The notes beneath the pieces were generated by a model. The model ran no database searches. It was not told the DNA's origin and saw only the letters and a program-made list of their open reading frames with translations. 64,000 nucleotides of DNA from Rubellicoccus peritrichatus (GTDB lineage: Bacteria > Verrucomicrobiota > Verrucomicrobiia > Opitutales > Cerasicoccaceae), in assembly GCF_033100135.1 (NCBI RefSeq), contig NZ_CP136920.1, positions 1,736,001 through 1,800,000 on the forward strand, given 5' to 3'. Below are positions 1 to 64,000 of the stretch, one piece after another. Both the position numbers and the translations under genes were made by a program. Each line of letters opens with the position of its first letter. The first letter of the stretch is position 1.

Positions 1-1
1 C

Positions 2-1066
2 ATGTTGTCAAACGGTTTGGTTCGAATTGAATTCAACTCCAAGGGCGAGGTCTCTGCTTTTTCAAGAGGTGAGAAAAGTATGCCAATCAATGAGGCTTTG
101 GGACGATTGTCGAGCCATGTCGAACGAAGCAATGCCTTTCCCGCCTGGGATATTCCGCATAGTACAATGAATGATTTCGATTGGATCGATAATGAAGTAT
201 CTTCGATTTCTGTTCGGAATATTTCGGAGCATAAAGCGGAAGTGGCATTTAAGAAATCTATTTGCGGAGACAGTGCGATTATCTTGACCTATTCTCTCGA
301 AGCCGGTTCGCCAGTTGTGCGTTTGAATTTGTCAATTGATTGGAACGAGCAACGCCGGCTGCTGAAGATGCATTTTCCGACGGAATATTATGGTCGCCTG
401 GCCCGGTTCGGTAGTGCTTTCGGTAGCGTCACAAGAAATGCCCGTGAGTTCGATGCTCACGATGCGGTACAGTGGGAGGTTCCGGGTAGTCGATGGGCCG
501 CGATATCGTATGATGGAGAGTATGAAGGGCTTGCTTTGATGGCTAAGTCAAAGTATGGATTCTCTTGCCGTGATGGCGACTTGGCAGTGAGCTTACTGCG
601 TAGTGTTCCGTTTACTTGTGAGGAAACCCATTTGCAGGCTGCTCCCGCTTCGTTACGGCCAGAGCAAAATAGGCCGCATTTGATTGATTTGGGTCATCAT
701 GAAATTGAGCTGGCGTTTTCTTTTTACGATGCAGGTGCGTCACGCGATCAATTACCCGCTACGTTATCGGAGACTCTCTGGCAACCAATGCTTGGTATTG
801 AATCGAGTGCTGCTGACGCTGGCTTTCTAGGCCTTGAAGGGGGAGATAGTCTGGTCCCTACCTGGGCGTGTCCGCATGATGATGGCAGTTGGACTTTACG
901 GCTTCATGAGACACAGGGCAGGGCTGGTTATTGCAAACTACTATTACGTGAGGGATATGCAGCAAGTAGAGAACGGCTAGGCGGAGCATCAATTGAAGCA
1001 GGCTTTATTGATGAAATTGCTTTTGATTCATATGCGATTGTCAGTGTCCGTATTGGTCGGAAGTAG
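2..1066 (+). CDS. Alpha-mannosidase (GH38), C-terminal part, cut by window edge
   Basis: This is the C-terminal beta-sandwich half of a glycoside hydrolase family 38 alpha-mannosidase, which removes alpha-linked mannose from glycans. The frame is open to the left edge, so the ATG at base 2 is probably internal and the catalytic domain lies outside the window. The family is recognised from the stretch YGFSCRDGDLAVSLLRS near residue 185 and a following block (residues 225-240) with HxIDLGHHEIELAFS, typical of the last third of these enzymes. The catalytic aspartates cannot be checked here. No signal peptide can be judged. A surface-glycan or dietary-glycan role is inference. The 184 bases after the stop hold no convincing gene. 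Confidence 0.8.
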   Translation: MLSNGLVRIEFNSKGEVSAFSRGEKSMPINEALGRLSSHVERSNAFPAWDIPHSTMNDFDWIDNEVSSISVRNISEHKAEVAFKKSICGDSAIILTYSLEAGSPVVRLNLSIDWNEQRRLLKMHFPTEYYGRLARFGSAFGSVTRNAREFDAHDAVQWEVPGSRWAAISYDGEYEGLALMAKSKYGFSCRDGDLAVSLLRSVPFTCEETHLQAAPASLRPEQNRPHLIDLGHHEIELAFSFYDAGASRDQLPATLSETLWQPMLGIESSAADAGFLGLEGGDSLVPTWACPHDDGSWTLRLHETQGRAGYCKLLLREGYAASRERLGGASIEAGFIDEIAFDSYAIVSVRIGRK

Positions 1067-1250
1067 CAGCTCTAATTTACGTTAAACGTATTCTTCTTTT
1101 ATAGGGATTAATTTCCTGCTCTCGGGTTTGATATACTTTCTTAATAGTATGTTTATTTGTCTGTGAGATAATTTTATTTTCTGATGACGGTTAAGTATAT
1201 GATATTTTTGCTTTACAATTCCTGAATATTGCTTAGACATTTTCCGCTTT

Positions 1251-1418
1251 ATGGCTCGCAAAAAGAAAACAGCACAAAGCCGCAACACCGGCAAAACTCA
1301 AATTTCAATCAGCTTATCAACCAGCTTGGTTAAGCGAATTGACAAACTGGCAAAGGCGCAGAACCGGAACCGTTCTAATTTTATTACGAACGCGATGCTC
1401 GACGTCACAGGCGGTTGA
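1251..1418 (+). CDS. Small ribbon-helix-helix (CopG/Arc-like) protein, 55 aa
   Basis: This short gene encodes 55 residues. After a basic start (MARKKKTAQSR) comes a beta-strand segment, KTQISISLSTSLVKRIDKLA, then KAQNRNRSNFITNAMLD. This is the strand-helix-helix pattern of ribbon-helix-helix DNA-binding proteins: alternating polar and hydrophobic strand residues, then the helix motif LVKRIDKLAKxxNRNRSxFI. Such proteins act as dimers or as antitoxin-type repressors. No toxin gene is adjacent, so it looks like an orphan regulator. It stands alone between the mannosidase and the AsmA-like gene and ends 32 bases before a strong terminator, so it is probably a single-gene transcript. Target unknown. 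Confidence 0.75.
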   Translation: MARKKKTAQSRNTGKTQISISLSTSLVKRIDKLAKAQNRNRSNFITNAMLDVTGG

Positions 1419-1450
1419 GTAAAGTTTGGCTTTCAGTAATTTATAACTTC

Positions 1451-1489
1451 ACGAGCGACTGGATTAATCCAGTCGCTCGTTTTATTTTC
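1451..1489 (+). terminator. Rho-independent terminator after the RHH gene
   Basis: Bases 1451-1480 form a perfect 30-base palindrome: ACGAGCGACTGG, a central ATTAAT, then CCAGTCGCTCGT. It is followed directly by TTTATTTTC. The hairpin (12 GC-rich pairs) plus T-run is a strong intrinsic terminator for the gene ending at 1418. Confidence 0.9.
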
Positions 1490-1727
1490 AAGATACAGAT
1501 TGTTGCTCTAGTGTAAATCGAGTCCTTATTGCTAACTCTCAAATTTAATTTAAAATAATATTAATTATACGATTGTAGCTGTAGTAAGCTTCATCTTGAA
1601 AACGTAAAGTGACGCAGGAAAGATGGAATGACTCTAAATTAGAATACCAGAGTATTGAAGAGCACCAAATTCGTACAAATACATTGTTGTCACGAGAGGC
1701 CTTAGCACGTAGTCCATCTTACCGCTT

Positions 1728-3857
1728 ATGCGCAGGTTTTTTAGATGGATCATTATTGGGCTTTCAGGGCTTATCTTGATTCTGCTTGGCCTTGTCGTTT
1801 TAGTGCCGACGTGGTTACCATGGCTTGCGGAGGTTAAAGTAAATAACTTGCTAAAAGAAAAAGGTGCGACACTTGCAGAGTTGAAATTTCATCAATTCGA
1901 CCTGTCCGGGATCAATCTGGAGATCGAAGCCCTCAGCAAAGAGGGGATTACTTTTGATGAAGGAATCGTCGAGCTTGATTATAGCATCGATAGTGTGCTT
2001 CGCCGTGAGGTGGAGAGCTTGGTGCTTTCGGACTTGGACGTTTCTGTTGACTTGCCTCTTTTACTGGATTCCCGGCCAGTGGCTTCAACGGTAGATTCCG
2101 CAAGGGTAGAGGATTCGGGGATAGATAACTTCACCATGCCCATGAAGTGGTTTGCCTTAGAAGATGCAACTCTGACCTTGGAAGCGGGAGACTGGAGTAA
2201 AGCCTTGTCTCTGCAGGCCAATCTGGATCGTGGTCATCCCAGTCTCTTCTTTTTTGAAGGAAAAGATGATTCCGATGGTTTGGTTGTGTCCGGAGAAGTG
2301 GATCAGTCGGTATTGAGTGGTGAGGCTACTTTTAAATTAGACTCTGAGAATCCGGTGTTTTGGTTGGAATTGGTCGATCAACTTGGTCTTTATCGGAAGC
2401 CGAAGGGCTTGGAGGTGGTTACGGGAGCTTTGGGCCTTGAAGGAGCTGTTCGGATAAAAGAAAAATTGCCCGAGCAATGGACTGCTCTTGGTTCTCTTGC
2501 ATTGCCGGATATCAAGTTTAACAACGCAGAACTAACTGCGGAACTAACGAATTTTGGTGGTCGTGGTAATGCCGGCCAGTTTGAGAAAGTGTGGTTTGGT
2601 CTCTTCGATGCCTCGCTCTCATATGATGGGTATGTCGCATCACTCAGTGAAATGACTTTGGAGACACTTGATTTGAATCAGACCTATGCCAAACTTACGG
2701 GGTTGGAATTGAGTGGTAGTGTTCCGGTTTTTGGTTTGGGAGATACCAGTTTCGAGGGTGGAGCGATTGGCACTTTGGTGGAGGGCCCATGGGCTCAAAT
2801 TCAACCCCCAGTGGATTTAGATTTGTTCTCTGTCAAGCTGATCATGCCCGCAGCACCGCTTATGCTTTTTACCGAATTCGGGAGCATAACTGGAAATTTC
2901 GAAATGGAAGGCGAAATCGGTAGTGGGCCATCGAGGGACATTGATTTGAGTGCTGTTTTTAGCGATGTGGAACTTTCGCATTCGGCTGCCAGTTTTTCAG
3001 CTCAAACATTTTCGCTTAATGCCACAGGTAAATTGGAAAAACAGCTCTCTGCGGTTATTGAATTGCTCAATGGAAAGGTGGTTTGGGCTGAGGGCGCGGG
3101 AATCTTGAGCCAGATCGGAGGTGAGATTTATATCGATTCCTTAACCCCTTTGGCTTTGCTTGAGCCTCAAGTGCTTACATTTTCTGAGTTGCGACAGGGG
3201 GAGGTTGTCATCTCAGATGGGTCAATATCTATCGCTTATCAAGCAGATCCGGATGATGCGATAGGAACAATGATGGCCACGCTGGGTGGCGATTTTGCTG
3301 GAGGCCGCTTATTGGCCGAGGTTCTTGTCACTGCTTCGGAATCGCTGAATGTAGAGGCAAAGCTCGTTTTCGATGATATTGAATTGGAAACACTTGCTGC
3401 TTATTTTCCCGAATTTAATGGCCGGATTCAGGGAAAAGTGTCCGGGGAATTGCCAGTTCGACTCGAAGGCAATCGATTGATCGTTCAGCCAGGATTTTTG
3501 GAGATGAAACCAGGCCAGACAGGGACCTTTCAATATACTCGTGTTGGCTGGTTGACGCAGGACCCAGGTCTGGATCCAGAGGCTTATGTAGAGGGGAAGG
3601 ACTTGCTTTCCCTGATGAAAGAGCCGAATGGGGCTGCCATTCTGACTGAATTAGCTATGCGTGACCTCCGAATGACAGCATTCCGGATGGATGTCATGAA
3701 GCCGGATACCGGTGATCGCAGGGTTATTATTCGCATTGAGGGAGATGGAGAGGTTAAGGAAGTGACGGTTCCTGTGATTCAGGACATTCGTGTCGGAGGT
3801 GATGTAAAGGAAACCATCAATGTGCTCCTCAAACTTAAGGAAAAAATCGCCTTTTAG
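1728..3857 (+). CDS. YdbH-like AsmA-family envelope protein
   Basis: A 709-residue protein with an N-terminal membrane anchor (about residues 6-28, IIIGLSGLILILLGLVVLV) and a long, beta-strand-rich periplasmic part. The C-terminal 150 residues fit the YdbH 'dicarboxylate transport' domain: a stretch FLEMKPGQTGTFQY, the block ALRDLRMTAF-like (here AMRDLRMTAFRMDVMKP), and a glycine-rich end with IRVGGDVKETINVLLKL. In enterobacteria YdbH acts with TamB and YhdP as a bridge carrying phospholipids from inner to outer membrane. It is shorter than E. coli YdbH (about 880 residues). Lipid transport in this organism is inference from the family. The usual small partners YnbE and YdbL are not next to it; clpS follows 61 bases downstream. 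Confidence 0.7.
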   Translation: MRRFFRWIIIGLSGLILILLGLVVLVPTWLPWLAEVKVNNLLKEKGATLAELKFHQFDLSGINLEIEALSKEGITFDEGIVELDYSIDSVLRREVESLVLSDLDVSVDLPLLLDSRPVASTVDSARVEDSGIDNFTMPMKWFALEDATLTLEAGDWSKALSLQANLDRGHPSLFFFEGKDDSDGLVVSGEVDQSVLSGEATFKLDSENPVFWLELVDQLGLYRKPKGLEVVTGALGLEGAVRIKEKLPEQWTALGSLALPDIKFNNAELTAELTNFGGRGNAGQFEKVWFGLFDASLSYDGYVASLSEMTLETLDLNQTYAKLTGLELSGSVPVFGLGDTSFEGGAIGTLVEGPWAQIQPPVDLDLFSVKLIMPAAPLMLFTEFGSITGNFEMEGEIGSGPSRDIDLSAVFSDVELSHSAASFSAQTFSLNATGKLEKQLSAVIELLNGKVVWAEGAGILSQIGGEIYIDSLTPLALLEPQVLTFSELRQGEVVISDGSISIAYQADPDDAIGTMMATLGGDFAGGRLLAEVLVTASESLNVEAKLVFDDIELETLAAYFPEFNGRIQGKVSGELPVRLEGNRLIVQPGFLEMKPGQTGTFQYTRVGWLTQDPGLDPEAYVEGKDLLSLMKEPNGAAILTELAMRDLRMTAFRMDVMKPDTGDRRVIIRIEGDGEVKEVTVPVIQDIRVGGDVKETINVLLKLKEKIAF

Positions 3858-3918
3858 AGGCTTATTTTCCTGAAATCCACTGCTTGAAACTCAGTGGGAT
3901 GGCTATATGGTAGAGTGA

Positions 3919-4212
3919 ATGTCTAATCACACGGAAAACCCGATTGCGCTTCCTGTGAGCGAAACCGAGGTTCAGGAAGCGTTACCGTGGCAGGTTGTCG
4001 TTCTCAACGACCCTGTCAATTTGATGTCCTATGTGGTCATGGTCTTTCGTCGTGTTTTTGGTTATGATTTGGAAAAGGCCCAGCAACACATGCTGGAGGT
4101 GCATGAACTGGGACAGTCGATACTCTGGGAGGGAGAGTTGGAAAAAGCAGAGAGCTATGTTTATCAGTTACAGGAGTGGCAGCTCACTGCGCGTTTAAAC
4201 CAAGATGCCTGA
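3919..4212 (+). CDS. clpS: ATP-dependent Clp protease adaptor ClpS
   Basis: A 97-residue protein that matches ClpS over nearly its full length: WQVVVLNDPVNLMSYVVMVF (about residues 24-43), a helix around FGYDLEKAQQHMLEVHELG, then the C-terminal strand. ClpS binds N-degron substrates and delivers them to the ClpA/ClpC-ClpP protease in the cytoplasm. The NDPVNLMSYV form and the downstream neighbour resemble actinobacterial ClpS, where the Asn/Asp-Pro pair and the Met helix bind N-terminal residues. The gene overlaps the next one by 8 bases, implying translational coupling. Confidence 0.92.
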   Translation: MSNHTENPIALPVSETEVQEALPWQVVVLNDPVNLMSYVVMVFRRVFGYDLEKAQQHMLEVHELGQSILWEGELEKAESYVYQLQEWQLTARLNQDA

Positions 4213-4684
4213 GATTCACCTTAAGATTAGTCCATACATGGCTGGGCCCCTGCTTGATATTCTGCGGGCGGTGAGTAAGAGCTTGAATATGCGTTTGGCG
4301 GTTCCACTTCATGGCCCGGAAGAAACGGATCAAGAGCTTCTTGATGCCTGGAGAGAGGGTTTGCTGGAGACGTTGTCTGATGATGTTGGACGTTTGTTGG
4401 ATTTCCTGGAGGAAGCAGTGACCAGTCAGCTTCCGATGCAAATTGATGAGGCTACCAGTATGCAGCTGGTGCGTGCAGCCTCCGCTTTGCGGCTTAGGCT
4501 TCAAGAGTCCTTTCTGAAGCGGGTTCCGTCCGATAAGTTGGAGTCAGGGGAAGTGGATTTTAACGATTTTGAGCCTGAAACTCAGCAGGTTTATGGCATT
4601 TACCTCTTTCTGGCTCGGCTGCAGGAGCAGATTATTAATGCACTTGAGCCGGATATTTGGGATTGGCAGGGGGATGCTGAATAG
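4205..4684 (+). CDS. DUF2017-like ClpS partner protein
   Basis: A 159-residue, mostly helical protein that starts inside clpS. The C-terminal half has the pattern of DUF2017 proteins: SALRLRLQESFL (about residues 93-104), then VYGIYLFLARLQEQIINAL (about 129-147). In Actinobacteria the DUF2017 gene sits directly after clpS in the same way (for example Rv1331-Rv1332 in Mycobacterium). No molecular function is established for the family as far as I know. A role in proteolysis or in ClpS control is inferred only from the conserved pairing. No transmembrane segment or catalytic motif is seen. Confidence 0.65.
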   Translation: MPEIHLKISPYMAGPLLDILRAVSKSLNMRLAVPLHGPEETDQELLDAWREGLLETLSDDVGRLLDFLEEAVTSQLPMQIDEATSMQLVRAASALRLRLQESFLKRVPSDKLESGEVDFNDFEPETQQVYGIYLFLARLQEQIINALEPDIWDWQGDAE

Positions 4685-4724
4685 TCCTTTGCGAAAGAAA
4701 ATGTAAGAAAACGCATTTCAACCC

Positions 4725-4752
4725 TTTTCATAGGGCAAGTTTTCACCATACT
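4725..4752 (+). promoter_or_regulatory. Candidate sigma-70 promoter for the 6S RNA
   Basis: TTTTCA (4725-4730), a 16-base spacer and CATACT (4747-4752) lie so that transcription would start near base 4760, the first base of the predicted closing stem of the RNA. Both hexamers are only partial matches to the consensus. Confidence 0.4.
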
Positions 4753-4759
4753 TATTGTT

Positions 4760-4940
4760 GAATCTTCTTCTGTGTTCGAAAACACATAACGTTTCTCATC
4801 CTTTTCTAATCTCACGGGAGCTTGACTTGTGGGGTAAGTGTCACGCCGTAAACCGGAAGACATGAGCCTGGCAAAGAGCACCCACCTTAGCATACCGAGG
4901 TATCAGATCGTTAGAGGAAATCGGCACAAGAGGAAGATTC
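4760..4940 (+). ncRNA. ssrS: Probable 6S RNA (ssrS)
   Basis: The 181-base stretch between DUF2017 and the next gene folds like 6S RNA, which binds the sigma-70 RNA polymerase holoenzyme by mimicking an open promoter. The ends pair in a long closing stem: GAATCTTCTTCTGTG (4760-4774) with CACAAGAGGAAGATTC (4925-4940). Inside, TTTTCTAA pairs with TTAGAGGA on the other side, leaving an open central region. A terminal stem joins GTGGG (about 4829) with CCCAC (about 4880). The 3' side of the bubble has a small hairpin, ATAC-CGAG-GTAT (4892-4903), as seen in other 6S RNAs, just after a GAGCACCCACC block. Length, symmetry and bubble all fit. No covariance-model search was possible. Confidence 0.7.
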
Positions 4941-4959
4941 TATTTTATAAATAGCTACT

Positions 4960-5475
4960 ATGATTGCCAATCGCCCACTAGTGCTCCGCAGTAATCGCTT
5001 TCTTGGCGCGGCCTTGACTGATGCCGGCCTGATTTTGAATGAAGACTTGGAAGCGGCGAACGAGAAGGTCCTCCAAGCAGTTCAGAAAGAAGATCCTCGA
5101 GGTGCCAATTTGCTCAATATTCTGCTTTACGATTTGCAGAAGCTTGATGAGCCAGCCTTGATTGATGAAACACTCGAACAGCATGACATCGGAGTTATTG
5201 ATCTAGCCAATTACGATCTTTCCTTTTTGACCGAGACTGAAGTCAGCTTCAGTATCTGCTGGTCAACATTCACGGTACCGTTTGATTGTGTTGAGAATTT
5301 TACCATGATCGCAACAGCTTACTACTTGAGTAAGCCGACGATAGATTTCTGGGAAAGCCAGTTTGATGGTCCGATTATTTGGTATGTTTCTTCGGTTGCT
5401 TCGATTGCAGATGCCTTAGCGCGTGCCGAGACAGAAATTGAAGCCAAATCGAACGAAAAAAAGGGTGCCACTTGA
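4960..5475 (+). CDS. MshEN-like (GspE N-terminal) domain protein
   Basis: A free-standing 171-residue protein. Residues 12-80 read like the MshEN/GspE N-terminal domain: FLGAALTDAGLILNEDLEAA, a second helix-turn pattern ending in LLYDLQKLDEPALIDETL, then the strand IGVIDLANYDL. In GspE/PilB-type ATPases this domain couples the motor to its platform and can bind c-di-GMP. Here it is not fused to an ATPase; the rest (about 90-170) is unassigned. It begins 19 bases after the predicted 6S RNA and heads the run of genes that ends with a GspE-type ATPase at 10349. Working as a regulatory or docking partner of that ATPase is inference. Confidence 0.5.
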   Translation: MIANRPLVLRSNRFLGAALTDAGLILNEDLEAANEKVLQAVQKEDPRGANLLNILLYDLQKLDEPALIDETLEQHDIGVIDLANYDLSFLTETEVSFSICWSTFTVPFDCVENFTMIATAYYLSKPTIDFWESQFDGPIIWYVSSVASIADALARAETEIEAKSNEKKGAT

Positions 5476-5637
5476 GCCTACGGAAAATTCCTTGTCCCGT
5501 TGAGGTCTTTGCATCATCAGAACGCTTCAGTGCTTTCCCCTTATGGATCGCTAAGTATCAATAATGCGTGAAAATATTAGTTGTGCTGGCCTTATACCTA
5601 GCAATTCGTTAAAAAGAGAGTCATTGTTTAAATAAGT

Positions 5638-6984
5638 ATGGGTAAGCGGATTCTAATCCTGGATGATGATGCAGATTTTAATCACCTGTTGACTGACATC
5701 TTCAGTCAGGCAGATTATGACGTAACCTCTGAACGTGATCCGGAAGTTGCAGTTGGTCTTTTCGATAATTCAACTTTTGATCTGGTTGTTACTGACCAGA
5801 AAATGCCAGGTTTGTCCGGAGAGGAATTCATACGTGAGGTAAAAGCCAAACGTCCGGATTTGCCCGTTATTATGGTATCCGGTTATCTTGATAATGATAC
5901 AATCCGGAGATTGATTAAAGAGGGAGTCGGCGGTGTTTTTCTCAAACCACTCAATGTCTTTTCCCTGCTCAAGCGTACCGCGGCATTGATTGAGGAGCGG
6001 GAAGCAGGTTTGCGACGCAAGGAACAAGCTGATTTGGAGCAGTCTGTTGTTGAGCCGGAACACTTTCAACACAGCCTGCCTTTTTCATTCAAAACGTTCC
6101 CTTGTAAGGCTGCCAAGTCAGTCGAATTTGCCAAAAAACTTTATTCACTGAGAAATTTTAAATCTAACTTGATCATCGTTGCGGCTCCTGGAGTCGATAT
6201 GCATTCGATCATTGATGATTTAAATGGTTTTGATGTCGCTGGTGAAGAAGCATTTCTATTTGTCGATTCAAGGCATCTATCAGAGGATGGTTTTCTTGAG
6301 CTTATCGACCAGGGAGTGCGTAGGGGTGCAAGCCGTGTAACGCTTGTGATCGGGCATGCTGAGCGTATGACATCGCCCCAGAAGAAGATTGTATTTGCGG
6401 CTTCATCTGGTGATGCCCCTTTCGAGTCTATTGGAACCCCGTTGAGGTTCATCTTTCACGTTTCGGATGATCTGGACGATCTGTATGATGCAGGTGAGAT
6501 CGATGATGACCTCTACATGTTTATGGGCACTTCCGAGGTCAAGGTCCCGGCTCTTGTCGATATTCGGGAAGATATTCCGCTACTGGCACATAGTTTCATG
6601 AGGGATGAGTGTGACCGCTTGGGGCTTGAGCCTATCCCATCGCTTGAATCACCAGCCCGGGTATTTTTGCGTGATTGGGATTGGCCCGGGAATGCAGCGG
6701 AATTGAAGCGCATGCTGTCACTTGCTTTGGAATTGGAAAAACCGCGCCTTTCCCGTGAAGACTTAAGGGAGATTGGTTCAAAAATCCGTTCCTCGTCGAA
6801 TGCAAAGCGTTTCGACTTGAGGCATGAGTTGGAAAACCACAGAACGGATTTATGTCGAGCAGCACTGATTTTTTCTAATGAAGAACCCACACAGGCATCT
6901 TCGATACTTAATATCCCGCCTGATCTTATCTCGTCCGTTTCAGATTTGGACGGCATAAAGAAGGCTTACATGTCCAAGCTATGA
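5638..6984 (+). CDS. Response regulator with degenerate NtrC-type AAA+ and Fis domains
   Basis: A 448-residue protein. Residues 3-120 are a complete receiver domain: acidic pocket D9-D10-D11, phospho-acceptor D53 in VVTDQKMPG, switch S81 and K103 in FLKPL. Residues about 140-375 align with the sigma-54 activator AAA+ domain, but the Walker A loop and the GAFTGA loop are absent. Only late landmarks survive: DIREDIPLLAHSFM and DWDWPGNAAELKRML. The C-terminus (about 395-435) keeps the outline of a Fis helix-turn-helix without its usual residues. It is therefore a phosphorylatable protein that probably cannot hydrolyse ATP or act with sigma-54. The next gene starts in an ATGA overlap. A paralogue lies at 8984. 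Confidence 0.75.
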   Translation: MGKRILILDDDADFNHLLTDIFSQADYDVTSERDPEVAVGLFDNSTFDLVVTDQKMPGLSGEEFIREVKAKRPDLPVIMVSGYLDNDTIRRLIKEGVGGVFLKPLNVFSLLKRTAALIEEREAGLRRKEQADLEQSVVEPEHFQHSLPFSFKTFPCKAAKSVEFAKKLYSLRNFKSNLIIVAAPGVDMHSIIDDLNGFDVAGEEAFLFVDSRHLSEDGFLELIDQGVRRGASRVTLVIGHAERMTSPQKKIVFAASSGDAPFESIGTPLRFIFHVSDDLDDLYDAGEIDDDLYMFMGTSEVKVPALVDIREDIPLLAHSFMRDECDRLGLEPIPSLESPARVFLRDWDWPGNAAELKRMLSLALELEKPRLSREDLREIGSKIRSSSNAKRFDLRHELENHRTDLCRAALIFSNEEPTQASSILNIPPDLISSVSDLDGIKKAYMSKL

Positions 6985-7679
6985 GCTCTACATCTCAACT
7001 TTCAGATCTTCCTCAAGGCGTTCAACTATTGGGTGAAGCTTGTTTTCACGAAGACTTTTCCGTTGAACATACTGAAGGACATCTCAGCGATGTCGATTCA
7101 CTTGGAGTCCTTTTGCCGACCATGATCCGATCAGCATCAAGCTGTGGTGATTCGTTTGGAGCAGGTGAGTTTCAAGGTGTCGTCTCTCTTGGCGAAAAGC
7201 GTGGTTTGGTCATTAGTATCAACGATGAGAAAAGCTGTTTCCGACTTTTCGATGGAGCGACCATTTGGAGTGACTTGAAGGATGAGAAGTATGAGCGTAA
7301 CTGGTCTCAGAGTGGCTTCCCGCTTTTTTATAATTTAGATTACATCGGACAGGTCTTCAAAAGTTTGGGATCCGTGAAGTGGTACGGCCTTCGAGATAAT
7401 GAAGATAATCGGTGGAGTCAGGAGTTTTTGGATGATAGTCTGGACACCAATGCTGTTGAGAGTGCCACTATGATGACATTGCAGATTGATATGTTGCTCA
7501 AAGGGCAGGATCTGCCTCGCGGTCGTATTCGGTTGGATTTTGAGAATGGCCAACTTTGGATTTGGGCATCAGTCACTGACGATTACTTGATGGCCTACAC
7601 AGAGCGAGTTGATAATCGCTCGGACTTAAGTGCAATTGAACAATTGGGAGAAGCATTCCTCCTCGGGCCTTTAGTTTAG
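6981..7679 (+). CDS. Unknown protein translationally coupled to the pseudo-NtrC regulator
   Basis: A 232-residue soluble protein that I do not recognise. It starts in a 4-base ATGA overlap with the preceding response regulator, so the two are very likely made together. No signal peptide, membrane segment or catalytic motif is visible. The composition is acidic, with several aromatic strands (for example SVKWYGLRDN near residue 132 and GQLWIWASVTDDYLMAY near 190), which suggests a compact alpha/beta or beta-rich fold. The position inside the MshEN/response-regulator/GspE cluster suggests a partner or effector in that pathway. Confidence 0.7.
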   Translation: MSSTSQLSDLPQGVQLLGEACFHEDFSVEHTEGHLSDVDSLGVLLPTMIRSASSCGDSFGAGEFQGVVSLGEKRGLVISINDEKSCFRLFDGATIWSDLKDEKYERNWSQSGFPLFYNLDYIGQVFKSLGSVKWYGLRDNEDNRWSQEFLDDSLDTNAVESATMMTLQIDMLLKGQDLPRGRIRLDFENGQLWIWASVTDDYLMAYTERVDNRSDLSAIEQLGEAFLLGPLV

Positions 7680-7786
7680 CAGGAAAACAGATTTTGATCT
7701 ACTGCCTTTTACGCCTTTGGGGGACAAATGCAGTATAGACGGAGACTTAGTCCAAAAGTTCCCTTATCTTATTTGTGCATATTTCT

Positions 7787-8626
7787 TTATCGCCGCCGAT
7801 TTCGGATAATTGCCAATATTCCGGCAAAGCCAATCAGTGCGAGAGTGCTAGGCTCTGGAACGACGGTAGTTACCGAAGCGAAGCTGTTTCCGAGTCGAAT
7901 TTCATCCCAATTTGTATCTGCGTTTGAGAAACTGGCAAAAGAGATACGGTCAAAAGTCATATTAAATCCTGAGATGGCCGTGCCTGCACCAGGATTGGTT
8001 AAGTCGGGATTTTGCCATACAGTGACTTGATCGTTATTAGTAATCGCCGAAAAGTCGATTTGAACGACGAAGAGATTTACCCCGCCGTCGTTCGGGCCAA
8101 GTACTTCTGATTGAGTTATGGAGACATTGTCTAGGCGTATACCGTAATTCGTCGAACTGCCAAAGTCTCCAGTGTGAAATCCAATCTGAAGCTTTCTATC
8201 GCTACCGTCTCCAAACCCCCCATTGTGAAGCTCGAAAGCTCTATATGTAGAGCTGCTACTATCTTCTGTCTGCATGAGAAAGCTGAGATAGATGGTTTCG
8301 GATGAGGTGTCTGTGTAAGGAGTCGTTAGAAGACGACCAACTCGGTTACCAGAGCTAGTACTGAAAGCGCTTCCTCCGCTTGCCGGAGCATAATTGCTGT
8401 CGCTGTAAGTCAGGCCAGTATCTGAAGCGAGAACTCCAGTCCCGACTCCACTCAACCAATTTCCAGTCATTCCACCTACATTAGTCGGCCCTTGTCCTAC
8501 CAGGCTGGCATTCCCATTGTAATTGGGGGCGCCACCAGTAGTGAAAGGATCATTGATAATGATCGCGTTCGCGGTCATGGCCGCCGATGTGAAAAGAGCC
8601 AAGCTGAAGATACTTAATCTATGCAT
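7787..8626 (-). CDS. PEP-CTERM sorting-domain protein
   Basis: A secreted protein of about 279 residues if it starts at the Met at 8626, giving the signal peptide MHRLSIFSLALFTSAAMTANA. A start up to 63 bases upstream is possible. The C-terminus is a textbook PEP-CTERM signal: VPEPSTLALIGFAGILAIIRNRRR has the VPEP motif, a hydrophobic helix and an Arg cluster. Such tags are cut by an exosortase at the inner membrane and go to the surface or exopolysaccharide. The middle is Gly/Ser/Asn-rich with WLSGVGTG and a concanavalin-like jelly-roll pattern, as in many verrucomicrobial PEP-CTERM proteins. It lies antisense within the response-regulator cluster. No exosortase gene is in the window. Confidence 0.88.
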   Translation of the reverse strand: MHRLSIFSLALFTSAAMTANAIIINDPFTTGGAPNYNGNASLVGQGPTNVGGMTGNWLSGVGTGVLASDTGLTYSDSNYAPASGGSAFSTSSGNRVGRLLTTPYTDTSSETIYLSFLMQTEDSSSSTYRAFELHNGGFGDGSDRKLQIGFHTGDFGSSTNYGIRLDNVSITQSEVLGPNDGGVNLFVVQIDFSAITNNDQVTVWQNPDLTNPGAGTAISGFNMTFDRISFASFSNADTNWDEIRLGNSFASVTTVVPEPSTLALIGFAGILAIIRNRRR

Positions 8627-8983
8627 AACTGAAGACGAACATATCATACGCAAGATGAACCTGAGATGAAAGCACCGCACAATTAGCATTTTTTACATTC
8701 ATGTGACGACAGAATGGCCGTGCTTGCATCGCAATGAACACCACCTTTTAAGCTCCTATTTGGATACGCACTAAAATGAACTAAGGTTTTCAATTCAGGT
8801 ATTGAGAATTCGTCTAAAGAAAACCAGAATCATTGCCGATAGTTCTCGGAATCGACCCTGTCAGATATCTGAAGGTTTTCAGATTATGTCTAAGTGCTTG
8901 ATCCAGATTCATTTTTATCGCATAAGTCTTGTTTTAACCTAGCTAGAATATTTGGAAAACCGCTTCCGCACCTGCTCGTTCTG
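8627..8983. other. Divergent intergenic region
   Basis: About 360 bases separate the start of the PEP-CTERM gene from the start of the second pseudo-NtrC gene, reading in opposite directions. It must hold both promoters. I see no clear hairpin terminator, operator dyad or correctly spaced sigma-54 site in it. Confidence 0.5.
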
Positions 8984-10339
8984 ATGGCTCAAAAAATACT
9001 TGTTTTAGATGACGAGGAAAACTACGCCGAGATGCTTGAATCTCTGCTAGAGCAACATTTCTTTCTGGTCGATTCTGCTACCAAGCCTGAAGAGGCCTTG
9101 AAAGCGCTCGAGCAGGAGGGTTATGAGCTCGTCATTTCCGACTACAAAATGCCGGTCATGGATGGGGCAGACTTTCTGCTAAAAGCCCGAGAAATTAACC
9201 CGGACTTGCCATTCATTATTGTTTCCGGGTTGATGAATACCCCCGAGCTGGTGAAGGTCGCAAATATGGGCGTAACGCTCGTCCTTGAGAAGCCGATCGA
9301 TATCGAGAACTTCATCAATCAGGTAAAAAACTTTGTCACTCCGCTTGCGGAAGAGGAGTACGCGGATGTCAAGTCGAGTGACGGTGATAGTTCTGAAGGA
9401 AATGCGCCAACCGTTCGTAAATTCATCAAAACCTATCCCGATGATCTTGAGTTTGTTTCAGATAGCTCTGCGACGATGCAGTTTTTTGTCCAGGATCTAT
9501 GGGATGCGGTTCAGGAGCAATCTCACATCTTTATTTCCATCCCTCCGGGCAGTGAGATCGAGTTAATTTTACGGGAGATTAAGCGCTGGAAACAGTTCCC
9601 AGGGAAGAAGTTCCATGTGGTGTGCCCCGGTCCCAGTGTCAGTTCGACTGAGTTACTTCGGCAGTTTACTCTTGTTGCCAAAGATGATTCTTATGCAAAT
9701 CTGATCGCGGTTACGGGTTTTTCATCTGCACCACTCAGCGCTCAGGAAATGTTGGTCGATGCTATTCGTGAAGCCCCTGACGATCTCTGTTTTACTTATT
9801 TTATTGAAAGTACGTTGTTGGATCAGGCTGCACCTGCGATTAACGAGGAGTTGCTCGAATTGATTCAGGAAAGCCTCTGCAGAATGCCACCATTAAAGGT
9901 GCGTCCTTCCGATTTAGCAACTTACGTAAAGCGCATTCTTCCTCGTATTGCTCGTGTAGAGGGGCATTCAGCTATTGCTGAAGTTGAGCCTGATGCCGCT
10001 CGTGCGTTGCTCGCATATGACTGGCCCGGAAACTTTGCTGAGCTTATTTCTGTATTACGCAGTGCGGCCATAGTGGAAGAGTCCAATGCGTTAACCTCAG
10101 AATCTGTCCAGCGATTTTTGAAGGGCTCAAATGCTGACCTGACGGATCTTGAATCCCATTTGGCTCAGTACCAGGCCGATTTACTCAAAAAAGCGACAGA
10201 TGATTCCGGAGAGTCTACCATGCAGATACTTGAAGCTCTTGGAGTCGACTATGAGCCAACCGGCGAATCAACAGAAGGTGCTGATTTCCCGCTTCTTTTT
10301 CCAGATTTGTTGACCACCCCAGTGGCCGTTAAGGCCTGA
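8984..10339 (+). CDS. Second response regulator with degenerate NtrC-type AAA+ and Fis domains
   Basis: A 451-residue paralogue of the gene at 5638. An in-frame ATG lies 90 bases upstream, but the receiver domain begins right after the Met at 8984 (MAQKILVLDDEE), so this start is preferred. The receiver is intact: D9/D10, phospho-acceptor D53 in VISDYKMP, a conserved Ser and EKPI lysine. The following region lacks Walker A and GAFTGA; the AAA+ origin shows only in AYDWPGNFAELISVLR near residue 345. The end (about 385-425) is an eroded Fis-like segment. It ends 9 bases before the GspE-type ATPase and is almost certainly co-transcribed with it, so its phosphorylation state may control that motor. 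Confidence 0.75.
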   Translation: MAQKILVLDDEENYAEMLESLLEQHFFLVDSATKPEEALKALEQEGYELVISDYKMPVMDGADFLLKAREINPDLPFIIVSGLMNTPELVKVANMGVTLVLEKPIDIENFINQVKNFVTPLAEEEYADVKSSDGDSSEGNAPTVRKFIKTYPDDLEFVSDSSATMQFFVQDLWDAVQEQSHIFISIPPGSEIELILREIKRWKQFPGKKFHVVCPGPSVSSTELLRQFTLVAKDDSYANLIAVTGFSSAPLSAQEMLVDAIREAPDDLCFTYFIESTLLDQAAPAINEELLELIQESLCRMPPLKVRPSDLATYVKRILPRIARVEGHSAIAEVEPDAARALLAYDWPGNFAELISVLRSAAIVEESNALTSESVQRFLKGSNADLTDLESHLAQYQADLLKKATDDSGESTMQILEALGVDYEPTGESTEGADFPLLFPDLLTTPVAVKA

Positions 10340-10348
10340 CCTTGAGAT

Positions 10349-12250
10349 ATGCCCTTAGCCAGAATTCAGGTTTCCATTGTTACCCAGGTTCATAAGCTGG
10401 GGCGGATTTCAAAGGAGACAGCTGATGAAATCATAGGCACGCCCGAGGAGCTCTCTGGAGACGCACTTGAAAAACTCCTGATGTCAGATCATGGTCTGAC
10501 TGAGTTCCAGATGCTGGTGGCGAAGAGTCGGGCCGTCGGCCTGACGCCTTTTAATGCACAGAAATTTACGGCCGATGAGCGTACTTACGAAAAACTTGAT
10601 CGTGACTTTTGTATCGAAAATCAGGTTTTGCCGATAGGTCTGGTTGGCAGCAATATGGTTGTTGCTGTTTCGAACCCCTTTGACCTTTCCGTCATCAATC
10701 GAGTCCAGGAAACCACACGCCGTAAGGTCGTTGCTTTGCTGGCTCTTGAGCGGGATATCAAATCCGGTTTGACGGATCCGAGTTCGGATCAAGCGCCAGT
10801 TGCAGAGGGATTTGGCGATGTTGTCGAAGCTCTGGATATGGAGTTCGATATCGACGAGGTCGATCTTGATGACGATGAGGATGCGGAAGAATCAGCTCCA
10901 ATTATTCAGTTGGCCAATCGTATCATCGAAGACGCCTACTACTCGGGAGCCAGTGATATCCATATTGAGCCTTTCGAGAAGGACTGTCGCGTTCGGGTTC
11001 GTGTTGATGGGGTTCTAACCGAAAAGCTCAATGTGCCCAACAAGGTTGCCGCCGCTTTGCTCGCCCGTATCAAGGTCATGTCGAATCTTGATATCGCTGA
11101 AAAGCGCCTACCACAGGATGGTCGTATTGTTTTTAAGCAGTTTACGAAGAAGCCAATCAATATCGACCTTCGTGTTTCCACTGCGCCGCTGAATCACGGT
11201 GAGGGCACTGTGATGCGTATTCTGGACAAGTCAAAGTCGACTTTGCCGCTTCCGGCTCTTGGTTTTGAACCTCACAATCTTGAAAAGTATCGTGAGTGTA
11301 TCACGCGCCCCTATGGTATGGTGTTGCACTGTGGGCCGACGGGTTCGGGTAAGTCGATGACGCTTTATTCGGCTCTGAACGAGATCAATGATCCAGGCAT
11401 ATGTATTCGTACTGCGGAAGACCCGATCGAGTATACGCTCCCGGGACTGTGTCAGATGCAGATGCAACGCAAGATCGGCCTGACCTTTGCCTCCGCGCTC
11501 CGCGCTTTTCTCCGACAAGACCCGGACATTATTCTTGTGGGGGAAATTCGTGACCAGGAAACTGCCAACATCGCCGTTGAAGCAGCACTCACCGGACACA
11601 TGCTTTTCAGTACGCTTCACACCAACGATGCCCCGGGCACCATTGCGCGTTTGACTGATATGGGTGTCGAATCATTCATGATTTCAGCGTCTCTCGTCTG
11701 CGTTTGTGCCCAGCGGCTGATGCGTCGAGTCTGCAAGAGCTGTCGTCAGCCTTATGAACCTGAAGGGCGTGAGTTGGAAATTCTTCGCAAGGCGATCAAG
11801 TTTGAGTCGGGTACTATCTATCGTGCAAACCACACCGGATGTCCAAGCTGCGACGGTAAGGGCTATAAGGGGCGCGTTGGTATTCACGAATTGATGACAT
11901 CAAGTGAGCAACTTGTTGAAGGCATCAATAAGGAGCTTGAAACGGCAGAGCTGAAGAAAATCGCGATGTTTAACGACATGTCGACTCTCCATATGGACAG
12001 TATGCACAAGGTGAAAGCTGGTACGACGACGATGGAGGAATCGATTTCAACCATACCACCTGATATGGAAGACCTTGAGGCGCTCGCCGAAGAGTTCGCT
12101 CTTCAGCAGGAGCTACAGGAAAGGAAAGACGCCGAGCGCAAAAAGGAATTTGAAGGGATCAAGGAGCGGAAGGCCGAAGAGGAGTCAGACGCCGAAGGAA
12201 CGGATGATTCTGAGGCAACAGAAACGACAGAGACTGTCGAAACGACTTAG
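10349..12250 (+). CDS. GspE/PilB-family secretion or pilus ATPase
   Basis: A 633-residue hexameric motor ATPase of the type II secretion/type IV pilus family. An N-terminal MshEN region (about 5-140) is followed by an acidic linker and the CTE domain. Key motifs: Walker A GPTGSGKS (329-336), Asp box RTAEDPIEY, Walker B with [16 protein letters not shown], His box [13 protein letters not shown], and two zinc-binding CxxC pairs (C462/C465 and C498/C501). It energises assembly of pseudopilus or pilus fibres at the inner membrane. Unusual features are the absence of any secretin, platform or pilin gene nearby and a highly charged tail of about 45 residues rich in Glu, Lys and Thr. GspE versus PilB cannot be decided. 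Confidence 0.9.
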
Positions 12251-12288
12251 ATTCTTCGAAGGTTTTCCCTTCTTTGAATGTCAGGGAC

Positions 12289-13383
12289 TTATGATTGCTT
12301 CTTGGGCAGTACGATTGTGAAGGTAGTGCCTTCGCCAGTGGTTGTGGTGAATTCAATCGTTCCACCATGCGCCTCAATGATTGATTTAACAATCGCTGTG
12401 CCCAGTCCTGTGCCCCGGCTTTTCCCGTAGGTTACGAATGGGGTGAAGAGATTATGGCGGATTGATTCCGGGATTCCCTTGCCGTTGTCGGAAACAACCA
12501 GTTCCACGAAATCACCGATATCGTTGATATGAACCTGAACGAGGCCCGATTCGCCTTCATCAAACGCATCAATGGCGTTTCCAACCAGATTTTGCAGGAC
12601 GCGAAGCAATTTGTTTTCTTCGCCTTCTATTTCGATGGGCGCTGATTGCAGTTCTATACTTACCTTTTCCTTTTGGAAAAAGGGTTCATTCAATTCACGG
12701 AAATGATCGAGTAACTTTGAGAGATCAACTGTTTCGATTCGCACGACTTGCTCTCCCTTGGAGAACTCACTGATTTCATTGGCCATTTCAACCATCCTGA
12801 AAACCTGAGCTTCGATATTATCACAAAGCTTGATTGTTTTGGGATCGGTATGTTTTGCGCGTATGAGTTGGGCACCCAGGCTGATCAGTGTGAATGGGTT
12901 TTTAAAATCATGAATGATCGAATTCACCATGGTTCCGACAAGCCCCATCTTTTCCTGCTGCAGCATGTCGTCAATGTAGTGCTTCGTCGTCCCGTGGAGG
13001 TGATTAACAATGCTGCCAAGGATTTGCTCGATTGGTCCCGGTGTGTGCTTAATGAAGTCAACAAGATCGTCGCGCTCGACCTGGGCAATACGGACTGTGG
13101 TATGGGCCACTGCACTCAAAGAGCGTGGAGCACCAGTGAATATGCCAACCTCACCAAAGAACTTACCCTCCTCTGCCAGGCTCACTGTCCTCGACTTTCC
13201 GTCAGGCGTTTCCTTAACAAATGCGACGGATCCCTCCAATACCAGACACAAGGTATCAGATGGGCTGCCTTCGTCAAAAATACTCTGGCCAGCTTCGAAG
13301 TCGGAAAGGCATGCATTGGCTGCCAGTTTGGCAACTTCTATGTTATCCGCGGATCGAAAAAAGGGATGCTCTTCGAGCTTCAT
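12289..13383 (-). CDS. Histidine kinase with N-terminal cyclic-nucleotide-binding domain
   Basis: A 364-residue soluble sensor kinase. Residues about 5-130 form a cNMP-binding (CRP-like) beta-roll, with KFFGEVGIFTGAPRS as the phosphate-binding cassette. Then come a DHp helix with phospho-acceptor H158 in SIIHDFKNP and a HATPase domain: N-box NLVGNAIDAF, G1 DNGKGIP, F-box LFTPFVTYG and G2 GTGLGTAIVKS. No transmembrane helix is present. It has no receiver gene beside it on this strand; the two receiver proteins at 5638 and 8984 are plausible but unproven partners. It lies 97 bases downstream of the psp-type genes, with no terminator between, so it may belong to that operon. Confidence 0.9.
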   Translation of the reverse strand: MKLEEHPFFRSADNIEVAKLAANACLSDFEAGQSIFDEGSPSDTLCLVLEGSVAFVKETPDGKSRTVSLAEEGKFFGEVGIFTGAPRSLSAVAHTTVRIAQVERDDLVDFIKHTPGPIEQILGSIVNHLHGTTKHYIDDMLQQEKMGLVGTMVNSIIHDFKNPFTLISLGAQLIRAKHTDPKTIKLCDNIEAQVFRMVEMANEISEFSKGEQVVRIETVDLSKLLDHFRELNEPFFQKEKVSIELQSAPIEIEGEENKLLRVLQNLVGNAIDAFDEGESGLVQVHINDIGDFVELVVSDNGKGIPESIRHNLFTPFVTYGKSRGTGLGTAIVKSIIEAHGGTIEFTTTTGEGTTFTIVLPKKQS

Positions 13384-13480
13384 TCAACAGTAATCAGGTT
13401 GGGTGGTTGTGTATCACCCATTTACTATTGGATCAAACCCTCAATTTGGCGAGCGGTCTAGTAAAAAATCTTTTAGATTT

Positions 13481-13714
13481 CTACTTTAAGTCATTGAATT
13501 TGCGGTCTTTCTCAAGATTGATAATGATTGTTTCCAGATTGGAAACCCGCTTTTCAAGGCTTTCGACACTTCCTTTGACGGAGCTTGAAAGTTCATCGCG
13601 TAGCTTTTTTGTCGCATCGGCCTGGTTTTTCAGCCGGTGTTTCATGATTTCGGAAACCATGCTGGTGATCATGCTGATCGCCACTATAATTACAATTGCA
13701 GTCCAAAAGTCCAT
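13481..13714 (-). CDS. PspB-like small membrane/coiled-coil protein, second copy
   Basis: A 77-residue protein with one N-terminal membrane helix (about residues 3-22) and a C-terminal coiled coil ending LEKRVSNLETIIINLEKDR. The same pattern, MEKRIEALETIVIEHEK, ends the PspB-like protein at 14582, so the two are diverged paralogues in one operon. PspB-type proteins sit in the inner membrane and relay stress signals with PspC. Why there are two copies is unknown. Confidence 0.6.
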   Translation of the reverse strand: MDFWTAIVIIVAISMITSMVSEIMKHRLKNQADATKKLRDELSSSVKGSVESLEKRVSNLETIIINLEKDRKFNDLK

Positions 13715-13734
13715 TTTATGTCATTCTTTGTTTT

Positions 13735-14199
13735 TTAGCGCGACCTGTTGTTTGCGGCGTCTGCGACGGATTTGGGTTGTTGCTCAAGTCTGTGGATGAG
13801 TGGGTAGCCAAGCAGTGCAATCGCACCACCGATGGCGATGCCCCAGGACATGACCCCAACTAGAGATAAAAATATTACCGCACTAAGGTAGGCACGAAGG
13901 ATCAGGCTGTAGCGATGCTGCCCGTCATCTTTGTTCATTCCGATATCGATCAAATACTTTAAAGCGACCAATCCGAATAATACTGCAAAGAAGGAATGGG
14001 CAAAGGCAGCATACGTTGCCGCATTTGACATGATATCGAGTCGGTAGCTCATGAAGCCGAACACACCGGCAAGCAGTATCGCACCGAAGAAAACTGCGAT
14101 CCAGGATCGGAAAGAATTCCGTTCGCCCACGCCCGTCATGCATAGGCTGACGATGGCAAAAACGGCAGCAAGGATTAGTAGAAATATCAGCAGGTTCAT
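13735..14199 (-). CDS. Four-helix membrane protein of the psp operon
   Basis: A 154-residue integral membrane protein with about four hydrophobic helices (roughly residues 3-22, 32-52, 62-86 and 102-132) and a short polar tail. I do not recognise a named family. It lies between pspC and the second PspB-like gene with gaps of only 6 and 20 bases, so it is part of the operon. A role in membrane-stress sensing or in envelope protection alongside PspA is inferred from position. Confidence 0.65.
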   Translation of the reverse strand: MNLLIFLLILAAVFAIVSLCMTGVGERNSFRSWIAVFFGAILLAGVFGFMSYRLDIMSNAATYAAFAHSFFAVLFGLVALKYLIDIGMNKDDGQHRYSLILRAYLSAVIFLSLVGVMSWGIAIGGAIALLGYPLIHRLEQQPKSVADAANNRSR

Positions 14200-14205
14200 G
14201 TTGTT

Positions 14206-14589
14206 TTAACTTTCCATTCGGCGGTTCCAGTCGTATTCGCGGCTTGTGACCACGGTTTCAATTCTGCGCGTACGGCGGTCCAATTCATCAAACAGGCGCT
14301 TCATTCTCAGTAGGGCTTGGTGGCGGGAGGCCGTATAACTTGCATAAAATTCGCGCTCTTCGTCGTTGGTAATCGGTATGATCGGCTCGGGTTTCATGAT
14401 CAGGGCAGCTACAACATAGACAAGCAAGGCGGGCAGCCACCCGGAGATTAGAAAGAAGACAATGAAGGCGAGTCGCAGCCAGCCAGGGCTAATGCCCCGC
14501 CATTCACTGATGCCTCGGCATACGCCCAGGAACCAGCCACGACGCGATCGATAGAGGGTTTGGGTATTTTGTGGACAGGAGTTACTCAT
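14206..14589 (-). CDS. pspC: PspC-domain protein
   Basis: A protein of about 127 residues starting at the Met at 14589, which overlaps the upstream PspB-like gene by 8 bases. An in-frame Met 36 bases earlier is less likely. Residues 10-60 are the PspC domain: LYRSRRGWFLGVCRGISEW, then a hydrophobic helix WLRLAFIVFFLISGWLPALL. The cytoplasmic tail carries a helical segment with LFDELDRRTRRIETVV, similar to the coiled coils of the PspB-like neighbours. PspC is an inner-membrane partner of PspA and PspB in the phage-shock (membrane-stress) response. Confidence 0.85.
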   Translation of the reverse strand: MSNSCPQNTQTLYRSRRGWFLGVCRGISEWRGISPGWLRLAFIVFFLISGWLPALLVYVVAALIMKPEPIIPITNDEEREFYASYTASRHQALLRMKRLFDELDRRTRRIETVVTSREYDWNRRMES

Positions 14590-14830
14590 GGTTTTTGGAA
14601 GGTGTTTTTTCGTGTTCAATGACAATGGTTTCGAGTGCTTCGATGCGCTTTTCCATCCGCATCATGCCCTGATGGATTTCCTGCATCAGGCGGGCGTCCT
14701 CTGCGTCGCTACCTCGACTTTTTTTTCCTTTGCCGACAATCAGGCTTACGATCGCTATGGCCGTAAAGCAGAGCAGCGCGATGCCGACGATTACAGATAT
14801 GAAGATGAAGATTCCCCAGGGCATTTCCAT
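14582..14830 (-). CDS. PspB-like small membrane/coiled-coil protein
   Basis: An 82-residue protein with one membrane helix (about residues 5-31, GIFIFISVIVGIALLCFTA) and a basic, then coiled-coil, cytoplasmic tail ending MEKRIEALETIVIEHEK. Size, topology and the place between pspA and pspC match PspB, although sequence identity to the enteric protein is low. It overlaps pspC by 8 bases and starts 46 bases after pspA stops. Confidence 0.7.
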   Translation of the reverse strand: MEMPWGIFIFISVIVGIALLCFTAIAIVSLIVGKGKKSRGSDAEDARLMQEIHQGMMRMEKRIEALETIVIEHEKTPSKNHE

Positions 14831-14875
14831 AGTTTGGTGGTTGTGGGCTCTAAATTATAATTAGGGCCGCGAGGT

Positions 14876-15547
14876 TCAGGATTTTTTAGAGCCGGATTTG
14901 CTCTTCTTCAGGTCGCTAAGTTCCTTTTCGATTTCATCATCCAATTCCAGTTTGGCAAACTCATCTTCGAGGACGGGTGAGCCGGAAGAACCAGCGAGCT
15001 CAGCTTCGGCTTCCATCCGGTCGACGCGTTGCTCGAATTTGTCGAAGCGGATCATGGCTTCGGCCCCACGGGTTTTTTCAGCCTGTTCGCGGGCGGTTCG
15101 GCTGCGATTGGCGCGAATATGGCGTTGGACCAGAATCCTGTGTTTCTTACGGGCCTGTTCCAGTTTGTCATTCAGCAACTGGATATCGCCGCGGTATTGG
15201 ACGACGAGAGCTTCGTGTTGATCCAGTTCTTTTTGAAGGGTGATTGCTTTTTCGTTGAAAGCACGCTTTTCAACCAACGCTTCACGGGCGAGGTCTTCGC
15301 GTCCCTTTTCAACGGCAAGCTCGGCTTTGGCTCCCCAGGAGGCAGCATGAGTTTGAGCTTCTCCAAGAGAGCGCTCAACTCGGGTTCTCGAGGCCATGGC
15401 CCCAGCACAGGACGCTTTCATTTCGACCAGGGTGTCCTCCATTTCCCGAATCATCAGTTTCAGGAGTTTTTCAGGATCTTCCGCACGATCGAGTAGTGCG
15501 TTCATGTTGGAATTTATAATGTCTTTGAATCTAGAGAATATGCTCAT
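14876..15547 (-). CDS. pspA: Phage shock protein A (PspA/IM30 family)
   Basis: A 223-residue helical protein of the PspA/Vipp1 (ESCRT-III-like) family. It begins MSIFSRFKDIINSNMNALLD, has the conserved EDPEKLLKLMIREMEDTLVEM-type helix around residues 23-43, and is coiled coil throughout. PspA forms membrane-binding oligomers that protect the inner membrane, and in the resting state it inhibits PspF. It is the first gene of the operon pspA-pspB-pspC, lies opposite pspF, and has a sigma-54-type promoter candidate just upstream. The Lys/Ser-rich end (KKSKSGSKKS) is a local addition. Confidence 0.95.
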   Translation of the reverse strand: MSIFSRFKDIINSNMNALLDRAEDPEKLLKLMIREMEDTLVEMKASCAGAMASRTRVERSLGEAQTHAASWGAKAELAVEKGREDLAREALVEKRAFNEKAITLQKELDQHEALVVQYRGDIQLLNDKLEQARKKHRILVQRHIRANRSRTAREQAEKTRGAEAMIRFDKFEQRVDRMEAEAELAGSSGSPVLEDEFAKLELDDEIEKELSDLKKSKSGSKKS

Positions 15548-15573
15548 GTTTTTTTGTTGTTCGGCTTCATATT

Positions 15574-15590
15574 AACAAGGCATATGCCAA
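15574..15590 (-). promoter_or_regulatory. Candidate sigma-54 promoter of the psp operon
   Basis: On the minus strand the sequence TTGGCATATGCCTTGTT has TGGCA, six bases, then TTG. This reproduces the -24 element and the spacing of the -24/-12 consensus, with GT instead of the invariant GC at -12. Transcription would start near 15564, 17 bases before the pspA ATG. The divergent sigma-54 activator gene pspF supports the call. Confidence 0.6.
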
Positions 15591-15689
15591 TTTTTTTGTT
15601 AAAATCGTAAGGTATTGTTCTAGAGTGATTTATATTTATTTTTAAAAATTCAGCTGAATTTTCTCTGGAATTTAATGTAAATATTTTTG

Positions 15690-15719
15690 CCAAATAATAA
15701 AATTATAACAACTATTTGG
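15690..15719. promoter_or_regulatory. Dyad upstream of pspF
   Basis: CCAAATA (15690-15696) and TATTTGG (15713-15719) form a perfect 7-base inverted repeat with a 16-base gap, ending 5 bases before the pspF ATG. It could be an operator or a 5' hairpin in the pspF message. No protein can be assigned to it. Confidence 0.35.
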
Positions 15720-15724
15720 TTTAA

Positions 15725-16747
15725 ATGGATGTGATAAATGAACTGGAGGCGAAAGGCGAATCAGATGCCTTTATCGACTTTCAAGAATGCTTGAGTCGGG
15801 TTGCTCCGATTGAGCGTCCGGTTCTGGTTCTTGGTGAGCGGGGGACCGGTAAGGAGCTCGCGGCCAAGCGCCTTCATTTCCTCTCAAAGCGTTGGGATGC
15901 CCAATTGATTACCGTGAATTGCGCTGCCTTGACGCCGTCTTTGCTCGAATCCGAGCTCTTTGGTCATGAAGCAGGCGCATTCACTGGGGCTGCCAGGATG
16001 CGTGTCGGACGATTTGAAGCTGCTAGTGGTGGGACGCTTTTTCTTGATGAGCTCGGAAATGTGCCACTGGAGGTGCAGGAAAAGATCCTGCGGGCAGTGG
16101 AGTATGGAGAATTCGAGCGGGTTGGATCATCAAAGCCGGTTCGGGTTGATGTGCGTTTGATTGCAGCAACAAATGCGGATTTACCCAAACTTGCCAAAGA
16201 GGGGAAATTTAAGGCGGATTTGCTCGACCGTCTCTCTTTTGAGGTGCTTCATCTACCGCCGCTTCGCGAAAGGCGGGGCGATATTGAATTACTGGTCAAT
16301 CTCTTTGCGGCTCGAATGACTCAGGAGCTTGGCTGGGAGGATGTGCCAGGCTTTACTGATGATGCCTGGGCAAAATTGGAGAGCTATGCCTGGCCGGGGA
16401 ATATTCGTGAACTCAAAAATACTATTGAGCGCTCGGTCTATCGATCAGAGGGGGGAGCCATTGATGAAATTACTTTCGATCCTTTTGCCCGATCTAATGA
16501 TTCGGAAGTTGTGTTTTCCAATACTGCCGATCAGAGCAAACCATTGGAGGATCGCTTATCGAAGGATATTGAATTCAGCGAAGTCGGTTTTGATTTGAGA
16601 GCCGCCGTGGCCGATCTGGAAAAGCGAGCCGTCCTTGAGGCCCTTGAGCGTTGCCGCCACAATCAAGCAGCAGCTGCCAGATTCCTCGGCTTGGGCTATC
16701 ATCAGTTTCGCGGCGTTTATCGAAAGTATCAGGAGGATTTTGATTAA
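15725..16747 (+). CDS. pspF: PspF-type sigma-54 transcriptional activator
   Basis: A 340-residue enhancer-binding protein with no N-terminal sensor domain, as in PspF. The AAA+ domain (about 15-235) has Walker A GERGTGKE, the sigma-54 loop GAFTGA, Walker B GGTLFLDELG, the arginine region ATNADLPKL and WPGNIRELKN. A Fis-type helix-turn-helix closes the protein (about 295-335, with RHNQAAAARFLGL). It uses ATP to open sigma-54 promoters and should activate the divergent pspA operon, with PspA as its likely inhibitor. Its stop overlaps the stop of the convergent gene at 16744 by 4 bases. Confidence 0.93.
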   Translation: MDVINELEAKGESDAFIDFQECLSRVAPIERPVLVLGERGTGKELAAKRLHFLSKRWDAQLITVNCAALTPSLLESELFGHEAGAFTGAARMRVGRFEAASGGTLFLDELGNVPLEVQEKILRAVEYGEFERVGSSKPVRVDVRLIAATNADLPKLAKEGKFKADLLDRLSFEVLHLPPLRERRGDIELLVNLFAARMTQELGWEDVPGFTDDAWAKLESYAWPGNIRELKNTIERSVYRSEGGAIDEITFDPFARSNDSEVVFSNTADQSKPLEDRLSKDIEFSEVGFDLRAAVADLEKRAVLEALERCRHNQAAAARFLGLGYHQFRGVYRKYQEDFD

Positions 16748-17154
16748 GAATCTTCCGGCCAAAGCCGCTCAACAATTTCTCCTGTGTCGTTGATTGTATC
16801 AACTGAGCGTATTTGACTTTCGCTCAAAGGGAGTTGGATGAGGCGGTCGATTGCCTTGGGGTTGAGGTGTTGTTCCTCGACCTTATTACCGCCTTGTTGG
16901 TAGCAAAGTTTGTAAGCGACTTCAGTGTCTTGCAGTGGTCTGATTTTGATGGCTCGCTTGGCTGCCTTTTTTTTCTTTGCCCGCTTTTTCGCGGGTTTAC
17001 GCATGGATGGTAAATCCGGAGGTGCTGGCATGGGATAGCTGTCCCCGAAGGTCACGTTGATGCGTGCCTCGAGATCATGAATGCGGGCAAAGGCAGCCTC
17101 TCGGAGCAGTAATAACCGCTCCAGCTCGACCCGCTTCTGATGTGTCAGTTCCAT
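16744..17154 (-). CDS. Small protein with coiled coil and Lys/Ala-rich segment
   Basis: A 136-residue protein of no family known to me. A helical N-terminus (about 5-36, ending ARIHDLEARINVTFG) leads to YPMPAPPDLP, then a strongly basic stretch (AKKRAKKKKAAKRA, about 54-67) and a C-terminal region of about 65 residues with LNPKAIDRLIQLPLSES. The N-terminal helix, the 'LExxINV' end and the Pro-rich turn are shared with the neighbour at 17290, so the two are paralogues with different tails. The basic segment resembles histone H1-like tails and may bind nucleic acid; that is inference. Confidence 0.65.
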   Translation of the reverse strand: MELTHQKRVELERLLLLREAAFARIHDLEARINVTFGDSYPMPAPPDLPSMRKPAKKRAKKKKAAKRAIKIRPLQDTEVAYKLCYQQGGNKVEEQHLNPKAIDRLIQLPLSESQIRSVDTINDTGEIVERLWPEDS

Positions 17155-17289
17155 GCGTTACTAAAAACTAAAGACCTTGACGGGCAGTCTTGCCGCGCGG
17201 GAGAAAATGCTCCCAGGCCTTTGATCATTCGTGAGCTTTCAGTCGGCAACTTCTGCCTGCTTACTTCTCACTTATGGTAGTCTCCAGAC

Positions 17290-17679
17290 TTATTTTTCTG
17301 ACTGCTCTTCCTCTTTATCGTCCGACTCTTCTTTGGCATCAGCTGCTTCAGGAGCTTCTTCGTCTTCCGCTTTTTCTTCGGTCACTTCGGGTTCAACTGG
17401 TGCTGGCTTTGCAACCTTCTTCGCTGCTTTCTTGGCCGGGCCTGCTCCGAATCCTGCGACCGGCATTTCGGGTTGAGGGAATGGGAAGGTGTCTTCTTCG
17501 AGGAGGACGTTAACCTTGCCTTCGAGTTCTGCGATCAGCTTGTAAGCCTGTGCGCGTTCCTCAAGCAAGCGGTCGATCTCGATACGAGCTTCCAACGCTT
17601 GTTTGATGATATCCGATTCCGCACCGAGTATGATGTCGTTGCGGGACAACTGGATGGGTTGGTTTGATTTCTTTGCCAT
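17290..17679 (-). CDS. Small protein with coiled coil, Lys/Ala linker and acidic tail
   Basis: A 129-residue protein. The N-terminal half is helical, with LLEERAQAYKLIAELEGKVN (about 38-57), then FPFPQPEMP, a PAKKAAKKVAKPAP linker, and a very acidic tail made mainly of Glu, Asp and Ala. It is a paralogue of the gene at 16744 over the first 75 residues or so. The adjacent HEAT-repeat and ftsK genes lie upstream on the same strand, so all four may form one unit. No catalytic motif or membrane segment. The basic linker plus acidic tail suggests a DNA- or chaperone-associated protein, without proof. Confidence 0.65.
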   Translation of the reverse strand: MAKKSNQPIQLSRNDIILGAESDIIKQALEARIEIDRLLEERAQAYKLIAELEGKVNVLLEEDTFPFPQPEMPVAGFGAGPAKKAAKKVAKPAPVEPEVTEEKAEDEEAPEAADAKEESDDKEEEQSEK

Positions 17680-17774
17680 GATTTTGTAATTTGTTAAGTG
17701 ATTTGTATTAAATTGGGAGTTGGATGTTTTAAGGCAGAAGCAATAAGAGTCGTGTATTCGTCATTCTCCATTTT

Positions 17775-19226
17775 TCATTGAACAACGACTTCTGCCTTCA
17801 CACTTCTCTCTGCTGCCTGAGTTGCATGATTGGGACTAAGCGCAGCCTCAATGGCTTCGAGCCATTCGGCGACTTCCTTGTCTGGTTGTTTCGAATTAGC
17901 CTCCGGATTGCGGAGTGCTTCGGTGATGTGCTTCTTGGCCGGATTGGAGTCGGCTGCATTACGGACACTGGCAGCCGGATCTTCCAGCAATTGGTAAAGC
18001 TTGCGTGGGTCTATATTTTCAGAGCTGGCTGCAATCGCTCTAAGGTGCGGCAGGGAATGATCAGCCAATGCATTGCTTAGGGCGGCCTTGAGCCAGGGGG
18101 CAGGGCGTCGGTTGAGGGCCATGTGAAGTATGGCGGGAATGGAGCGCCGATCGTTGACGAGATACTGGAGCACTTCCTCTGGTGCTTTCGGATGGCCGGC
18201 GAGGGCGGCGGTAATCGTTGGGTCTCCAAGCCATCCCAGTTCGGGGAAAAGTACTACAGGCAGTTCTGGATTATCCAAAAGTGCGAGGCAGCCCTCCTTG
18301 TCTTCACTGGTAATAAAGAACTCGCTGACCTCCGGCCAGATGACTGGATTGCGGGCGAGGGCGCTTCGAACGCTAATGTCTTCATCCTGGGCAAGCTGAT
18401 GCTGAATACCGGGCATGACGTCCTCCCGCGAAGCAATCCAGGCACGGTCTTCTGCGTCTTCACTTTTGCTCAGGAAGAGTAGCTCTTCCGAGTCCGGTGG
18501 GCTGGCGGTAATGGCCAGGCGCCGTACGGAGGAGACTGGAGACAGTTTGAGTGAGCTCCAGACTTCCGCCGTTAAATCTTTCCGCTCCATCAAGGCCAGT
18601 TGGATTTCCTCGCGGTCGCAGTCTGCCCAGAACTGTAAAAGGTTTTCGTCGGCAACTGCTGTGGCCACGACCGTGCAGCGAACGGCAATACTTGGGTCGC
18701 CGGTTAGGGCAAGGGCCAGGTCGCTGTTAAGTCGTGGATTGGCGGCGAGGGCAAGTCGAGTTGCTGCATCGCCTTTGGTTGCGAGAATGGATTGCTCGCG
18801 TGGTTTCAGTGCGGTGTTGGTTGCCAGTAGTTTCCAGATCTCAAGATTGTCTGTTTCCAGAAGGTTTTGAATATCTCTTTGTGGCAGGCGCGGGTTGCCG
18901 GCCGCTGCAGCTTTGACTTCAACCGCTTCATGCTCTGCCAGGGTGGAAAGCGTGTGTGGAGGGGTTCGCGGATTCGTGGCAACGGTGGCGGCCACGTTAA
19001 CTGGAAGCTGATCGACATCCTGTCCCATCTGTTCGAGCAAATCGCTGGGTGCAAGCGGATAGGTGGCGAGAAAAAGCAAACCGAGTTCTGTCGCTTCACC
19101 TTCGTAAAGTTCGCGCAGGAGCTTTGATGGAATCGGTGGCTTCTTGAAGCGCTTGCATGCGTTGCTGATGCCGTCTACCTTGAGGACGGTTAGTAGCTCG
19201 TCAGTCGTTTTGGGAATATCAATCAC
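17775..19226 (-). CDS. HEAT/leucine-rich-variant repeat protein coupled to ftsK
   Basis: A 483-residue solenoid protein that begins with GTG inside the stop of ftsK (GTGA overlap), so it is translated with it. From about residue 70 to 440 it consists of repeats of 20-25 residues with the pattern 'VxxAxAxNPxxPxxxLxxLxxxxxxxVR', seen as VAATVATNPRTPPHTLSTLA and VKAAAAGNPRLPQ. This is the leucine-rich-variant or HEAT-like alpha solenoid, a protein-interaction scaffold. No enzyme motif is visible. Coupling to a DNA translocase suggests a partner or regulator of FtsK, or a shared role in chromosome segregation; inference only. Confidence 0.75.
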   Translation of the reverse strand: MIDIPKTTDELLTVLKVDGISNACKRFKKPPIPSKLLRELYEGEATELGLLFLATYPLAPSDLLEQMGQDVDQLPVNVAATVATNPRTPPHTLSTLAEHEAVEVKAAAAGNPRLPQRDIQNLLETDNLEIWKLLATNTALKPREQSILATKGDAATRLALAANPRLNSDLALALTGDPSIAVRCTVVATAVADENLLQFWADCDREEIQLALMERKDLTAEVWSSLKLSPVSSVRRLAITASPPDSEELLFLSKSEDAEDRAWIASREDVMPGIQHQLAQDEDISVRSALARNPVIWPEVSEFFITSEDKEGCLALLDNPELPVVLFPELGWLGDPTITAALAGHPKAPEEVLQYLVNDRRSIPAILHMALNRRPAPWLKAALSNALADHSLPHLRAIAASSENIDPRKLYQLLEDPAASVRNAADSNPAKKHITEALRNPEANSKQPDKEVAEWLEAIEAALSPNHATQAAERSVKAEVVVQ

Positions 19227-21106
19227 AATGAGATGCTCCCGGGTTCGACAAAGATTTCACGTGGGTTGGTGCCGATCTGCGGTCCGATATAGCCGCGGAC
19301 TTCCAATTCTTCGACCAGGTTGGCCGCGCGGTTGTAGCCAATTTTTAGGCGGCGTTGGATGAAGCTCGTGCTGGCCTTGCCTGTCGTTGCGACGACGGCG
19401 AGGGCGTCTTTCAGCATTGGGTCCATGTCCTCCGTATTGAGGTTCGATCCTCCAGGGGCATCTTCAGCTTGCAGTTCGACGCGGTAACGCGGTTCAAGCT
19501 GGGCGCGCAGGCTGTCCGTGATGGCGATGATTTCATCATCATCAACAAAGGGACTTTGCAGGCGCAGCAGTCGGGCTTGGCCTGGCGGGTTGTAAAGCAT
19601 GTCTCCTTTCCCCTGAAGCGATTCAGCACCTTTGCCATCGAGAATGGTACGACTGTCAATCTGCGATGACACCTGGAAGGCGGCACGGGTTGGGAAGTTG
19701 GCCTTGATCACGCCGGTGATGACGTTGACGCTAGGGCGTTGGGTTGCGAGGACGGTGTGAATCCCAACCGCACGTGACATCTGGGCGAGGCGGGCAATTG
19801 GTGTTTCGACGTCGTCTTTGGCTGTCATCATCAGGTCCGCGAGCTCATCAATAATGAGCACGATGTAAGACAACGGCTTAAAACCCTCGGCCTTGGCTTT
19901 TTCGTTGTAGCCCGCGATGTTCCGGACGCGTTTGTCCGCCATTTCATCGTAACGGTTTTCCATCTCACGGACCAGCCACTTGAGCGCCTGGCAGGCCTCT
20001 TTGGCGTCGCCCACGACTGGATGAATCAGGTGGGGCAGCTCGCGATACATGGCGAACTCCACCCGCTTCGGGTCAACTAGAACCAGCTCCAGCTCGCCTG
20101 GACGGAAGCGGTAAAGGAGGGAAAGGATAAGGTTGTTGATGCAGACGGATTTACCACTGCCAGTCGCACCTGCAATTAACATATGTGGTGCTTTGGCCAG
20201 ATCGCAGATCTGGATGTTGCCGGTGATGTCCATCCCCAATACGAGGGGCAGAGTGGCGCTGCTTTGGGTCCAGGCTGGCGACTCGAAGGCCTCCTTCAGC
20301 ATGATGGGGCGACTGGTCCGATTGGGAGCTTCAACTCCGACAAATGGTTCGCCCGGGATCGGAGCCTGAATGCGGACGGCATTTACGGCGAGGGAGAGTG
20401 CAATGTTGTTTTCCAGGCTGGAAATCGATTCCACGCGGACGCCAAAGCCGGGTTTTACCCGGTGTTGGGTTACACGCGGCCCGACGACGGCATCACAAAC
20501 CAACGCATCCACGGCGAAGTTGTCCAAGGTCTGTTGCAGTTCGCGGCTTTGCTCGGCCAGTTCCTTTTCGGGAACCATGACCTTTCCACCCTCGACTACA
20601 TCATGAAGAAAATCGAGAGAAGGCAGTTGATAGCCCTCGGTGTCGTCTTGCGTATAGGCGGGAATGACCGGCTTAGGTTCTACTTCGATTTCCACTGCCT
20701 CCTCGGCTGGAGCTTCGGTCAGCTCTTCGGCTTCTGAAGCCTCGGATGGCATGGCGAGAAAGGCTTCGACCTTAGCATGACTCTGGGCAATCAGGTAGGC
20801 ATGGCCCGCCTTGCGGTGCATGCGCTCGGACAGGCGCTCATCCAGGGATTGCTGCCAGCCTTCGAGTTTCTCCCATTCCTGCATCCAGGCGGCTTCGGCC
20901 TCTTCGGCAGAGCGAAATGGACCCTCGTCTTCCACTTCTTCAGCCACAATTTCCCGGGCATTTTCCGTTGAGGCCTCAAGATTTTCTTCCTCGATTTCCT
21001 CCGGATTGTGTTCTGCATCTTCCTCATTGCCAAAGGCCTGGACGAGTCGCTTCAAGCGCGACCTCACGCCGAGACCGGAGACGGATGCAGTTAGGGAACC
21101 AAACAT
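19223..21106 (-). CDS. ftsK: FtsK/SpoIIIE-family DNA translocase without membrane domain
   Basis: A 627-residue DNA translocase. Residues about 170-250 are the alpha domain, then the RecA-like motor with Walker A GATGSGKS (about 312), VLVDPKRVEF, Walker B YIVLIIDELADLMM and TQRPSVNVITGVIKANFP. The C-terminal winged-helix gamma domain (about 560-620, STSFIQRRLKIGYNRAANLV) reads KOPS-type DNA signals. Full-length FtsK has four N-terminal membrane helices; here the N-terminus is instead acidic (many Glu, about 25-130) and none is visible. The protein may be soluble, tethered by a partner, or one of two FtsK copies. The downstream repeat-protein gene overlaps by four bases. Confidence 0.92.
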   Translation of the reverse strand: MFGSLTASVSGLGVRSRLKRLVQAFGNEEDAEHNPEEIEEENLEASTENAREIVAEEVEDEGPFRSAEEAEAAWMQEWEKLEGWQQSLDERLSERMHRKAGHAYLIAQSHAKVEAFLAMPSEASEAEELTEAPAEEAVEIEVEPKPVIPAYTQDDTEGYQLPSLDFLHDVVEGGKVMVPEKELAEQSRELQQTLDNFAVDALVCDAVVGPRVTQHRVKPGFGVRVESISSLENNIALSLAVNAVRIQAPIPGEPFVGVEAPNRTSRPIMLKEAFESPAWTQSSATLPLVLGMDITGNIQICDLAKAPHMLIAGATGSGKSVCINNLILSLLYRFRPGELELVLVDPKRVEFAMYRELPHLIHPVVGDAKEACQALKWLVREMENRYDEMADKRVRNIAGYNEKAKAEGFKPLSYIVLIIDELADLMMTAKDDVETPIARLAQMSRAVGIHTVLATQRPSVNVITGVIKANFPTRAAFQVSSQIDSRTILDGKGAESLQGKGDMLYNPPGQARLLRLQSPFVDDDEIIAITDSLRAQLEPRYRVELQAEDAPGGSNLNTEDMDPMLKDALAVVATTGKASTSFIQRRLKIGYNRAANLVEELEVRGYIGPQIGTNPREIFVEPGSISL

Positions 21107-21438
21107 TGGGAAATTTACTTTGTAAAAAAACCCGTGAGAAAGCCGAAAATCAGCTCTGCCCGCAAGCCTGAAAGCTAAAGAAAAATGACTATGATGCGTG
21201 GAATCCTCATCTTAGCCTTCCTCCTTATCAAATGCCGGATTTTGATTCATCCGCAGATTACACAGATTCTCGCAGATTAAGAAGGATCCTCATCTGATTG
21301 ACCCAAACCATCGTATCAAACCAACGATAAATATTATTCTCACGCCAAGCCGCGAAGAAGGTTTTATAGGGTAGCGGAGGCATTCCTGCCCCCGCTCTTT
21401 TCTTCTCCTGAGAGAAATCCGAATCAGTAGCATGATCC
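21107..21438. repeat. Intergenic mosaic of short repeat motifs
   Basis: The 332 bases between ftsK and recD2 hold no gene. They contain GCAGATTA twice, 18 bases apart (about 21253 and 21271), within a run of GCAGATT/CACAGATT units. Further on is a motif CACGCCAAGCCGCGAAGAAGG and a hairpin at 21373-21396 (AGCGGAGGCA-TTCC-TGCCCCCGCT, one A-C mismatch) that could end the recD2 message read from the other strand. The style is that of non-coding repeat debris. Confidence 0.5.
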
Positions 21439-23649
21439 TTACACGCTGCAGCTGCTTTTCAATTTGCCGAGCAAGTCTGTGACGCGATGTCCGCTGTCGG
21501 AGTTGCGGACGGCCATGGCATAGGCGGCGGGGTCGCCGATGAGGAATACTTTTTTGCGGCCACGGGTGATACCGGTATAGATCAGGTTGCGCTGTAGCAT
21601 GATGAAATGCTGTTTCAGCAATGGTATCACGACGATGGGGAATTCGCTCCCCTGGCTCTTGTGAATACTGATGGCGTAGGCGGGTGAGAGGTCGAGCATG
21701 TCTCCGCGTTCGAAGTCAACGACTCCGCTGTCGAATTCTGCAGCGAGTGTGCCTGACTCTGCATTGATCGCAGTGACGCGACCCAGGTCGCCATTGAAGA
21801 TTCCAAGATCGTAATTGTTACGTGTTTGAATCACTTTGTCACCAACGGCGAAACGCTGCGATCCTAGGGTGACTCCGCGACCATCCGGGTTGAGTGCGGC
21901 TTGGAGCTCGTGGTTGAGATTGCCGATACCGGCTTGTCCTTTGTGAAGCGGTGCGAGGACCTGGATGTCCATCGTCGGATTAGCCCAGGGATACCAGCGT
22001 GGTAACAAATTGTTACAAAGTCGGACGACTGCTCCGACACAACGTTCGGGTTCCGGTGCGAGGATGAAGTGCAAATCGGCCTCGGGATCCATCTGGTCCG
22101 GTGAGGTGGCAGGCGAGGGTGGGGAAGCATTGTTGTGAAGGATCGCATGGGAGACTTCAACGATTCCACTACGGCTTCCCTGCCGAAAAATTTGCTGAAG
22201 CCGTGTGACGGCAAAACTCTTCAACTGGCTTTCTTTGGCAAAGTGTATGAGGTCTTTCAGGACATTGCCCGCACCAACTGAAGGAAGTTGGTCGACATCA
22301 CCTACCAGCAGCAAATGTGCACTATCAGGAACGGCCCGTAAGAGCGAGGCGGCCAATCGTGTGTCGAGCATTGAGGCTTCATCAACGACGACCAGATCAC
22401 CGCGCAACGGTTTGTCTTCATTGCGGACAAAGCCACCTGCGCTTGGATCCCATTCGAGGAGTCGATGGATCGTTTTGGCGGTGACGCCAGCGGATTCACT
22501 CATGCGCTGGGCGGCGCGTCCGGTTGGCGCGGCCAACATAACACGGCCTTTCTTGGCTCGAACGATTTCGACAAGTGCACGGAGAATCGTCGTCTTGCCT
22601 GTTCCCGGTCCACCAGTGAGGACAGAGACTTTGTGTTCCAAAGCAGCGGCTACACCGGCTGCCTGCTCTTGCGCAAAATCGAAGCCTGCCTGCTGCTGTG
22701 CCCAGGCGACGGCCTTATCGACAATGATTGACGGCATTGAAGACTTGCTTTCACCAATCGCAGCGATTCGCATGGCGATGCGCTCTTCGGCTTTAGCCAA
22801 AGCGGGGAGTTGCAACATAGTGCCAGTGTCGTCGCCGGCAATGGGAATGGAAACCAGTGCCTCGGTTTTAAGGAGTTCCTCGATGCGTGGTATGATCAAC
22901 TCGGGGAGGACTTCGAGGATCTCGGCAGTTTTCTCAACAAGATCTTTTGACGGATAGGCAGTGTGGCCTTCGGTTTCGAGTTCACCAAGTTGAAAGAGCA
23001 GACCTGCGTCGATGCGTTCAACACTTTCATTGGCGAAGCCCAGGTTACGGGCAATCCGGTCGGCGGTTTTAAAGCCGATGCCGGGAACTTCGCGCGCGAC
23101 TCGGTAAGGGTCGTTTTGCAAAATGGATTTTGCCGGGTTGCCATATTTGCGGATTAGCCGGAGGCAGAGCGCGGTGCTCACGCCGTAGGTTTGCAGAAAG
23201 ACCATGACTTCGCGCAGGGCGGATTGTTCATCCCAGGCCTGCTTGATAAGCTTGGCGCGTTTGGCTCCGATCCCTTCGACTTCACGGAGGCGACCGGATT
23301 CGTCCGAAATCACATCGAGTGTAGCTTCGCCGAATTTATCGACAATGCGTTCCGCGTACTTTGGCCCGATATGCGGGATCAGTCCGCTGCCTAGATACTT
23401 GCGAATGCCATAAATACTCGCAGGCAATTCTGCTTTGAAGTGAGAGACCTTGAACTGTGCACCATGGACAGGATGTTGAGTCCATTCACCATCGAGTGAA
23501 AGGGTTTCACCGCACTGTGCACCCGGCATGTTACCGACAATCGTGACAGACTGCTTTGTGCCTTCGCCACGAAACTCACCAATCGTATAGTGATTCTCCT
23601 CGTTTTGGTAAACGATGCGCTCGAGCACGCCTTTGAGCTTTTCCGACAT
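21439..23649 (-). CDS. recD2: RecD2-type ATP-dependent DNA helicase
   Basis: A 736-residue superfamily 1B 5'-3' helicase of the RecD2 type, which works without RecBC. The N-terminal extension (about 1-200) has the OB-like start and tandem helix-hairpin-helix motifs, IGPKYAERIVDKFGEATLDV and VEGIGAKRAKLI. The motor has Walker A LTGGPGTGKTTIL (about 340-352), APTGRAAQRM, VVDEASMLD, the GDVDQLPSVGAG motif and the 2B/C-terminal motif AYAISIHKSQGSEFPIV, with YTGITRGRKKV near the end. It functions in DNA repair and replication stress. It is followed by 332 bases of repeat-bearing spacer. Confidence 0.95.
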   Translation of the reverse strand: MSEKLKGVLERIVYQNEENHYTIGEFRGEGTKQSVTIVGNMPGAQCGETLSLDGEWTQHPVHGAQFKVSHFKAELPASIYGIRKYLGSGLIPHIGPKYAERIVDKFGEATLDVISDESGRLREVEGIGAKRAKLIKQAWDEQSALREVMVFLQTYGVSTALCLRLIRKYGNPAKSILQNDPYRVAREVPGIGFKTADRIARNLGFANESVERIDAGLLFQLGELETEGHTAYPSKDLVEKTAEILEVLPELIIPRIEELLKTEALVSIPIAGDDTGTMLQLPALAKAEERIAMRIAAIGESKSSMPSIIVDKAVAWAQQQAGFDFAQEQAAGVAAALEHKVSVLTGGPGTGKTTILRALVEIVRAKKGRVMLAAPTGRAAQRMSESAGVTAKTIHRLLEWDPSAGGFVRNEDKPLRGDLVVVDEASMLDTRLAASLLRAVPDSAHLLLVGDVDQLPSVGAGNVLKDLIHFAKESQLKSFAVTRLQQIFRQGSRSGIVEVSHAILHNNASPPSPATSPDQMDPEADLHFILAPEPERCVGAVVRLCNNLLPRWYPWANPTMDIQVLAPLHKGQAGIGNLNHELQAALNPDGRGVTLGSQRFAVGDKVIQTRNNYDLGIFNGDLGRVTAINAESGTLAAEFDSGVVDFERGDMLDLSPAYAISIHKSQGSEFPIVVIPLLKQHFIMLQRNLIYTGITRGRKKVFLIGDPAAYAMAVRNSDSGHRVTDLLGKLKSSCSV

Positions 23650-23696
23650 TCAATGAATACTTTTGTGATGAAACGACTCAGCTCAAGTAATCAATT

Positions 23697-23794
23697 TTAA
23701 ACAGAAAGAGCAGGAAGAGCGGAAAGGAGGTAGCTTGGCTCAGCGTTACTTTAATAATCTAAGTCTTCTCGTTCTTCCCGCTCTTTCTGTTTAA
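23697..23794. repeat. Long imperfect inverted repeat between recD2 and the HAD gene
   Basis: Bases 23697-23723 and 23768-23794 are inverted copies matching at about 23 of 27 positions, starting TTAAACAGAAAGAGC and separated by 44 bases. The arms are purine-rich on one side and pyrimidine-rich on the other. It lies upstream of recD2 and just after the HAD gene upstream boundary. It may be a repeat element or a bidirectional RNA hairpin. Confidence 0.7.
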
Positions 23795-23828
23795 GATATA
23801 CATTTAAAGAAGCTGGACTTATGTCTTC

Positions 23829-24506
23829 TTAGCTTTTTTCCAGGCTTAGTCCAAAGATCGCCTCGCCTAGTTCAAGCAGTGTGGGGAAAACTCCATCCGG
23901 TGCCGGGTCGTTGGCTTGGAGTTGCTCTAAAGTGTGGCTTCCAGTGGCGACGACATAGGATGGCAGGCCACCAGCCCGCGCGGCTTCGATATCAAATGGC
24001 GAGTCACCGATGAGAACCGTAGCCTCAGGGGTGGCACCGATTTTCTCTAGTGCGTAGCGGGTGAATTCGGGTTCCGGTTTTTTCCATTCCGTATCAAGTG
24101 AGCCGATCGTATCGACGAGGTAGCGGTCGAGTCCAAGGTGCGTCATGATCTTCCGGGAAGGCTCTCCGCTTTTGTTTGTGAAGACGGCCAGTTGCATGCC
24201 TTGCTGATGGAGTTCCTGCAGCAGCCATTCTGCACTTGGAAGCAGGTGCAGGTCTTCAAGCATGATTTCTTCGAAGTGCATGCGAAAAAGCCGCGTTGCT
24301 TCCTCGGCTTTATCCTGCCCGACTAGGCGAGTCATCGTTACCGGGACTGAGCCGCCGACCGTGGCGCGAACTGTTTCGTAGGTGGCTGTAGGTAGTCCGA
24401 GCGTTTCCTGGGCAAATTTATAACAGCGATAAATCGCGGTAAAGTGATCGATGAGAGTCCCGTCGAGGTCGAACAAGACGGTGCGAATGTTTTTTGCGTC
24501 TGGCAT
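23829..24506 (-). CDS. HAD-family phosphatase, phosphoglycolate-phosphatase-like
   Basis: A 225-residue hydrolase if started at the Met at 24506 (MPDAKN), which comes directly before the catalytic motif. The frame stays open upstream, but that extension overlaps the divergent mlaE start and looks unlike protein. Motif I FDLDGTLIDH gives the nucleophile and acid/base aspartates; motif II is VFTNKSG; motif III is around KKPEPEF; motif IV is LIGDSPFDIEAA. The helical cap between motifs I and II fits the Gph/PGMB class. Substrate is probably phosphoglycolate or a small sugar phosphate, which the sequence cannot settle. Confidence 0.85.
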   Translation of the reverse strand: MPDAKNIRTVLFDLDGTLIDHFTAIYRCYKFAQETLGLPTATYETVRATVGGSVPVTMTRLVGQDKAEEATRLFRMHFEEIMLEDLHLLPSAEWLLQELHQQGMQLAVFTNKSGEPSRKIMTHLGLDRYLVDTIGSLDTEWKKPEPEFTRYALEKIGATPEATVLIGDSPFDIEAARAGGLPSYVVATGSHTLEQLQANDPAPDGVFPTLLELGEAIFGLSLEKS

Positions 24507-24651
24507 GACTGAATAGCAACAAGGCCGTCTTCTCATGCTCTCGTCAACCTCAAGCATGGATAAAATCATGCCTTTGCGATGGTTCATCACCATTTTATGG
24601 GTGGTTATTTTTTGAACAATCCAATTGGCAAATGCAGATAAGCTGTTAACC

Positions 24652-25806
24652 ATGAGCGCATTGATGAAACTAGCGGCTACTGCAACGGACTTGGCGAAGC
24701 TGGAATTGCGCAGGGAATCTGATGCGTTGGTTCTCGTCTTCTCTGGCTCCTGGAGCATTCATGCCAAGCAGCCGGATTTTCATCAGGTGGAGAAGGCTTT
24801 TGCAGAAAAACCGCCCACCAGACTTGTTTTCGAAACCAATGGCTTGAAGAGCTGGGATAGCGGGTTGATGACTTTTCTTCAGAAAACCTGTGATCTGGGG
24901 CGGACGACCAAGACAACGATCGATTATTCAAAGCTGCCGGAAGGTGCTCAGGGTTTGATGCGTTTGGCCGAGGCCGTTCCAGAAAAAGAGACAGGTAAAA
25001 GCAGCACCGAGAAGAGCCTATTTTATCGCCTTGGATCAAGCAGCCTCGTCCTGGTTGCAGATTTGGGTGAGTTCTTCACTTTTATTGGAGAAACAACGGT
25101 TGCCTTTGGACGGTTTCTGATTGGTCGTGCGCGCATGCGCTGGTCTGATGTGTGGCTGACTGTTCAGCAGGTAGGTCCGGAGGCTCTGCCGATTGTCGCT
25201 TTGATCAGTTTTTTAGTCGGCCTGATTCTGGGCTTTGTCGGGGCGGTTCAATTGCAGCAGTTTGGGGCCAGCATCTATGTGGCGAATCTTGTTGGCCTGG
25301 CCATGGTTCGTGAAATGGGTGCCATGATGGCAGGTATTATCATGTGTGGTCGCACAGGAGCTGCTTTTGCCGCGCAGTTAGGGAGTATGAAGGTGTCTGA
25401 GGAAATCGATGCTCTCCAGACACTTGGTTTGTCGCCGATTGAATTTCTTGTCCTTCCAAGGATGCTTGCACTCATTCTGATGATGCCCTTGCTGGTGCTT
25501 TTTGCGGATTTCGTAGGAATCATTGGCGGTCTGGTTGTCAGTCTTGCCATTCTGGACATTACTTTTCAGCAGTATGTGAATCAGACAATCGGTGCGATTG
25601 ATCTGACGAATTTTTCTACAGGAATTATCAAATCCACGGTATTTGGGGTCATCGTTGCGGTTACTGGTTGCCTGCGCGGGATGCAATGCGGTGACAGCTC
25701 GGCGTCGGTTGGTCTCGCAGCGACGTCTGCAGTGGTCACGGGAATTACTGGCATTATCGTTGCCGATGCGATCTTCGCAGTCGTCTTTAACATATTGGGA
25801 ATGTAA
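24652..25806 (+). CDS. mlaE: MlaE-type lipid ABC transporter permease with N-terminal STAS domain
   Basis: A permease of about 384 residues from the Met at 24652 (27 bases upstream or 12 downstream are alternatives). The first 110 residues read as a STAS-like domain (SDALVLVFSGSW, then LVFETNGLKSWDSGLM). The rest is the MlaE/YrbE permease with five or six helices and the conserved VREMGAMMAGIIMCGRTGAAF and ALQTLGLSPIEFLVLPR blocks. It works with the following ATPase and MCE protein to move phospholipids between membranes. In E. coli the STAS protein MlaB is separate, so this is a fusion of the two roles. Confidence 0.93.
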   Translation: MSALMKLAATATDLAKLELRRESDALVLVFSGSWSIHAKQPDFHQVEKAFAEKPPTRLVFETNGLKSWDSGLMTFLQKTCDLGRTTKTTIDYSKLPEGAQGLMRLAEAVPEKETGKSSTEKSLFYRLGSSSLVLVADLGEFFTFIGETTVAFGRFLIGRARMRWSDVWLTVQQVGPEALPIVALISFLVGLILGFVGAVQLQQFGASIYVANLVGLAMVREMGAMMAGIIMCGRTGAAFAAQLGSMKVSEEIDALQTLGLSPIEFLVLPRMLALILMMPLLVLFADFVGIIGGLVVSLAILDITFQQYVNQTIGAIDLTNFSTGIIKSTVFGVIVAVTGCLRGMQCGDSSASVGLAATSAVVTGITGIIVADAIFAVVFNILGM

Positions 25807-25809
25807 ACA

Positions 25810-26598
25810 ATGGCTGACACTCCTAAGATACAGGTTAAAAACCTGACCATGGCTTACGGTTCTTTCGTGGTCATGAATGATCTCAACTTTTCTATTAATA
25901 AGGGGGAGGTCTTCATCATCATGGGTGGCAGTGGTTGTGGTAAAAGTACGCTGTTGAAGCATTTGATTGGCTTGAAAGAGCCTGCCAAGGGCGAGGTCTT
26001 CTTCGATGGGGAAAATTTCAGTGCGGCAGATGAGGATGACCGCCGGGCTATGCTCCAGCGCTTTGGTGTGCTCTATCAAGGTGGTGCCCTGTGGAGTTCC
26101 ATGACATTGGCCGAAAACGTAGGTCTGCCACTGGAAGAGTATACGGATTTGTCTTCAAAAGAGATTCGCGATCTCGCTCGCTTTAAACTCTCACTGGTCG
26201 GCCTCCGCGGTTTTGAAGACTTTTATCCATCCGAAATATCTGGTGGGATGCGTAAGCGTGCGGGACTCGCGCGTGCCATGGCGCTGGATCCGGAAGTGCT
26301 ATTCTTTGACGAACCCTCTGCTGGTCTAGATCCGCTCAGTGCGAAGCGCTTGGATGATTTGATACTTGAACTGCGTGATTCGCTTGGCAGCACAGTTGTT
26401 GTGGTGACCCACGAACTTGCCAGTATTTTTGCTATCGCTGACCAGGCGATATTCCTGGATGCTGCAACTCGTCATCAGGGGGCGATCGGAAATCCCAATG
26501 AATTACGTGATCATGGCGACAATCTGGATGTGCGGAATTTTCTACTTCGAGGGGAGTTGGATGAGCAGAAAACCAATAAAAACGGCAATCCGGCCTAA
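25810..26598 (+). CDS. mlaF: MlaF-type ABC transporter ATPase
   Basis: A 262-residue ATP-binding subunit that starts three bases after the permease stop. Walker A GGSGCGKST (about residue 40), Q-loop region RFGVLYQGGALWSS, signature SEISGGMRKRAGLARAMA, Walker B EVLFFDEPSAGLDP and switch H in VVTHELASIF are all present. The SGGMRKR form of the signature and the QGGALWSS loop are typical of MlaF/Mkl-type lipid exporters or importers. It powers the MlaE/MCE transporter. Confidence 0.95.
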   Translation: MADTPKIQVKNLTMAYGSFVVMNDLNFSINKGEVFIIMGGSGCGKSTLLKHLIGLKEPAKGEVFFDGENFSAADEDDRRAMLQRFGVLYQGGALWSSMTLAENVGLPLEEYTDLSSKEIRDLARFKLSLVGLRGFEDFYPSEISGGMRKRAGLARAMALDPEVLFFDEPSAGLDPLSAKRLDDLILELRDSLGSTVVVVTHELASIFAIADQAIFLDAATRHQGAIGNPNELRDHGDNLDVRNFLLRGELDEQKTNKNGNPA

Positions 26599-26661
26599 AA
26601 AAGCATTTTACAGCGTGACCAAACCCATTAGAACCAAATCGGATCTACTATTCTACCTATC

Positions 26662-27681
26662 ATGAGCAAAAAAGCCAATCCCGCATACATCGGCATATTT
26701 GTCATCGGAGCTATCGTGCTTGGGGTTGTCGCGATCATGATATTTGGATCCGGCCAGCTCTTTAAAAAGACCGAGACGTTTGTACTTTATTTTGAAGATT
26801 CGATCAATGGCCTTGATGTTGGTGCACCAGTTAAATTCAAGGGAGTTCGGATTGGTCAGGTTACGAAAATCCAGATTCGATTTAATCAGGATGATGCATC
26901 GCCACATGTCCCCGTTTTTATCGAGATCGATATCGATCGGCTAAAGAACACACTTAATGTAGATGTAGACTTGGACAACCCCGACGTGCTGCGGGTGCAG
27001 GTGGAAGAGCTTGGCTTGCGAGCGAGATTACAACAAGCTAGTTTTGTGACAGGCATGCTTTTTGTGGAGTTGGATTACTATCCGCAAACCGCACCTGTCT
27101 TCTATGTCCAGCAGGAAGATGTTAAAACCGGCAAAAAGGAGTATTTGGAAATCCCTACTGTGGCTTCTGGCCTGACCGAAGTGATCAAGAAGGTGTCCAT
27201 CATGGTGGACCAGATCAGCAAGATTGATTTTGGAGCCATCGGGCGCCGTGTGAACGATATTTTGACCAGGCTCGATGATGGGCTTGAGGATATTGAATTT
27301 AAGAAGATCAATGACAAGACGGTTGCTGTTCTTGATGATTTGGAAAAATTACTTTCCGATCCTGAGATGAAGAGTTTGGCGGCGAATCTTAACGCGACGC
27401 TGGCGGACGGTAGAAGTCTGATCACGAATCTCGACGGACAGATTGATCCTCTGGTTCAGGAAATCAACCTGACTGCGGAGACTGCCAGGCAGACTCTGGA
27501 CGAATTCCGCCTTTTGGCCGAGAGTGCCAACACCATGCTGCAGCCTGATTCACCAGTCCGGTTCCAATTGGAGACCGCTTTGAGGGAATTTGCTGGAGCC
27601 TCACGTTCAATCCGCGTCCTTGCTGATTATTTGGAACGCAATCCAAGCGCATTACTTTCCGGTAAGGGAGATGGAAGCTGA
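26662..27681 (+). CDS. mlaD: MCE-domain lipid-binding protein (MlaD-like)
   Basis: A 339-residue MCE protein. One N-terminal membrane helix (about residues 9-28, IGIFVIGAIVLGVVAIMIFG) anchors it. The MCE domain follows (about 38-120) with FEDSINGLDVGAPVKFKGVRIGQV, the hallmark 'GLxxGaxVxyxGvxVGxV' pattern. The C-terminal part (about 180-330) is helical and coiled-coil-like. MCE hexamers form a hydrophobic tunnel for lipids in the periplasm. At 339 residues it is longer than E. coli MlaD, closer to PqiB/LetB-type single-MCE proteins of other phyla. Confidence 0.92.
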   Translation: MSKKANPAYIGIFVIGAIVLGVVAIMIFGSGQLFKKTETFVLYFEDSINGLDVGAPVKFKGVRIGQVTKIQIRFNQDDASPHVPVFIEIDIDRLKNTLNVDVDLDNPDVLRVQVEELGLRARLQQASFVTGMLFVELDYYPQTAPVFYVQQEDVKTGKKEYLEIPTVASGLTEVIKKVSIMVDQISKIDFGAIGRRVNDILTRLDDGLEDIEFKKINDKTVAVLDDLEKLLSDPEMKSLAANLNATLADGRSLITNLDGQIDPLVQEINLTAETARQTLDEFRLLAESANTMLQPDSPVRFQLETALREFAGASRSIRVLADYLERNPSALLSGKGDGS

Positions 27682-27685
27682 AGTT

Positions 27686-28360
27686 ATGAAGACTGGAACT
27701 ACGACAACTAACCGCAGCAATGCAATCCTATGCCTTTTGGTGGGCCTAATGCTTTCAATTGCTTTTATGTTGAGCGGTTGCAGTCTGGGAGGGAAGTCAA
27801 AGCCAGCGAATTTTTATGTTCTGACAGCGCTGCCTGAAGATACTGAAACCATAGTTCCTGCTGAGGTTGAGATTCCACAGCTTGGAGTGGGGCAGGTGCA
27901 AATACCCGCATTTCTTGATCGTCCTCAGATGGTTACCAGTGTCGCCGAGAATCAGATAGCTCTCTCTGAGTTCAACCGCTGGGGTGAGTCTTTCCAGGCT
28001 GGTATTACACGTGTTTTTCGTGAAAACCTGGCAGTATTGTTAGGGGGAGCTGAGGTCAGTGCGTTCCCATGGTTACAGCCTTTCCCAAGAGATTATGTCA
28101 TCCATCTAGTCGTTTTAGAGTTTGAGGCTGCCACTTATCGGGACGAAATCTTCCTCAGAGTTATGTATCGCATAACTGACAGCAAGCAGACTGAAAGCTT
28201 TATAGTCGAAGAAGTCGAATACACCCGCCCGATTCAAGGTGATGAAATCGAGGGGTATTCCAGAATTGCGGATGCGATGAGTAAAACCCTTGAAGACTTG
28301 TCGCGGGATATCGCAGAGCAGGTCACTCAGCTGCCTTTGTTGCCTCAGGGCGATAACTGA
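27686..28360 (+). CDS. PqiC-like lipoprotein of the MCE transporter (ABC-type auxiliary component)
   Basis: A lipoprotein of about 224 residues from the Met at 27686, which has a GGAAG ribosome site 8 bases upstream; a Met at 27671, overlapping mlaD by 11 bases, is the alternative. The signal peptide ends in LMLSIAFMLSGCS, with Cys as the lipidation site. The mature part begins KPANFYVLTALPE, typical of the DUF330/PqiC family, and keeps WGESFQAGITRVFRENLA and DYVIHLVVLEFEA blocks. PqiC lipoproteins dock the periplasmic MCE assembly at the outer membrane. It closes the four-gene lipid-transport operon. Confidence 0.85.
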   Translation: MKTGTTTTNRSNAILCLLVGLMLSIAFMLSGCSLGGKSKPANFYVLTALPEDTETIVPAEVEIPQLGVGQVQIPAFLDRPQMVTSVAENQIALSEFNRWGESFQAGITRVFRENLAVLLGGAEVSAFPWLQPFPRDYVIHLVVLEFEAATYRDEIFLRVMYRITDSKQTESFIVEEVEYTRPIQGDEIEGYSRIADAMSKTLEDLSRDIAEQVTQLPLLPQGDN

Positions 28361-28660
28361 GACGAGTGGTAAAGGGCATTTTTTCCTCTGTCTCCTTTGC
28401 CTGTTTATTGAGATGAGCAATTTCTGCTAAGTCCATTCGCTTTGTAAATGAAATGGGGTTTAACCCTTAATTGATTGTAGGGGCTTACGTTCGTTGAGAG
28501 GATGCTTTTGCAAGATTTTTGCATGATTAATGCAATGCTAAAATGAATTGGTAATGAGCGAAAATACTATTGAAAATAAATTAATTTTTTAAACCATTGT
28601 TTTTCAGTGCCTTATGGATGTCGCATTCGAATTGGCACGAGTCGTTCTTATAGATATGGC
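28361..28660. other. Intergenic region before the sigma-factor gene
   Basis: These 300 bases become AT-rich towards the sigma-factor gene. They hold a perfect palindrome, GGGTTTAACCC (28456-28466), and no gene, terminator or clear operator that I can name. Confidence 0.5.
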
Positions 28661-29434
28661 ATGAAAACCGATATCTTCACTGACAGCGCTCCATCATTCA
28701 GCTCAGCAACCCCTACTCGGTTAGGACAACCAACCGAAGCTGAGCTCGCTAGTCGCTATTATCCCCTCGTCGGTCAGGTCGTCAATCGCATGCGCACCAA
28801 CCTTCCCCCAAGTGCCGATCTCGAAGAATTACACAGTATTGGAGTTTATGGCTTAATGTCGGCTATCAGGCGTTATGACGTTGAGCAGGATGCAACTTTC
28901 AGAGGTTACGCTGCCATGCGTATCCGTGGTGCTATTCTTGATGAGTTGCGTAAAATGGATACGCTTCCACGCACACGTCGCGCTAAGGTTCGCGAGATGA
29001 ACAAAGTTCTTGAGAAGCTGGAACAGGAACTCGGCCGTGCTCCTAAAGATGAAGAGATGGCCAAAGAAATGGGCCTCTCTACAGGTGATTTTCACAAGCT
29101 TCGCGAGCAGATTAAGCCCAAAACCATCATCTCTTTGGATTGTGGTGGGAATGGCGACGAGACGGATGATCCTTCGCTCCACGATGCAATTGCTGACGAG
29201 CGTCATGTCCCCTGCCATGAGAAGATGGAAAGTCGCGAAACCTTCAGTATTCTTGGTCAGCAGATTGAGACTTTGCCTGAGCGTCAGCGCCAGGTGATTT
29301 CCATGTATTACTTTGACGAAATGCGGTTGGCAGAAATTGCAGAAGTCTTTGGCGTTACCGAAGCACGCATTTGCCAGATTCATACTCAAGCAGTAGGACA
29401 ACTTAAAAAGAAACTTGTTCAGGCGGCAGCTTAA
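28661..29434 (+). CDS. FliA/WhiG-family RNA polymerase sigma factor
   Basis: A sigma factor of about 257 residues from the Met at 28661 (MKTDIFTD); an earlier Met 54 bases upstream gives an unlikely extension. Region 2 shows LASRYYPLVGQVVNRM and GVYGLMSAIRRYDVEQDATF, followed by GYAAMRIRGAILDELRKMD, the hallmark of the FliA/WhiG/sigma-28 group. Region 3 is ELGRAPKDEEMAKEMGLS and region 4 is LPERQRQVISMYYFDEMRLAEIAEVFGVTEARICQIH. It directs RNA polymerase to a special promoter class. No flagellar or anti-sigma gene is nearby, so the regulon is unknown. Confidence 0.92.
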   Translation: MKTDIFTDSAPSFSSATPTRLGQPTEAELASRYYPLVGQVVNRMRTNLPPSADLEELHSIGVYGLMSAIRRYDVEQDATFRGYAAMRIRGAILDELRKMDTLPRTRRAKVREMNKVLEKLEQELGRAPKDEEMAKEMGLSTGDFHKLREQIKPKTIISLDCGGNGDETDDPSLHDAIADERHVPCHEKMESRETFSILGQQIETLPERQRQVISMYYFDEMRLAEIAEVFGVTEARICQIHTQAVGQLKKKLVQAAA

Positions 29435-29537
29435 AGCTAAGGCAACGAAGTAGATTTTCTTTATAAACTGCCCAAGCGGCCTCTCGTATATTCCCCTTAT
29501 CAAGGACGTGGTTGCTTTGATGTTTTCTTAAAAGGAG

Positions 29538-30599
29538 TTATCCTCCTAAGGTCCACATTTCCTGCCGTTTGCTTATCTCGGATTGCTTATCTCGCAGCTC
29601 AGAATGGCGATCCTTGCGTTCGTTCCAGATTTTAGTTATCTTATGTGTCAGCGATTGTTCCTTGTTGAATTCTTTAGTCAACCAAGGGCGTAGATCATAA
29701 CCATCCGAACCAAAGAGGCAGGTGAAGAGCTTCCCTTCTGCTGAAACCCGAGCTCGAACACAGCCTCCGCAAAATGGCTGACTGATCGAGTTGATAAAAC
29801 CGACTGCGCAATCTGCATCTAGATACTGGAAGGTTGCAGCAATTTCACTTCCCTGCCTTGGCTTGTTTTGTGTGAGTGGGTAATGCTTTTTGAGTATCGC
29901 GAGGACTTCGGCGCCAGTGACAACATCGGTTTTATCCCAGCCATTGGTCTCACCGACATCCATGTATTCGATGAAACGAAGGTTGATATTCTGCTCACGC
30001 GCGAATTGGGCTAAAGGCAATATCTGGCATTCGTTGATACCGCGTTTGATCACGGCATTTAATTTGATCCCAAGGCCTGCTTCACGAGCTGCGACAATCC
30101 CATTCAGACTCGTGGAAAAATCTATCGCCCTGCCGGCCATCTTTTTTCCAATTTCCGAATCGATGGCATCGAGGCTTAGATTGACGCGATTCAATCCCGC
30201 TTTAGCTAATTCATGAGCGATTCTTGCCAGGCGGATGCCATTGGTGGTCAGGGCAAGATCACAGTCTGCCGAGAGTGACCGAATACGTGCGACCAGTTCC
30301 GGCAATCGCGGCCTTAGCAGAGGTTCTCCACCAGTGATACGGATTTTTTCTACACCGACTTCCAGGAAGCTACTGACGAGGCGTTCGATTTCATCAAAAC
30401 TCATCAGTTGCGATTCTGGCAGGAAGCGAAAATCAGGGCCGAAGAGTTCACTTGGCATGCAGTACTGGCAACGCAGATTGCAACGATCAATCACGGATAA
30501 GCGCAAGTCTTTCAGGCCTCGACCGAATACATCAATTGGGGACCTGAGGACTTTTTCATTAGCCCGCGGGGTGGGCTCTAATAGCGCTGGTGGTTTCAC
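29538..30599 (-). CDS. moaA: GTP 3',8-cyclase MoaA
   Basis: A 353-residue radical SAM enzyme that starts with GTG inside the moaE stop (GTGA overlap). The first iron-sulfur cluster is bound by C40, C44 and C47 in RCNLRCQYC. RITGGEPLLR follows, and the second cluster site lies in FCGGCVRAR near residue 280. It makes 3',8-cyclo-GTP, the first step of molybdenum cofactor synthesis. The C-terminus ends in Gly-Gly, the pair needed for activity in other MoaA proteins, but it follows a polar stretch with a short internal repeat (TTGCTTATCTCG occurs twice in the DNA). Last gene of the cofactor operon. Confidence 0.95.
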   Translation of the reverse strand: MKPPALLEPTPRANEKVLRSPIDVFGRGLKDLRLSVIDRCNLRCQYCMPSELFGPDFRFLPESQLMSFDEIERLVSSFLEVGVEKIRITGGEPLLRPRLPELVARIRSLSADCDLALTTNGIRLARIAHELAKAGLNRVNLSLDAIDSEIGKKMAGRAIDFSTSLNGIVAAREAGLGIKLNAVIKRGINECQILPLAQFAREQNINLRFIEYMDVGETNGWDKTDVVTGAEVLAILKKHYPLTQNKPRQGSEIAATFQYLDADCAVGFINSISQPFCGGCVRARVSAEGKLFTCLFGSDGYDLRPWLTKEFNKEQSLTHKITKIWNERKDRHSELRDKQSEISKRQEMWTLGG

Positions 30600-31060
30600 G
30601 ATGACACTTTAGCTTCTTCTTGTGAGCGGGTTGCGGCGCAATGGCAGGAGGTTGGATCGACCCAGACGTTTGATCCGTCGCCATAAAATTCGTGCTTCCA
30701 AATCGGAACGGTTGCCTTGATCTCATCAATGATATGGCGGCAGGCTTCGAAGGCAGTGTCACGATGGACCGAGCAAACACCGACCCAGACGGCGAGATCG
30801 CCAGGGCCGAGATGGCCGATTCGGTGAATGGCATTTGCTCCCAAAATATCAAATTGCTCAAGCGCCTGGTCGATAACGGCTTCACCTTGTTTCACAGCAA
30901 GGGATGCATAGGCTTCATAATTGAGCGAGGTTACCGACTTGCTAAGATGATGATTGCGAACCCAACCTTCGAATGAGCAATAACCACCGGCATCCAATCG
31001 CAGGAGTGCACTGCGGGCTGGCTCTATATTGATGGGTTCTTCTGTCAGTGAAAATTTCAT
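30596..31060 (-). CDS. moaE: Molybdopterin synthase catalytic subunit MoaE
   Basis: A 154-residue MoaE: LDAGGYCSFEGWVRNHHLSK at the start, LNYEAYASLA, HRIGHLGPGDLAVWVGVCSVHR and IDEIKATVPIWKHEFYGDGS. The lysines of the last block are the active-site region that meets the MoaD C-terminus. With MoaD it converts cyclic pyranopterin phosphate to molybdopterin. It lies 6 bases after moaD and overlaps moaA. Confidence 0.95.
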   Translation of the reverse strand: MKFSLTEEPINIEPARSALLRLDAGGYCSFEGWVRNHHLSKSVTSLNYEAYASLAVKQGEAVIDQALEQFDILGANAIHRIGHLGPGDLAVWVGVCSVHRDTAFEACRHIIDEIKATVPIWKHEFYGDGSNVWVDPTSCHCAATRSQEEAKVSS

Positions 31061-31066
31061 TCTTGG

Positions 31067-31309
31067 TTATCCTCCAGCCATCGGTGGCATGAAGGCCACG
31101 GTGTCTCCATGATTGATTCTTTCGTGCTGGTCACAGAAAACTTCATTACGCGCAAACTTTAATGAGTTTTCCGGAAATGAGATCTCATGTTCTGTTGCAC
31201 GATTGTGGTACAGAGCACTGACCGTCGTCAACTCGGTCGAAATAGTTTCTTCCGTTACGCCTGCCTCCTCCTTGAGCAAGCCAAAGTACAATATGGTGAC
31301 TGTGTTCAT
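31067..31309 (-). CDS. moaD: Molybdopterin synthase sulfur carrier MoaD
   Basis: An 80-residue ubiquitin-like sulfur carrier: VTILYFGLLKEEAG start and the terminal PPMAGG, whose last Gly is activated to a thiocarboxylate. It starts in the ATGA overlap with the mobA stop and is followed by moaE, its partner. Confidence 0.93.
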   Translation of the reverse strand: MNTVTILYFGLLKEEAGVTEETISTELTTVSALYHNRATEHEISFPENSLKFARNEVFCDQHERINHGDTVAFMPPMAGG

Positions 31310-31923
31310 TGATTGGCTATTGCTTCGATGCGTTTAAGGTCCTCTGGGGTGTTTGCATTTTCAAGTGCATGCTGATTCGGTAAAGTTAAAAGCCGTACCT
31401 GCTCTGTCTCATCTACGAGGAAACGCCGAGGGCAATACTTTTGTGCATTCAATCGTTCTTTAAGAACACTGGCTGCACTTGGTTCGTATATTGCGCAGAG
31501 TGGTTCGGGCAAGCTATCAAATGCGCTCTTGTATGTGGTTCCGTAACCTTCCGTATTTCTGTTTTGAATCAGGTAATCAAGCGTCTCTTTGTCGAGTAAT
31601 GGCAGGTCGCAGGCGACAACCAGCCAGGCTGCATCAGAATGTTTTGCGAAGGCTGAAAGGATTCCTCCAAGAGGGCCGGCATTGTCGATTGTGTCCTCGA
31701 TTAAGACTCCATCTGATTCATTGTATCCAGGTAATGTCTGTTCCGGTCTTACAGAGAGGAAGGTCTTCTCGATGCTTGCCGCGAGCAGGTTGCACGTTCT
31801 TCTCCATAAAGGCTGACCATTGGGAGCTGGTAGTGCCGCTTTGTCCTGGCCCATGCGACGGCTTCGCCCACCGGCAACGAGCAGGCCGTATAGCTTTGGG
31901 GCTATTACATCTGTTTCGATCAT
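31306..31923 (-). CDS. mobA: Molybdenum cofactor guanylyltransferase MobA-like
   Basis: A 205-residue nucleotidyltransferase from the Met at 31923 (MIETDV), which overlaps the moaC stop by 4 bases; the longer open frame runs through moaC. The GTP-binding signature LLVAGGRSRRMGQDKA is at about residues 13-28, with NAGPLGGILSA and VVACDLPLLD (metal-binding Asp) following. It transfers GMP to molybdopterin to form the MGD cofactor of DMSO-reductase-type enzymes, if it is true MobA. Confidence 0.88.
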   Translation of the reverse strand: MIETDVIAPKLYGLLVAGGRSRRMGQDKAALPAPNGQPLWRRTCNLLAASIEKTFLSVRPEQTLPGYNESDGVLIEDTIDNAGPLGGILSAFAKHSDAAWLVVACDLPLLDKETLDYLIQNRNTEGYGTTYKSAFDSLPEPLCAIYEPSAASVLKERLNAQKYCPRRFLVDETEQVRLLTLPNQHALENANTPEDLKRIEAIANQ

Positions 31924-32402
31924 TCTACCTGGTAATCTGATTTTCCGCCTCGTTTGCTTAGCAGGCGCGTCTGTTTTATTACGATACCATGGCCAAGGCT
32001 TTTTGTCATATCGTAAAGTGTTAATGCCGCACCGGACACGCCCGTTAGTGCTTCCATTTCGACACCCGTTTGTGCTGTTGTGATGACATGACAAGTCAGA
32101 CGAATGGTTGTGTCATCGTGCAAAGGTTCGACGTTTATCTCGCAGCCTTGAAGGGGCAGGGTATGGCAAAGCGGAATCCACTCGGCTGTTTTTTTGGCCG
32201 CCATGGTTCCTGCGATGCGGGCGATCTCGCCAAGTGCGCCCTTCTTGGTTTGAAAGTCGGCAGCCTTCAGTTTGTCCCACGCCTCCTGCGAATAGCACAC
32301 TAGGGTTTCAGCGGTTGCTTCTCGCCGGGTTGTCGCTTTCTCTGAGACATCGACCATGCGAATGTGTCCTTCTTTGGAAAGGTGTGTCAGGTTTTCGCTC
32401 AT
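31920..32402 (-). CDS. moaC: Cyclic pyranopterin monophosphate synthase MoaC
   Basis: A 160-residue MoaC from the Met at 32402, one base after the moeA stop; the frame extends upstream but there it overlaps moeA. Landmarks are MVDVSEKATTRREATA, GTMAAKKTAEWIPLCHTLPL and GVEMEALTGVSGAALTLYDM. It converts 3',8-cyclo-GTP to cyclic pyranopterin monophosphate. Confidence 0.95.
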   Translation of the reverse strand: MSENLTHLSKEGHIRMVDVSEKATTRREATAETLVCYSQEAWDKLKAADFQTKKGALGEIARIAGTMAAKKTAEWIPLCHTLPLQGCEINVEPLHDDTTIRLTCHVITTAQTGVEMEALTGVSGAALTLYDMTKSLGHGIVIKQTRLLSKRGGKSDYQVE

Positions 32403-32403
32403 A

Positions 32404-33606
32404 TTATGTCCAGAGGTAGTAGGGGAAAGTTTCTCCCGGCTGATGTGTTTTATCGCCTGCGGGGATTTCAAGGAAGCCAACCGTCCCGGTCAAACTCGCA
32501 TAGTCGCCCGAATTATTCACGGGTGCCGGAATTGCATTACCGTCATTGTTAAATCGAAAAGGCAAAAAGAAAGTCAATTTTGGGAGAGGTTGAACTGTTG
32601 CCGCCAAACAAACATTTTGGATGATGGTGGATTCTGATTTTCCAGCAATTGCATTGAGGTAGGGAAGGATATATCGATGTGTTCCAACAAGGGACGACAC
32701 AGGATTCCCCGGGAGACCAAATATAACCGATCCGTCCTTGTGCTTCCAAAAGCCCAATGGTTTGCCGGGTCTTTGGGCAACGCCATGAAAGCGGTTTTCG
32801 GCAATCGAATTCAGCGCGTTGGGTACCCAGTCCTTGCGCCCTTTGGATACGGCACCAGAGATGATGATGATATCTGATTCGCCAATGATTGCTTCCAGCT
32901 CCGGGCGGGCTGCTGATTCATCGTCTGATAAAAAGGCGACCTTTCCAACGGGATATCCGGCATTGGCTAGCGCGTTTTCAACCGCGAAGGCGTTTGATTG
33001 CCGAATCTGGTGTGGCTCCGGATTCGTTTCGACTGGAACCAGCTCATCGCCACTACCCAGGATTGCTATCCTTGGCAGTTGGTTAACGATGGGTTCGGCA
33101 TAGCCACAAGAGGCAGCGATACCTGCTTCGGCAGGTCCGAGTCGTGTGCCCTTCTTGACCAGAACAGTTCCATTAGGGTAATCGGAGGCACGCCGATGAA
33201 TGTATAAACCGGATGAAACAGGCTCATTGGAAGTCAGTGTGAAGGCATCGTTGCTGGTCGATTTTGTCCACTCGTAAGGAATGACCGCATCCGCGCCTTG
33301 AGGAATGGGTGCGCCCGTCATGATTTCAATGGCTGAAGATGTTGCTTCGGAAAGGGTGATTTGCGGTGAGCCAGCGAATGCTTGACCTGTAACAACGAAA
33401 TCAGCTTTGGCCTCGGCATTCTGAGTGCGAATGGCATATCCGTCCATCATGGCCCGGTCGAAGGGAGGTAGATCCCGATCGGCAACGATGTCTTCTCTAA
33501 GTATCCTTCCTGCAGCACGATTCAGCGGGCAACGTATGGATGGGGTTGCTTGCGCCTCTGCGAGAATCAACTTTGAGGCTTCACTGCTGGAGATGAGCGC
33601 TTTCAT
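32404..33606 (-). CDS. moeA: Molybdopterin molybdotransferase MoeA
   Basis: A 400-residue MoeA that inserts molybdate into adenylated molybdopterin. It shows DRDLPPFDRAMMDGYAIR at about 39-56, TGAPIPQGADAVIPYE, RIAILGSGDELVPVE, SDIIIISGAVSKGRKDWV and FGLPGNPVSSLVGTH. It is one base from moaC and follows the MOSC gene. No mogA/moaB gene for the adenylation step is seen in the window; it may lie elsewhere. Confidence 0.95.
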   Translation of the reverse strand: MKALISSSEASKLILAEAQATPSIRCPLNRAAGRILREDIVADRDLPPFDRAMMDGYAIRTQNAEAKADFVVTGQAFAGSPQITLSEATSSAIEIMTGAPIPQGADAVIPYEWTKSTSNDAFTLTSNEPVSSGLYIHRRASDYPNGTVLVKKGTRLGPAEAGIAASCGYAEPIVNQLPRIAILGSGDELVPVETNPEPHQIRQSNAFAVENALANAGYPVGKVAFLSDDESAARPELEAIIGESDIIIISGAVSKGRKDWVPNALNSIAENRFHGVAQRPGKPLGFWKHKDGSVIFGLPGNPVSSLVGTHRYILPYLNAIAGKSESTIIQNVCLAATVQPLPKLTFFLPFRFNNDGNAIPAPVNNSGDYASLTGTVGFLEIPAGDKTHQPGETFPYYLWT

Positions 33607-33616
33607 AGATTAAAAT

Positions 33617-34108
33617 TCAACGCTCTATCTTCAGCACAGTTGACCCGGTTTGCAACCTTCCGGGGCTGGTAATTCGACAACGCAATCCGCCGCGTCCTTT
33701 CAGCCATTCAAATGCACCGTCGCCGATGGCCTGGTCCATCCAGTAACAAGGATGGCACTCCTCGCTGCCGCTCAGCTCAATATCGCCCAGAGTGAATTGT
33801 TTGCCAATCAGCGTGTTCAGGTCGATTCCGCTGATCATTACATTACGGCGGAAGGCAGATTCGTCGAGGGATGTTAAATTGAGCGCCTTTTGCAGTTCCT
33901 CGGCCACTGCCTTGTCAAATAAAGTGATTTGCCCTTTGAAGTCCTCTTTGTAGTCATAGAATCGATCACCGACCAGACCGCGGCCCGCGTGGCATTCTAC
34001 AGAGTCCACAGTGATAACCCCATGGTCCATTCTGCCCAGTCCATGCCGCCCTTTGAAGTCATGGCCTGGCGAGATCCAGATGTTTAGTATATCGACGTCA
34101 ATGCTCAT
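33617..34108 (-). CDS. MOSC-domain protein heading the molybdenum cofactor operon
   Basis: A 163-residue stand-alone MOSC domain, the fold shared with the C-terminus of the Moco sulfurase. The block GRGLVGDRFYDYKEDFKGQI (about 43-62) and a conserved Cys in SEECHPCYW (about 116-124) are present, with WLKGRGGLRCRI near the end. MOSC proteins bind the molybdenum cofactor or carry sulfur to it. It is the first gene of the operon MOSC-moeA-moaC-mobA-moaD-moaE-moaA, all on one strand. Confidence 0.85.
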   Translation of the reverse strand: MSIDVDILNIWISPGHDFKGRHGLGRMDHGVITVDSVECHAGRGLVGDRFYDYKEDFKGQITLFDKAVAEELQKALNLTSLDESAFRRNVMISGIDLNTLIGKQFTLGDIELSGSEECHPCYWMDQAIGDGAFEWLKGRGGLRCRITSPGRLQTGSTVLKIER

Positions 34109-34128
34109 TGGAATCGAGTATTGTTAAA

Positions 34129-34238
34129 GGAAGAAGGCAGAAGTGAGAAGTAAGAAGTGTCCCAGGTACCAGCCTTCGGCTTAGACTTCACCGGAGTAAG
34201 GACTTCTGTCTTCTTACTTCTATCTTCTCACTTTCCCC
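34129..34238. repeat. Imperfect inverted-repeat element upstream of the MOSC gene
   Basis: Purine-rich AAGTGAGAAGTAAGAAG (34141-34157) is mirrored by CTTCTTACTTCTATCTTCTC and CACTTT in 34210-34233, so the two arms can pair over about 25 bases with a 7-base insertion. In between is a small hairpin, AGCC-TTC-GGCT (34171-34181). A related arm, CTTCTGCCTGCTTACTTCTCACTT, occurs at about 17251-17274. It looks like a dispersed non-coding element; it is not an obvious riboswitch. Confidence 0.5.
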
Positions 34239-34248
34239 TCCCATCCAC

Positions 34249-34282
34249 AAAAAATCCGCTGAGTGTCTGTTTCACTCAGCGG
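34249..34282 (-). terminator. Rho-independent terminator of the barrel-protein gene
   Basis: CCGCTGAGTG (34256-34265) and CACTCAGCGG (34273-34282) form a perfect 10-base stem with a 7-base loop. On the minus strand it is followed by A and six T residues. It lies 50 bases after the stop of the barrel-protein gene and isolates it from the cofactor operon. Confidence 0.9.
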
Positions 34283-34331
34283 ACCTATTTGCTTTCAGAG
34301 TTCTGGATTACTCTGCTAACACCAACTCACC

Positions 34332-35681
34332 CTACAGTTTAAAGTCAAATTGCACCCAGAGCTTGGTGAAGTTGTTGTTGATGGCGCCATTGCCGACAGG
34401 AGTGGCCGAGCCATTACCGTCAAAGTAGGCAAACTTGACCAGGCCGCTGAAGTTCTCGGTGAACTTTTTGGAAACACCCACGTCCCACTCTTTACCAAGC
34501 ATTTCGCCTTCCTTGGCGTCGGTGAAGTAGTGAATTGCGCCGAGGAGCGTGAAACCGTATGGGAGTGGATTCTTGTGGTAAATGTAGTAATCACGCAGTC
34601 CAGTGGTTGGAGTGGCCAGGAATGCATCTGCCCAACCGTTGAACTTGTGCAAGGTTGCCAGCGGAGTGGCAAAGCCGCGATTGACGCCGTTACCGCCAAG
34701 GTTTTCAAATCCAAGCCCAACCGTTTGGCCTTTGTAGGCAGCACCAAGCTTGGCGTGGTAGTAGTTCAGCCAGAAACCTTGATTACGCTGGGCTTGTGCG
34801 GTGGCACTGTTTTCAACCTGAAAGGCGTATTCTGCGCGGAAAGGAAGACTCCAATCGTCGTCGATCTTGTATTTACCATCGTAGAAGATGCCTGCGGTTG
34901 AGCCGGAAGTCCCAGCACCGGAAGTTCCCAGATCAAGATAATAGAAGTAAGCGCCGACCTTGCCGAATGGGGCCTTGTTGTAGTGCAGATTGACGAAGTG
35001 ACTCTGACTTTGGAAACGCTCCTGTGGAGTCGTGTTGGTGTAAACGCCGAAGATGCGGTTGACCTGCCAGTTGTAGGTATAGGAGAGCCACATGTCTTTG
35101 ATCACCTTGGTGGTGAGACGGACGGCATCAAAGGTTTGGTCGTTTTGCCTCCAGGCCACTGTTCCAACGAAACGCTGATTGTCGAGATTGATACCTTGGC
35201 GACCACCTTTGAAGTCAGAGTTGAAGCCGGAATAACCGAGGAAAAGCTGATTGAGCTGATTATTTCGCGGGTCGGCGATGATCGCTTTGCCGGGCCCTGG
35301 CAATGACTGATAATTACTCAGATTCATTGCCCAGGTGTTTTCAAACTCACCCAAGCCATAGAAGCCGTGGAACTTCGGCGTTTCGTAACCGATGCGGGTT
35401 CTCAGTGTGAAAGCTGTGGACGACGGACGGCCCGGAGCGGTTGAAGCCGACTGGGAAGCGTGTTCATATCGGAAACGTTCGTTGAATATAATACGACCCT
35501 GATCCAGAGGGATGGGACCATCGTCGAAGTAAGACAGGGCCTTTTGGCCCAGTGCGGTGTTTTTCGGTGCAGCGGTCCACTCTTCCGGCGCTGATCCAAA
35601 GTCAATGAAATCGACTGCTGAGAGGCTTCCGGCCGAAAGTATAGCAAATGCGGCAAGGAATGCGTTGGTTTTCTTATTCAT
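34332..35681 (-). CDS. Outer-membrane beta-barrel protein (alginate-export/porin-like)
   Basis: A protein of about 449 residues from the Met at 35681 (MNKKTNAFLAAFAILSAGSLSA is a clean signal peptide); the frame runs 126 bases further upstream. The mature part is a long run of amphipathic strands ending in LWVQFDFKL, an aromatic C-terminal residue pattern of outer-membrane barrels. The stretch RIIFNERFRYEHASQ, RTRIGYETP and RQGINLDNQRFVGTVAWRQNDQTFDA resemble alginate-export (AlgE-like) or phosphate/sugar porin domains. The substrate is unknown. It has its own terminator. Confidence 0.75.
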   Translation of the reverse strand: MNKKTNAFLAAFAILSAGSLSAVDFIDFGSAPEEWTAAPKNTALGQKALSYFDDGPIPLDQGRIIFNERFRYEHASQSASTAPGRPSSTAFTLRTRIGYETPKFHGFYGLGEFENTWAMNLSNYQSLPGPGKAIIADPRNNQLNQLFLGYSGFNSDFKGGRQGINLDNQRFVGTVAWRQNDQTFDAVRLTTKVIKDMWLSYTYNWQVNRIFGVYTNTTPQERFQSQSHFVNLHYNKAPFGKVGAYFYYLDLGTSGAGTSGSTAGIFYDGKYKIDDDWSLPFRAEYAFQVENSATAQAQRNQGFWLNYYHAKLGAAYKGQTVGLGFENLGGNGVNRGFATPLATLHKFNGWADAFLATPTTGLRDYYIYHKNPLPYGFTLLGAIHYFTDAKEGEMLGKEWDVGVSKKFTENFSGLVKFAYFDGNGSATPVGNGAINNNFTKLWVQFDFKL

Positions 35682-36149
35682 GTAATTTGTATTTAGCTTA
35701 ATCTCTGTTGAATGCAGGAGCATCTTAACGCCGTAACTTATAGCTTCTGCTGTGCCAGCAGGTTTTTTTGTGCCAACTTGGCTGCTCTTTGTGATCATCG
35801 GATCCATGAATTTTGTTCATGGTAGATTGGTGGCGATAACTACATGATTCATTTGAACTGGAGCATGTCTGCATCAGCCAGCAAGCGCTTTGGTCCCGAG
35901 TCCGCGCGGAATTAACAGACGCCAGGCCACACAGCCAGTGTTCTCAATGGCCTGATCGATATGGCAGTTGCACTACATGCTATTGCATGTTGTGCAGGTG
36001 TCGTCGCATTTGTGGAAGGTGTCATGACATAAGGGAGGCTATGTATTTGCGTACATAAAAAACGCAGTCGTAGTGACTGCGTCTGTGAATACATCTTGGG
36101 CCCGCGAATGCACACACGGCCTTTCAGCTGCGATGCTTTGCCTCTTTCC
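35682..36149. other. Intergenic region between the barrel gene and trxB
   Basis: About 470 bases without a credible gene. It includes the 5' region of the barrel gene, the trxB terminator, and a 360-base minus-strand frame (35912-36271) that I read as a chance frame overlapping trxB. No operator or riboswitch was recognised. Confidence 0.6.
36057..36081 (-). terminator. Rho-independent terminator of trxB
   Basis: On the minus strand CGCAGTC (36075-36081), ACTAC and GACTGCG (36063-36069) make a 7-base stem followed by six T residues. It lies about 70 bases after the trxB stop. Confidence 0.85.
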
Positions 36150-37103
36150 TTAAGCCAGAGCTGCTTCGGCGAAGACGGCTTCGTTGTCTGCCAACCAGCG
36201 TTCGGCTTCGATTGAAGCGCGGCAACCCATTCCGGCAGCGGTGATGGCCTGACGGTAAACATGGTCAGCACAATCTCCAGCCAGATAGACGCCTTCGACG
36301 TTGGTCAGAACACCACTGGGGTGATCTGAAACGAGATAGCCATCATCGTCTGTCTTGAGCACACCGGCAAATGGCTGGGTGTTGGGAATATGACCAATTG
36401 CGATGAAAAAACCCTTCGAATCGATCTCGTAGGTTTCGTCCGTCTTGAGGTCCTTAACGCGAACAGCACGCATGTTGCCGGTTTCATCGGCCAGAACTTC
36501 TTCCGGAACAGTGCTCCATTTCACTTCGATCTTTTCATGGGCGATGGTCCGGTCAGCCATGATCTTGGAAGCGCGAAGTTCGTCACGGCGGTGAAGCAGC
36601 GTGACCTTTGAGGCGAAGCGCGTCAGGAAAAGTGCTTCTTCGGTGGCCGAGTCTCCTCCACCAACTACGATCACTTCCATGTCGCGATAAAACGCACCGT
36701 CACAGGTGGCGCAGGTCGTGACACCCTTGCCGCCGTACATTTCCTGTTCACCAGGGATGCCGAGGAGGCGAGGGGAGGCACCAGTCGCAATGATAACGGT
36801 CTTGGCTTCATATTCTTTTGAGCCCTTCAGCTTTTTGACCGGACTGGAAAAATCGACACTTTCGATAATATCGTTTTCGAAGCGCGCACCAAAGCGCGTA
36901 GCCTGTTTGCGGAGATTGTCCATCAAGAGGAAGCCATCAATGCCTTCGGGAAAGCCTGGAAAGTTCTCGACCTCGGAGGTCGTTGTGAGCTGTCCGCCAG
37001 GCTGTTTTCCTTCGATCAACAAAGGGTTTAGATTGGCGCGTGCAGCATAAATGGCTGCCGTAAGGCCAGCGCAGCCGGTTCCGAGTATAATTACGTTTTC
37101 CAT
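36150..37103 (-). CDS. trxB: Thioredoxin reductase
   Basis: A 317-residue flavoenzyme starting at the ATG at 37103 (MENVIILG). FAD site [18 protein letters not shown] near the start, redox-active CATC in [12 protein letters not shown] (about 132-143), NADPH site [12 protein letters not shown] and the C-terminal FAD contact [23 protein letters not shown]. It reduces thioredoxin with NADPH. It lies directly downstream of the peroxiredoxin gene on the same strand, but a terminator separates them; together they supply the reductant for peroxide removal. Confidence 0.95.
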
Positions 37104-37168
37104 CAATTTATAAAGTTTTCTTCAAATGTATTCTTAGTCGGAGATAAAGTCAGAGCATGACAGTGATG

Positions 37169-37205
37169 AAAAAACCGGGAGCAGGCAAGCGCGCTACTCC
37201 CGGTT
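37169..37205 (-). terminator. Rho-independent terminator of the peroxiredoxin gene
   Basis: On the minus strand AACCGGGAG (37197-37205) and CTCCCGGTT (37173-37181) form a 9-base stem with a 15-base loop, followed by a run of T residues. It lies 24 bases after the peroxiredoxin stop. Confidence 0.9.
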
Positions 37206-37228
37206 TGGAAAAGTTAGCAAGGTGTGTT

Positions 37229-37855
37229 TTATTTGCTGAGGTAAGTGGCAACACCTTCGTGGCTGGCAGTCATAGCATCTTTGCCTTTGCTCCAGTTCAT
37301 AGGGCAAACTTCGCCGTACTGTTCGAAGTGCTGAAGAGCGTCAACCATGCGGATTGCCTCGTCGATGCTGCGACCAAGTGGCAGATCATTTACGATCTGG
37401 TGGCGAACAATGCCTTCCTTGTCGATGAGGAAGAGGCCGCGGTAAGCAACACATTCGCCACTGGTGACGAGATTGCCGTCGATATCGACGTCGTAATCGG
37501 CGGTGAGGACATCATAAGCTGATGAAATGGTTTTGTTCGTGTCTGCAACTAGCGGATATTCAACACCTTCGATGCCGCCTTTGTCGCGTGCGGTGTTGAC
37601 CCAGGCCCAGTGAGAGAACTCGGTGTCGGTGGAGGCACCAATGACTTGAACGTCGCGTTCTTCAAACTGACCAAGTGCATCCTGGAAGGCGATGAGCTCG
37701 GTTGGGCAAACGAAAGTGAAGTCCTTCGGGTAGAAGAAGAGCACAACATACTTCTCGCCATGGAACTGGCTGAGGCTGAAGTGTTCGACGATATTACCCT
37801 TAACAACCGCCTGGGCGTTGAAATCGGGTGCTTTTTTTCCTACTAGAACTGACAT
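37229..37855 (-). CDS. Typical 2-Cys peroxiredoxin (AhpC/Prx1 type)
   Basis: A 208-residue peroxiredoxin that reduces hydrogen peroxide and organic peroxides. The peroxidatic Cys is C50 in KDFTFVCPTEL and the resolving Cys is C184 in GEVCPMNW. RGLFLIDKEGIVRH and GRSIDEAIRMVDALQ are also conserved. Thioredoxin, recycled by the nearby TrxB, is the likely reductant; no AhpF is present. It is divergent from oxyR and has an OxyR operator immediately upstream of its promoter. Confidence 0.95.
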   Translation of the reverse strand: MSVLVGKKAPDFNAQAVVKGNIVEHFSLSQFHGEKYVVLFFYPKDFTFVCPTELIAFQDALGQFEERDVQVIGASTDTEFSHWAWVNTARDKGGIEGVEYPLVADTNKTISSAYDVLTADYDVDIDGNLVTSGECVAYRGLFLIDKEGIVRHQIVNDLPLGRSIDEAIRMVDALQHFEQYGEVCPMNWSKGKDAMTASHEGVATYLSK

Positions 37856-37931
37856 GGTGTGTTGTTTATATAGTGTATTTTGCTGTATTCGGCAGACCGA
37901 AATGGGCTACCTCCTCATTTTGAAGGGCGCA

Positions 37932-37960
37932 TATATAGCGGCTTTTCTTTGATTGGTAAA
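37932..37960 (-). promoter_or_regulatory. Candidate promoter of the peroxiredoxin gene
   Basis: On the minus strand TTTACC (37955-37960), a 17-base spacer and TATATA (37932-37937) fit a sigma-70 promoter. The weak -35 box abuts the OxyR operator, the arrangement used when OxyR activates by contacting RNA polymerase. The transcript would start near 37925, about 70 bases before the start codon. Confidence 0.6.
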
Positions 37961-37997
37961 ATATTGTTTTCCTATAATCTCGATAGAGGTTGCCTAT
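37961..37997. promoter_or_regulatory. Tetrameric OxyR operator
   Basis: Two 15-base half-sites 7 bases apart: ATATTGTTTTCCTAT (37961-37975) and ATAGAGGTTGCCTAT (37983-37997). Each follows ATAG-N7-CTAT (one T for G in the first), so the 37-base frame of the OxyR consensus is kept. The second half-site is enlarged to a perfect CGATAG-N7-CTATCG dyad (37981-37999). It lies between oxyR and the peroxiredoxin gene. Confidence 0.8.
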
Positions 37998-38027
37998 CGC
38001 TGGCTCTTTGGCGCATATTGATTGCCT

Positions 38028-38963
38028 ATGGAAATGCATCAGCTTCGTTATTTTGTCGCAGTGGCTCGTCTGGGGAATTTTACCCGTGCGGCTGAGCATT
38101 GTAACGTGGCGCAGCCTTCTCTCTCCCAGCAAATCAGAAAGCTTGAGACGTCACTTGACGAAACACTGGTTCATCGACTGCCTGGCGGGAAGTCGGTACT
38201 TACTCCAGCAGGTGAGCTGCTTTACAAAAGGGCGTGTCGCATCTTGAGTGAGGTGAAGGCCGCTGAAGAAGAACTGGTTGACCGGCGAGGTGTTGTCAGC
38301 GGCCAGGTGCGGGTTGGTGCGATTCCAACTATTGCCCCCTTTCTTTTGGCAGATGCGATTTATGCGTTCGGCCAGGACTACCCGGATGTCACGCTGGTTG
38401 TGCAGGAAATGACGACAGAGCGTCTACTTGAAATGCTCGACCGGAGTGAGCTGGATTTCGCTGTCCTGAGTCCACCTTTGGATGGAGGTCCATGGAATAC
38501 GCGCGAGCTTGGTGTGGAGCCGTTGTATTTGGCAGCAAATCGCGACAATGCCTTACTTGGAAAGGAGGCTGTTTCTTTGGGTGACATTCGCGACGAGGAT
38601 TTTATCCTGATGAGCGAAGGACATTGCTTAACAGATCAAGTCGAGCGCTTTTGCAATCGAGCGGACTTTCGTCCGCGAGTGCGATTTATGAGCGCGCAGG
38701 TTGAGACTTTGAAGTCGCTGATTCGAGCCGGAGTTGGTGTTTCCCTGCTTCCTGCCATGGCGATGGATCTGAACCCTCATCCGGAAGACATGCTGCGCTA
38801 TGCATCTTTCACAGATCCCCAGCCAAAGCGATCAGTCGTTTTTGCATGGCGGCCGGAGTTTACCTTGTCGCAAGCGAGTGTAGTTTTTCAGGACTACCTT
38901 AAGAAGGCATTTGTTGCCCGCGCTGAACGTGGAAAGGCTTTAATCAAGCACGCAATTTCCTAA
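38028..38963 (+). CDS. oxyR: Peroxide-sensing LysR-family activator OxyR
   Basis: A 311-residue LysR-type regulator starting at the ATG at 38028. The N-terminal winged helix reads MHQLRYFVAVARLGNFTRAAEHC with AQPSLSQQIRKLE. The sensor domain keeps the two redox cysteines of OxyR: C200 and C209 in EGHCLTDQVERFC, the same nine-residue spacing as C199/C208 in E. coli. Oxidation forms the disulfide that turns on peroxide-defence genes. It is divergent from the peroxiredoxin gene and the shared operator lies 30 bases upstream of its start, so it probably controls itself too. Confidence 0.95.
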   Translation: MEMHQLRYFVAVARLGNFTRAAEHCNVAQPSLSQQIRKLETSLDETLVHRLPGGKSVLTPAGELLYKRACRILSEVKAAEEELVDRRGVVSGQVRVGAIPTIAPFLLADAIYAFGQDYPDVTLVVQEMTTERLLEMLDRSELDFAVLSPPLDGGPWNTRELGVEPLYLAANRDNALLGKEAVSLGDIRDEDFILMSEGHCLTDQVERFCNRADFRPRVRFMSAQVETLKSLIRAGVGVSLLPAMAMDLNPHPEDMLRYASFTDPQPKRSVVFAWRPEFTLSQASVVFQDYLKKAFVARAERGKALIKHAIS

Positions 38964-38980
38964 TGATTTGTTATTAATCT

Positions 38981-39094
38981 CTCACAGAGGCACGGAGACA
39001 CAGAGCTAAGTCTCCATCATAAACTCACGTATATTAGCGTAGCGCTATCTAAAACTTTTCCTCGGAAATCTCTGTGCCTCCGTGCCTCTGTGAG
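38981..39094. repeat. Near-perfect 25-base inverted repeat (CACAGAGGCACGGAG type)
   Basis: Bases 38981-39005 and 39070-39094 are inverted copies differing at one position, separated by 64 bases. The core is CACAGAGGCACGGAG with short GACACAGAG-like repeats inside. The right arm is followed by GGATTTTATT, so the structure may also end the oxyR message. I have seen this type of intergenic repeat in many bacterial genomes, including Verrucomicrobiota and Planctomycetota. Confidence 0.85.
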
Positions 39095-39158
39095 GGATTT
39101 TATTCCGCTTGTCATTCCAGATTGATTTCTCGTCTGTCATCAACAGGCTCACGCCCTA

Positions 39159-39959
39159 ATGGAATTAATCGACACGCATTGTCATCTCGCGAAGTCCGTC
39201 CAGGCACGAAAGCTGAATGAGGTTTTGGCAAACGCCGCTGAAGCTGGTGTTGGTCGTATGATTACGATTGGGACATCGCCGGAAGATTGGAAGCTCTATG
39301 CAGAGCTCGCTGCCGCTCATCCTGGGCAAATTTACTGGACCGCCGGCTTGCATCCCAGTGATGTAGATAAGGACTTTCGTGATCACCTGACTGCACTGGC
39401 CCCGTTTTGGACTGAGGATCCGCATCCTGTTGCGGTTGGGGAGATCGGATTGGATTATTTTCGTTTACCGAAAGATCAAGACGAGGCCGCTAAAATAAAA
39501 CGCTACCAGTACGATGCTTTTCGTTTTCAACTAGATCTTGCTTTGCAATTCGATATGCCCGTCGTCGTGCATTCAAGGGCTTCATTTGACGACTGCATAA
39601 AAACGATTGATGCTTCCGGGTTTCCCTGGGAGCGAGTCGTTTTCCATTGCTTCGCGGAAGGAGCGGAAGAAATGCAACGCCTCAACTCACGAGGCGGCCG
39701 AGGCTCCTTTACCGGGATTGTTACTTTCAAAAATGCTGAGGCCATGAGGCAGGCAGTTGTTGAGCAAGGTTTGGAAAAGCTGATGGTTGAAACGGACGCA
39801 CCTTATCTTGCTCCGGAGCCACATCGCGGAAAACCATGCGAACCTGCGATGGTAAGGCATACTGCGGAAAAGTGCGCTGTATTACTAAAAGTTGATCCCG
39901 AAGCATTGGCTGAACGGACAACGAAGAACGCAGAGGATTTCTTTAATCTCAATGGCTAA
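39159..39959 (+). CDS. tatD: TatD-family metal-dependent hydrolase
   Basis: A 266-residue TIM-barrel hydrolase of the TatD DNase family. Metal ligands are in LIDTHCHL (residues 3-10), GEIGLDYF, VVHSRASFDD, VFHCFAEGAEEM and VETDAPYLAPEPHRGKPCEP. These enzymes remove 3' nucleotides from DNA or RNA, or deacylate D-amino-acid tRNA-like substrates; which applies here is not known. The start of the following membrane protease gene overlaps its end by 8 bases. Confidence 0.92.
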   Translation: MELIDTHCHLAKSVQARKLNEVLANAAEAGVGRMITIGTSPEDWKLYAELAAAHPGQIYWTAGLHPSDVDKDFRDHLTALAPFWTEDPHPVAVGEIGLDYFRLPKDQDEAAKIKRYQYDAFRFQLDLALQFDMPVVVHSRASFDDCIKTIDASGFPWERVVFHCFAEGAEEMQRLNSRGGRGSFTGIVTFKNAEAMRQAVVEQGLEKLMVETDAPYLAPEPHRGKPCEPAMVRHTAEKCAVLLKVDPEALAERTTKNAEDFFNLNG

Positions 39960-41541
39960 TACCCGCAGTAAGGTTTTTCGTTTGTCGCACAGCAAGCGTT
40001 TCCTGTGGCGTATGGCGATTGGGATTATCCTGCTGGGTATCTTTGCAGGATGGGCGGTCCATCGTTATACTGGTGGCGTTACTGTTCCCATGCCTGAAAT
40101 TAGCTTTGGTGATATCTCTTTTAGTGAGGAAGACTTCGTCAATCAGCTCAATGATACGCTGACGGAATCACTGGAGAATCCCGAACTTTCCTTCACTCAG
40201 AAGTTGGATGTTCTAGCAGCTTCATCCGAAATGGATACGCCTTTGGATATGGAGGCGATTGCGGAGAAGGCTGGATTCTCTAAATCGCAAGTTGAGATTG
40301 CTGAAGCTTTATTGCAGAGCCTTGGGTCGGATCAAAACGAGCCCGGTGAAGCGTTGATGAAGTTGGCGGAAAAACGCCCACTGATTCCGGATGCAAATTA
40401 TGCATTGGCTCTTTTTTGGATGTCTGTGGACCGTGTCCGAATGGCAGCGGAGGCTTTTGAAGAAGAGGGGACTTTGGCCTCTGCGGAAGAGGCCCGGCAA
40501 CGTGCTGTCTATGCTTATCTGGACATCGAAGACTTTGCTGCACTTGATCGGCTTTACGAAACTCCTGAATATCATGAGTTATTAAGTGGGATAATGCCAT
40601 CTGTGCGCTTTGATCAGGCGATTAAGGACAGGGATTGGCCGCGTATTATCCGTTGGTTAGTTCCGTCTCAATACGCTGGAGTTGCATGGCCCATTTATCT
40701 CGTTGTTCTGATTGTGGGTGCAGCTTGGTTTACCTTTCTCCTGCACACGATTCGCGCATGGTGGGATTGGAAGCTGCTACTGTTGTGTGTTATTGCCGTG
40801 CTGCTTGGTGCTATGAGTACTTGGGCCACAATTCTGACTATCGTCTGGCAGCATGACTTTCTTGGTTTTGAGCGAGGTGAAGATGTGATCGGTGGTCTCC
40901 TTTACTACATTGCTGGTGTCGGGCTGCGTGAAGAACTGTTGAAGCTCCTGTTTTTTCTGCCATTGGTCCCTTTCCTTGTCCGTCGTAAAAACCGGTTGGA
41001 GATGCTGATTGTCGCAGGTTGTGTTGGCCTGGGCTTTGCGATCGAGGAAAATATCTCATATTTTCACATGACTGATGCCATGTCTGGCCCAGGACGCTTT
41101 CTTACGGCCAACTTTCTTCATGTTTCGATGACGGGCCTAATAGGTTTGGCGTTTTGTCAGCTAGTGATGGATCGCGGACGCAGCATTGATAACTTTGCCA
41201 CTGTCTTTGGTTTGATTGTTTTTGCCCACGGTCTTTACAACGCTTTGATTTCAATACCTCAGTTTGGCGAATTAAGTTTCTTTGGCATGGTGATTTATGC
41301 GCTGCTCTGCCTGCAAATGTTTCGGGTGTTGAATTATTACCGTGGGACAGCTGCTGTCACCCTCAGCCTTACTTGTGTCTTCACTGCTGGCTTATCTGTC
41401 GTCTTGGCAACTGTATTGGGCTATCAAATTTCACAGCTTGGCTTGCAACCAGGCTTCACAATGATGATGGGTTCGATTATCGGGCTTGGTGTTATCATCA
41501 TCATGTTCTTCCTGCAAATTGATGAAGCCATTCAAGATTGA
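39952..41541 (+). CDS. PrsW-family intramembrane protease with long N-terminal domain
   Basis: A protein of about 529 residues from the Met at 39952, inside the tatD end. One N-terminal helix (about 18-38) precedes a periplasmic or cytoplasmic helical domain of about 190 residues. Then comes a C-terminal membrane domain of roughly eight helices with the PrsW motifs: EE in LREELLKLLFF, the GFAIEENISYF block, H in TANFLHVSMTGLIG and FAHGLYN. PrsW proteases cleave anti-sigma factors or act on cell-envelope signals. The large soluble N-terminal part is not in classical PrsW and may sense the substrate. Confidence 0.82.
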   Translation: MANTRSKVFRLSHSKRFLWRMAIGIILLGIFAGWAVHRYTGGVTVPMPEISFGDISFSEEDFVNQLNDTLTESLENPELSFTQKLDVLAASSEMDTPLDMEAIAEKAGFSKSQVEIAEALLQSLGSDQNEPGEALMKLAEKRPLIPDANYALALFWMSVDRVRMAAEAFEEEGTLASAEEARQRAVYAYLDIEDFAALDRLYETPEYHELLSGIMPSVRFDQAIKDRDWPRIIRWLVPSQYAGVAWPIYLVVLIVGAAWFTFLLHTIRAWWDWKLLLLCVIAVLLGAMSTWATILTIVWQHDFLGFERGEDVIGGLLYYIAGVGLREELLKLLFFLPLVPFLVRRKNRLEMLIVAGCVGLGFAIEENISYFHMTDAMSGPGRFLTANFLHVSMTGLIGLAFCQLVMDRGRSIDNFATVFGLIVFAHGLYNALISIPQFGELSFFGMVIYALLCLQMFRVLNYYRGTAAVTLSLTCVFTAGLSVVLATVLGYQISQLGLQPGFTMMMGSIIGLGVIIIMFFLQIDEAIQD

Positions 41542-41635
41542 GGGCAGTTTGGGAAGGAATTCTTCTTTTTGCTCGCCTTAGGTGGGGGCTGTTTACTATG
41601 CCCTCCCGCTTTAACTGCTTAACTCTGGTTTGAAA

Positions 41636-43015
41636 ATGAAAATTTGTTGTATAGGTGCTGGTTATGTCGGAGGTCCGACTATGGCCATGATTGCCCATAA
41701 ATGTGATGACATTCAAGTGACTGTTGTCGACATCAATGAGAAGCGTATTGCTGCATGGAATTCGGATGAATTGCCCATCTTTGAGCCAGGTCTGGACGAT
41801 GTGGTAAAACATGCGAGAGGGAAGAATCTCTTTTTTACGACCGAGGTTGATAAAGGCATCCGTGAGGCGGATATTATCTTTATTTCGGTGAATACGCCAA
41901 CCAAGACATACGGCGTTGGTGCGGGTAAGGCTGCAGACTTGAAGTACATTGAGCTCTGTGCACGGCGCATTGCTGAAGTCGCCGAGGATGATAAAATCGT
42001 GGTCGAGAAATCGACTTTACCAGTTCGAACTGCTGAGTCTATCAGGCGCATTCTCGAAGGAGCGGGCAAGTCGATCAAGTTTCAGGTTCTTTCCAATCCC
42101 GAGTTTCTGGCAGAGGGAACTGCGGTTGAGGATTTGGAAGCCCCGGATCGCGTTTTGATTGGTGGCGAAGATAGTGAAGCTGGTGACAAAGCCGTTCAGG
42201 CCTTGGTTGACGTTTATGCCCATTGGGTGCCTCGCGAGCGAATACTTACCACCAACGTTTGGTCGTCCGAATTGTCCAAGCTGACAGCAAATGCCTTTCT
42301 TGCCCAGCGCATTTCATCAATAAATGCGATCTCTGAGCTCTGCGAAGCAACCGGTGCCGATGTTGACCAGGTTGCGCATGCGATTGGCACCGATTCTCGT
42401 GTTGGCCCCAAATTTCTTAAAAGCTCAGTCGGTTTTGGGGGGTCTTGCTTTCAAAAAGACATTTTGAACCTGGTTTATCTGTGCGAGCACTTTGGCCTAC
42501 CCGAGGTTGCAGCATATTGGGAGCAGGTCGTTCATATGAATGACCACCAAAAGGAGCGTTTTGTTAAGCGCATTGTCCGCACACTTTTCAACACCGTGTC
42601 TGGCAAAAAAATTGCAGTTCTGGGATTTGCTTTCAAGAAAGACACTAACGATACACGTGAGTCACCCGCGATCTATGTTTGTCGCGATTTGCTCCGGGAA
42701 CATGCGCAGGTGGCAATTTATGATCCCAAAGTGAATGAGGAAAGCGTATTGCGTGACCTTGAAGAAGTTGGGACGTTCGAACCCGATAATGGTAAGCGTA
42801 AGCACGTATCAGTTTACCAAGATCCTTATGAGGCAGTTAAAGATGCACATGCAGTTGTAATTCTAACTGAGTGGGATGAATTTCGTGAACTCGATTACCA
42901 AAGAATCTTTGATACGATGTTGAAACCAGCTTTCATCTTTGACGGCCGTAATATTCTCGATTTGAAGGAATTACGTAAAATCGGATTTGAAGCTTCAGGT
43001 ATTGGTAAGCCTTAA
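41636..43015 (+). CDS. ugd: UDP-glucose 6-dehydrogenase, animal-like type
   Basis: A 459-residue NAD-dependent enzyme that oxidises UDP-glucose to UDP-glucuronate. It starts at the ATG at 41636 (a TTG two codons earlier is also open). The Rossmann start [34 protein letters not shown], the [20 protein letters not shown] block and the catalytic Cys in [10 protein letters not shown] are all present. The whole length, including [11 protein letters not shown] and the [11 protein letters not shown] region, follows the eukaryotic UGDH arrangement rather than the shorter bacterial Ugd. It begins the polysaccharide locus. Confidence 0.95.
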
Positions 43016-43081
43016 GTAGCTGATTAGCAGTAGTTTGCTGATTTGGGTGTAGTCTGCTTGTAGACTCATTAGGAAGTATTT

Positions 43082-43690
43082 TTGCATTGCGAGTCAATTT
43101 GTTCAAAAATCCTTGAACAAAACGAAACTTTTGGCAGTCTATGTATTGCTCACTTGTTTCACATAGTGGATTCCACACAGCAAACTCACAACCTCAATTC
43201 CTCCGAAAACCCTGGAGATGAAAAATCACTTTCTGAGTGGGAGCATGCTATGATCGATCTTTTCGTTCATGCTGCACAGCTCATTGGTATTCCTAAATCC
43301 ATGGGCCAGATATATGGCCTGCTTTTTTGTTCTGACCGTGCTTTGGCTATGGATGATATTATTTCTAAGCTTGCAATCAGCAAAGGGTCGACCAGCCAAG
43401 GGTTAAAAACATTACGACAGATTGGAGCTGTGAAAACCGTTTTTCAGGTTGGAGACCGCCGCGACCATTATGAGGTAGAAATGAAATTGCGGCGCCTTGT
43501 TTCCGGTTTTCTTGGTGAGCAAGTCAGGCCGCATCTTGCAAGTGGGAATGATCGCCTTGATCACATTCATGAACTCGCACAACTTTGTAATAAAGAGGAA
43601 CAAGAGCGAGCAATGGAACGTCTAAAAACTCTGCGTAGCTGGCACGACAAGACCAGTAAGATTATACCCGTGGTTCAGAAAGTTCTCTGA
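43082..43690 (+). CDS. GbsR/MarR-type transcriptional regulator
   Basis: A winged-helix regulator of up to 202 residues. The frame starts at TTG (43082) after an AGGAAG site, but the first 50 residues are not typical and the true start may be later; the domain proper begins near MIDLFVHAAQLIGIPKSMG. The helix-turn-helix is MDDIISKLAISKGSTSQGLKTLRQIGAV, then a wing around FQVGDRRDHYEVE, as in GbsR-like MarR proteins. Its place between ugd and the heptose genes suggests it regulates this locus. The signal it senses cannot be told. Confidence 0.75.
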   Translation: MHCESICSKILEQNETFGSLCIAHLFHIVDSTQQTHNLNSSENPGDEKSLSEWEHAMIDLFVHAAQLIGIPKSMGQIYGLLFCSDRALAMDDIISKLAISKGSTSQGLKTLRQIGAVKTVFQVGDRRDHYEVEMKLRRLVSGFLGEQVRPHLASGNDRLDHIHELAQLCNKEEQERAMERLKTLRSWHDKTSKIIPVVQKVL

Positions 43691-43841
43691 GCCATTCAAT
43701 TATCCCTCATGGGGATTAACAGTTCGATACAGTATTTATTGCGATTGGCTTCTTCAACTGAAGTTCGGCCAAGGGCGGCAGCTTGGATAATTGCAGTAAA
43801 TCGCTTTGATGGGAATTCTTTCAGAAGTCTAGGCAAAGATC

Positions 43842-44396
43842 ATGCTTGAGGAAGCACTTAATGAATTACAAAAAACGCTGGAACGTTTTAGGAGTCAACT
43901 AAGCTCTGTTGATTCTGCAGGTCAGCAAATTATTGAAGTACTACGGTCAGGTGGTAAGGTTCTATCATGTGGAAATGGTGGAAGTGCTGCTGATGCCCTT
44001 CATCTCGCTGAAGAGTTTGTTGGCCGTTATCGAGGAGAGCGCAAATCCCTGCCAGCGATCTGTCTTGCTGCTGATGTTACTGCATTGACCTGCATTGGCA
44101 ACGATTATGGATTTGATGATATTTTCTCACGTCAAGTGGAAGGGCTTGGCAAGAGTGGAGATATCCTTGTCGCTTTTACAACGAGTGGTAATTCACAAAA
44201 TATAATCAAGGCACTTGAAGCGGCTCGTGCCGCAGGTTTAGTGACTATTCTATTGGCAGGAAAAGATGGAGGTCTTGCCAAGGGGTTAGCCAATGTTGAG
44301 CTTGTTATCCCGAGTGATGATAGCGCACGGATACAAGAGGTGCATACTTTCATTCTTCACCAATGGCTTGAAATGGTGGAAATGGAGTCCTGGTGA
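43842..44396 (+). CDS. gmhA: Sedoheptulose-7-phosphate isomerase GmhA
   Basis: A 184-residue SIS-domain isomerase that makes D-glycero-D-manno-heptose 7-phosphate, the first step of heptose synthesis. Landmarks are VLSCGNGGSAADALHLAEEFVGR (about 43-65), the AFTTSGNSQNIIKAL phosphate-binding loop and SARIQEVHTFILHQWLE at the end. Its stop TGA shares one base with the ATG of the heptose kinase gene, so the two are coupled. Confidence 0.95.
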   Translation: MLEEALNELQKTLERFRSQLSSVDSAGQQIIEVLRSGGKVLSCGNGGSAADALHLAEEFVGRYRGERKSLPAICLAADVTALTCIGNDYGFDDIFSRQVEGLGKSGDILVAFTTSGNSQNIIKALEAARAAGLVTILLAGKDGGLAKGLANVELVIPSDDSARIQEVHTFILHQWLEMVEMESW

Positions 44397-45400
44397 TGGT
44401 AAGCAAAATAGAAAATGAAGTAATTGAGCGAATCGCTGAGCAGCGCATTCTGGTTTTTGGCGACATCATGCTTGATCACTATGTTTGGGGAGATGCTACC
44501 AGAATTTCTCCAGAAGCTCCTGTTCCTGTTGTATCAGTTTTTCGTGACTCCCATACCGTGGGTGGTGCTGCGAATGTTGCACGAAATCTTAGAGGCCTAG
44601 GCAGTCATGTTGAGCTATCTGGCACAGTTGGTAATGATGACACTGCGAAGACTCTAAGAAATATACTTTCGGAGGATGGTATTGAATTTTCCGAATTATG
44701 GTCTAAGAATGATGTCCGTACGATCTTGAAAACCCGCGTTGTTGTTCAGAAACAACAACTTTGCCGAATTGATCGCGAAGATTCTCCATTTGCTTATGCG
44801 ATTTCAGCTGAAAAATTTGAAGCTACTATAGCTGAAAAAATTAGAAAATCAGACGCTGTGATTGTTTCAGACTACGCCAAGGGGGTTGTTGATGAGACTA
44901 TCTGGAACTTGATTCGTGGTTGTGCTAGGAAAGAAAATACGTTTTTGGCATTGGATCCTAAGCCACGTAGGCACCTGGCATTTGAGAATCCCGATTTGCT
45001 AACACCGAATCGATCAGAAGCGCTCGAACTAGCCGGAATTAGCGTGGGCTTGCATGATTGCTTCCCTGCTGAGGCTGTGTGCAAGGCTATCTGGGAGAAA
45101 TATCACCCTGTCAATTTGGTCGTGACTCTTGGAGCGGATGGAATGTTGCTGAGCAAAGAAGGAAAAGTAGATACATCCATACCAACTGTTGCTCAGGAGG
45201 TTTTCGATGTTTCCGGTGCAGGGGATACCGTAATCTCAACTTTGGCTGCAGCTCTCTCTGCAGGGGCAAATCTCGAGACCGCTGCACATATTGCTAATGC
45301 TGCGGCCGGGGTTGTCGTTGGCAAAATCGGGACTGCTGCAATTACTATGTCTGAGCTGCGGAATGCTTTGGAAGGTCCTGAACAAGCATCTCTTTCCTAG
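44396..45400 (+). CDS. D-glycero-beta-D-manno-heptose-7-phosphate kinase (HldE N-terminal/RfaE1 type)
   Basis: A 334-residue PfkB/ribokinase-family kinase starting at the ATG at 44396. It shows VFGDIMLDHYVWGDATRISPEAPVPVV, HTVGGAANVARNLRGLG, and the C-terminal EVFDVSGAGDTVISTLAAAL with the catalytic Asp. It is the kinase half only: the adenylyltransferase domain of bifunctional HldE is absent, and no separate hldC/rfaE2 or gmhB gene is visible here. Together with GmhA it points to ADP-heptose, or to another heptose donor completed elsewhere in the genome. Confidence 0.92.
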   Translation: MVSKIENEVIERIAEQRILVFGDIMLDHYVWGDATRISPEAPVPVVSVFRDSHTVGGAANVARNLRGLGSHVELSGTVGNDDTAKTLRNILSEDGIEFSELWSKNDVRTILKTRVVVQKQQLCRIDREDSPFAYAISAEKFEATIAEKIRKSDAVIVSDYAKGVVDETIWNLIRGCARKENTFLALDPKPRRHLAFENPDLLTPNRSEALELAGISVGLHDCFPAEAVCKAIWEKYHPVNLVVTLGADGMLLSKEGKVDTSIPTVAQEVFDVSGAGDTVISTLAAALSAGANLETAAHIANAAAGVVVGKIGTAAITMSELRNALEGPEQASLS

Positions 45401-45408
45401 GATATTAT

Positions 45409-46383
45409 ATGCATTATTACTTAGTAACTGGAGCTGCTGGATTCATTGGCTCGGAGACTTCGCGAATGCTTTTGGAACGAGGAGATAGTGTTCTTGGGTT
45501 GGACAGTATGAATAATTACTATGATGTTCGCCTAAAAGAACATCGTCTGGAAAGTCTGAAGCGTTATCCTGCTTTTTCGTTTATTGAGGCAGAGGTTGAA
45601 GATGCTGAAAAAGTTCATGCCATATTCCAAAACTCAGAAAGATTTACTGCAGTCTATCACTTGGCGGCACGTGCTGGAGTCCGATACAGTGTTGCGCGTC
45701 CTGACCTTTATGCGGCATCCAACCTGTGTGGAGTGATTAATGTCATGGAGTCTATGAGGTCCCATGATGTTCAAAAAATTGTTCTGGCATCAACATCTTC
45801 CCTGTATGCAGATGAGAGGATGCCTTTCAATGAGGAGGCAGCAACAAATAAACCGCGTTCTCCTTATGCGGCATCTAAGAAAGCAGCAGAAACCATGGCT
45901 TACGCATACCATCATCTACATGGCCTTGATATTTCAATTCTGCGATACTTTACAGTTTACGGGCCAGCAGGCCGGCCCGATATGGCTCCCCTTCGTTTTG
46001 TTCGATGGATTGATGAAGGTCACCCTATCACAATGTATGGCGATGGAACTCAGGGGCGTGACTTTACCTATGTTAGTGATATCGCACGGGGAACTGTCCT
46101 CGCAGAAAAAAAACTTGGCTACGAAATCATCAATTTGGGACATGGGACTCAGCCTGTTGAGTTGAGAGAATTTATTTCAGTCATTGAAGATATTCTTGGA
46201 AAGAAAGCAGTTATTGATGAGAAGCCCTTTATTGCAGCGGACATGAAAGACACTTGGGCAGACATCACCAAGGCCAAGTCACTTCTCGATTGGGAGCCGA
46301 AAGTGAAACTCTATGCAGGACTAGAGAAAACGGTTTCTTGGTATCGAGATAATTATTACTGGATTAAAGAGGTGAAGTTTTAA
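45409..46383 (+). CDS. NAD-dependent epimerase, UDP-glucuronate 4-epimerase-like
   Basis: A 324-residue extended SDR. NAD site TGAAGFIGSETSRMLLERGD (about 8-27), then GLDSMNNYYDVRLKEHRL, typical of UDP-glucuronate 4-epimerases, and catalytic YAASKKA with the upstream Ser in LASTSSLY. RPDMAPLRFVRWIDEGHPITMYGDG is also a mark of that group. It would turn UDP-glucuronate from Ugd into UDP-galacturonate. The exact substrate is not certain from sequence alone. Confidence 0.85.
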   Translation: MHYYLVTGAAGFIGSETSRMLLERGDSVLGLDSMNNYYDVRLKEHRLESLKRYPAFSFIEAEVEDAEKVHAIFQNSERFTAVYHLAARAGVRYSVARPDLYAASNLCGVINVMESMRSHDVQKIVLASTSSLYADERMPFNEEAATNKPRSPYAASKKAAETMAYAYHHLHGLDISILRYFTVYGPAGRPDMAPLRFVRWIDEGHPITMYGDGTQGRDFTYVSDIARGTVLAEKKLGYEIINLGHGTQPVELREFISVIEDILGKKAVIDEKPFIAADMKDTWADITKAKSLLDWEPKVKLYAGLEKTVSWYRDNYYWIKEVKF

Positions 46384-46495
46384 TTTCTCAAGTTGTCGCT
46401 GTCGCAGCTCTGCTTTTGAGTCAGCTTAATGGATGTAATGAGACTTAACATAAGTTGCTTTAATTCATGGACTTTCGCGCACGCATTCAGTGAAA

Positions 46496-47707
46496 ATGCA
46501 GCAAAACAAAAGTAAGCGCTACCATTCACTTGATATTGTTAGGGGTGTTGCGGCTGTTTCAGTGGTCTTATCTCATTTAATTAATTACATTCCAATATCA
46601 TCTACGAATTTTTTTGATAGTCTTTGTGTTGAGTTCGTGGATTTATTTATGCTTATTTTTCGAGGTTCGGCGCGGCTTAGTGCACATCCTGGCGTAATCG
46701 TATTCATTGTGTTGAGTGGATTTTGCATACACTTGCCGATTGCAAATGCATATCATCGCATTAAGAAACATGGGTTCTGGTCGGAATATGCAGTACGTAG
46801 GCTTATACGTATAGCTCCTGTATATTGGGCTGCATGTTTATTGGGGCTTTTTGCGTTACTTAGTTGGCGATATTCGTCGAGTGTAATATTGCCTCACTGG
46901 TTATCTGCTTCAGCATCCATTGATATACTTGATGTGATTCGCAAATTTGGAATGATTGATCCTGTATTGTTATCGAATCCAATCTCTCTCGGGAATCCCG
47001 CACTCAGAACAGTTGCAACAGAAATTTGGCTGTATGCTTTGTATCCTCTTGTTCTTGCGGTGCTCATTTATTCATCATGGTGTATGAGAGTCATTGTGCT
47101 CTGCCTACTATATGTTGCTACAGTTGCAATGACTTTGCTCCCTATGGTTCCATCGGGATGGGCTTACGAAAGTGTTCCTCGCTTTCTGGTGTGGTGGATG
47201 ATTGGTGTTTATGCTGCCGACTGGTTCAAAAAGCATCCAACGTGGGGGGCGTCGATGAAAGGATGGATGATTACAATACTGCTGGCTGTCGTAATGATTG
47301 TATTGAATTCAATTTCGGATTTTAGGGGCGCATATCTCATTACTGTTCCGGTCTTGGCTTTATTTAGTGCTAGCTTACTGATTTCATTGTTGAGTTCAGA
47401 ATTTCTAGGTATGATCCAGGGCGGAGTGATTGTTAGGGCTTTCTCTGCCATTGGTCTTAGGAGCTATTCTTTGTATGCTGTTCATATGCCTGTTTTAGGG
47501 CTTTATTATCTAGTGATTAATAAATACAATGCACCTTATTATGGTGCGCCTCAGGGGTCTGCATTTGTCCCTCTTTTGACTATTGCGCTGGTTACTGAAT
47601 TGTTCTTTCGCTATATTGAATTACCTTCACATTCCGCTGCCAAAAGGCTAGGACGACTGTTCAGCAAGAGTGTTCCTGATTCCACCAGACTGGACCGAAA
47701 TACATAG
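46496..47707 (+). CDS. Acyltransferase 3 family membrane O-acetyltransferase
   Basis: A multi-helix membrane protein of about 403 residues (a GTG two codons upstream is also possible). The N-terminus has the family mark [20 protein letters not shown] with the catalytic His; [15 protein letters not shown] and [19 protein letters not shown] follow, then about ten hydrophobic helices. Such proteins acetylate sugar residues of surface polysaccharides at the membrane. It probably modifies the polymer encoded by the neighbouring genes. Confidence 0.9.
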
Positions 47708-47711
47708 AATC

Positions 47712-48713
47712 ATGAAAAAGGCTTTTATCACCGGTATCACTGGGCAAGATGGCTCTTACTTGACAGAATTCCTTCTGAGTAAGGGTTATGAAGTACATGG
47801 GTTAGTTCGCCGGACTAGTAGTATGGATCGTTCTAGGATCGATTTGATGATGGACGTTACCGAAGAGCAGAGAAAAAAAATGTATCTTCATTATGGAGAC
47901 CTTGGGGATTCCAATTCTCTCTCTCGATTGCTTTCTGAAACGCGACCAGATGAAGTGTATAATTTGGCGTCGCAAAGTCATGTCCGAGTGAGTTTCGATA
48001 TGCCTGAATTTACAACGGATATCAATGCAACAGGAACGATTCGCTTATTAGAAGCAATTCGTTCAGCTGGGTTAATTCACAAAGTCCGGTATTATCAAGC
48101 AAGCTCGTCAGAGATGTTTGGCAAGATTGTAGAAAGCCCACTACGAGAAACAACACAATTCAGACCGCGTTCGCCGTATGCTTGTTCAAAGGTATTTGCT
48201 CATTTTGCAACTGTTAATTATCGCGATGCATATGGTCTTTTTGCTTGTAATGGCATTCTCTTCAATCACGAGAGTCCACGGAGAGGTGAGAACTTTGTTA
48301 CTAGGAAAATTACTCTCAGTGCAGCGCGAATAAAGTTAGGGCTCCAAGAATCACTTTCACTAGGAAATTTAAATGCATGTCGGGATTGGGGCTATGCCAA
48401 GGAATACGCAGAGTCAATGTGGCAGATGCTTCAACATGATACTCCTGATGATTATGTCATTGCAACAGGCGAATCTCATTCGGTCCAGGATTTCGTGTCA
48501 GAAGCATTCGCAGCAGTTGATCTTGACTGGAGAGATTATGTTACGTTTGACCAGCGTCTAATTCGAGCATCTGAGGTCGATGACATTATTGGGGATCCAT
48601 CAAAGGCTCAAAGAGTTTTGGGGTGGGAGGCAAAAGTGCGATTTTCGGAGTTAGTTAACCTCATGGTCGAGGCAGACCTTGATCGCCATAAAATGAGTAA
48701 TGCTTCGAGCTGA
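47712..48713 (+). CDS. gmd: GDP-mannose 4,6-dehydratase
   Basis: A 333-residue extended SDR starting at the ATG at 47712. NAD site [58 protein letters not shown], and the catalytic [20 protein letters not shown] with [20 protein letters not shown]. It forms GDP-4-keto-6-deoxymannose, the precursor of GDP-fucose, GDP-rhamnose and others. A GDP-fucose synthase is not seen, but a GT11 fucosyltransferase follows at 56309, which makes a fucose product likely. Because heptose genes are adjacent, GDP-heptose could be an alternative substrate. Confidence 0.93.
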
Positions 48714-48737
48714 TCCGTAATTGGATTTGATATCTTC

Positions 48738-50261
48738 ATGAACTCTGGTTTAAGACGGAAAAAAAGCTCCACTATATCTTTGCGCGAGAAGTGGGTTGCG
48801 ATCGCATTGATTCCTGCAATCATGGCACCACCATGGTTCCTTGGAGGTATGCGCTGGTGGCAACAGTTGATATTTCTTGCTCTTGCGATCCCGCCTTTTG
48901 TCCTGTGTTTTGTTCGGTTCCGTGATGAGCAAAGTGCAAACAGAGATCAAAAAGGTAGTGAATCAGCCTTTAGGCGTTTGTTTGGATTTCCTCCATTTTG
49001 GCTCACCCTTTTATTTCTTGTATACATAAGTATCGGTGCCTTGAACTACTCATGGGAATACGTTTTACTGGATGATGGGGCTAAATGGCAGATGCAGAAG
49101 CTTTCAGTCGACCAGTATATCCACTGGTTGCCCAATGGTGTTAAGGCCGTTTTCGCAAAAATGGACGCTTGGCGTGTTGTCATAGTCTACGCTACAGGCT
49201 TATTGCTAGTCTGTTCAGTGTGGCTAGGCATTGAGCGTCGTCGTACGCTCTGGTTCCTCGTTGGAATCGTTAGTTTGAATGCTTTCCTTGTCGCGCTTTT
49301 GACTATTCTCCAAGATCTGTCGGGGACAAAGTTAATCTATTGGTCTTTTAAATCTGCAAATCCACAATTTGCCGGACCATTTCAATATCGCAACCATGGT
49401 GGAGCCTACATGTATCTTGGGTTAGCTTCGTCAGCAGCATGTGCAATCTACCATTGGAAACGCGGAAGTAGCTGGGAGCGTAAATCTAATCCGGCGGTAT
49501 TATTTTTGTTTTTTTCTTTCATTATTATCATTGGTTTACTTTTTGCAGGATCGCGTGGAGGTATCCTTTTTGGAGGAGGCATTGCTGCTGTGGCTACCGT
49601 TCTTTTTTTGGGAACTTCATTTCTTTCAGGTAGGCAAGGGTTGATCGCGCTGGGGACCGTTTCTTTTACATCTATTGTTTTAGTTTGGTTTGCTAAGCCA
49701 TATTTGCAACGTGCTTGGCCGGAGCTGGAAAAGCGCATTGAGCAGACTGGAGATCAATTGAGTGATGTAGGACTTGATGGGAAAACCGCATTAGATAAGC
49801 GTTTTCTAGCAACTCATGCCACGATTGATATGTGGAAAGCCAAGCCATGGTTCGGGTGGGGTGCTGGTTCTTTCCGATGGATCTTTCCAAAGTTTCAATT
49901 TGAGTACCCTTATTTGTTCTATGTTCCTAGATCACTTGATAGATCGAAGAAAGACCCAAATTTGAGTCCGCGATACCAAGCTTTTTATAATACACATAAC
50001 GATTGGGCTCAGTTTCCTGCTGAGTATGGAATGATAGGCTGTGGGATTTTATTGAGTTGCTTGGGCTATTGGGTGTTGCGTTCCCTCAGGTATATTGTGG
50101 ATATGAATGTCGAAATTATAATTGTTTTGGTGGGGGGTGTTGCTCTTTTTATTCATAGTTTTCTAGACTTTCTTCTCTACAATCCCCCCGTTATGTTATG
50201 TGTCACAATCTTAATAACGCTTGGAGGAGCACAGTTAGGAATGAAAAATAGGCGCTGCTGA
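48738..50261 (+). CDS. O-antigen ligase/polymerase (Wzy_C family) membrane protein
   Basis: A 507-residue membrane protein with about ten helices. The signature of the O-antigen ligase domain is FAGSRGGILFGGGIAAVAT (about 270-288) followed by a long periplasmic loop with KRFLATHATIDMWKAKPWFGWGAGS and YNTHNDWAQFPAEYGMIGCG. The H in NTHND is the usual catalytic region. It either polymerises repeat units or ligates the finished chain to a lipid or protein acceptor. A second, unrelated Wzy-like protein lies at 59514. Confidence 0.85.
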   Translation: MNSGLRRKKSSTISLREKWVAIALIPAIMAPPWFLGGMRWWQQLIFLALAIPPFVLCFVRFRDEQSANRDQKGSESAFRRLFGFPPFWLTLLFLVYISIGALNYSWEYVLLDDGAKWQMQKLSVDQYIHWLPNGVKAVFAKMDAWRVVIVYATGLLLVCSVWLGIERRRTLWFLVGIVSLNAFLVALLTILQDLSGTKLIYWSFKSANPQFAGPFQYRNHGGAYMYLGLASSAACAIYHWKRGSSWERKSNPAVLFLFFSFIIIIGLLFAGSRGGILFGGGIAAVATVLFLGTSFLSGRQGLIALGTVSFTSIVLVWFAKPYLQRAWPELEKRIEQTGDQLSDVGLDGKTALDKRFLATHATIDMWKAKPWFGWGAGSFRWIFPKFQFEYPYLFYVPRSLDRSKKDPNLSPRYQAFYNTHNDWAQFPAEYGMIGCGILLSCLGYWVLRSLRYIVDMNVEIIIVLVGGVALFIHSFLDFLLYNPPVMLCVTILITLGGAQLGMKNRRC

Positions 50262-50312
50262 CCTCTCTCTCCTTTTTCCTGAGTCAAAAAATATAATTCC
50301 CTATCGATTAAT

Positions 50313-51593
50313 ATGAAGATTGCTATTATTGGTCTTGGCTATGTTGGCCTTCCTCTTGGCTTACGTTTTACTGAAGCTGGTGTCTCAGTTCTTGGGCTTG
50401 ATGTGGATCCTGTGAAAGTTGATTCAATAAATAATGGATATAGCTATATTCGACATATTGATTCGGAGCGAATTCAGAATGCGCGCGAAAGTAAAGCGTT
50501 GGAGGCGTCTACGGATTTTGCCCGGGTTGCCGAAGTAGAGGCTATTCTAATCTGTGTTCCTACACCGCTGGATAAGCATCGTGATCCGGATCTTTCATAT
50601 GTCCTCAAATCCGGTGAAGCAATTGCGCCACATTTAGGAAAAAACATTGGAGGGCGAAAAAAACTTGTAGTATTAGAGAGTACTACTTATCCTGGAACTA
50701 CCGATACGGATTTACGAGGGATCCTTGAGGAGAATTCTGGCCTTGAGGCTGGTGTAGATTTTTACTTAGCTTTTTCTCCAGAGCGTGAAGATCCCGGTCG
50801 CCAAGATCATTCTGTTAAAACGATTCCTAAGGTGATGGGAGGGTACACTTCAGAATGCTTGGCGCGTAGTGTTGAATTGTATTCGAAGGCTTTAGACAGT
50901 GTTCACCCAGTTAGTTCCTGCCGCGTTGCCGAGGCAACTAAACTTACCGAGAATATTTTCCGATCTGTCAATATTGCACTCGTTAATGAATTAAAAACGG
51001 TCTTCCATGAGATGGACATCAATGTTTGGGATGTCATTGATGCAGCTGCAACCAAGCCATTTGGTTACATGCCTTTCTATCCTGGCCCTGGCCTGGGTGG
51101 ACATTGCATTCCAATAGACCCGTTTTATCTGACCTGGAAAGCGCGAGAATACGATCAGCACACTCGTTTTATTGAATTGGCCGGAGAGATAAATACTAGT
51201 ATGCCCGATTATGTTGTTAGCCGAGTTGCTGAGGCACTCAATGAGGATTCAAAGTCAATAAAAGGTTCTAAAATCCTTATGCTGGGAATGGCTTATAAGC
51301 CTAATGTTGATGATGACCGTGAATCGCCCAGTTATGTCTTAATGAGAAAACTCGAAGATCGTGGGGCGCAGGTTAGTTACAATGACCCTTATGTTCCGAT
51401 TATAAAAGTCACGCGTGAGCATCCTGAGTTTGCTGGAAGAGAGTCTGTTGAGATTACTGATGCATACGATTGTATTCTTGTAGCAACTCATCATGATGTA
51501 TACAGCAGCTTCGATTTCAGAGCATTCACTAGTCCTGTAGTCGATACGCGTAATTGTATTCTTCACTGCCCGTCGAAGTATTTTCGCGCATAA
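50313..51593 (+). CDS. UDP-N-acetylhexosamine dehydrogenase (WbpA/WecC-like)
   Basis: A 426-residue nucleotide-sugar dehydrogenase: NAD site IAIIGLGYVGLPLGLRFTEAG, CVPTPLDKHRDPDLSYV, the block LVVLESTTYPGTTD, SPEREDPGRQDHSVKTIPKV, and the catalytic Cys in GPGLGGHCIPIDPFYLTWK. The GGHCIPIDPFYLTWKA stretch is typical of enzymes on UDP-GlcNAc or UDP-ManNAc, giving the HexNAc uronic acid. It is a different branch from the ugd at 41636, so the locus makes at least two uronic acids. Confidence 0.9.
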   Translation: MKIAIIGLGYVGLPLGLRFTEAGVSVLGLDVDPVKVDSINNGYSYIRHIDSERIQNARESKALEASTDFARVAEVEAILICVPTPLDKHRDPDLSYVLKSGEAIAPHLGKNIGGRKKLVVLESTTYPGTTDTDLRGILEENSGLEAGVDFYLAFSPEREDPGRQDHSVKTIPKVMGGYTSECLARSVELYSKALDSVHPVSSCRVAEATKLTENIFRSVNIALVNELKTVFHEMDINVWDVIDAAATKPFGYMPFYPGPGLGGHCIPIDPFYLTWKAREYDQHTRFIELAGEINTSMPDYVVSRVAEALNEDSKSIKGSKILMLGMAYKPNVDDDRESPSYVLMRKLEDRGAQVSYNDPYVPIIKVTREHPEFAGRESVEITDAYDCILVATHHDVYSSFDFRAFTSPVVDTRNCILHCPSKYFRA

Positions 51594-51683
51594 TATAAAG
51601 ATTAAGTGGGGTTTTGATTTCTATTTGATCAGTAGGCAGTTGTGTATCAAGATTAATTATTATGCTTTGTCACTAAAGAGAAT

Positions 51684-53558
51684 ATGTGTGGTATCGCAGG
51701 CATAGTCTCACAGAAGCCACAAACCGATGATGGGCGTGTTGTAAGTATGTTGCAGGCTATTCGACATCGGGGCCCTGATGACTCTGGTACCTGGATGAAT
51801 CCTGAACGGAAAATCGTTTTAGGACATTGCAGGCTTTCCATCCTTGATCTAACATATCAGGGGCACCAGCCTATGATATCGGATGACGGCAATCTTAGTC
51901 TCGTTTTTAACGGTGAGATCTACAATTTTCGTGACTTGAAGAAGCAGTTCTTTGCTGGAGATGATAGCTTTCGATCTTCAGGCGATACAGAGCTACTTCT
52001 CCGTATGTGGCAGCTTTTTGGGAAAAATTGTCTTCAGTATCTGCGTGGCATGTTCGCTTTCACTGTTTGGGATAGACGTTCTGAGAAGCTTTTTCTCGCG
52101 CGTGACCCTTGTGGTATTAAGCCACTCTATTACAAAGATGTTCAGTATGGAGACAGGGGAGAATTTGTATTTGCTTCAGAATTAAAAGCCTTTAGTGTAA
52201 TTAACAAATATTGGCCAATTGATTATGAGGCTATGGGGCTGTTTCTTAGATGGGGATCTATACCTGCCCCTAAGACGATTTATCAAGGTGTGCAATCTCT
52301 TCCGGCAGGTTCACTACTTACTCTAGATCTTGATGGCCAAACTGCTATTGAATCTTATTGGAATTATCAAGATATTATATTAGAAAATAATAATAATGAT
52401 CATATGATTCGTTCCCGAGGAGAGGCAGTTGAATGGGTTCGTGAAAAAACCCTTGAATCTGTACGCAGCCATCTTGTTAGTGATGAGCCTGTTGGTGCTT
52501 TCCTTTCTGGTGGTATTGATTCTTCTGCAATTGTATCTCTTATGCGTCAGTCTGGTCAGAGTGACATTGGCACGTTTAGTATCGGCTTTGATGACGAGGC
52601 ATTCGATGAGTCTGGCTATGCACAGACTGTTGCTGATAAATTTGAGACTCATCATGTTTGTAGAGTGCTTACAAAGGCTAGATTCCTTGCTTCCATAGAT
52701 CGTTTCTTTATTGCTTTGGACCAGCCTACATTGGATGGACTTAATACTTTTGTAGTTTCAGAACTTGCGCATGATGAAGGTTACAAGGTCGTGACATCAG
52801 GTATAGGAGGTGATGAGGTGTTCGCAGGCTATAACCGTGACTTTAGAGCCATGCCCAAGCTCTGGAAGCAGCTAAATTACTGTGGGAAGACTATTCAGAC
52901 TATTATGCGCAAGGCATTAGATATAAGCGTTGCTGTTAATGCTGCGCCAGCCCATTGGGCTCGGGTTGGTCATTATCTTTCAGGTCCGTCTACCCTGGCA
53001 CGTTGCCTGGATATGGGGCGTGGTATTTATTCGACATCTGAAATAAGAAAAATTTTCACTGACTCAGCAATAGGAGAGGAAGCGGCTTCAATTGATGCAG
53101 ATTCTTATCTGCCTGAGTTGGCACCTGGCCTTAATGTGCGTGATGCAGTTTCATATTTCCTCTTAAGCCGGTACCTTGGGTCTCAGCTTCTGAGAGATTC
53201 GGACAATTTTAGTATGGCATTTTCACTTGAGTTGAGAACCCCTCTCGTGGATGCCAAGCTATATGCTGATCTTGCGGTTATCCGCAATCAGAATTGGTTT
53301 CTACAGGGAGATATTGGGAAAGCGCTTTTTATTGATGCAGTCGGTGATCTTCCTCGTTCTATCACACATCGTAAAAAGAAAGGTTTCACCCCTCCTTTTA
53401 AAATATGGTTACAGTCTACTGAGTTTTCTTTGGAATCAGGCTTGATCGCAACTGACTATTATGATGAGACCCTCAATGCATATAAGGAGGGGCGTATACC
53501 TTGGTCTCGTGTCTGGATGCTGATTGTTGCAGATCGCTTTCTGAGTCGTTTGAATTAG
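51684..53558 (+). CDS. asnB: Glutamine-hydrolysing asparagine-synthetase-like amidotransferase
   Basis: A 624-residue AsnB-type enzyme. C2 at the mature N-terminus (MCGIAGIV) is the glutaminase nucleophile; RHRGPDDSGTW, LVFNGEIYNFRDL and SSGDTELLLRMW mark that domain. The synthetase domain has the ATP pyrophosphatase loop FLSGGIDSSAIVSLM and TSGIGGDEVFAGYNRDF. Such paralogues inside polysaccharide loci often amidate uronic acid residues rather than make free asparagine, which suits the two uronate pathways here; that is inference. Confidence 0.9.
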   Translation: MCGIAGIVSQKPQTDDGRVVSMLQAIRHRGPDDSGTWMNPERKIVLGHCRLSILDLTYQGHQPMISDDGNLSLVFNGEIYNFRDLKKQFFAGDDSFRSSGDTELLLRMWQLFGKNCLQYLRGMFAFTVWDRRSEKLFLARDPCGIKPLYYKDVQYGDRGEFVFASELKAFSVINKYWPIDYEAMGLFLRWGSIPAPKTIYQGVQSLPAGSLLTLDLDGQTAIESYWNYQDIILENNNNDHMIRSRGEAVEWVREKTLESVRSHLVSDEPVGAFLSGGIDSSAIVSLMRQSGQSDIGTFSIGFDDEAFDESGYAQTVADKFETHHVCRVLTKARFLASIDRFFIALDQPTLDGLNTFVVSELAHDEGYKVVTSGIGGDEVFAGYNRDFRAMPKLWKQLNYCGKTIQTIMRKALDISVAVNAAPAHWARVGHYLSGPSTLARCLDMGRGIYSTSEIRKIFTDSAIGEEAASIDADSYLPELAPGLNVRDAVSYFLLSRYLGSQLLRDSDNFSMAFSLELRTPLVDAKLYADLAVIRNQNWFLQGDIGKALFIDAVGDLPRSITHRKKKGFTPPFKIWLQSTEFSLESGLIATDYYDETLNAYKEGRIPWSRVWMLIVADRFLSRLN

Positions 53559-53795
53559 CCTTTAGGTCAGAAGAATAATTGTAATAAAACAGTTTGATGT
53601 CTGTTGTTTGCATTAGGAGTCAGCTTTATTCGTCAAGTAGCTTTGAATTGAGCTAGGAAATGTGATGATGGTTACTTGCTGCAGTTTCGGATGTGTCGAT
53701 TAATAAATTAGGTTTTGTTGGATGTTTATCTGAAATCAAACTAGGAGTAGCTAAGTGATATTCTTCATGGGCAAATGTTCTAAGTTGTAAGAATA
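53559..53795. other. Intergenic region before the sulfotransferase gene
   Basis: 237 AT-rich bases with no gene, hairpin terminator or operator that I can recognise. It is the largest gap within the locus apart from 59259-59513 and may hold an internal promoter. Confidence 0.4.
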
Positions 53796-54605
53796 ATGAA
53801 ATACATTAATCCACGGATTCAATCTACTAAACGTGCGTTACTCATCAAACTTGGGTTACAGTATCCAGCTTCAATAGACCCTATATTGCGAAGTGATGAT
53901 GTTTTCTTTGTTTCTTATCCTAAGTCTGGTAATACTTATTTAAGGTTCTTGGTGGCATCGGCTTTAACTAAGAAAATAATGAATTTTTATTCCATTGAAC
54001 ATGTTGTTCCCGATATTTACCAAGTAACAAAGAGGCAGCTCGAAAGAATTCCATCTCCGCGCATTATGAAAAGCCATGAATTGTTTAGGCCAGATTATTC
54101 TAATGTGTATTATGTTGTTCGAGATCCGAGAGCGGTTGCTATGTCATATGCATACTGGTCTCAGCGATCGAAGACTGATGCTGAGGTTATGAGAGATATT
54201 AATAAAACCCTTAAGGCTTGGGTGCTTAGATTTGATGGTTTTTGGAACTGGAACCTTCATGTCGATGGGTGGTATAGGCATTGCGGACTTTCTTCACATG
54301 GGCAGAGAATTGAATTTGGACGATACGAAGATCTGATTCAAAATCCACATGATTTCCTTGATAAAGTGCTAGCTTTTATGGGAGTTGATTATGATAGGTC
54401 TAGCATTGATTTTGCAATTGAAGCCTGTTCCAAGGGGAAGATGAAACAAGGGGAACTTGCTGCAAAACCATTTTTTTCTTCACGTCAAAGAGCTTTTGTT
54501 GGGACTTCAAAGAGGCCCAGCTTCAAAGATGTTGCGAGTGAGGAAACCCTACATATTTTTAGGGAAAAATTGGGAGCGATGATGTCAGAATTTGGCTATG
54601 ACTAA
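53796..54605 (+). CDS. Sulfotransferase-domain protein
   Basis: A 269-residue cytosolic sulfotransferase-type protein. The 5'-phosphosulfate loop is FVSYPKSGNTYLRFLV (about 37-52) and the 3'-phosphate region is YVVRDPRAVAMSYAYWSQ; MKSHELFRPDY sits between. The family transfers sulfate from PAPS to hydroxyl groups of sugars or small molecules. Inside this locus it probably sulfates the polysaccharide or its precursor. No PAPS-synthesis genes are in the window. Confidence 0.85.
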   Translation: MKYINPRIQSTKRALLIKLGLQYPASIDPILRSDDVFFVSYPKSGNTYLRFLVASALTKKIMNFYSIEHVVPDIYQVTKRQLERIPSPRIMKSHELFRPDYSNVYYVVRDPRAVAMSYAYWSQRSKTDAEVMRDINKTLKAWVLRFDGFWNWNLHVDGWYRHCGLSSHGQRIEFGRYEDLIQNPHDFLDKVLAFMGVDYDRSSIDFAIEACSKGKMKQGELAAKPFFSSRQRAFVGTSKRPSFKDVASEETLHIFREKLGAMMSEFGYD

Positions 54606-54778
54606 GATAATATATTTTGAGATGGTATGATGATGATAGGTCTGTTGTGTGTGTCAGTCGTTCTACGAGAAATTTTCAGTGAGTGAGTTTTTAAAATGGC
54701 TAGATTTTGAGTTTGAATACAATTGAAGAATCTACCTTGTTCTATTCTCTTCGAGCGATGTGGCTTATTGGTTGATCT

Positions 54779-56305
54779 ATGTCTAACGTAGCCAAGATTA
54801 GTCGAAAAAAAACAACTTTATGGACTTTGTTTTTTGCTTACACGACTATTGCCTATGCAGTCATCTCAGGAATCGTGTTAGTGCCCCTTTACTTGCGATA
54901 TATTTCAGTTGATTTATATGGAGCTTGGTTAGCTAGTGGGAATCTGCTGGCATGGTTAACTGTTATCGATCCGGGCATTTCAACTGTGGTTCTTCAGCGA
55001 GTGAGTATTTCATATGGTGAAAAAAACTATAGTGCATTGATGAGTTATGTTAATGCTGGGGTTTTAGTCACAAGTGCAATAGTTGTGATCGTTGTGATTG
55101 GGGGCTGGATCGTGTCGATTTATCTTCCTGAGATCATTGGTTTTAAGGAGGCCGAGGAAGGGCAAATTCTTAAAGATGCATTTTTTCTTGCAGTATTGGG
55201 ATCTGCCCTGATGTTGCTTTCATTTTCAGTTGGTGCTGCAAATAGAGGCATTTTGGGGAGCATTGGTCCGGGGCTAGTAGTTCTGTTTGGGAATATTGGG
55301 ACATTGGTTTTAACGCTCATACTATTGTTTTGGGATTTTGGACTCTTTGCAATTGCATGGGGGCTTTTCTTTAGAGGGGCATCATATCTATTGGGACATG
55401 TCTTTTACTTTTTATTGAGAGCATATCGGGATAAGATGAAGGTCTCAATTAGTTTTGAGAGAGTTACAGAATTATTTCATCTCATGGCTTTTACTTCATT
55501 TGGCAAAGTCGGATATGTTTTAACAAATAATATGGATGCCTTGTTGATTGCGCGTTTTCTCGGTCCTGAATCGGTGCCAGTATTTGTTCTTACGCGACGA
55601 AGTTACTCAGTGGCCGAGATGATCCTAAATCGAACGGGTAATGCGATTGCTCCGAGCCTTTCTCACCTTAAGGGGGAAGGAGATCGTGTTAAGGTTCAGG
55701 GTATCCTTTATCGTTTACTTCGTCTTAATATATGGCTTTTAGGGTTGGCTTTTGCTGGCTTTTTCGCATTTAACGACGATTTTGTGCGGCTTTGGGTTGG
55801 CGAACGTTTTTTCGCTGGTTCCTTCGTTTCTTACTTGTTGTGTATATGGATGGTTGCTTCAGTGATTCTTACTCTGATGCAGACGCTTTGCATTGCTTTG
55901 GGGGATATTAAGCGTAATGCGGCTATTCAGTTTGTTCAGGCGATTATTATCTTTCCCCTTTTGGTTAGTGGCATTTACTTCTTCGGTTTCATTGGCGCTG
56001 TGATGGCTCCGCTAATTGGCTTGATTGCTATATCATCATGGTACTACCCTAAATCGTTGAGTCATCATGGCTCCATGACAAGAGGTGCTTGGAAGAGATT
56101 AAAAGTAGAGGCGATTCGCTCTATCTTGTTAGGTGTCACTGTTGGTGCGCTGTTTCTTGGCCTTAAGCCAGGAGATTGGTTGAGCTTCATACTTTGCGCT
56201 GCTGCTCTTGTGCTACTCTATTGCATTTCTCTTTTTCTGGTTTCGCATAGTGCAAGGGATGTATTCAAGCATTTTGCTCAGAGAATCAATTTATTGCCTA
56301 GTTGA
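54779..56305 (+). CDS. wzx: Wzx-type polysaccharide flippase
   Basis: A 508-residue membrane protein of the MATE/MVF polysaccharide-export family with 12-14 hydrophobic helices. The first helix region FFAYTTIAYAVISGIVLVPLYLRYIS and the pattern YGAWLASGNLLAWLTVIDPG are typical, as is YVLTNNMDALLIARFLGPE in the middle. It moves lipid-linked repeat units across the inner membrane for polymerisation. It starts 174 bases after the sulfotransferase and ends 3 bases before the fucosyltransferase. Confidence 0.88.
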   Translation: MSNVAKISRKKTTLWTLFFAYTTIAYAVISGIVLVPLYLRYISVDLYGAWLASGNLLAWLTVIDPGISTVVLQRVSISYGEKNYSALMSYVNAGVLVTSAIVVIVVIGGWIVSIYLPEIIGFKEAEEGQILKDAFFLAVLGSALMLLSFSVGAANRGILGSIGPGLVVLFGNIGTLVLTLILLFWDFGLFAIAWGLFFRGASYLLGHVFYFLLRAYRDKMKVSISFERVTELFHLMAFTSFGKVGYVLTNNMDALLIARFLGPESVPVFVLTRRSYSVAEMILNRTGNAIAPSLSHLKGEGDRVKVQGILYRLLRLNIWLLGLAFAGFFAFNDDFVRLWVGERFFAGSFVSYLLCIWMVASVILTLMQTLCIALGDIKRNAAIQFVQAIIIFPLLVSGIYFFGFIGAVMAPLIGLIAISSWYYPKSLSHHGSMTRGAWKRLKVEAIRSILLGVTVGALFLGLKPGDWLSFILCAAALVLLYCISLFLVSHSARDVFKHFAQRINLLPS

Positions 56306-56308
56306 CGT

Positions 56309-57169
56309 ATGCCTAAAAAGAAGAAGTGTCGCTTACTCCTTTGTGGCGGCTTGGGCAATCAGTTGTTTCAATATGCCTTTGCAAGATGCCTTTCACTTCG
56401 CAGTCAGGCATTGCTTGAGCTCGACTCGGTTACCATGTTTGAGCAAGATACCAAATATGATCGAACTTACGAATTGGATGCCTTCAAATTGCCTTCAGAA
56501 GTAACTGTTAGAAGAAGTAGAAGGTTGTTTTATCGATGCGAGTTATTCATGGAGAAGATGGTTTTTCGTTATCTCGCATTCGATCAACGTCCTTTCATGC
56601 GTGAATCTCAATCACTTCAGTTTTTTCCAGATTATAACAATTGGCAACTCAAGCGTTCTGTCTCCTTACTTGGGCACTGGCCTAGTGAGCATTATTTTAA
56701 GGATTTTAAAGCGCAAATTAAGCAAGATCTGATGTTCAGAACAGGAGTGTGTCCCAAGCAAGCCAGTTTGGCAGCTGAAATATGTTCACGGACTTCGGCT
56801 GCAGTACATGTTAGAAGATTACAGTATGAGAATAAGTTAGATATCAACTATTATTCGCTAGCTATGAGGCAAATGCGAGAGAAAGTTCCAGGGGTTCATT
56901 TTTATGTGTTCAGTGATGATCCTACATGGTGTCGGGAGAATGGGTTTGATACTATAGATGTGACTTTAGTTGATGGGCAACATCTGCCCGCAATAGAGGA
57001 TTTTAAACTTATGACACTATGCCGCCACTTCATTATTGCTAATAGTACTTTCAGTTGGTGGGCGGCTTGGTTAAGTGAAGGCAGTGGTAGTTTGATTTAT
57101 CGACCTCCTGATCACATTTGGGATGCATTGAGTCCGGCACTTATAGTGGATCGCTGGTTGTCACCTTAG
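56309..57169 (+). CDS. Alpha-1,2-fucosyltransferase-like (GT11)
   Basis: A 286-residue glycosyltransferase family 11 protein: CGGLGNQLFQYAFARCLSLR (about 10-29), AVHVRRLQYENKLDINYYSLAM in the place of the HxRRxDY donor-binding motif, FYVFSDDPTWC, and FIIANSTFSWWAAWLSE. The motif reads VHVRRLQY where HIRRGDY is usual, a small departure. It would add fucose, or a related GDP-linked 6-deoxy sugar from the gmd pathway, to the repeat unit. Confidence 0.9.
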   Translation: MPKKKKCRLLLCGGLGNQLFQYAFARCLSLRSQALLELDSVTMFEQDTKYDRTYELDAFKLPSEVTVRRSRRLFYRCELFMEKMVFRYLAFDQRPFMRESQSLQFFPDYNNWQLKRSVSLLGHWPSEHYFKDFKAQIKQDLMFRTGVCPKQASLAAEICSRTSAAVHVRRLQYENKLDINYYSLAMRQMREKVPGVHFYVFSDDPTWCRENGFDTIDVTLVDGQHLPAIEDFKLMTLCRHFIIANSTFSWWAAWLSEGSGSLIYRPPDHIWDALSPALIVDRWLSP

Positions 57170-57307
57170 TAAAATGCCTGTCTTATAGTTCAGCTCATGT
57201 TATCATGATCCGAATCTTACGTTTAGAATCGATTGTTTTGGTAAGACCTATGGAGATGTCTTCTAGTTTTTAGATTATTTAAATAAGTATTTAATGAAAT
57301 TTGGGAT

Positions 57308-58150
57308 ATGATCAAAAAACTTCTATCAACTGTATGTTTGGCCTTCTTTGGTCGAAAAAATTATTACAGATTTGCACGTTTCCTATGGATTGATGCAAGA
57401 CGCGATGCTGCAAATGCGATGTCGAGTAATGGTGAGTTCCTTTTGCAGCAGAAGATCGTTAATCTAGCGAAGTCACATCAGAATCCCGTAATGTTTGATA
57501 TCGGGGCTAATGTTGGGGCATATAGTGAGCGTTTTTTATTGAACGCAATGTCTGAAGGGCTTGCTGAGCAAATGAAGCTTTACTGTTTTGAGCCAAATCC
57601 TAACTGTGTTGCAGAAATTGAAAAGCGTTTTTCTAAAATCTCAAATAGCTCTTGTGCGACGATAATTCAGCAGGTGATTACGGATAAGCCTGGTCGCATT
57701 AGTTTTTACATAACCGGTGAGACAGCTGGAAGTAGCAGTTTACGGATTGATGGGAAGACTCAAGATGCGACACCGATTGAGGTAGAGTGTGTTACTTTGG
57801 ATGCATTTTGTGTTGAGCATCGAATAAGTAATATCCTATTTGCTAAGGTAGATACCGAGGGGAATGATATGCGCGTGCTGGAGGGAGCAAAGCAGCTCCT
57901 TGAAGAAGGAAGGATACAGTATCTTCAGTTTGAGTATAATCATCGATGGATTCTTTTTCGGAATTTCCTCAAAGACGTATTCGATTTGATTGAACCTATG
58001 GGCTATCAAGTGGCTAAGGTAACGGGCAAGGGCTTGGAAGTCTATCCTCATTGGCACTTTGAATTGGAAGTTTTTTGGGAAGGGAATTATTTAATAGGGA
58101 AAGATTTTGCGCAGCTAGGTTTAGTGGAACTGAAATCCGCTATTGTATGA
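57308..58150 (+). CDS. FkbM-family methyltransferase
   Basis: A 280-residue SAM methyltransferase of the FkbM type. SAM site VMFDIGANVGAYSERFL (about 62-78), CFEPNPNC, and the family block LFAKVDTEGNDMRVLEGAKQLL near residue 178, followed by QFEYNHRW. FkbM enzymes often O-methylate sugars of surface glycans and natural products. A weak membrane-adjacent N-terminus (LSTVCLAFFG) is seen. It sits alone between gaps of 138 and 46 bases, so it is likely part of the same long transcript. Confidence 0.9.
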   Translation: MIKKLLSTVCLAFFGRKNYYRFARFLWIDARRDAANAMSSNGEFLLQQKIVNLAKSHQNPVMFDIGANVGAYSERFLLNAMSEGLAEQMKLYCFEPNPNCVAEIEKRFSKISNSSCATIIQQVITDKPGRISFYITGETAGSSSLRIDGKTQDATPIEVECVTLDAFCVEHRISNILFAKVDTEGNDMRVLEGAKQLLEEGRIQYLQFEYNHRWILFRNFLKDVFDLIEPMGYQVAKVTGKGLEVYPHWHFELEVFWEGNYLIGKDFAQLGLVELKSAIV

Positions 58151-58196
58151 TCTCATATTAAATATGCTAACTGCCCGATTGTGACCGAATCTGCGT

Positions 58197-59258
58197 ATGC
58201 TGGCTATGTTTTCTAATCTGAGAATTCTTTATGTAGGGCCGCTTTTTGCTGGCAGTACTGCACTTCACCGAATGAATGCTTTACGGGACTTAGATTGCTT
58301 TGTTTCAGCAATTGATACGACTCTCCCATTTACTCGCTTTGGGGAAAGTGGGAAGATTAATAAGTGTAAGCGTTTTTTCTTGTCACGAACAAATAATTTA
58401 TTGGATTGGAAGTGTGTTCATTCAAGGATATTGAATGCAGCTAGGGCTGAGAAATGGGATATTCTTTGGATTGATAAAGGGCAGGGGCTTAAGCCTGAAA
58501 TTCTCACTGACTTTAGAAAACTTCAACCATCAGCGAAGCTAGTGAATTATTCGCCGGACGATATGTTTAATCCAGCCAATCAAACAGATCGTTATCTTAG
58601 TGCGTTAGACATTTATGATCTTTTTGTTACGACGAAGTCCTACAATATTGCTGAATTTAGGGAGGCAGGAGTACAGGATGTTTTCTTTGTCGGAAATGCA
58701 TATGAACCATCTATTCACAAACCATTTAGATTGCTGGAAGAAGAGCGTGAGCAATGGAGAAGTGATGTCGTATTTGTTGGTGCAGTCGAAGCTGATCGAT
58801 TACGCTCTTTGGAGTTTTTAGCTCAGCAGAAGATATCATTAGGGCTCTATGGTGGCGGAAAAGCTTGGCAAAGTTTATCGGAGCTTTACGCGAATGTAAG
58901 GTCAAATTGTGAATTTATTGCTGATCAAAGCTATTCAAAAGTTCTCTGTGCATCAAGTATCGCACTTGGCTTTCTTCGTAAGCAAAATCGTGATTTGCAA
59001 ACAACTCGGAGTATTGAGATCCCAGCTTGCGGCGTATTTATGTTGGCGGAGCGAACAGATGAGCATTTAGCTCTTTTTGACGAGGGGAAAGAAGCAGAAT
59101 TCTTTTCGTCAGATGAAGAGCTTTGGGAGAAAATACGCTTTTACCTGAAAAATGTTGATAAGCGCGAAGCGATTGCACGAGCAGGGCGAAGGCGATGTCT
59201 TCAGTCGGGTTATTCAAATGCCGAACGTTTACGGTTAGTGCTTGAATATTTGGTGTGA
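58197..59258 (+). CDS. Glycosyltransferase (CgeB/GT4-like)
   Basis: A 353-residue protein resembling the CgeB-type glycosyltransferase domain. The start LRILYVGPLFAGSTALHRMN and the C-terminal half, with SLGLYGGGKAW and the loop TRSIEIPACGVFMLAER, fit; the usual nucleotide-binding Glu is in FDEGKEAEFFSSDEELWEKI. It ends with a helical AGRRRCLQSGYSNAERL segment typical of the family. Donor and acceptor are unknown. Confidence 0.75.
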   Translation: MLAMFSNLRILYVGPLFAGSTALHRMNALRDLDCFVSAIDTTLPFTRFGESGKINKCKRFFLSRTNNLLDWKCVHSRILNAARAEKWDILWIDKGQGLKPEILTDFRKLQPSAKLVNYSPDDMFNPANQTDRYLSALDIYDLFVTTKSYNIAEFREAGVQDVFFVGNAYEPSIHKPFRLLEEEREQWRSDVVFVGAVEADRLRSLEFLAQQKISLGLYGGGKAWQSLSELYANVRSNCEFIADQSYSKVLCASSIALGFLRKQNRDLQTTRSIEIPACGVFMLAERTDEHLALFDEGKEAEFFSSDEELWEKIRFYLKNVDKREAIARAGRRRCLQSGYSNAERLRLVLEYLV

Positions 59259-59513
59259 GTTGTTGGGGAACTACGTCAAAAATAAGTGCTAAGACTAAGA
59301 TTAGGCTGATTGTCTTGTGGGAGAGGTTTTTAATTTTTTATCATTAATTAACGCAATATCATATTGCTCGTATTTGTTGGGAACTTAATTTCTTTTTATT
59401 GCATCAAGTTTTAACGCTTTGACAAACAAGAATATTTGATTTGATCTTTTGAAAGTCCAACTTTTTAAGATGCAAGTAAAAGCATAGTTAAGCTTTATTC
59501 TATATACTTCGTA
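59259..59513. other. AT-rich intergenic region
   Basis: 255 bases rich in A and T (for example TTTAATTTTTTATCATTAA near 59331), with no gene. It may carry an internal promoter for the distal part of the locus. No terminator-like hairpin was found. Confidence 0.5.
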
Positions 59514-61025
59514 ATGACGCATGCTTCTGCATATTTGGCTGGGCCAACTTCACATCAGCGAAATCTTGACACAATGTGCGGAGTTGCCTCCTTTTTAGGG
59601 GCGATTTTCTTTCTCGTTGTTTGTCTATTTTTACATTCGTTAGGGATTGGTCGCTGGAGCTTTGCCTCTGCCATGCTCATGGCTCTGTGTATTGATGGTG
59701 TTTACTGGTTTTTTGTGGTCAAAAATGACATGCGGAGCTTTTCGCTGAAGTTCGCATTTGTCGGAATGGCTATGTTGAAGGTGTTTCCGATTGGAATGTG
59801 CCTAGTCGTGCCTTTTTCAGAGGATTATCTTTTTCCTTGGAGTGAGTATTTGTTTACTGCGCCAGTGACTGCGGGACTTGCGGGAGTAATCCGCACTACT
59901 TCTATTGTTGTCGTATATTTAATTAGTCGGATGTTCTTTGTTTCAAAATTCTATGATGTTCCTATTCAGAAGATGCTCTTCCGGACTAGTCCTCGCTATG
60001 AATTCTTTTTAGCTTTTGCTGGTGTAATCAATTTGCTTTATTGGTTGTCTCTTACCGCTCTTGATAACCCCATTTTTTATTTTGTTCGAATCCTGGATAA
60101 GACTCTTTTGGTAGTTCCATTTTTTGTAGGACTTACTGCATTCAAGTATAAGAAGGTTACTATTTTCTGGTGTGGTGTGCTTTTGATTCAGCTAATGATT
60201 GCTTTTCTTACGGGAACTCGTGGTGCTGCATTTACGCCAATGATTTATTTTCTAGTAGGATTTGTAATTGGCCTACCCGGGTGGAATGCGCGAATCCGTT
60301 GGGGGGCAAGCTTCGTGCTTCCGCTGTCTGTGGCGCTTCTAGTTGCCGGGGTTTTTATTGGTAGTGCAAGAAATGTAACGGGTAGAACAGACTTGAAAGG
60401 AGCTTTGACTGAAGGAAGTATGATCGATGCACTTCAAAGTTCTGTGATGTCAAGTCAAGTTAGCCACCGAGGGAATGCTCCATCGGAGGCGTTCCGGCGT
60501 TTGACTCTTTGGCCTGAGTATGTCGTGCCCGTGATGACTCCTAACCCGATACCGTATCGTGGCTTTTCAGACTTTATGTATGAAATACGCGCATCCTTTG
60601 GGTTGGGGATTTTTGCTCTTATTAATCCAAATTGGCAAGGAACCTACTACTTGGCCAATATTCATTTGCAGCCATATGGGTTTGCTGTCCATGTTGGCGC
60701 TGATGGGATGCAGACCAGTAGTGTTGAGCTTCCTATTCAGATTGACGCTTTTATGCGTGGAGGATGGTTCTTTGCGTTTGTTTTTACTGTGTTTGGTTAC
60801 TCTGTTGTTTTCTTGGTTGAGCGTTTGCTTCGAAATCGTTTGCTGCCAAGGCGACAACCCCTTTTTCTGATGATTTTAATGATGCTTTGCTACATTGCGT
60901 TTGCTCGATTTAATAAGTCGGGTTTGGTTGATTCGATGCGTCAGCTTGTAATGGAGGGAGGATTTTCTTTAGTCGTGTATTATCTGTTTGATCGAGGACT
61001 AAAGCGACTAGGAAAGCCTGAGTAG
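59514..61025 (+). CDS. wzy: Oligosaccharide repeat-unit polymerase (Wzy-like) membrane protein
   Basis: A 503-residue integral membrane protein with roughly ten to twelve hydrophobic helices and a large loop (about 285-390). The pattern FLTGTRGAAFTPMIYFLVGF (about 238-257) is typical of O-antigen polymerases, where the Arg lies next to helix boundaries. Sequence conservation in Wzy proteins is low, so the call rests on topology, length and location in the locus. It would join repeat units delivered by Wzx. See also the Wzy_C protein at 48738. Confidence 0.75.
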   Translation: MTHASAYLAGPTSHQRNLDTMCGVASFLGAIFFLVVCLFLHSLGIGRWSFASAMLMALCIDGVYWFFVVKNDMRSFSLKFAFVGMAMLKVFPIGMCLVVPFSEDYLFPWSEYLFTAPVTAGLAGVIRTTSIVVVYLISRMFFVSKFYDVPIQKMLFRTSPRYEFFLAFAGVINLLYWLSLTALDNPIFYFVRILDKTLLVVPFFVGLTAFKYKKVTIFWCGVLLIQLMIAFLTGTRGAAFTPMIYFLVGFVIGLPGWNARIRWGASFVLPLSVALLVAGVFIGSARNVTGRTDLKGALTEGSMIDALQSSVMSSQVSHRGNAPSEAFRRLTLWPEYVVPVMTPNPIPYRGFSDFMYEIRASFGLGIFALINPNWQGTYYLANIHLQPYGFAVHVGADGMQTSSVELPIQIDAFMRGGWFFAFVFTVFGYSVVFLVERLLRNRLLPRRQPLFLMILMMLCYIAFARFNKSGLVDSMRQLVMEGGFSLVVYYLFDRGLKRLGKPE

Positions 61026-61101
61026 CTGGTGGAATTCATATTTTATTTTCATCGTACCCATGTCATAATAGGGTCTTTTTTCATTTTTTAATAAAATTTA
61101 T

Positions 61102-61833
61102 ATGCGTGAAGCTCAAGTTTCATCTGACTACGAACATTATCGCGAATGGAAGGGCTGGGGTGGTGGGCTTGGTCTCGAAAAATGGAAGGATCGTTATTTC
61201 GCGGGTGAAATTCAGCGTGCCGGTTTAGAAAAATCTGCTACAATACTTGAGATTGGTTTTGGGGACGGAGAATTTTTGGGATGGGCTCGAAAAAACGGAT
61301 TTAATGCCACTGGTATCGAAATAATACCTCAATTGGTCGAAGTGGCTTTGTCGAATGGCTTTGATGCGCACCTCTACGATATCGTATCTCAGGATTCCGA
61401 TTCCAAAAATCCTCTGTCGGGACGACATTATGATGCCGTTTTCGCCTTTGATGTTGTCGAGCACCTTACGCCTAATCAGGCTAAGGTTCTATTTCAAAAA
61501 CTAGCTAAAATGTTGCGTCCAGGTGGACGAGTAATTTTGCGTTTTCCGAATGGTGAAAGTCTATTTTATATTCCTGTCCAGAATGGAGATTATACCCATA
61601 GAATGCATGTTTGTCAGCTTAAGCTTGAACATTTATGCCTTGGCACTGGCTTGAAGTTGATGAAGTATTCGAATGCTTATAGGGTTGCAAATAAGCGTTC
61701 GACAGCATGGATGAAATATCTTTTTTTCCTATTTCGTGATCTTGTGGAAATTTTTATCGGCTATCTCTATTATAATCGCCGTCGGCCATTAGATCCAGTT
61801 GCGACAGCTGTTTTGATTTTGTGTGAAGAGTAA
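61102..61833 (+). CDS. Class I SAM-dependent methyltransferase
   Basis: A 243-residue methyltransferase: SAM motif I ATILEIGFGDGEFLGWARKNG (about 50-70), acidic motif II GIEIIPQLVEVA, motif FAFDVVEHLTPNQAKVLFQKLAKML and post-motif RPGGRVILRFPNGES. The substrate is probably a sugar or lipid-linked intermediate of this locus. A hydrophobic C-terminal segment (YLFFLFRDLVEIFIGYLYY) may associate it with the membrane. Confidence 0.88.
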   Translation: MREAQVSSDYEHYREWKGWGGGLGLEKWKDRYFAGEIQRAGLEKSATILEIGFGDGEFLGWARKNGFNATGIEIIPQLVEVALSNGFDAHLYDIVSQDSDSKNPLSGRHYDAVFAFDVVEHLTPNQAKVLFQKLAKMLRPGGRVILRFPNGESLFYIPVQNGDYTHRMHVCQLKLEHLCLGTGLKLMKYSNAYRVANKRSTAWMKYLFFLFRDLVEIFIGYLYYNRRRPLDPVATAVLILCEE

Positions 61834-61888
61834 AATATATAATTTATTAATTGGATGCTCATATGACGCAATGTGGCTCTGTTAGGAT

Positions 61889-62908
61889 ATGGATTTTAAC
61901 CTTACACTCTACTTTCGGAAACCTTTACCTTCCTATTTTAGTATAGAGGGATTGTTTGATAACATTCAAAGTAGCCTTCCAGAAGATGTTTCATCGCGGA
62001 AATGGGTCTGTCCTTACTTTAGTCGAGGAATACTGAGGCGCCTATTGAATATTTTGGAAGCAAGAAAAAACCAAGGACAAGTTAATCATATTACAGGGGA
62101 TGTTCATTACATTGCTCTAGGCTTAGATCCTGGGAAGACTATTTTGACAATTCATGATGCTGCCCTGCTTGATCGTCTTACTGGCTTTTCACGTACTATT
62201 TATACCCTGTTTTGGTTTAGCTGGCCATTGCGAAGAGTTGCACGGGTAACAGTTGTCTCTGAAGCGACCAAGAAGTATTTAAGCACTAAGTTAGGTTTGT
62301 CGGAGGATGTGTTTTACGTGATTCCTGACTGTATTGATCCTAGTTTTACTTTTTCAGAAAAAGTATTTCCTAAAAGCACTCCGCGGGTATTACAGGTTGG
62401 TGTAGCGAGGAATAAAAATATTGAGCGTGTTGCAGAAGCGCTTAAAAGCGTTGACTGCGAATTAAGAATAATAGGTAGGTTATCAGAGGCGCAACGACGA
62501 ATCTTGAAGAGGTTTGGTATTCGATATACGGCTGTAAGTGGACTAAGTATTGAGGAATTGGTTGCAGAATATAGAAACTGTGATCTCTTGGTCTTTGCAT
62601 CAACTTTTGAGGGATTTGGTATGCCAATTGTAGAGGCTCAAGCTATTGGGCGTCCTGTTGTTACTAGTAACTGTTCTTCGATGCCTGAAGTTGCCGGGAA
62701 TGGGGCTTGTTTTGTAGATCCATATGATGCGATTTCCATTCGGAAAGGAATTATCAAGGTATTTGGAGATGAAGGGTATCGGAAGCACTTAATTGAAGAA
62801 GGTTGTAAGAATGCTTCAAAATACTCTTCACGCCGAATTGCGAATCTATACGCATCTCTTTATCGTGAGGTATTAGGTTCTTCCCCCAAAACAGTCCACC
62901 AACGGTAG
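61889..62908 (+). CDS. Glycosyltransferase family 4-type
   Basis: A 339-residue GT-B glycosyltransferase. The donor-binding block is VFASTFEGFGMPIVEAQAIG (about 232-251) with the catalytic E-x7-E pattern, followed by RPVVTSNCSSMPEVAGNGACFV. The stretch VLQVGVARNKNIERVAEAL marks the start of the C-terminal Rossmann fold. The N-terminal lobe is short. Donor is unknown; mannosyl or another hexosyl transfer is likely. Confidence 0.9.
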   Translation: MDFNLTLYFRKPLPSYFSIEGLFDNIQSSLPEDVSSRKWVCPYFSRGILRRLLNILEARKNQGQVNHITGDVHYIALGLDPGKTILTIHDAALLDRLTGFSRTIYTLFWFSWPLRRVARVTVVSEATKKYLSTKLGLSEDVFYVIPDCIDPSFTFSEKVFPKSTPRVLQVGVARNKNIERVAEALKSVDCELRIIGRLSEAQRRILKRFGIRYTAVSGLSIEELVAEYRNCDLLVFASTFEGFGMPIVEAQAIGRPVVTSNCSSMPEVAGNGACFVDPYDAISIRKGIIKVFGDEGYRKHLIEEGCKNASKYSSRRIANLYASLYREVLGSSPKTVHQR

Positions 62909-62914
62909 GAGAAT

Positions 62915-64000
62915 ATGCACCTTATTGTCGATGCTTCTAACATTCGTAAAGGGGGAGGTGTTACGCATCTTCAGGAGGTTCTCAATGCTGTAGATTTTAA
63001 AGATTTTGGCTTTTCGAAAATCACAGTTTGGGCGCCAATGTCGACTCTGGATCGAATTAACAGTAGGCATTCCTTGGTGTTCAAGTCACACCCTTATATT
63101 GAGCAAGGAGGTGGACGAGCTTACTGGTTCAGGAAGAAGTTTGATCGGTATTTGAGCAATGATGCTAGTTTGCTTTGGGCTCCGGGTGGAACTTACATTG
63201 GGAGTTTCCAGCCTTATGTCACAATGGTTAGGAATTTTCTTCCTTTTGAAGAAAAAGAGCGCGATAGATTTAAATACTCAAAAACATGGTTGCGGTATCT
63301 TTACTTGCGCCATACCCAGACGTACAGCTTTAAGCATGCGAAAGGTTTGATTCAGATTAGCCAAAAGACTAGTGAAGTCATCAACTCGTGCATGGATTTG
63401 CACGGTGTTAGGCAGGTCGTTATACATCACGGATTGAATGAACGCTTTTTGGCTTATCCTAGGGCGCAGCGAGACTATAGTGAGTTTTCAGATGCTGAAC
63501 CTGTTCGACTTCTTTATGTCTCTCCTATTAATCATTACAAGCATCAGGATAAATTGATTGCTGCGGTTGCGAAGCTGCGGGAAAAGAAAATTCCTATCGT
63601 TGTTGATCTTGTTGGCCCTGCGTTTCCTGCTGCTAAAAAGGTTTTTAATTCCATTGCTGATCGTTTAGACCCAGACAGAGAGTGGATTCATTGGCATGGA
63701 GAAATTCCGTATAGTGAGGTGCAGGCTTATTATCAAAAAGCGGATATTTATGCATGTATGTCTACTTGTGAAACGTTCGGTATGATTTTGCTTGAGGCTA
63801 TGGCATCTGGATTGCCTATTCTGTGTTCAAATCGAAGTGCATTGCCGGAGATTAATGGAGGAACTTCTCCCGAAGTGGACCCTGAAGATATCAATGCTGT
63901 TGCAACAGAGCTGGAACGTTTGATTCTTGATCGGGAATTGCGCGTGAGCTGTGCCCTTGCTGCGTACGAAAGGGCAAAGACATTCACTTGGCAGCGTTGT
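62915..64000 (+). CDS. Glycosyltransferase family 4-type, cut by window edge
   Basis: An open frame of 362 codons from the ATG at 62915, preceded by an AGGAG site, to the last base without a stop. It begins MHLIVDASNIRKGGGVTHLQ, a glycosyltransferase start with the acceptor-side Gly-rich loop. The C-terminal lobe has LLYVSPINHYKHQDKLI, WIHWHGEIPYSEV and CMSTCETFGMILLEAMASGLPI (read to the E-x7-E pattern), then PEINGG. Some C-terminal residues lie beyond the window. It is the last visible gene of the locus. Confidence 0.88.
   Translation, partial: MHLIVDASNIRKGGGVTHLQEVLNAVDFKDFGFSKITVWAPMSTLDRINSRHSLVFKSHPYIEQGGGRAYWFRKKFDRYLSNDASLLWAPGGTYIGSFQPYVTMVRNFLPFEEKERDRFKYSKTWLRYLYLRHTQTYSFKHAKGLIQISQKTSEVINSCMDLHGVRQVVIHHGLNERFLAYPRAQRDYSEFSDAEPVRLLYVSPINHYKHQDKLIAAVAKLREKKIPIVVDLVGPAFPAAKKVFNSIADRLDPDREWIHWHGEIPYSEVQAYYQKADIYACMSTCETFGMILLEAMASGLPILCSNRSALPEINGGTSPEVDPEDINAVATELERLILDRELRVSCALAAYERAKTFTWQRC

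Follow-up and report, generated by a model that had tools for sequence, protein, structure and literature searches.

Here we describe a cluster of five genes on the forward strand between positions 4960 and 12250 of the 64,000-nucleotide stretch of DNA that was analysed (the window), which the initial annotation had singled out and which we could confirm; its genes have homologues elsewhere in the same arrangement. The cluster opens with ORF4960 (4960..5475), which encodes a free MshEN-like protein of 171 aa with a degenerate c-di-GMP motif and is a near-constant genomic partner of the ATPase subfamily at the other end. It is followed by RR1 (5638..6984), a receiver joined to a degenerate sigma-54-activator AAA+ domain, and by U6981 (6981..7679), which overlaps RR1 in an ATGA and has a predicted tandem Roadblock/LC7 fold. 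RR2 (8984..10339) again combines a receiver with a degenerate AAA+ domain and ends in an LLYPELL-like C-terminal tail, and PilB-M (10349..12250) is a PilB/GspE-type ATPase of a distinct subfamily, with intact catalytic motifs and one MshEN domain. The host order of this cassette is probably a single verrucomicrobial one, the Opitutales.

The ATPase and its surroundings

PilB-M had been described as a full GspE/PilB ATPase beginning 9 bases past RR2, and this description stands: the Pfam matches are T2SSE (3.1e-124) and MshEN (9.6e-13), and both GPTGSGKS and GEIRD are kept. Across the homologues examined the Walker A motif GPTGSGK and GEIRD occur in 67 of 67 and two CxxC motifs in 66, and the window protein scores under the NCBIfam equivalog cut-offs for both PilB and GspE. 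A tree of 33 hand-chosen rows, four of them from outside the order and with long branches flagged, recovered a PilB-M clade (100/100) and a class clade (99/93), with the deeper branching order not settled. Other class members carry a TPR-MshEN/PilB/MglA cluster; a tie of PilB-M to it was also considered, and the tree does not join the two. PilB-M was called in other genomes from matches that start at query residue 1-3 with at least 55% identity, and the longer GAF-PilB-type paralogues were set aside (the GAF domain itself being tested in the window genome only); one copy split across contig ends (G008) was counted as present, and a genome that is 64% complete and carries an unclassed PilB fragment (G024) was counted as without PilB-M.

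In the window the cluster is split by a PEP-CTERM sorting-signal gene on the reverse strand (7787..8689), which was not seen in the eight relatives compared and which we judge to be an insertion outside the system; the gap between U6981 and RR2 is 1305 bp in the window versus 56-155 bp in these relatives. A soluble histidine kinase with cNMP-binding, HisKA and HATPase domains (12289..13383, reverse strand) adjoins PilB-M and is a possible cognate kinase. The absence of pilin, secretin and platform genes nearby, already remarked upon in the initial annotation, was upheld in a BLAST comparison of window ORFs of at least 80 aa against the genome's own T4P/T2S proteins: the six queries (one PilC, one PilT-like, one GspD fragment and three GspF) returned PilB itself only, and one narrow prepilin pattern gave no match in the window. 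A T4aP operon, pilB-pilT-pilB2-pilC, lies ∼35 kb upstream in the chromosome. All-against-all BLAST of the ORFs of 25 stretches found no widely recurrent gene in the flanks for a kinase, a pilin, a platform protein or a secretin; beyond the core, the only genes recurring in at least four stretches were a group of similar kinase ORFs (the window, L063, L107 and L126) and two neighbouring genes common to L046, L048, L050 and L051.

Degenerate regulators and two small proteins

Both regulators have significant receiver matches to PF00072 (1.1e-20 in RR1, 9.6e-20 in RR2). Their descent from NtrC-type activators, proposed at the outset, agrees with significant matches in both to the sigma-54-activator AAA lid PF25601 (3.1e-09 and 1.9e-10, respectively), accompanied in RR1 by a match below threshold to Sigma54_activ_2 (2.6e-04). 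HTH_8, the Fis-type HTH, is absent from the Pfam matches of either window protein; the same search detected it in a PspF-type gene at 15725 (2.8e-08). The RR2 profile matches NtrC-family chains across receiver and AAA, and a model of RR2 (pTM 0.62) gave its best E-values with NtrX, NtrC1, NtrC4 and LuxO, at a whole-chain TM of ∼0.39. The RR2 ORF is also readable from GTG 8894; the start ATG 8984 is favoured, being the site used by most homologues, and with it the assignment of D53 to both regulators is right.

In an alignment of 16 RR1 and 19 RR2 rows, no row keeps Walker A, Walker B, the GAFTGA loop or sensor I where they should align, and a search for intact Walker A or GAFTGA, which would have contradicted the earlier reading of both regulators, found none at those positions in 35/35 rows. 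The receiver residues D10, D53, S81 and K103 are present in all 35 and D9 in 34. Since these same rows keep the receiver residues and have lost Walker A, GAFTGA and Walker B, the phospho-switch is apparently under selection and the transcription engine is not. The alignment thus supports the view that RR1 and RR2 have lost the parts for ATP-driven sigma-54 activation and, judging by their domain matches, Fis-type DNA binding. WPGN, reported in the initial annotation as kept by both regulators, is exact in RR1 and RR2 of the window, and in 3/16 RR1 rows and 16/19 RR2 rows. The conserved LLYPELL-like tail of RR2, a pattern drawn up after inspecting the alignment, is found in 17/19 rows and occupies the position of the activators' recognition helix. 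DUF4388 and PATAN are linked names, and neither is among the Pfam matches of RR1 and RR2 at E≤1. Two single rows may be recorded here: one RR1 (L066) has a loose Walker-like string off the aligned position, and one RR2 (L058) is without the LLYPELL-like tail though PilB-M is present.

ORF4960 on its own has no match in Pfam or NCBIfam. At E up to 1, a profile built from 11 homologues matched six distinct PDB sequences, which are without exception PilB/MshE-type proteins aligned at their N-domains, with weak E-values (0.0034-0.26). These profile matches are in keeping with the original description of the product as MshEN-like, and identify it as a distant MshEN homologue.

U6981 appears from its predicted structure to be a tandem Roadblock/LC7 protein, with two repeats of an EEHEEEH fold. 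The AF2 model, computed from a 4-row alignment, has a pLDDT of 83.4 and a pTM of 0.83 (other models, pLDDT 73.4-53.8); its Foldseek matches include MON1-CCZ1, Ragulator and MglB, and the VIA best Z is 8.4. Pfam gave no match at E≤1 for U6981 and none at E≤0.01 for a homologue in G017. Lectin-like and other matches of the U6981 profile to the PDB (best E 0.0076) were judged to be chance, so the fold call rests on AF2. Among 54 genomes, U6981 is confined to the window's family f1 (10/10) and G017. MglA is a Ras-like GTPase with a Roadblock partner; class-type MglA had no match in 21/21 order genomes searched, and the control was positive in 5/5 other class genomes.

Two gene pairs among relatives

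The distribution of these genes was examined in 54 genomes, from lists compiled by hand and under presence rules that we set ourselves (cut-offs of 3.6e-47 for RR1 and 2.3e-29 for RR2). ORF4960 is found in 26/27 genomes with PilB-M and in 0/27 without it (Fisher 3e-14 by genome and 4e-7 by family, kinship ignored), and the sole PilB-M genome lacking it, G026, is 50% complete. In a second collection of 80 loci, at least four of which belong to genomes of the set of 54, ORF4960 stands immediately before PilB-M in 72, RR1 and RR2, with or without U6981, lie between the two in seven, and one is without PilB. ORF4960 and PilB-M form a near-constant, mostly adjacent pair, and the link between them is strong; ORF4960 is located elsewhere in four f1 genomes, and G036 (f3) has a second copy between RR2 and PilB-M.

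A second pair, RR1 and RR2, often sits between ORF4960 and PilB-M and can also occur apart from them. RR1 is present in 21/27 PilB-M genomes versus 2/27 others (Fisher 2e-7 by genome, 0.001 by family), and RR2 occurs only alongside RR1 (20/20 RR2 genomes). RR2 adjoins PilB-M in f1, f10, f11, f18 and f22. Six PilB-M genomes are without RR1 (G022, G032, G039, G040, G043 and G049) and nine are without RR2, and in f14, f24, f5 and f8 the ORF4960-PilB-M pair occurs without RR1. Conversely, f21 (G029 and G047) has kept RR1 and RR2 without ORF4960 or PilB-M, a longer PilB paralogue being present. RR1, RR2 and PilB-M are on different contigs in G011 and G017, where RR2 of G017 sits among V4R proteins and a Ser/Thr kinase; RR1 is away from RR2-PilB-M in G006 and away from PilB-M in f4. 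Of the five-gene co-occurrence anticipated in the initial annotation, linkage of RR1 and RR2 to the ATPase held in several families, but the conserved core proved to be ORF4960 and PilB only.

A proposed motor control and its relation to known systems

We favour, with confidence a little better than even, the reading that the locus is a dedicated control cassette, in which ORF4960 partners an accessory motor of the type IV pilus/type II-like kind, PilB-M, and RR1 and RR2 are phospho-switches that act by contact rather than by transcription. The action of RR1 and RR2 on the motor is what we infer from linkage, with f21 and the scattered loci as exceptions. ORF4960, as a homologue of the ATPase's own N-terminal domain, would serve as an adaptor docked to the PilB-M ring; an unlinked histidine kinase would phosphorylate the RR1 and RR2 receivers, so that their dead AAA+ domains oligomerize differently and might then contact ORF4960, PilB-M or both. 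One regulator could be an activator and the other a brake, as with PilG and PilH in Pseudomonas, and the conserved C-terminal tail of RR2 is a candidate docking peptide. The predicted tandem Roadblock protein would be an addition of the window's family, perhaps as a scaffold, and the likely machine would be the T4aP of the pilB-pilT-pilB2-pilC operon. A more elaborate version, which we offer tentatively as a less likely possibility, is c-di-GMP-independent motor control in which a phosphorylatable dead AAA+ enhancer-binding pair works with an MshEN adaptor that is dead as a receptor and with a tandem Roadblock protein as scaffold, in the place that MglA and its Roadblock partner occupy elsewhere in the class.

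The regulators might instead still be transcriptional and tune pilus gene expression, either as inactive partners in mixed oligomers with a genuine NtrC-type activator or by sequestering a kinase or sigma-54. Their retention without PilB-M in f21 is in line with this, as is an intact NtrC-type regulator 76-103 bp after RR1 in f22 (L107, and L070 and L134, which are one genome); the one tested matches Sigma54_activat at 3.3e-71 and HTH_8 at 4.2e-15. However, a GAFTGA gene lies within 3 kb in only 3/38 RR1/RR2 stretches, from two f22 genomes, and the loss of the sigma-54-contacting loop throughout the alignment, together with the missing HTH_8 match in the window pair, leads us to regard a transcriptional role as unlikely. 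(A fourth GAFTGA match, in L067, falls in an ORF that runs antisense to RR1.) We are similarly doubtful that RR1 and RR2 serve another output and owe their linkage with ORF4960-PilB-M to shared expression, not contact: the separation of the modules in f14, f24, f5, f8 and f21 and the position of RR2 in G017 speak for it, but RR2 adjoins PilB-M in five families and is near it in G036, and RR1 follows PilB-M through the genomes.

A role for ORF4960 as a free c-di-GMP receptor relaying the signal to the ATPase, as in MshE, would suit a distant MshEN relative, and an imperfect motif may still allow an MshEN domain to bind c-di-GMP (PMC5013675); a GGDEF gene is moreover present in 7/27 PilB-M genomes. 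However, the other 20 PilB-M genomes have no GGDEF match, 9/54 relatives have one, and the window genome has none, in a search whose control was positive in 8/14 genomes. The published motif, even relaxed, was found in 0/80 ORF4960 proteins and 0/70 PilB-M N-domains, with MshE as positive control yielding two matches; the relaxed motif is itself strict, since it also misses seven other ATPases of the genome and three TPR-MshEN proteins. In our reading of the alignment, ORF4960 keeps G11 and G18 of MshE and has not kept R9, Q32, R38, G40, G47 and Q61. The c-di-GMP input through MshEN suggested by the initial annotation is therefore not supported, and we consider such sensing very improbable.

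Should the contact-acting cassette that we favour be real, an enhancer-binding scaffold can be turned into a regulator of a motor once its work as ATPase and DNA-binding protein is lost, and there is a route of pilus control independent of c-di-GMP. PilB-M and ORF4960, together in 26/27 PilB-M genomes, are a clean and testable putative complex. The gene set is not described among the literature matches listed, as judged by titles and the start of abstracts and including some matches to author names, which is a weak indication that it is new. With NtrC/NtrX-type sigma-54 activators RR1 and RR2 share the receiver, the AAA fold and the lid, but not the Walker motifs or GAFTGA in any row, nor HTH_8 in the window pair. 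ORF4960 is distantly homologous to the N-terminal MshEN domain of MshE and PilB, but it is a free protein that has lost most c-di-GMP residues, in a genome without a GGDEF match.

PilG and PilH are lone receivers, and the output domain of PorX differs from the AAA+ domain of RR1 and RR2. PorX is a response regulator that binds PorL of the type IX secretion machine and does not directly control the genes of that machine (PMC5005315); it resembles RR1 and RR2 as proposed here, though on another machine. In Myxococcus, adaptors (MglA/SgmX/FrzS/SopA) bring PilB to the machine (PMC11580455), and MglB is a Roadblock protein, as is predicted for U6981; control there uses a GTPase, whereas the cassette has receivers and the 21 order genomes searched have no class-type MglA match. 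PilG and PilH of the Pseudomonas Chp system are a pair of receivers that affect PilB-driven extension in opposite ways (PMC10519157), but belong to a chemotaxis-like system with the kinase ChpA, whereas the RR1/RR2 cluster has no widely recurrent kinase. A precedent is set by the Synechocystis PATAN response regulators PixG, PilG and TaxP2, which contact or act on PilB (PMC10519157): like RR1 and RR2 as proposed, they join a receiver to a further domain that touches the extension ATPase, but they do so through PATAN rather than a dead AAA+ domain and in chemotaxis-like systems, and the excerpt consulted names no free MshEN partner. Response regulators that bind PilB are thus already known, and the cassette described here is a variant built from different parts.

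The five-gene locus and its relatives

Reanalysis of the window, which spans bases 1736001-1800000 of a genome of 5.8 Mb in one contig, confirmed the five forward-strand genes that the initial annotation had placed at 4960-12250: the MshEN-like ORF4960 (4960-5475), the NtrC-descended response regulators RR1 (5638-6984) and RR2 (8984-10339), U6981 (6981-7679), and PilB-M (10349-12250), an ATPase of the PilB/GspE type. ATG 8984 was adopted as the better RR2 start because most homologues use it. In the window 1305 bp separate U6981 and RR2, where eight relatives have 56-155 bp; the space holds an opposite-strand PEP-CTERM gene (7787-8689), an insertion that none of the 8 relatives compared showed. 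Convergent with pilB is a gene for a soluble histidine kinase that carries a cyclic-nucleotide-binding domain (12289-13383, reverse strand), and similar kinase ORFs were present in 4 of 25 stretches. Related loci carried the taxon labels Verrucomicrobia or Verrucomicrobiia, Opitutales, Opitutaceae and similar.

Comparative genomics shows that ORF4960 and PilB-M form a pair. Among 54 genomes, PilB-M occurred in 27 and ORF4960 in 26, every one with PilB-M, and the sole PilB-M genome lacking ORF4960 is 50% complete. In the best 80 of the 163 loci that genome_contigs yielded, at least four of the 80 coming from genomes also in the set of 54, ORF4960 directly preceded PilB in 72, was separated from it by RR1 and RR2 in 7 and had no PilB in one. 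RR1 was found in 21 of the 27 PilB-M genomes versus 2 of the 27 others; each of the 20 genomes with RR2 also has RR1, and U6981 is present in 11 of the 54 (all ten of family f1, plus G017). The suggested co-occurrence of five genes is near-constant for the ORF4960-PilB-M pair, but the full set lies in one place in only part of the relatives. In a class-wide sample, the ORF4960 profile matched 97 of 384 genomes, of which 46 belong to the order; the 51 from elsewhere gave weaker matches, and the three out-of-order proteins examined all carry TPR and MshEN.

Gene order varies between families. The set is in one place in five of the ten f1 genomes, including the window with its insertion and G008, where it runs into a contig end; in four others the run is RR1-U6981-RR2-PilB and ORF4960 lies apart, and in G006 the set is split between contigs, ORF4960-RR1-U6981 on one and RR2-PilB on another. 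The complete run minus U6981 is found in f11 and in G036 (f3), the latter having an additional ORF4960 copy ahead of PilB. Family f4 keeps ORF4960, a lone receiver and RR1 together, PilB-M being elsewhere, and f21 has tandem RR1-RR2 without ORF4960 or PilB-M. Parts are scattered in G011 and G017, in each of which an ORF4960 still adjoins PilB-M. RR2 and a U6981 homologue in G017 have as cluster neighbours (L056:2299-11014) a Ser/Thr protein kinase and a V4R-domain protein, a second V4R protein falling below cut-off.

RR1, RR2 and U6981

Both regulators have normal receivers, as first described, with D10, D53, S81 and K103 present in all 16 RR1 and 19 RR2 rows examined and D9 kept in all but one of them. 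The reported loss of Walker A and GAFTGA was also borne out, both being gone at the aligned positions in all 35 rows, as are Walker B and sensor I; a loose Walker-like string in one RR1 (L066) lies away from the aligned position. The AAA lid of sigma-54 activators is present in both RR1 and RR2. WPGN, said to be kept in both, is exact in 16 of 19 RR2 rows and in 3 of 16 RR1 rows. A Fis-type HTH is absent from the window RR1 and RR2 and present in the window's PspF. A conserved LLYPELL-like C-terminal tail was found in 17 of 19 RR2 rows, using a pattern written after the rows were seen. The predicted RR2 model (pLDDT 79.7, pTM 0.62) gave its best E-values with NtrX, NtrC1, NtrC4 and LuxO, at a whole-chain TM of about 0.39 and large rmsd, values that flexible domains would be expected to give but that fall short of a tight match.

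The U6981 model, built on a four-row alignment (the remaining four models score 73.4 to 53.8), is predicted to contain two EEHEEEH repeats. Foldseek returned MON1-CCZ1 complexes in its top rows, with low TM and large rmsd, and lower down Ragulator and Roadblock proteins, then MglB from rank 14, at E about 1e-3. With VIA, both halves aligned to Roadblock-fold proteins, the best Z of 8.4 being at the edge of the tool's telling range.

The ATPase, its paralogues and c-di-GMP

In a tree of 33 chosen rows, with long branches flagged, PilB-M and its own genome's GAF-PilB belong to one clade (support 100/100), separate from the T4aP PilBs, the GspEs and four PilBs of other class members. This paralogue (L002:1489-3942; C1:1197690-1199207) has an N-terminal GAF preceding its MshEN domain and 59% identity to the window ATPase across the matched part, and long frames akin to it were found in relatives. 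A T4aP operon, pilB-pilT-pilB2-pilC (C1:1705549-1711515), lies about 35 kb upstream of the window pilB, pilC being named as T2SSF by Pfam and the others by similarity and reading of the sequences. The same genome places a receiver beside a motor at one more site (L064:15239-17547), where a further PilB-like gene adjoins that of a stand-alone receiver.

ORF4960 by itself gave no family match; in the PDB its profile had weak matches, all of them to PilB/MshE-type N-domains, and the L105 relative gave a sub-cut-off MshEN match (E 0.017). The proposed c-di-GMP binding through MshEN gained no support: the published relaxed c-di-GMP motif (PMC5013675), used as a pattern that matches both MshE motifs, occurred in 0 of 80 ORF4960 proteins, and we judge this pattern strict because it also misses this genome's seven other ATPases and three TPR-MshEN proteins from other class members. 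GGDEF had no match in the window genome and matched in 9 of the 54 genomes, including 7 of the 27 PilB-M genomes.

Proposed control by contact and its precedents

We infer that RR1 and RR2 would control the ORF4960-PilB-M pair through contact. This is made likelier by the recurrent adjacency of RR2 to PilB-M (in f1, f10, f11, f18 and f22), by receivers that were retained despite loss of the transcription engine, and by the existence of precedents. The strongest rival, that the two regulators are transcriptional helpers, draws on f22, in which an intact NtrC-type regulator gene comes after ORF4960 and RR1 (L107:6453-9756 and L134). Of the 38 stretches that contain RR1 or RR2, only three, from two f22 genomes, show this arrangement.

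A different cluster occurs in other class families, where L113 and L114 hold a TPR-MshEN protein, PilB, a long protein and an MglA-like GTPase, with a Roadblock protein also in L113; L117 was assigned to this type by gene order. The long protein has at most a weak Roadblock-like end. This cluster is possibly a GTPase-controlled counterpart. MglA-like matches were found in all 5 genomes searched from the rest of the class versus 0 of 21 order genomes, those in G289 and G058 not being adjacent to the MshEN locus.

In literature searches that covered few subscription papers, none of the papers listed described this gene set, judged by title and abstract opening. Control of the ORF4960-PilB-M pair by contact with RR1 and RR2 would resemble known systems: PATAN regulators contact PilB, PilG and PilH have opposite effects on PilB placement (PMC10519157), and PorX binds PorL (PMC5005315).
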